NCBI GenBank assembly: GCA_003564735.1
Contig: PXEK01000125.1
Coordinates: 1-10,881 of the forward strand
DNA length: 10,881 nt
DNA from: Cryomorphaceae bacterium
GTDB lineage: Bacteria > Bacteroidota > Bacteroidia > Flavobacteriales_G > Salibacteraceae
Reading direction: 5' to 3'
Part shown: positions 1-10,881 of the stretch, piece after piece
How the letters are laid out: each line of letters opens with the position of its first letter
Position numbering within the stretch: the stretch's first letter is position 1
Program-made: the position numbers and the translations under genes
Notes under the pieces: generated by a model
The model's input: only the letters and a program-made list of their open reading frames with translations
What the model was told of the DNA's origin: nothing
The model's database searches: none

Positions 1-87
1 ACCTATATTTTCGAAAAAGAAGAATAGCTCCCTGCAATCCGAAAGTGTAACTCCGTCATGATTTAGAGCGGTACTGCATAAAAATCG

Positions 88-1548
88 TCATCCCCTTGTG
101 GTGTGTCGATTCAAAATTCTGCGACTCTCTCTTTTAACCTCGGAGTCTTTTCTCATTTTCCACAGCATATCCGCGGCGTATTTGTTGGCTTTTTCCAAAT
201 TCACAATGGGTGCGGGATAGTGTTCGCCAATCATACAACCCGCAAACTGCTGCTCCATAAGCGGCATTTTCCAAGGCTCATGAATATAGGCCGGCGGCAC
301 ATTGAAAAGCTCAGAGACATATTTTTTTATAAATTCCCCTTGGGGGTCGTGCTCCACAGATTGTTTTACGGGATTATATATTCGAATGGTGTTCACTCCG
401 GTTATGCCGGCTTGCATTTGAAATTGCGGGTAATGAATACCCGGCTCGTAATCTAAGAACATTCGCGCCAACCACTCTGCCGCCGGCTGCCACGGTTGCC
501 ACAGGTGAGCCGTAATAAAACTCACCACCATTGCTCGCATTCTAAAATTCAAATATCCCGTTTCCCTCACCGCTCTCATACACGCATCTACCAACGGATA
601 TCCCGTGGTTCCGGTTTTCCACGCCTGAAAATACGCCTCATTAAACGGCTTTTCCATGCGGTTGTAGCCCGAGTTATAATTTTCAAACTCCATTCTCGAC
701 TCCGACTCAAACTTTTGTATAAAATGACAGTGCCAACGGAGTCGTTCGGCAAAAAAAAGCAAGTTTTTCGCATTTCCCCCTTTCGCCTGTTGCACACATT
801 CCTGATACACGCGCCGTATGCTCACATTTCCCCACGCCAAATAAGGCGATAGTCGGCTACACGACTCCCTGCTGGCAGCGGGTTTTGAAATGCCCTTCAT
901 ATAACCCCTGCTGCGGTATTCAAAAAATGAGTTGAGGGTTTTCAGGGCCTGCGTTTCACCGCCCTTTTGCATTTTTTGGTCAGAGCCCCCAACCCTATGC
1001 AAAATATCCTCTGCTGAAAAGCGGGATGTTACATGTGACGGTAAAGCTATGGTTTCCAACCTATTTAAATCTAGTTGATAAAGCGGGCGAGACAAAAATT
1101 CACTTGAGCGTGTACCGCGACCTTTTCGGGTTTTGAGTCCGCGCCAAACGGCATACTGCTTAAACTCTTTAAGCGAAATTCCTTTTTCGCTAAGTAGTTT
1201 TTTTACGGCTACATCTCTTTGAAACGTAATGTGGTTGCCCGTTTCAAAATGCGCATATACATGGTTTACTGCGTATTGACCGGCAAGGGCTTCAAACACC
1301 TCTACGACGCTGCCGTGAAGGATATGTACTCTTTTTCCGGCGCGCTGCAACCTACCTTCGAAATCAGTCAACGACTGAACGATAAAACGCTCGTGCCTTG
1401 CGTCATAATCTTTGGCGGTGCGCACCTCAGGTTCAAACACATACATCACAATACAGGGTAAATCACTTTCGGCGGCGCGACAAAGCGGCGCATGATCATC
1501 GGTACGGATGTCGCGCTTTAACCAAACCACGTTTACTTTCTGCTTCAC
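88..1548 (-). CDS. Divergent cryptochrome/photolyase family flavoprotein
   Basis: A 486-residue protein with the photolyase layout: an N-terminal Rossmann-like antenna domain (about 4-135, opening VNVVWLKRDIRTDDH) and a C-terminal helical FAD-binding domain (about 205-460, including TGYPLVDACMR at 315-325 and NPVKQS at 392-397). The family repairs UV dimers with blue light or acts as a photoreceptor. By hand alignment to E. coli photolyase, the distal and middle electron-transfer tryptophans are kept (W310, W353), while the FAD-proximal one is F376. The Asn facing flavin N5 is H372, and the CPD-contacting Glu is R269. It is therefore not a standard class I CPD photolyase, and repair versus sensing is open. 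The start is GTG: an in-frame TAA lies 24 bases upstream, no ATG lies between, and the conserved N-terminus begins at once. It is divergent from the SDR gene and lies near folE/PTPS pterin genes, which could supply an antenna. Confidence 0.93.
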   Translation of the reverse strand: MKQKVNVVWLKRDIRTDDHAPLCRAAESDLPCIVMYVFEPEVRTAKDYDARHERFIVQSLTDFEGRLQRAGKRVHILHGSVVEVFEALAGQYAVNHVYAHFETGNHITFQRDVAVKKLLSEKGISLKEFKQYAVWRGLKTRKGRGTRSSEFLSRPLYQLDLNRLETIALPSHVTSRFSAEDILHRVGGSDQKMQKGGETQALKTLNSFFEYRSRGYMKGISKPAASRESCSRLSPYLAWGNVSIRRVYQECVQQAKGGNAKNLLFFAERLRWHCHFIQKFESESRMEFENYNSGYNRMEKPFNEAYFQAWKTGTTGYPLVDACMRAVRETGYLNFRMRAMVVSFITAHLWQPWQPAAEWLARMFLDYEPGIHYPQFQMQAGITGVNTIRIYNPVKQSVEHDPQGEFIKKYVSELFNVPPAYIHEPWKMPLMEQQFAGCMIGEHYPAPIVNLEKANKYAADMLWKMRKDSEVKRESRRILNRHTTRG

Positions 1549-1561
1549 AATTGAAAAACAT

Positions 1562-1628
1562 ACCGGCGTTTATATGGTTCTGACCAAAAAGATAAAAATA
1601 ACCCCGAGCTCCTTTACAATACGCCGGT
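1562..1628. repeat. Inverted repeat ACCGGCGT/ACGCCGGT flanking the divergent promoters
   Basis: ACCGGCGT at 1562-1569 and its exact reverse complement ACGCCGGT at 1621-1628 bracket the core of the photolyase/SDR gap. The same 8-mer recurs at 4322-4329 in the crtB/idi gap. Inside the gap CTCCTT also occurs twice, at 1609-1614 and 1630-1635, exactly 21 bases (two helical turns) apart. Paired sites of this kind suit a dimeric regulator, but no binding protein is identified. Confidence 0.4.
1587..1619 (-). promoter_or_regulatory. Candidate promoter for the photolyase gene
   Basis: On the minus strand TTG (1617-1619) is followed after 22 bases by TATCTTTT (1587-1594). This is one mismatch from the Bacteroidetes -7 consensus TAnnTTTG with a -33 TTG. 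It would start transcription about 30 bases before the GTG. The region is AT-rich, so a chance match is quite possible. Confidence 0.3.
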
Positions 1629-1639
1629 TCTCCTTAGTT
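1621..1639 (+). promoter_or_regulatory. Shared intergenic element, copy A
   Basis: ACGCCGGT (1621-1628) runs directly into TTCTCCTTAGTT (1628-1639). Both blocks recur in the same order and in the same orientation to the downstream gene ahead of idi (4296-4329, minus strand), where about 15 bases separate them. The 12-base block leads into the candidate -7 box of the SDR gene. It could be a binding site for the sigma factor or another regulator, or a small dispersed repeat. Confidence 0.45.
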
Positions 1640-1642
1640 TTG
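1635..1642 (+). promoter_or_regulatory. Candidate -7 promoter box for the SDR gene
   Basis: TAGTTTTG matches the Bacteroidetes -7 consensus TAnnTTTG and lies 32 bases before the ATG at 1675, giving a short leader. No TTG is seen at the expected upstream distance, so recognition may depend on an activator or on an alternative sigma factor. Confidence 0.4.
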
Positions 1643-1674
1643 AACCCTGACAAGAACGTAAAAACACAGTGGAT

Positions 1675-2463
1675 ATGAATTTAGATTTAACGGGTAAAAC
1701 GGCATTGGTAGCCGGGAGTACGCAGGGAATTGGACAAAAAACGGCAGAGCAATTGGCTAAAATGGGCGCAAGTGTGGTGCTTATGGCGCGAAATGAAGAT
1801 AAACTCAAAGAGGTTATGCAATCTTTACACGCTGCCAAGGGAGCCGAACACGGATATATTGTTGCAGATTTCTCAAAGTACGAGGAGGTTCGCGAAAGGG
1901 CTTCAGCGTTTTTTGAAAAACGTGCCGAGTTGCATATTTTGGTGAACAATACGGGCGGACCTCCCGGCGGCCCCATCATTGACGCACAACCCGAAGATTT
2001 TTTGGCTGCTTTTCAAAGTCATTTGATTTGCAATCATATATTGGCGCAAATTGCCGTGCCGTTAATGCGTAAGGCAGGCTACGGGCGCATTATTAACGTG
2101 GTTTCCACATCGGTAAAAGCGCCGCTGAGTAATTTGGGCGTTTCCAACACCGTGCGAGGTGCGGTAGCCAATTGGGCCAAGACTTTAGCCAACGAAATAA
2201 GCAGGTATAACATTACGGTAAACAATGTGTTGCCGGGTGCTACAAATACATCACGACTGACTTCCATTGTTGAGAAAAAGAGCGAAAAAACAGGAAAAAG
2301 TTTTGAGGAAGTACTTCAAGACATGAATAATGCCGTGCCCATGAAGCGTGTGGCCGAGCCTGAAGAAACGGCTGATGCCATTGCTTTTCTCGCCTCACCC
2401 GCGGCAGGCTACATCAACGGGACTAACGTGCCTGTAGATGGAGGAAGAACGCCCGTGCTATAA
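1675..2463 (+). CDS. SDR-family protein with altered catalytic residues
   Basis: A 262-residue short-chain dehydrogenase/reductase-like protein (numbering from the ATG at 1675). The Rossmann cofactor motif reads AGSTQGIGQ near residues 13-21, and the usual NNAG is NNTGG at 91-95, in a run NNTGGPPGGP. The C-terminal PVDGGR motif is present near 253-258. Classical SDRs use Ser-x12-Tyr-x3-Lys. Here the Ser is present (S144), but the Tyr position is S157 and the Lys position is R161, so ordinary keto reduction is doubtful. An SDR subgroup with the pattern SNTxR is known from memory, and its substrates are unclear to me. The GTG six bases upstream is in frame, but ATG is the likelier start. It is divergent from the photolyase and convergent with folE, so it may belong to the light or pterin functions. 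The family is certain; the activity is unknown. Confidence 0.92.
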   Translation: MNLDLTGKTALVAGSTQGIGQKTAEQLAKMGASVVLMARNEDKLKEVMQSLHAAKGAEHGYIVADFSKYEEVRERASAFFEKRAELHILVNNTGGPPGGPIIDAQPEDFLAAFQSHLICNHILAQIAVPLMRKAGYGRIINVVSTSVKAPLSNLGVSNTVRGAVANWAKTLANEISRYNITVNNVLPGATNTSRLTSIVEKKSEKTGKSFEEVLQDMNNAVPMKRVAEPEETADAIAFLASPAAGYINGTNVPVDGGRTPVL

Positions 2464-2475
2464 CAGACGTTCTTC
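2444..2475 (+). terminator. Possible SDR terminator hairpin overlapping the stop codon
   Basis: GAAGAACG (2444-2451) pairs perfectly with CGTTCTTC (2468-2475) around a 16-base loop that contains the TAA stop. It is followed by a T-rich stretch (TCAGTTTTGATTTG). The stem is in the last codons of the gene and the loop is large, so this is only a candidate. On the minus strand it could also help end the folE transcript. Confidence 0.35.
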
Positions 2476-2530
2476 TCAGTTTTGATTTGTATAAGTTTGG
2501 GTGGTGTAAGGACGCAGAGCGAACTACGCT

Positions 2531-3247
2531 TTAATCCATATCGATATACTTCAAAAACTCGTTCCGCTTTTGATCATTGGTTTTGAAAACGCCTCCGTAG
2601 TGTGAAGTGATGGTAGAGCCCGAAGCATCTTCAATGCCCCGCATGCTTACGCACATGTGCTTAGCGTCAATAATTACGGCAATATCTTCGGTGCGTAAAA
2701 CGCGTTTTAATTCCGCAGCAATTTGCTCAGTCAAGCGCTCCTGGACCTGAGGACGTTTCGAAAAATAGCGAACGATGCGATTAATTTTTGACAACCCGAT
2801 AACGTGTCCGTTCGAAATGTACGCCACATGAGCTTGACCGATAATCGGCACAAAATGATGCTCGCAGTGAGAGTGTACGGTTACGCCCTTTTCTACCAAC
2901 ATTTCGTTGTACTTATACTTATTGTCGAACAACTTTACGTTGGGTAAATTTTCGGGATCTAAGCCGCTAAAAATTTCTTTGATATACATCTTCGCCACTC
3001 GGTCGGGAGTACCTCTTAAACTGTCATCGGTTAAATCGAGACCCATGATATCCATAATTTCGCCGAAGTGATAAGCGATTTTATCCATTTTTTCCTCATC
3101 GCTCATTTCAAAGGCATCGGCCTTCATGGGCGTATCAGAGGCAGTTCCTACGTGTTCATCTCCAATTTCATCTGCGTCGAGCGTTAACCTTTCTTTTCCG
3201 TTAACTTTAATTTCCGCTGTATTCAACGAAGTTTCGGGGAGTTTCAT
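2531..3247 (-). CDS. folE: GTP cyclohydrolase I
   Basis: A 238-residue type I GTP cyclohydrolase, which converts GTP to 7,8-dihydroneopterin triphosphate, the first step of folate and tetrahydrobiopterin-type pterin synthesis; it is cytosolic and in this family decameric. The zinc ligands are visible as C128 and H131 in CEHHFVPIIG and C199 in KHMCVSMRG. The conserved helix SKINRIVRYFSKRPQVQERL is at 153-172. The core starts near residue 50; the first 45 residues are an acidic, variable extension like that of other Bacteroidetes FolE proteins. With the ATG at 3247 the gene overlaps the PTPS gene by 41 bases; a later start (next ATG at codon 41) cannot be excluded. It is last in the idi-PTPS-folE group, so the two pterin enzymes are likely cotranscribed. 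Confidence 0.96.
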   Translation of the reverse strand: MKLPETSLNTAEIKVNGKERLTLDADEIGDEHVGTASDTPMKADAFEMSDEEKMDKIAYHFGEIMDIMGLDLTDDSLRGTPDRVAKMYIKEIFSGLDPENLPNVKLFDNKYKYNEMLVEKGVTVHSHCEHHFVPIIGQAHVAYISNGHVIGLSKINRIVRYFSKRPQVQERLTEQIAAELKRVLRTEDIAVIIDAKHMCVSMRGIEDASGSTITSHYGGVFKTNDQKRNEFLKYIDMD

Positions 3248-3617
3248 AAAGTGTAATTTTAAGTTTAAATGCAGGGTCGAGTTGTTTTTTAATCTTATTC
3301 CAAATCACCACGGCTATATTTTCAGCCGTAGGGTTCAAATTTTTAAATTCGGCAGTATCCAAATTTAAGTTTTTATGATCAAAAGGTTTTTCTACCTGCT
3401 CTTTAATAATTGTTTTAAGGTCTTTCATGTCAATTACGTACCCGGTTTCCTCATCTATAGACCCCGTAACACTAACAACAAGCTCATAGTTGTGTCCGTG
3501 ATAATTAGGATTGTTGCACTTCCCGAAGATGCGATTATTCTTTTCGTCATCCCATTCGGGGTTGTGTAGCCGGTGAGCGGCGTTAAAATGTGCCTTTCTG
3601 TGTACTGTAACTTCCAT
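3207..3617 (-). CDS. 6-pyruvoyl-tetrahydropterin synthase, eukaryote-like type
   Basis: A 136-residue member of the PTPS/QueD family. Zinc ligands are H15 (FNAAHRL), H40 and H42 (NPNYHGHNY). The catalytic Cys is C34 in FGKCNNPN, and D80-H81 (FDHKNLN) and E125 complete the site. The spacing Cys-x5-His-Gly-His and the surrounding residues match animal PTPS closely, whereas QueD enzymes of queuosine synthesis have Cys-x3-His-Gly-His. The expected reaction is dihydroneopterin triphosphate to 6-pyruvoyl-tetrahydropterin, using the product of the folE gene that overlaps its 3' end by 41 bases. The ATG lies 18 bases after the idi stop. PTPS-type enzymes can be promiscuous, so a second role is possible, but the gene pair favours a biopterin-like cofactor or pigment pterin. 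Confidence 0.9.
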   Translation of the reverse strand: MEVTVHRKAHFNAAHRLHNPEWDDEKNNRIFGKCNNPNYHGHNYELVVSVTGSIDEETGYVIDMKDLKTIIKEQVEKPFDHKNLNLDTAEFKNLNPTAENIAVVIWNKIKKQLDPAFKLKITLYETPRNFVEYSGN

Positions 3618-3635
3618 GTGGCTATGTAACCTTAA

Positions 3636-4157
3636 TTAAAACGTTTTGTTTTTAAATTCAATGACTTTATTTACCGCAATCTTAAACCACTCGGTGTAAT
3701 TTGTAGGGTTTTGTTCAATATCCTTAAGCAATTTATCTACCGCAATGTATTTAAAATCGGCCACCTCATCGGTATTGAAGGGAGGAACATCATCGTAAGT
3801 GCCTACAAAAACATGATCATATTCGTGTTCCGTGAGGTTATTATCCAGTTTTGATTTGTATTTGAATTCAAAGGCTTTTTCCAAATCACATACAAACCCC
3901 ATTTCTTCTACTAACCTGCGCTTTGCCGCTTCGAGGGGCGTTTCGTTTTCACGGGGGTGGCTGCAACAAGCGTTAGTCCAGAGTCCGCCCGAGTGATATT
4001 TATGATGTGCCCGTTGGTGAATCAACATCTCTCCCTTTTGATTGAATATAAAAACAGAAAACGCACGGTGAAGCAAAGCTTTCTCATGTGCTTCCATTTT
4101 TTCCATAGTACCTAAAGGTTGGTCATTGTCATCTACCAAAACGACGTGCTCACTCAT
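3636..4157 (-). CDS. idi: Isopentenyl-diphosphate delta-isomerase, type 1
   Basis: A 173-residue Nudix-fold isomerase that interconverts IPP and DMAPP, supplying the starter for carotenoid synthesis; it is cytosolic and metal dependent. Catalytic C65 lies in WTNACCSHP, metal-binding histidines are likely H24, H30 and H67, the Nudix-like helix is EAAKRRLVEEMG (76-87), and the catalytic acids are E110 and E112 in TEHEYDHV. The start is taken as the ATG at 4157. An in-frame TTG three codons earlier falls inside the candidate -7 box, and the family consensus N-terminus fits MSEHVVLVDD. It leads the group idi-PTPS-folE, following crtB after a 230-base gap with its own candidate promoter. Confidence 0.96.
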   Translation of the reverse strand: MSEHVVLVDDNDQPLGTMEKMEAHEKALLHRAFSVFIFNQKGEMLIHQRAHHKYHSGGLWTNACCSHPRENETPLEAAKRRLVEEMGFVCDLEKAFEFKYKSKLDNNLTEHEYDHVFVGTYDDVPPFNTDEVADFKYIAVDKLLKDIEQNPTNYTEWFKIAVNKVIEFKNKTF

Positions 4158-4163
4158 AAATTT

Positions 4164-4191
4164 CAAAATTAATTATCTAATATGTTTACAA
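4164..4191 (-). promoter_or_regulatory. Candidate promoter for idi-PTPS-folE
   Basis: On the minus strand TTG (4189-4191), a 17-base spacer and TAATTTTG (4164-4171) match the Bacteroidetes -33/-7 pattern. The -7 box ends only six bases before the idi ATG at 4157. Transcription would therefore begin almost at the start codon, giving a leaderless or nearly leaderless message. Confidence 0.45.
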
Positions 4192-4295
4192 TGCTCAACT
4201 TACGGGCCAATCAAGTAACATCACAGTGCAAAAGTCAGCAAAAATGAATTGATTATCGAGAAATAAGCTAAAATTTCCTACGATTCGTTCATTTC

Positions 4296-4329
4296 AACTA
4301 AGGAGAATCGATAGTATTTAAACCGGCGT
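4296..4329 (-). promoter_or_regulatory. Shared intergenic element, copy B
   Basis: On the plus strand AACTAAGGAGAA (4296-4307) and ACCGGCGTA (4322-4330) repeat the two blocks found fused at 1621-1639, here separated by about 15 bases. Read toward idi (minus strand) the order is ACGCCGGT then TTCTCCTTAGTT, the same order as toward the SDR gene. The gap otherwise holds no convincing gene or terminator. Confidence 0.45.
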
Positions 4330-4387
4330 AAACGCTGTGAAGGCTTATGAATTGTATTGCTTTATGAGATAATGATAATTGAGGGAA

Positions 4388-5230
4388 CTAAATCACTCCC
4401 ACATTGTGTTTGATATAAGAAGATACTAAAATTCCGATTTTTCTGTCGTTCCCAATGCGGATACGTTCTTTCATGATGCGATTGGCCGGCGTGTTTTGGA
4501 TTTTCTTCAGCAATCCGAAAAAGTAGGCATAAGCCACATAAACGCCAAACCTTGAGGATTTTGGCAGCATTTTTACTCCTTCCAATCCATATTGGAAATC
4601 CGATTCGATTTCCCGCTCGATGTTGAGTTTGCACTCATCGTCAAAGCACTCCATTTCGATACCGGGAAAATAAGTACGTCCCATTTCCTTATAATCGGCT
4701 TGCATATCGCGCAGGAAGTTTATTTTTTGAAAAGCCGCGCCCAGTTTCATGGCATAAGGCTTTAATTTTTGATACGTTTTTTCATCGCCGTCAACGAAAA
4801 CCTTAAGACACATTAAGCCTACAACCTCTGCCGATCCAAGGATATACTCCTCATAGTTCTGGCGGTCGTATTTTTTTCGATCTAAATCCATTTCCATACT
4901 ATCCAGAAATGTGTTGATTAAATCGGGAGTTATATTGAACCTGCGCACTACATGCTGGAAACTATTGAGAACGGGATTTAATGAAATTCCGTTTTTAATG
5001 GCGTTGTGTGTGTCTTTTTTAAACTCTTCAAGGAGTGCTTCCTTATCGTAATCGTGAAACGTATCTACGATTTCATCAGCGAACCGAACAAAGCCGTAGA
5101 TAGAATAAATAGGATTTCTTAAGCTTTTGTGCAAGCACAAAATACCTAAAGAAAAGCTGGTGCTGTATTTTTTCGTCACGTTGCGCGAACAATGAATCGA
5201 AATATCATCAAATAAGGCTTTAGCTTGCAT
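4388..5230 (-). CDS. crtB: Phytoene synthase
   Basis: A 280-residue squalene/phytoene synthase family enzyme that condenses two geranylgeranyl diphosphates head to head into phytoene. Both Asp-rich diphosphate/Mg sites are visible: D52-x3-D56 in FADEIVD and D175-x3-D179 in NFLRDMQADY. Other family marks are the N-terminal YSTSFSLG (22-29), where squalene/phytoene synthases carry a YxxSF motif, and GRTYFP (184-189). The length is normal for bacterial CrtB. The ATG is six bases after the crtI stop, so the two genes are cotranscribed. It acts at the inner membrane face, handing phytoene to CrtI. There is no sign of a C30 (CrtM) specialisation that can be judged by eye. Confidence 0.95.
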   Translation of the reverse strand: MQAKALFDDISIHCSRNVTKKYSTSFSLGILCLHKSLRNPIYSIYGFVRFADEIVDTFHDYDKEALLEEFKKDTHNAIKNGISLNPVLNSFQHVVRRFNITPDLINTFLDSMEMDLDRKKYDRQNYEEYILGSAEVVGLMCLKVFVDGDEKTYQKLKPYAMKLGAAFQKINFLRDMQADYKEMGRTYFPGIEMECFDDECKLNIEREIESDFQYGLEGVKMLPKSSRFGVYVAYAYFFGLLKKIQNTPANRIMKERIRIGNDRKIGILVSSYIKHNVGVI

Positions 5231-5236
5231 AATCGT

Positions 5237-6712
5237 CTAATTAAAAAGTTTGTTTATCTCGTTTGCCGCTACCTGTCCTGAGATGATTGAAGGCGGAACA
5301 CCCGGTCCGGGAACAGTAATCTGACCTGTGTAAAACAGATTTTTTAATTTTTTGTTCGCAATACTAGGTTTTAAAATAGCCGTTTGCATCAGCGTATTGG
5401 CTAGACCGTAAGCATTTCCCTTAAACGCACTGTAATCTTCTTTAAAGTTACTCTCGGCGTATGAAAGCTTGTAAATCACGTGGTCTTTAATTTTTTGGCC
5501 CGTTAACTTTTCGAGTCTATCCATCACCAAGTCGTAGTATTTTTCTCGCGTTTGCTCATCATCACCTCCAAGGCCGGGCGCGGTAGGAATCAATATAAAA
5601 ATATTTTCCTTTCCTTCGGGAGCCGTGCCGGGATCGGTTTTACTAGGCGCACAAACATAAAACAACGGATTTTGCGGCCATTTGGGGTTCTCGTAAATCT
5701 CCTTTGCGTGTTGCTCAAAATCTGAATCAAAAAATAAATTGTGATGCAGTAAGTTACTCACTTTTTTATCTACTCCCAAATAGAACAGCAGTGAAGAAGG
5801 AGCCATGGTTCGGGAGTCCCAATATTTTTTTTTATAGTTTCTATATTTTTTATCCACCAAATGTTGATCAACGTGGTGATAATCGGCACCGGCCACCACG
5901 GCATCGGCTTTTATTTCTCGGTTTTTGGTCAGAACCGAACCCACTCCGCGACCCGAGTAAGAAAAACCTTCAACCGGATTGTTGAGTTGTATTTCAACCC
6001 CTTGCTCTTCGGCAACTTTGGTCATGGCTTTTGCAATTTGGTGCATTCCACCCATCGGGTACCAAGTCCCTAAACCCATGTCGGCGTAGTTCATTAAACT
6101 ATACAAAGCGGGAATTTTGTCGGGCATGGCTCCGAGAAAAAGAACCGGGAATTCTAATATTTTAATGAGGTGAGGGTCTTTAAACAGCCTTCTCACTTGA
6201 GAGCGGAGCGATTTAAAAACGTCCATTTTCAATAAGCCGTAAAGAAAGCGCGGATCGGTAAACTCAAAAAGCGACTTACTGGGTTTGTAAACCAACTTGT
6301 TTATTCCCACTTCATATTTGTAAGCTGCTTCATCGAGGAACTTATCTAACTTTTTCCCCGCGCCTTTTTCACGATCTTCAAACATTTGTAGTAAGTCGGC
6401 ACGAGAAGACGGCAAGTCCACCGCATCATTTTCGCCGAAGTAAACACGATAAGAGGGAGAAAGACGTTTTAAGTCGTAAAAATCTTCAGTGGTATGACCA
6501 AAGTTTTGGTAATACTTTTCAAAAACATCAGGCATCCAGTACCAACTGGGGCCCATATCAAACGTAAAACCCGCGTTTTTAAACTCGCGGGCTCTACCAC
6601 CGGTTTGGTTATGCTTTTCAACAAGCGTAACGTCAAAACCTTTTTTTGAAAGGTGCGCCGCAGAGGACAACCCTGCGAATCCCGCACCTATAACAACTAC
6701 TTTTTTTTTCAA
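5237..6712 (-). CDS. crtI: Phytoene desaturase
   Basis: A 491-residue FAD-dependent CrtI-type desaturase, which takes phytoene through successive desaturations, normally to lycopene. The N-terminus carries the dinucleotide motif VVVIGAGFAGLSSAAHL (5-21) and the following acidic strand end VEKHNQTGGRA. The C-terminal carotenoid-desaturase signature GQITVPGPGVPPSIISGQV is at 463-481. The start is TTG, directly abutting the TAA stop of the sigma gene (TAATTG); no ATG or GTG precedes the essential Rossmann strand, so coupled reinitiation is likely. Codons 2-4 form a run of nine A. CrtI-like paralogues (CrtD, CrtN, CrtO types) exist, but pairing with crtB supports phytoene as substrate. No cyclase or hydroxylase gene is present in the window. 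Confidence 0.94.
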   Translation of the reverse strand: MKKKVVVIGAGFAGLSSAAHLSKKGFDVTLVEKHNQTGGRAREFKNAGFTFDMGPSWYWMPDVFEKYYQNFGHTTEDFYDLKRLSPSYRVYFGENDAVDLPSSRADLLQMFEDREKGAGKKLDKFLDEAAYKYEVGINKLVYKPSKSLFEFTDPRFLYGLLKMDVFKSLRSQVRRLFKDPHLIKILEFPVLFLGAMPDKIPALYSLMNYADMGLGTWYPMGGMHQIAKAMTKVAEEQGVEIQLNNPVEGFSYSGRGVGSVLTKNREIKADAVVAGADYHHVDQHLVDKKYRNYKKKYWDSRTMAPSSLLFYLGVDKKVSNLLHHNLFFDSDFEQHAKEIYENPKWPQNPLFYVCAPSKTDPGTAPEGKENIFILIPTAPGLGGDDEQTREKYYDLVMDRLEKLTGQKIKDHVIYKLSYAESNFKEDYSAFKGNAYGLANTLMQTAILKPSIANKKLKNLFYTGQITVPGPGVPPSIISGQVAANEINKLFN

Positions 6713-7216
6713 TTACCTGTAATCCTTAAGGGTTTCCATTAATTTTTGTCGGGCCAAAAAGATACGACTTTTTACCGTACCAATAGGTAAAGAAAGTTCG
6801 TCGGCAATTTCTTTGTATTTAAAACCTCTAAAGTGCATCATGAAAGGAACTCTATATTCGTCTTCCAGTTCAGCCACCTTTTTTTGAATTTCTTGGTGCG
6901 AAAAAACACTTTCGGGGGCATTTTCATCAGAAGGTTTTGCTGCATTTAAGTAATACAAGTCCTCAGTTTGATCAATAATCGTGTTCGCTTTTACCGCTCT
7001 TCTGTAATTATTGATAAACGTGTTTTTCATTATCGTGTAAGCCCAAGCCTTTAAATTGGTATTGGCTTTGAACTTGTCCTTATAATTAATTGCCTTCAAC
7101 ATGGTTTCTTGAAGAAGATCATTTGCATCTGCTTCATTTGCCGTAAGTTGTAAAGCGAAATAATTAAGAGGGTTTCTCAATGAAAGAAGTTCCTCAGTAA
7201 AATCGTACTTTGCCAT
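6713..7216 (-). CDS. ECF-type RNA polymerase sigma factor
   Basis: A 167-residue sigma-70 family protein with only regions 2 and 4. Region 2 spans about 15-75 (DANDLLQETMLKA, then NLKAWAYTIMKNTFINNYRR). Region 4 spans about 108-163, with the helix-turn-helix GFKYKEIADELSLPIGTVKS at 131-150. It heads the carotenoid operon, zero bases before crtI, a linkage commonly seen in flavobacterial carotenoid clusters. No anti-sigma or membrane partner gene is adjacent, so how its activity is controlled is not visible. It probably directs transcription of its own operon or of other stress genes; light or oxidative stress is a reasonable inference, not shown by the sequence. Confidence 0.93.
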   Translation of the reverse strand: MAKYDFTEELLSLRNPLNYFALQLTANEADANDLLQETMLKAINYKDKFKANTNLKAWAYTIMKNTFINNYRRAVKANTIIDQTEDLYYLNAAKPSDENAPESVFSHQEIQKKVAELEDEYRVPFMMHFRGFKYKEIADELSLPIGTVKSRIFLARQKLMETLKDYR

Positions 7217-7256
7217 AATCCTATGTTTTGTTTAATGTTTTCCCTTAAATGCTGAA

Positions 7257-7264
7257 CAAACGTA
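7257..7264 (-). promoter_or_regulatory. Candidate -7 box for the sigma-crtI-crtB operon
   Basis: TACGTTTG on the minus strand fits TAnnTTTG and lies 40 bases before the sigma ATG. No TTG is found 17-23 bases further upstream, so the site may be weak or activator dependent, or may be read by another sigma factor. Confidence 0.4.
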
Positions 7265-7546
7265 CGAAGAAAATCTGTACCTACATGTATTTGTTTATCT
7301 TTTTTCTTGAAAAGTTGAACAAAATGTCTCCCGGGCTTGCTCTTTCTGATTTACAAATGAACTTAATCCATTGCTTACTAATGATTTAAATGTCAAATAA
7401 GGCGGCGCAACACGACATCATAAAGATAGTTAAATATAAATAGGGTTTAAAATTTATCAGCGCACTCGGATTATGAAATGACGGTTATTGAACCATGCTG
7501 ACCAACTCTTGACATCACGTAATTATAGCCCGGTAAATGAAGGTGT

Positions 7547-7571
7547 TGCAAAATAAAAAGTTATTTTTGCA
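7547..7571. repeat. AT-rich inverted repeat upstream of the secreted-protein gene
   Basis: TGCAAAATAA (7547-7556) and TTATTTTTGCA (7561-7571) form a near-perfect inverted repeat with one bulged base and a four-base centre. The right arm contains TATTTTTG (7562-7569), a fit to the -7 box TAnnTTTG, with a TTG at 7546-7548 but only 13 bases between. It may be an operator overlapping a promoter, or chance in AT-rich DNA. Confidence 0.35.
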
Positions 7572-7578
7572 CTTTAAT

Positions 7579-7592
7579 TTCAAATCTTTGAA
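7579..7592. repeat. Perfect small palindrome TTCAAA-TC-TTTGAA
   Basis: A 6-base perfect inverted repeat with a two-base centre lies about ten bases downstream of the candidate -7 box of the secreted-protein gene and 62 bases before its ATG. Its size suits a dimeric repressor site, but nothing else supports it. Confidence 0.3.
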
Positions 7593-7654
7593 GTAAGATA
7601 CAGGCGAACTATCATATTAAAATCAGATTTAAACATCAACAACCTTCTCATGTT

Positions 7655-10600
7655 ATGAGACACTTTTACATTCTGATTATCTATTTCTTTATTTCGGCAT
7701 TCTCTCAAGGAAAACTTGTTAGTCAAACCGTTCAATTAGGCAGTGGAACAGACGTATCCGCCCCTTCCCAAGCCGGGCCGGTAAATATTTACTTTCGAAA
7801 ATCAAGACTTCAAATTGTTTACTCTGCATCTGAGCTTTCGGCCGCCGGGTTGAATTCAGGATGTATAATTAATTCTCTGGCCTGGTTTGTTGAGTCACCT
7901 CCTATTCATAACATTCCTGATTACACAATAAAATTAAAGCACACCTCTGCTAATAATGCCTTCTCGTCTCTAGGGGATAACGGGTGGACCACGGTAAAGT
8001 CTCCCTTCTTGTATGCTCCTGCCTCAAACCCGAGTTGGGATGAACTCATTTTTGATAATTCTTTCTTTTGGAACGGAGTCGATAACTTAGCTGTTGAGGT
8101 ATGTTGGAGTCAAGTGCAACCGAATTGGGATGAATCAGGCCAAACACGAACTTACAACGAACCCGATGGCATGATTTTCATAAGGAATGACACTCCGGGA
8201 TCGGGGTGCGTATTATCACCGGATCAACCTGTGAATTACAAGCCCCAAGTACAATTCAACACCATTTGCTCAAACTCTGAAAATGATGCCGGTGTTTCCT
8301 CCCTTAATACACCTTCAGGAAATTTTTGTCCCGGTATCCAAGAGATAGAGGTTACCATTCAAAACTTTGGCGTAAACCAAATCAATAACGTTGATATCAA
8401 TTGGACTTTGAACGGAATCACTCAAAGCACGGTGACCTACAACAACCCACTCGATACCGTGGGGGGGGCAAACCCGTCATCAGCTATCGTAAGTTTAGGC
8501 TTTCACAATATTCCGTCCGGTCAATCTGAAATAATTGCTTGGACGAGCATGCCCAACGGAGTTCAGGACACTGCAAATAGTAACGATACTTTGACCGCAT
8601 TTCTACAGCCCGCGCCACCTTCGCCTCGCGATTTTACCATTACCGAGCTTTCCGCCGGCAACTTCGAAATTGAGATTGAGCCCGAAGATTCAAATAATTT
8701 ATGGATTTATGCGGTAGCGGGTGCCAATGACACTGCACCTAATTTCACCTTATCCAACACCCCGGTTATTCAAGTTTCGGGGTTAGATCCGGGAAGAGCG
8801 CACAATGTATTCGCGGCAGAGTTATGTCCTTCCGGAACTGACACGTCACAAGTATTAGGCCCTAAAAACATTCAAACCGATTTTGTTCCCAATACGGGTG
8901 CCTACGTATTCACAACCGCAGGAAGTACGGGTCGGCAAGGACCCGATCAAAACGACTTGAACCAAGCTTATTCGGGAACCAATTTAGACGGGAACGTTAC
9001 CTCAGATGACGGAATACAACTTTGGAGTCCGCCCTTTAACGGTGACTACCGCATAACAGCCATTGGCGGCGGAGGAGGAAATGCGGTTGCGTCAACAATG
9101 ATGAATCCAACACCCGACCCAAATGATATTTTAGGATTAGCCGGAGCCGGAAGCCTCATGTCAGGCACTTTTTCTCTAACTACTGAAGACACCCTTAAAA
9201 TTCTTGTAGGCCAAAAAGGCGCAGATGAGTTAGCGGGCTCAGGAGGCGGGGGAACTTTCGTCACACTAAAAAACGATTCGCCCTTAGTCGTGGCAGGCGG
9301 TGGCGGTGGAGCAATTCCAGATACATTTATTTATATAAATAACAGTTTAGCCACGAATACCGGCACTTTGGGCGGTCAAGCCTCTCCGGGAATAGGCGGC
9401 GGTGGCGGACTGATTGGCGACGGAGATATACCCCCTTCGGCCTCCCTATCTAAAAATGGTAGTAGTTTTATTTCGGGAGGAGAAGGCGGTGACGGTGAAA
9501 TCTTCATGATTGAAGTTTTTATTCCCGTTCCGGGTGGTTTCGGTGGCGGAGGATCATATAATTACTCGGTGGGTCAATTCATGTCCTCTCCGGAAATTAG
9601 CGGCCCCGGCGGTGGCTATTCGGGAGGTAATGCTTTTAATGCCAACGCAGGTTCGGCAGGTGGCGGGTCTTTCAACGTCGGTTCTGACCAAAATAATATT
9701 GAGGCATTTAACAGGGGAGATGGCTCTGTAATTGTAGAGTTTGTTCCCACACAATCCAATGATATTGCCGTTACCTCCATCGACTCTCCGGCAGTATTCT
9801 GTCCCGGCCCCAACGATGTAGTAGTTACGGTGTCAAATTTGGGAATCAATCAAGTCAATTCTTTCGATGTGGAATGGAGCGTGGACGGTGTTCCCCAACC
9901 CACTTCAAGTTTTAACCTTTCACTCGATACCATTGGCGGCACAGGCTCGTCAACAGCGCAAGTAAATTTGGGCAGCTTTAATTTTTCCACGGCCTTATAT
10001 TCTATATCTGCTCACACTTCGAATCCCAACGGCCAACCCGATAGTAACCCCGGTAATGATACAACATCTATCACGGTTGAGTCCGGCATATCAAGTCCAA
10101 CAGATATTACCATAACAAACATCACGGGGAACTCGGCACAAATAAGTTGGACACCGGCCAACGCAAGCAACAATTGGATATACTCTGTAGTACCTCAAGG
10201 CCAAAGTCCCGACACGGGTACCCTGATCAATTCACCCTCGGTAATAATCACGGGTCTCGACCAATTAACTACATATGATTTTTATGTTCGAGAAGTTTGT
10301 GCTTTAGGCGGTGATACCACCGCTTGGACGGCAGCAACAAGTTTTACTACAGATTTCTTTTGTCCACCCAATGCCCGGTGTTTTTCATCCGCTAATAATA
10401 CGGGGAATACCGGGCCAAGTCAAGGTTTGCTCGACACCTTCTACCAAGGCACTAACCTTGAGGGTAAGGTAACCTCACAAAACGGAATACAATTGTGGAA
10501 TGTGCCCGCTACGGGGAAATGGAGACTCACGGCAATGGGAGCATCCGGAGGGACGGTGCCACGGAACGACCCCGGTTTTGGAGCTTACTTAGAGGGTACC

Positions 10601-10881
10601 TTCGAACTCATCCAAGATCAAGAGTTAGGAATTATAGTCGGGCAGCAGGGTGAAAGCAGCAATACCATATTTGAAGGCGGCGGCGGTGGCGGCGGCTCAT
10701 TTATTTGGTCAACCGATGATACAACAACACAACCTTTATTAGTCGCCGGCGGTGGCGCGGGAGGCGGAAATAATTCCTTAGGTTCTACGCCCTCAAAACA
10801 CGGTGATACATTAATGACGGGAGGTAGTAATGGGGGTGGTGAACCCGGAGGCATCAACGGGCAAGGAGGAGACGCCGGGGG
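7655..10881 (+). CDS. Large secreted modular protein with ALK/LTK-like glycine-rich domains (3' end outside window)
   Basis: One frame is open from the ATG at 7655 to the window edge (1075 codons, no stop). Residues 1-17 are a signal peptide with likely cleavage after AFS. Residues about 24-201 form a beta-rich domain of a kind seen in Bacteroidetes secreted proteins (SLAWFVESPP, YTIKLKHTSANN, FFWNGVDNLAVEVCW). Then a module occurs twice: Ig/CARDB-like (211-318 and 703-809), FN3-like (321-409 and 813-900) and a glycine-rich domain (415-697 and 908 onward). The glycine-rich domains carry GxxGxxGP, GIQLW, ILVGQxG or IIVGQQG, PLxVAGGG and GGFGGGG, in the order found in the extracellular domain of animal ALK/LTK. 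No enzyme motif is seen, so an adhesin or surface-matrix role is inferred. A type IX secretion tail would be expected beyond the window and is not visible. Confidence 0.88.
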   Translation, partial: MRHFYILIIYFFISAFSQGKLVSQTVQLGSGTDVSAPSQAGPVNIYFRKSRLQIVYSASELSAAGLNSGCIINSLAWFVESPPIHNIPDYTIKLKHTSANNAFSSLGDNGWTTVKSPFLYAPASNPSWDELIFDNSFFWNGVDNLAVEVCWSQVQPNWDESGQTRTYNEPDGMIFIRNDTPGSGCVLSPDQPVNYKPQVQFNTICSNSENDAGVSSLNTPSGNFCPGIQEIEVTIQNFGVNQINNVDINWTLNGITQSTVTYNNPLDTVGGANPSSAIVSLGFHNIPSGQSEIIAWTSMPNGVQDTANSNDTLTAFLQPAPPSPRDFTITELSAGNFEIEIEPEDSNNLWIYAVAGANDTAPNFTLSNTPVIQVSGLDPGRAHNVFAAELCPSGTDTSQVLGPKNIQTDFVPNTGAYVFTTAGSTGRQGPDQNDLNQAYSGTNLDGNVTSDDGIQLWSPPFNGDYRITAIGGGGGNAVASTMMNPTPDPNDILGLAGAGSLMSGTFSLTTEDTLKILVGQKGADELAGSGGGGTFVTLKNDSPLVVAGGGGGAIPDTFIYINNSLATNTGTLGGQASPGIGGGGGLIGDGDIPPSASLSKNGSSFISGGEGGDGEIFMIEVFIPVPGGFGGGGSYNYSVGQFMSSPEISGPGGGYSGGNAFNANAGSAGGGSFNVGSDQNNIEAFNRGDGSVIVEFVPTQSNDIAVTSIDSPAVFCPGPNDVVVTVSNLGINQVNSFDVEWSVDGVPQPTSSFNLSLDTIGGTGSSTAQVNLGSFNFSTALYSISAHTSNPNGQPDSNPGNDTTSITVESGISSPTDITITNITGNSAQISWTPANASNNWIYSVVPQGQSPDTGTLINSPSVIITGLDQLTTYDFYVREVCALGGDTTAWTAATSFTTDFFCPPNARCFSSANNTGNTGPSQGLLDTFYQGTNLEGKVTSQNGIQLWNVPATGKWRLTAMGASGGTVPRNDPGFGAYLEGTFELIQDQELGIIVGQQGESSNTIFEGGGGGGGSFIWSTDDTTTQPLLVAGGGAGGGNNSLGSTPSKHGDTLMTGGSNGGGEPGGINGQGGDAG
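8285..9745 (+). repeat. Module copy 1: Ig/CARDB-like, FN3-like, glycine-rich
   Basis: Residues 211-697 of the secreted protein. The Ig/CARDB part starts DAGVSSLNTPSGNFCPG and includes NPLDTVGGANPSS; the FN3-like part includes NNLWIYAVAGANDT and VSGLDPG. The glycine-rich part (nt 8897-9745) has GGGGG runs at 471-475 and 581-585 and ends GDGSVIVEF. Copy 2 follows at an offset of about 492 residues with the same order and matching signature residues. Confidence 0.75.
8461..8468 (+). repeat. G8 homopolymer inside the secreted-protein gene
   Basis: Eight consecutive G encode V269-G270-G271-A272 of module copy 1. Module copy 2 encodes the equivalent IGGT with mixed codons (ATTGGCGGCACA), so the tract is not required by the protein. 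Slippage by one base would shift the frame of the remaining gene. Confidence 0.6.
9761..10881 (+). repeat. Module copy 2, truncated by the window edge
   Basis: Residues 703-1075. It begins DIAVTSIDSPAVFCPGP and includes LSLDTIGGTGSS, NNWIYSVVPQGQ and ITGLDQ, each lining up with copy 1. The second glycine-rich domain (nt 10376 onward) shows NTGNTGPSQ, GIQLWNVP, IIVGQQGE, a seven-Gly run at 1008-1014 and PLLVAGGGAGGG. It is cut before its expected C-terminal part. Confidence 0.75.

Follow-up and report, generated by a model that had tools for sequence, protein, structure and literature searches.

The window analysed here is a stretch of 10,881 bp that constitutes a whole contig of a 2.29 Mb, 83% complete genome. 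A block of bacterial genes occupies positions 88-7216, on the reverse strand except for 1669-2463, and encodes a photolyase/cryptochrome, a short-chain dehydrogenase, GTP cyclohydrolase I, a PTPS/QueD-like protein, a Nudix protein (IPP isomerase-like), phytoene synthase, a phytoene desaturase-like oxidoreductase and an ECF sigma factor. A coding sequence at 7655..10881 on the forward strand comprises 1,075 complete codons and is open at its 3' end, where the contig stops. From the amino end, this open reading frame (ORF) contains a probable signal peptide (7655..7729), a stretch of about 180 residues forming an N-terminal domain without a Pfam family (approximately residues 26-207; 7730..8275), stalk A (8279..8884), a complete ALK/LTK-type glycine-rich domain (GRD1; residues 415-698; 8897..9748), stalk B (9752..10366) and a second glycine-rich domain (GRD2; residues 905-1075; 10367..10881), all on the forward strand. 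The contig end leaves the first ~170 of the ~280 residues of GRD2 and cuts off the rest. Both glycine-rich segments thus lie where an earlier, sequence-only reading had placed them. The signal peptide was assigned by eye from the translation, the start of which has the typical look of one.

Residues 1-415 of the ORF had no Pfam match at E 0.01, and stalk A accordingly has none of its own, but it resembles stalk B. Pfam matched stalk B very weakly to CARDB (residues 713-771, E 0.89) and also to fn3 (residues 813-887, positions 10091-10315, E 4.1e-8). The two stalks share 36% identity over ~200 residues, indicating that a stalk-GRD unit of ~490 residues was duplicated.

From ~2.3 kb onward, the window is syntenic with a locus of a genus-mate, which carries the same gene in the same gene order. 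Over 1,083 alignment columns, the genus-mate protein shows 56% identity; it too runs off its contig, within a third GRD. Its GRD2 copy shares 70% identity with GRD2 of the window over the common part. Eukaryotic contamination was ruled out by this synteny and by the bacterial carotenoid, pterin and photolyase genes on the contig, which are themselves uninformative on adhesion. One search of the source genome for the missing half of GRD2 found no further contig. In both genomes, GRD genes are interrupted by contig ends (position 10881 of the window, and the low ends of the genus-mate locus and of a locus with a paralogue from the source genome). The GRD repeats probably defeat short-read assembly, and GRD genes may be undercounted owing to such breaks.

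Kinship with the ALK/LTK glycine-rich domain

Two analyses proposed in the sequence-only reading, a profile search and a structure prediction, both bore out the suggested likeness to ALK. Against the Pfam family PF12810 (ALK_LTK_GRD), the window ORF scored 74.3 bits (E 1.9e-20) over two stretches, compared to a curated cut-off of 24.5. A phmmer search against all PDB chain sequences returned human ALK as the top match (5.7e-12), followed by human LTK and C. elegans scd-2, and scores against two stretches of human ALK were 60.5 bits for GRD1 and 60.4 bits for GRD2. The predicted structure of GRD1 was confident, with a TNF-like sandwich and a polyglycine-helix lattice as in the ALK/LTK fold, and overlaid ALK at 1.9 Å over 249 residues. 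About 35% identity to ALK is kept.

For a control, each GRD was shuffled 500 times with every glycine fixed and the other residues permuted. The best shuffles reached 6.7 bits (GRD1) and -6.4 bits (GRD2). The first 110 residues alone scored 43.0 bits (GRD1) and 49.0 bits (GRD2) against human ALK, compared to best shuffles of -3.9 and -2.7 bits. Composition can inflate glycine-rich profile scores, but a likeness to ALK made up of glycine content alone is ruled out for practical purposes, as none of the 500 shuffles of either GRD approached the real score, the first 110 residues match ALK by themselves and the model overlays the ALK structure.

The N-terminal segment reads GPxQ...Y.GTNL...V...GIQLW in the GRDs and GPTQAQ...Y..SNL...V...GIQIW in human ALK, and it is found in both GRDs; in GRD1 (GPDQ...YSGTNL...GIQLW) it lies at 8939..9025 on the forward strand. 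The translations of GRD1 and GRD2 further contain, respectively, GPDQ and GPSQ, GIQLW in both, LKILVGQKG and LGIIVGQQG, a poly-Gly run ahead of a strand, and PLVVAGGGG and PLLVAGGGAGG. GRD1 also has GGFGGGG, the last of the ALK motifs claimed for both segments; in GRD2 the place of this motif lies beyond the contig end, and the genus-mate GRD2 copy has it. These results show that the GRDs of the window are kin to the ALK domain.

Bacterial relatives, the hook subtype and export

The subtype to which the GRDs of the window belong is called hook type here, and the other Bacteroidota members of PF12810 Y type, the latter represented by 21 rows picked from the loci of a PF12810 search, with some loci left out. 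The N-terminal GPxQ...GIQxW pattern was present in 31 of 32 hook-type rows, 33 of 47 viral rows and 1 of 21 Y-type rows. When profiles of the three types were scored against human ALK, the hook profile gave 143 bits, the viral profile 136 bits and the Y profile 29 bits.

A profile of the first 100 residues of the GRD was searched against 35 family genomes; in 11 of them the matches started at the N-terminal end of the GRD and took in the segment, and in three more they covered only column 35 onward. Matches were obtained in 13 genomes of a 395-genome phylum sample, those from the N-terminal end only in the source genome and one other. The domain is expanded in the source genome, with six such GRDs on five contigs, each of which has a gene start by eye. 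A narrow single-pattern scan of named organisms returned two loci, both from the genus-mate, and a search of a plasmid collection with the genus-mate GRD2 gave no match. In two other Bacteroidota genomes (G068 and G077), we observed 20 and 10 PF12810 matches, of the Y type where inspected (L039, L045, L046 and L048); the one long protein scanned, in L039, has Ig_7 and PKD domains alongside its four GRDs and carries a T9SS signal.

The sequence-only reading had guessed that Pfam already catalogues bacterial members of the family. This was right in that Pfam covers part of them: the window ORF, the genus-mate copy and the paralogue from the source genome all exceed the PF12810 cut-off. However, 6 of the 7 complete hook-type relatives had no PF12810 match at E 0.01, with the seventh under the cut-off, and 4 of the 11 genomes positive with the 100-residue profile (G001, G005, G020 and G032) had none at E 0.001. 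The Pfam model therefore misses much, though not all, of the subtype nearest ALK.

Bacterial members had also appeared in the literature. The available text of Noel et al. (2010) describes a glycine-rich domain of unknown function common to BspA-like proteins of Trichomonas vaginalis, a flavobacterium, and C. difficile and its phages (PMC2843621). This is probably the ALK/LTK-type family, although the words anaplastic and tyrosine kinase are absent from its main text and a tandem of stalks and GRDs was not found in the sections available. PF12810 has also been reported from a nematode-infecting fungus, with no hint of function in the section available (PMC4859500). Among the matches listed in open-licence full-text literature, we found no ALK-type GRDs in T9SS proteins, stalked tandem GRDs included, no hook subtype and no arrays of GRD genes next to the tail-fibre genes of phages. 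The window protein adds one member to an established domain family, and the wider pattern is the interesting part: a bacterial domain with ~35% identity to ALK and a complete predicted fold, in a subtype that often escapes the current Pfam model. The ALK/LTK GRD has mostly been treated in connection with a single family of animal receptors.

We then considered export. The source genome encodes SprA (2058 bits), a search of it for the type A sorting domain gave 77 matches, and the organism thus has a T9SS. Seven of the 15 complete ORFs among the relatives were searched with Pfam and NCBIfam, and the type A sorting domain was over the cut-off in all seven. In the window ORF, the sorting-domain match was internal and under the cut-off, and the C-terminus lies beyond the contig end; the genus-mate copy is likewise cut, its C-terminus absent. 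Export, as claimed by the sequence-only reading, is backed by the sorting domains of the relatives and by the T9SS of the genome, but not by the cut-off ORF itself. The window protein is probably exported and, judging from its relatives, would also end in a T9SS signal and be bound to the surface.

A candidate stalked adhesin

We favour, with some confidence, the reading of the protein as a T9SS-exported adhesin, on the cell surface or released, with two GRD heads on Ig-like stalks and loops that bind a ligand. The protein of this Cryomorphaceae-like flavobacterium would leave the cell by the T9SS and either remain on the surface or be released. Two ALK/LTK-type GRD heads would be borne on Ig-like stalks (CARDB-like plus FN3), each head a TNF-like β sandwich with a polyglycine-helix lattice projecting from it. 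The conserved glycines would form the lattice, and the variable loops may bind a glycan or a protein carried by particles, algae or other cells.

The position of the GRDs, their variable loops and the plan of a phage tail fibre make this the best reading. The first GRD follows a signal-peptide-like start in 23 of the 27 ORFs compared, where it begins no later than residue 61 of the open frame; the window ORF, with GRD1 from residue 415, belongs to the four exceptions. A GRD right behind a signal-peptide-like start is most likely the outer end of a protein whose C-terminus the T9SS anchors. When 25 hook-type GRDs were aligned and numbered from ORF residue 412, positions 61-90, 181-210 and 226-240 were poorly conserved and partly gapped and the remainder better conserved; part of this low loop conservation consists of gaps, that is, insertions in the window copy. 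In the portions of the sources available, ALK/LTK are described as binding ALKAL cytokines through the GRD region (PMC12017499), and the tail fibre of cyanophage Pam3 is proposed to consist of a glycine stem that is conserved and a hypervariable tip that binds the host (PMC9608196). By analogy, the heads may bind their ligand through the loops. Such variable loops on a polyglycine lattice offer natural scaffolds.

A rigid spacer role would yield the same fold, and the GRDs might be structural: rigid spacers that resist proteases, or bricks that form the matrix of a surface fibre, in either case with no ligand to bind. The repetition of the stalk-GRD unit speaks for this, as do the start of GRD1 at residue 415, away from the N-terminus, and the combination, in some relatives (L039 and L132), of several GRDs with repeats of the PKD, HYR or Ig-like kind. 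However, the placement behind the signal-peptide-like start in most of the ORFs is that of a head, some loops are more variable than a brick requires, and, as far as the available text of both papers goes, the animal versions bind ligands (PMC12017499) and the phage version is proposed to do so (PMC9608196). We therefore regard a purely structural role as unlikely, while giving it real weight.

Viral copies, animal receptors and origin of the domain

The same glycine-rich domain is carried by viral contigs, and Synechococcus phage S-CREM1 is one example of a cultured phage with a gene of this kind. GRD1 matched PHROG 22713 at 3.1e-19 and PHROG 7388 at 2.3e-11, both without an assigned function, and in both viral arrays whose neighbours were scanned (2/2) the GRD genes come after tail-fibre genes. 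The comparison gives a likely function for the unannotated phage family PHROG 22713. Unlike the window protein, many of the viral ORFs are short and have a brief N-terminal part in place of stalks; fewer than 450 residues were counted in 42 of 54. Among the closest known systems are the tail fibre gp24 of Pam3 (7ypx), a tail-tip protein of Bxb1 (9d93) and the GRD (TG region) of the animal ALK/LTK receptors (7nx1, 7ls0, 7n00 and 9g5i, and the invertebrate 7lir). One phage fibre, that of Pam3, was already linked to ALK by structure, and in the part of their paper available the Pam3 authors point out the likeness to C. elegans ALK (PMC9608196).

Two trees were built, with human ALK as the one animal sequence. 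The quick tree kept 98 of 101 rows, three rows of fewer than 150 aa being dropped; the careful tree used 60 chosen rows, with a further 22 viral and 16 Y-type rows dropped. In the careful tree, one group (99/97) united human ALK, every one of the 29 bacterial hook-type rows and 4 viral rows, while the Y type and the other 21 viral rows fell outside it. In this analysis the end branch of ALK is long, its composition odd and the bootstrap not settled. The quick tree placed ALK beside GRD2 of the window (SH-aLRT 94, not starred), and the careful tree placed it elsewhere inside the same group. The Y type formed a separate branch, with all 21 rows in the quick tree and five of them in the careful tree. 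AU tests of groups that were named after the tree had been seen left two rival placements unrejected, one with ALK outside the group (p 0.178) and one that joins ALK to the other phages (p 0.097).

The occurrence of the domain on viral contigs, and the 4 of 25 viral rows that fall among the bacterial rows in the careful tree, would fit capture from a phage tail-fibre adhesin, or an anti-phage decoy, in place of an ordinary adhesin. We consider this improbable, given that no phage gene was recognised in the window, that the block is syntenic with the genus-mate and that the remaining 21 viral rows are placed apart from the group of bacterial rows.

The window protein differs from ALK/LTK in being bacterial and probably T9SS-exported, with two GRD copies on Ig-like stalks. 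Pfam and NCBIfam searches found neither MAM nor LDLa domains ahead of the GRDs in the window ORF, and no kinase in the visible ORF or in the seven complete relatives. Any counterpart in the window gene of the EGF-like part, transmembrane helix and kinase that follow the GRD in the receptors would lie beyond the contig end. The ALK residues S737, Y739 and L760, named as site-2 contacts in the text available (PMC12017499), align with T, I and S in GRD1 and with T, M and E in GRD2, so that the ALK ligand mode is not kept at this site. The predicted fold is the same as that of the cytokine-binding region of ALK/LTK, and the GRDs could in principle receive a secreted protein or peptide signal and report it, as animal ALK does; such a role is very improbable, because a kinase or any other signalling domain is absent from the visible ORF and the seven complete relatives and the three site-2 contacts are changed in both GRDs.

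The bacterial and viral copies point to a shared binding domain, possibly a much older one, and they give a testable origin for the ligand-binding region of ALK. It is conceivable, though doubtful, that the ligand-binding domain of ALK/LTK began as an adhesin head of prokaryotes or viruses and was put to a new use by animals, which would have acquired it from a lineage near these flavobacterial T9SS adhesins, with phages using the same head on their tail fibres. If true, one polyglycine-lattice module would have three uses: as an adhesin in bacteria, as a receptor-binding tip in phages and as a hormone receptor in animals.

Some further features of the viral contigs were observed. Six of them (L055, L058, L062, L063, L064 and L072) carry three or four separate GRD genes each, mostly close together, as if alternative adhesins were kept in reserve. 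Small DUF6171-like genes lie between viral GRD genes (L062:5947-6402, L058:8803-9291 and L072:6186-6668), with phrog_13558 in the two scanned, and possibly encode fibre chaperones. Viral glycine-rich proteins (BFVD matches, and phage record OQ999401.1, which is L119) are named receptor protein-tyrosine kinase or ALK tyrosine kinase receptor, probably through name transfer from the common GRD.
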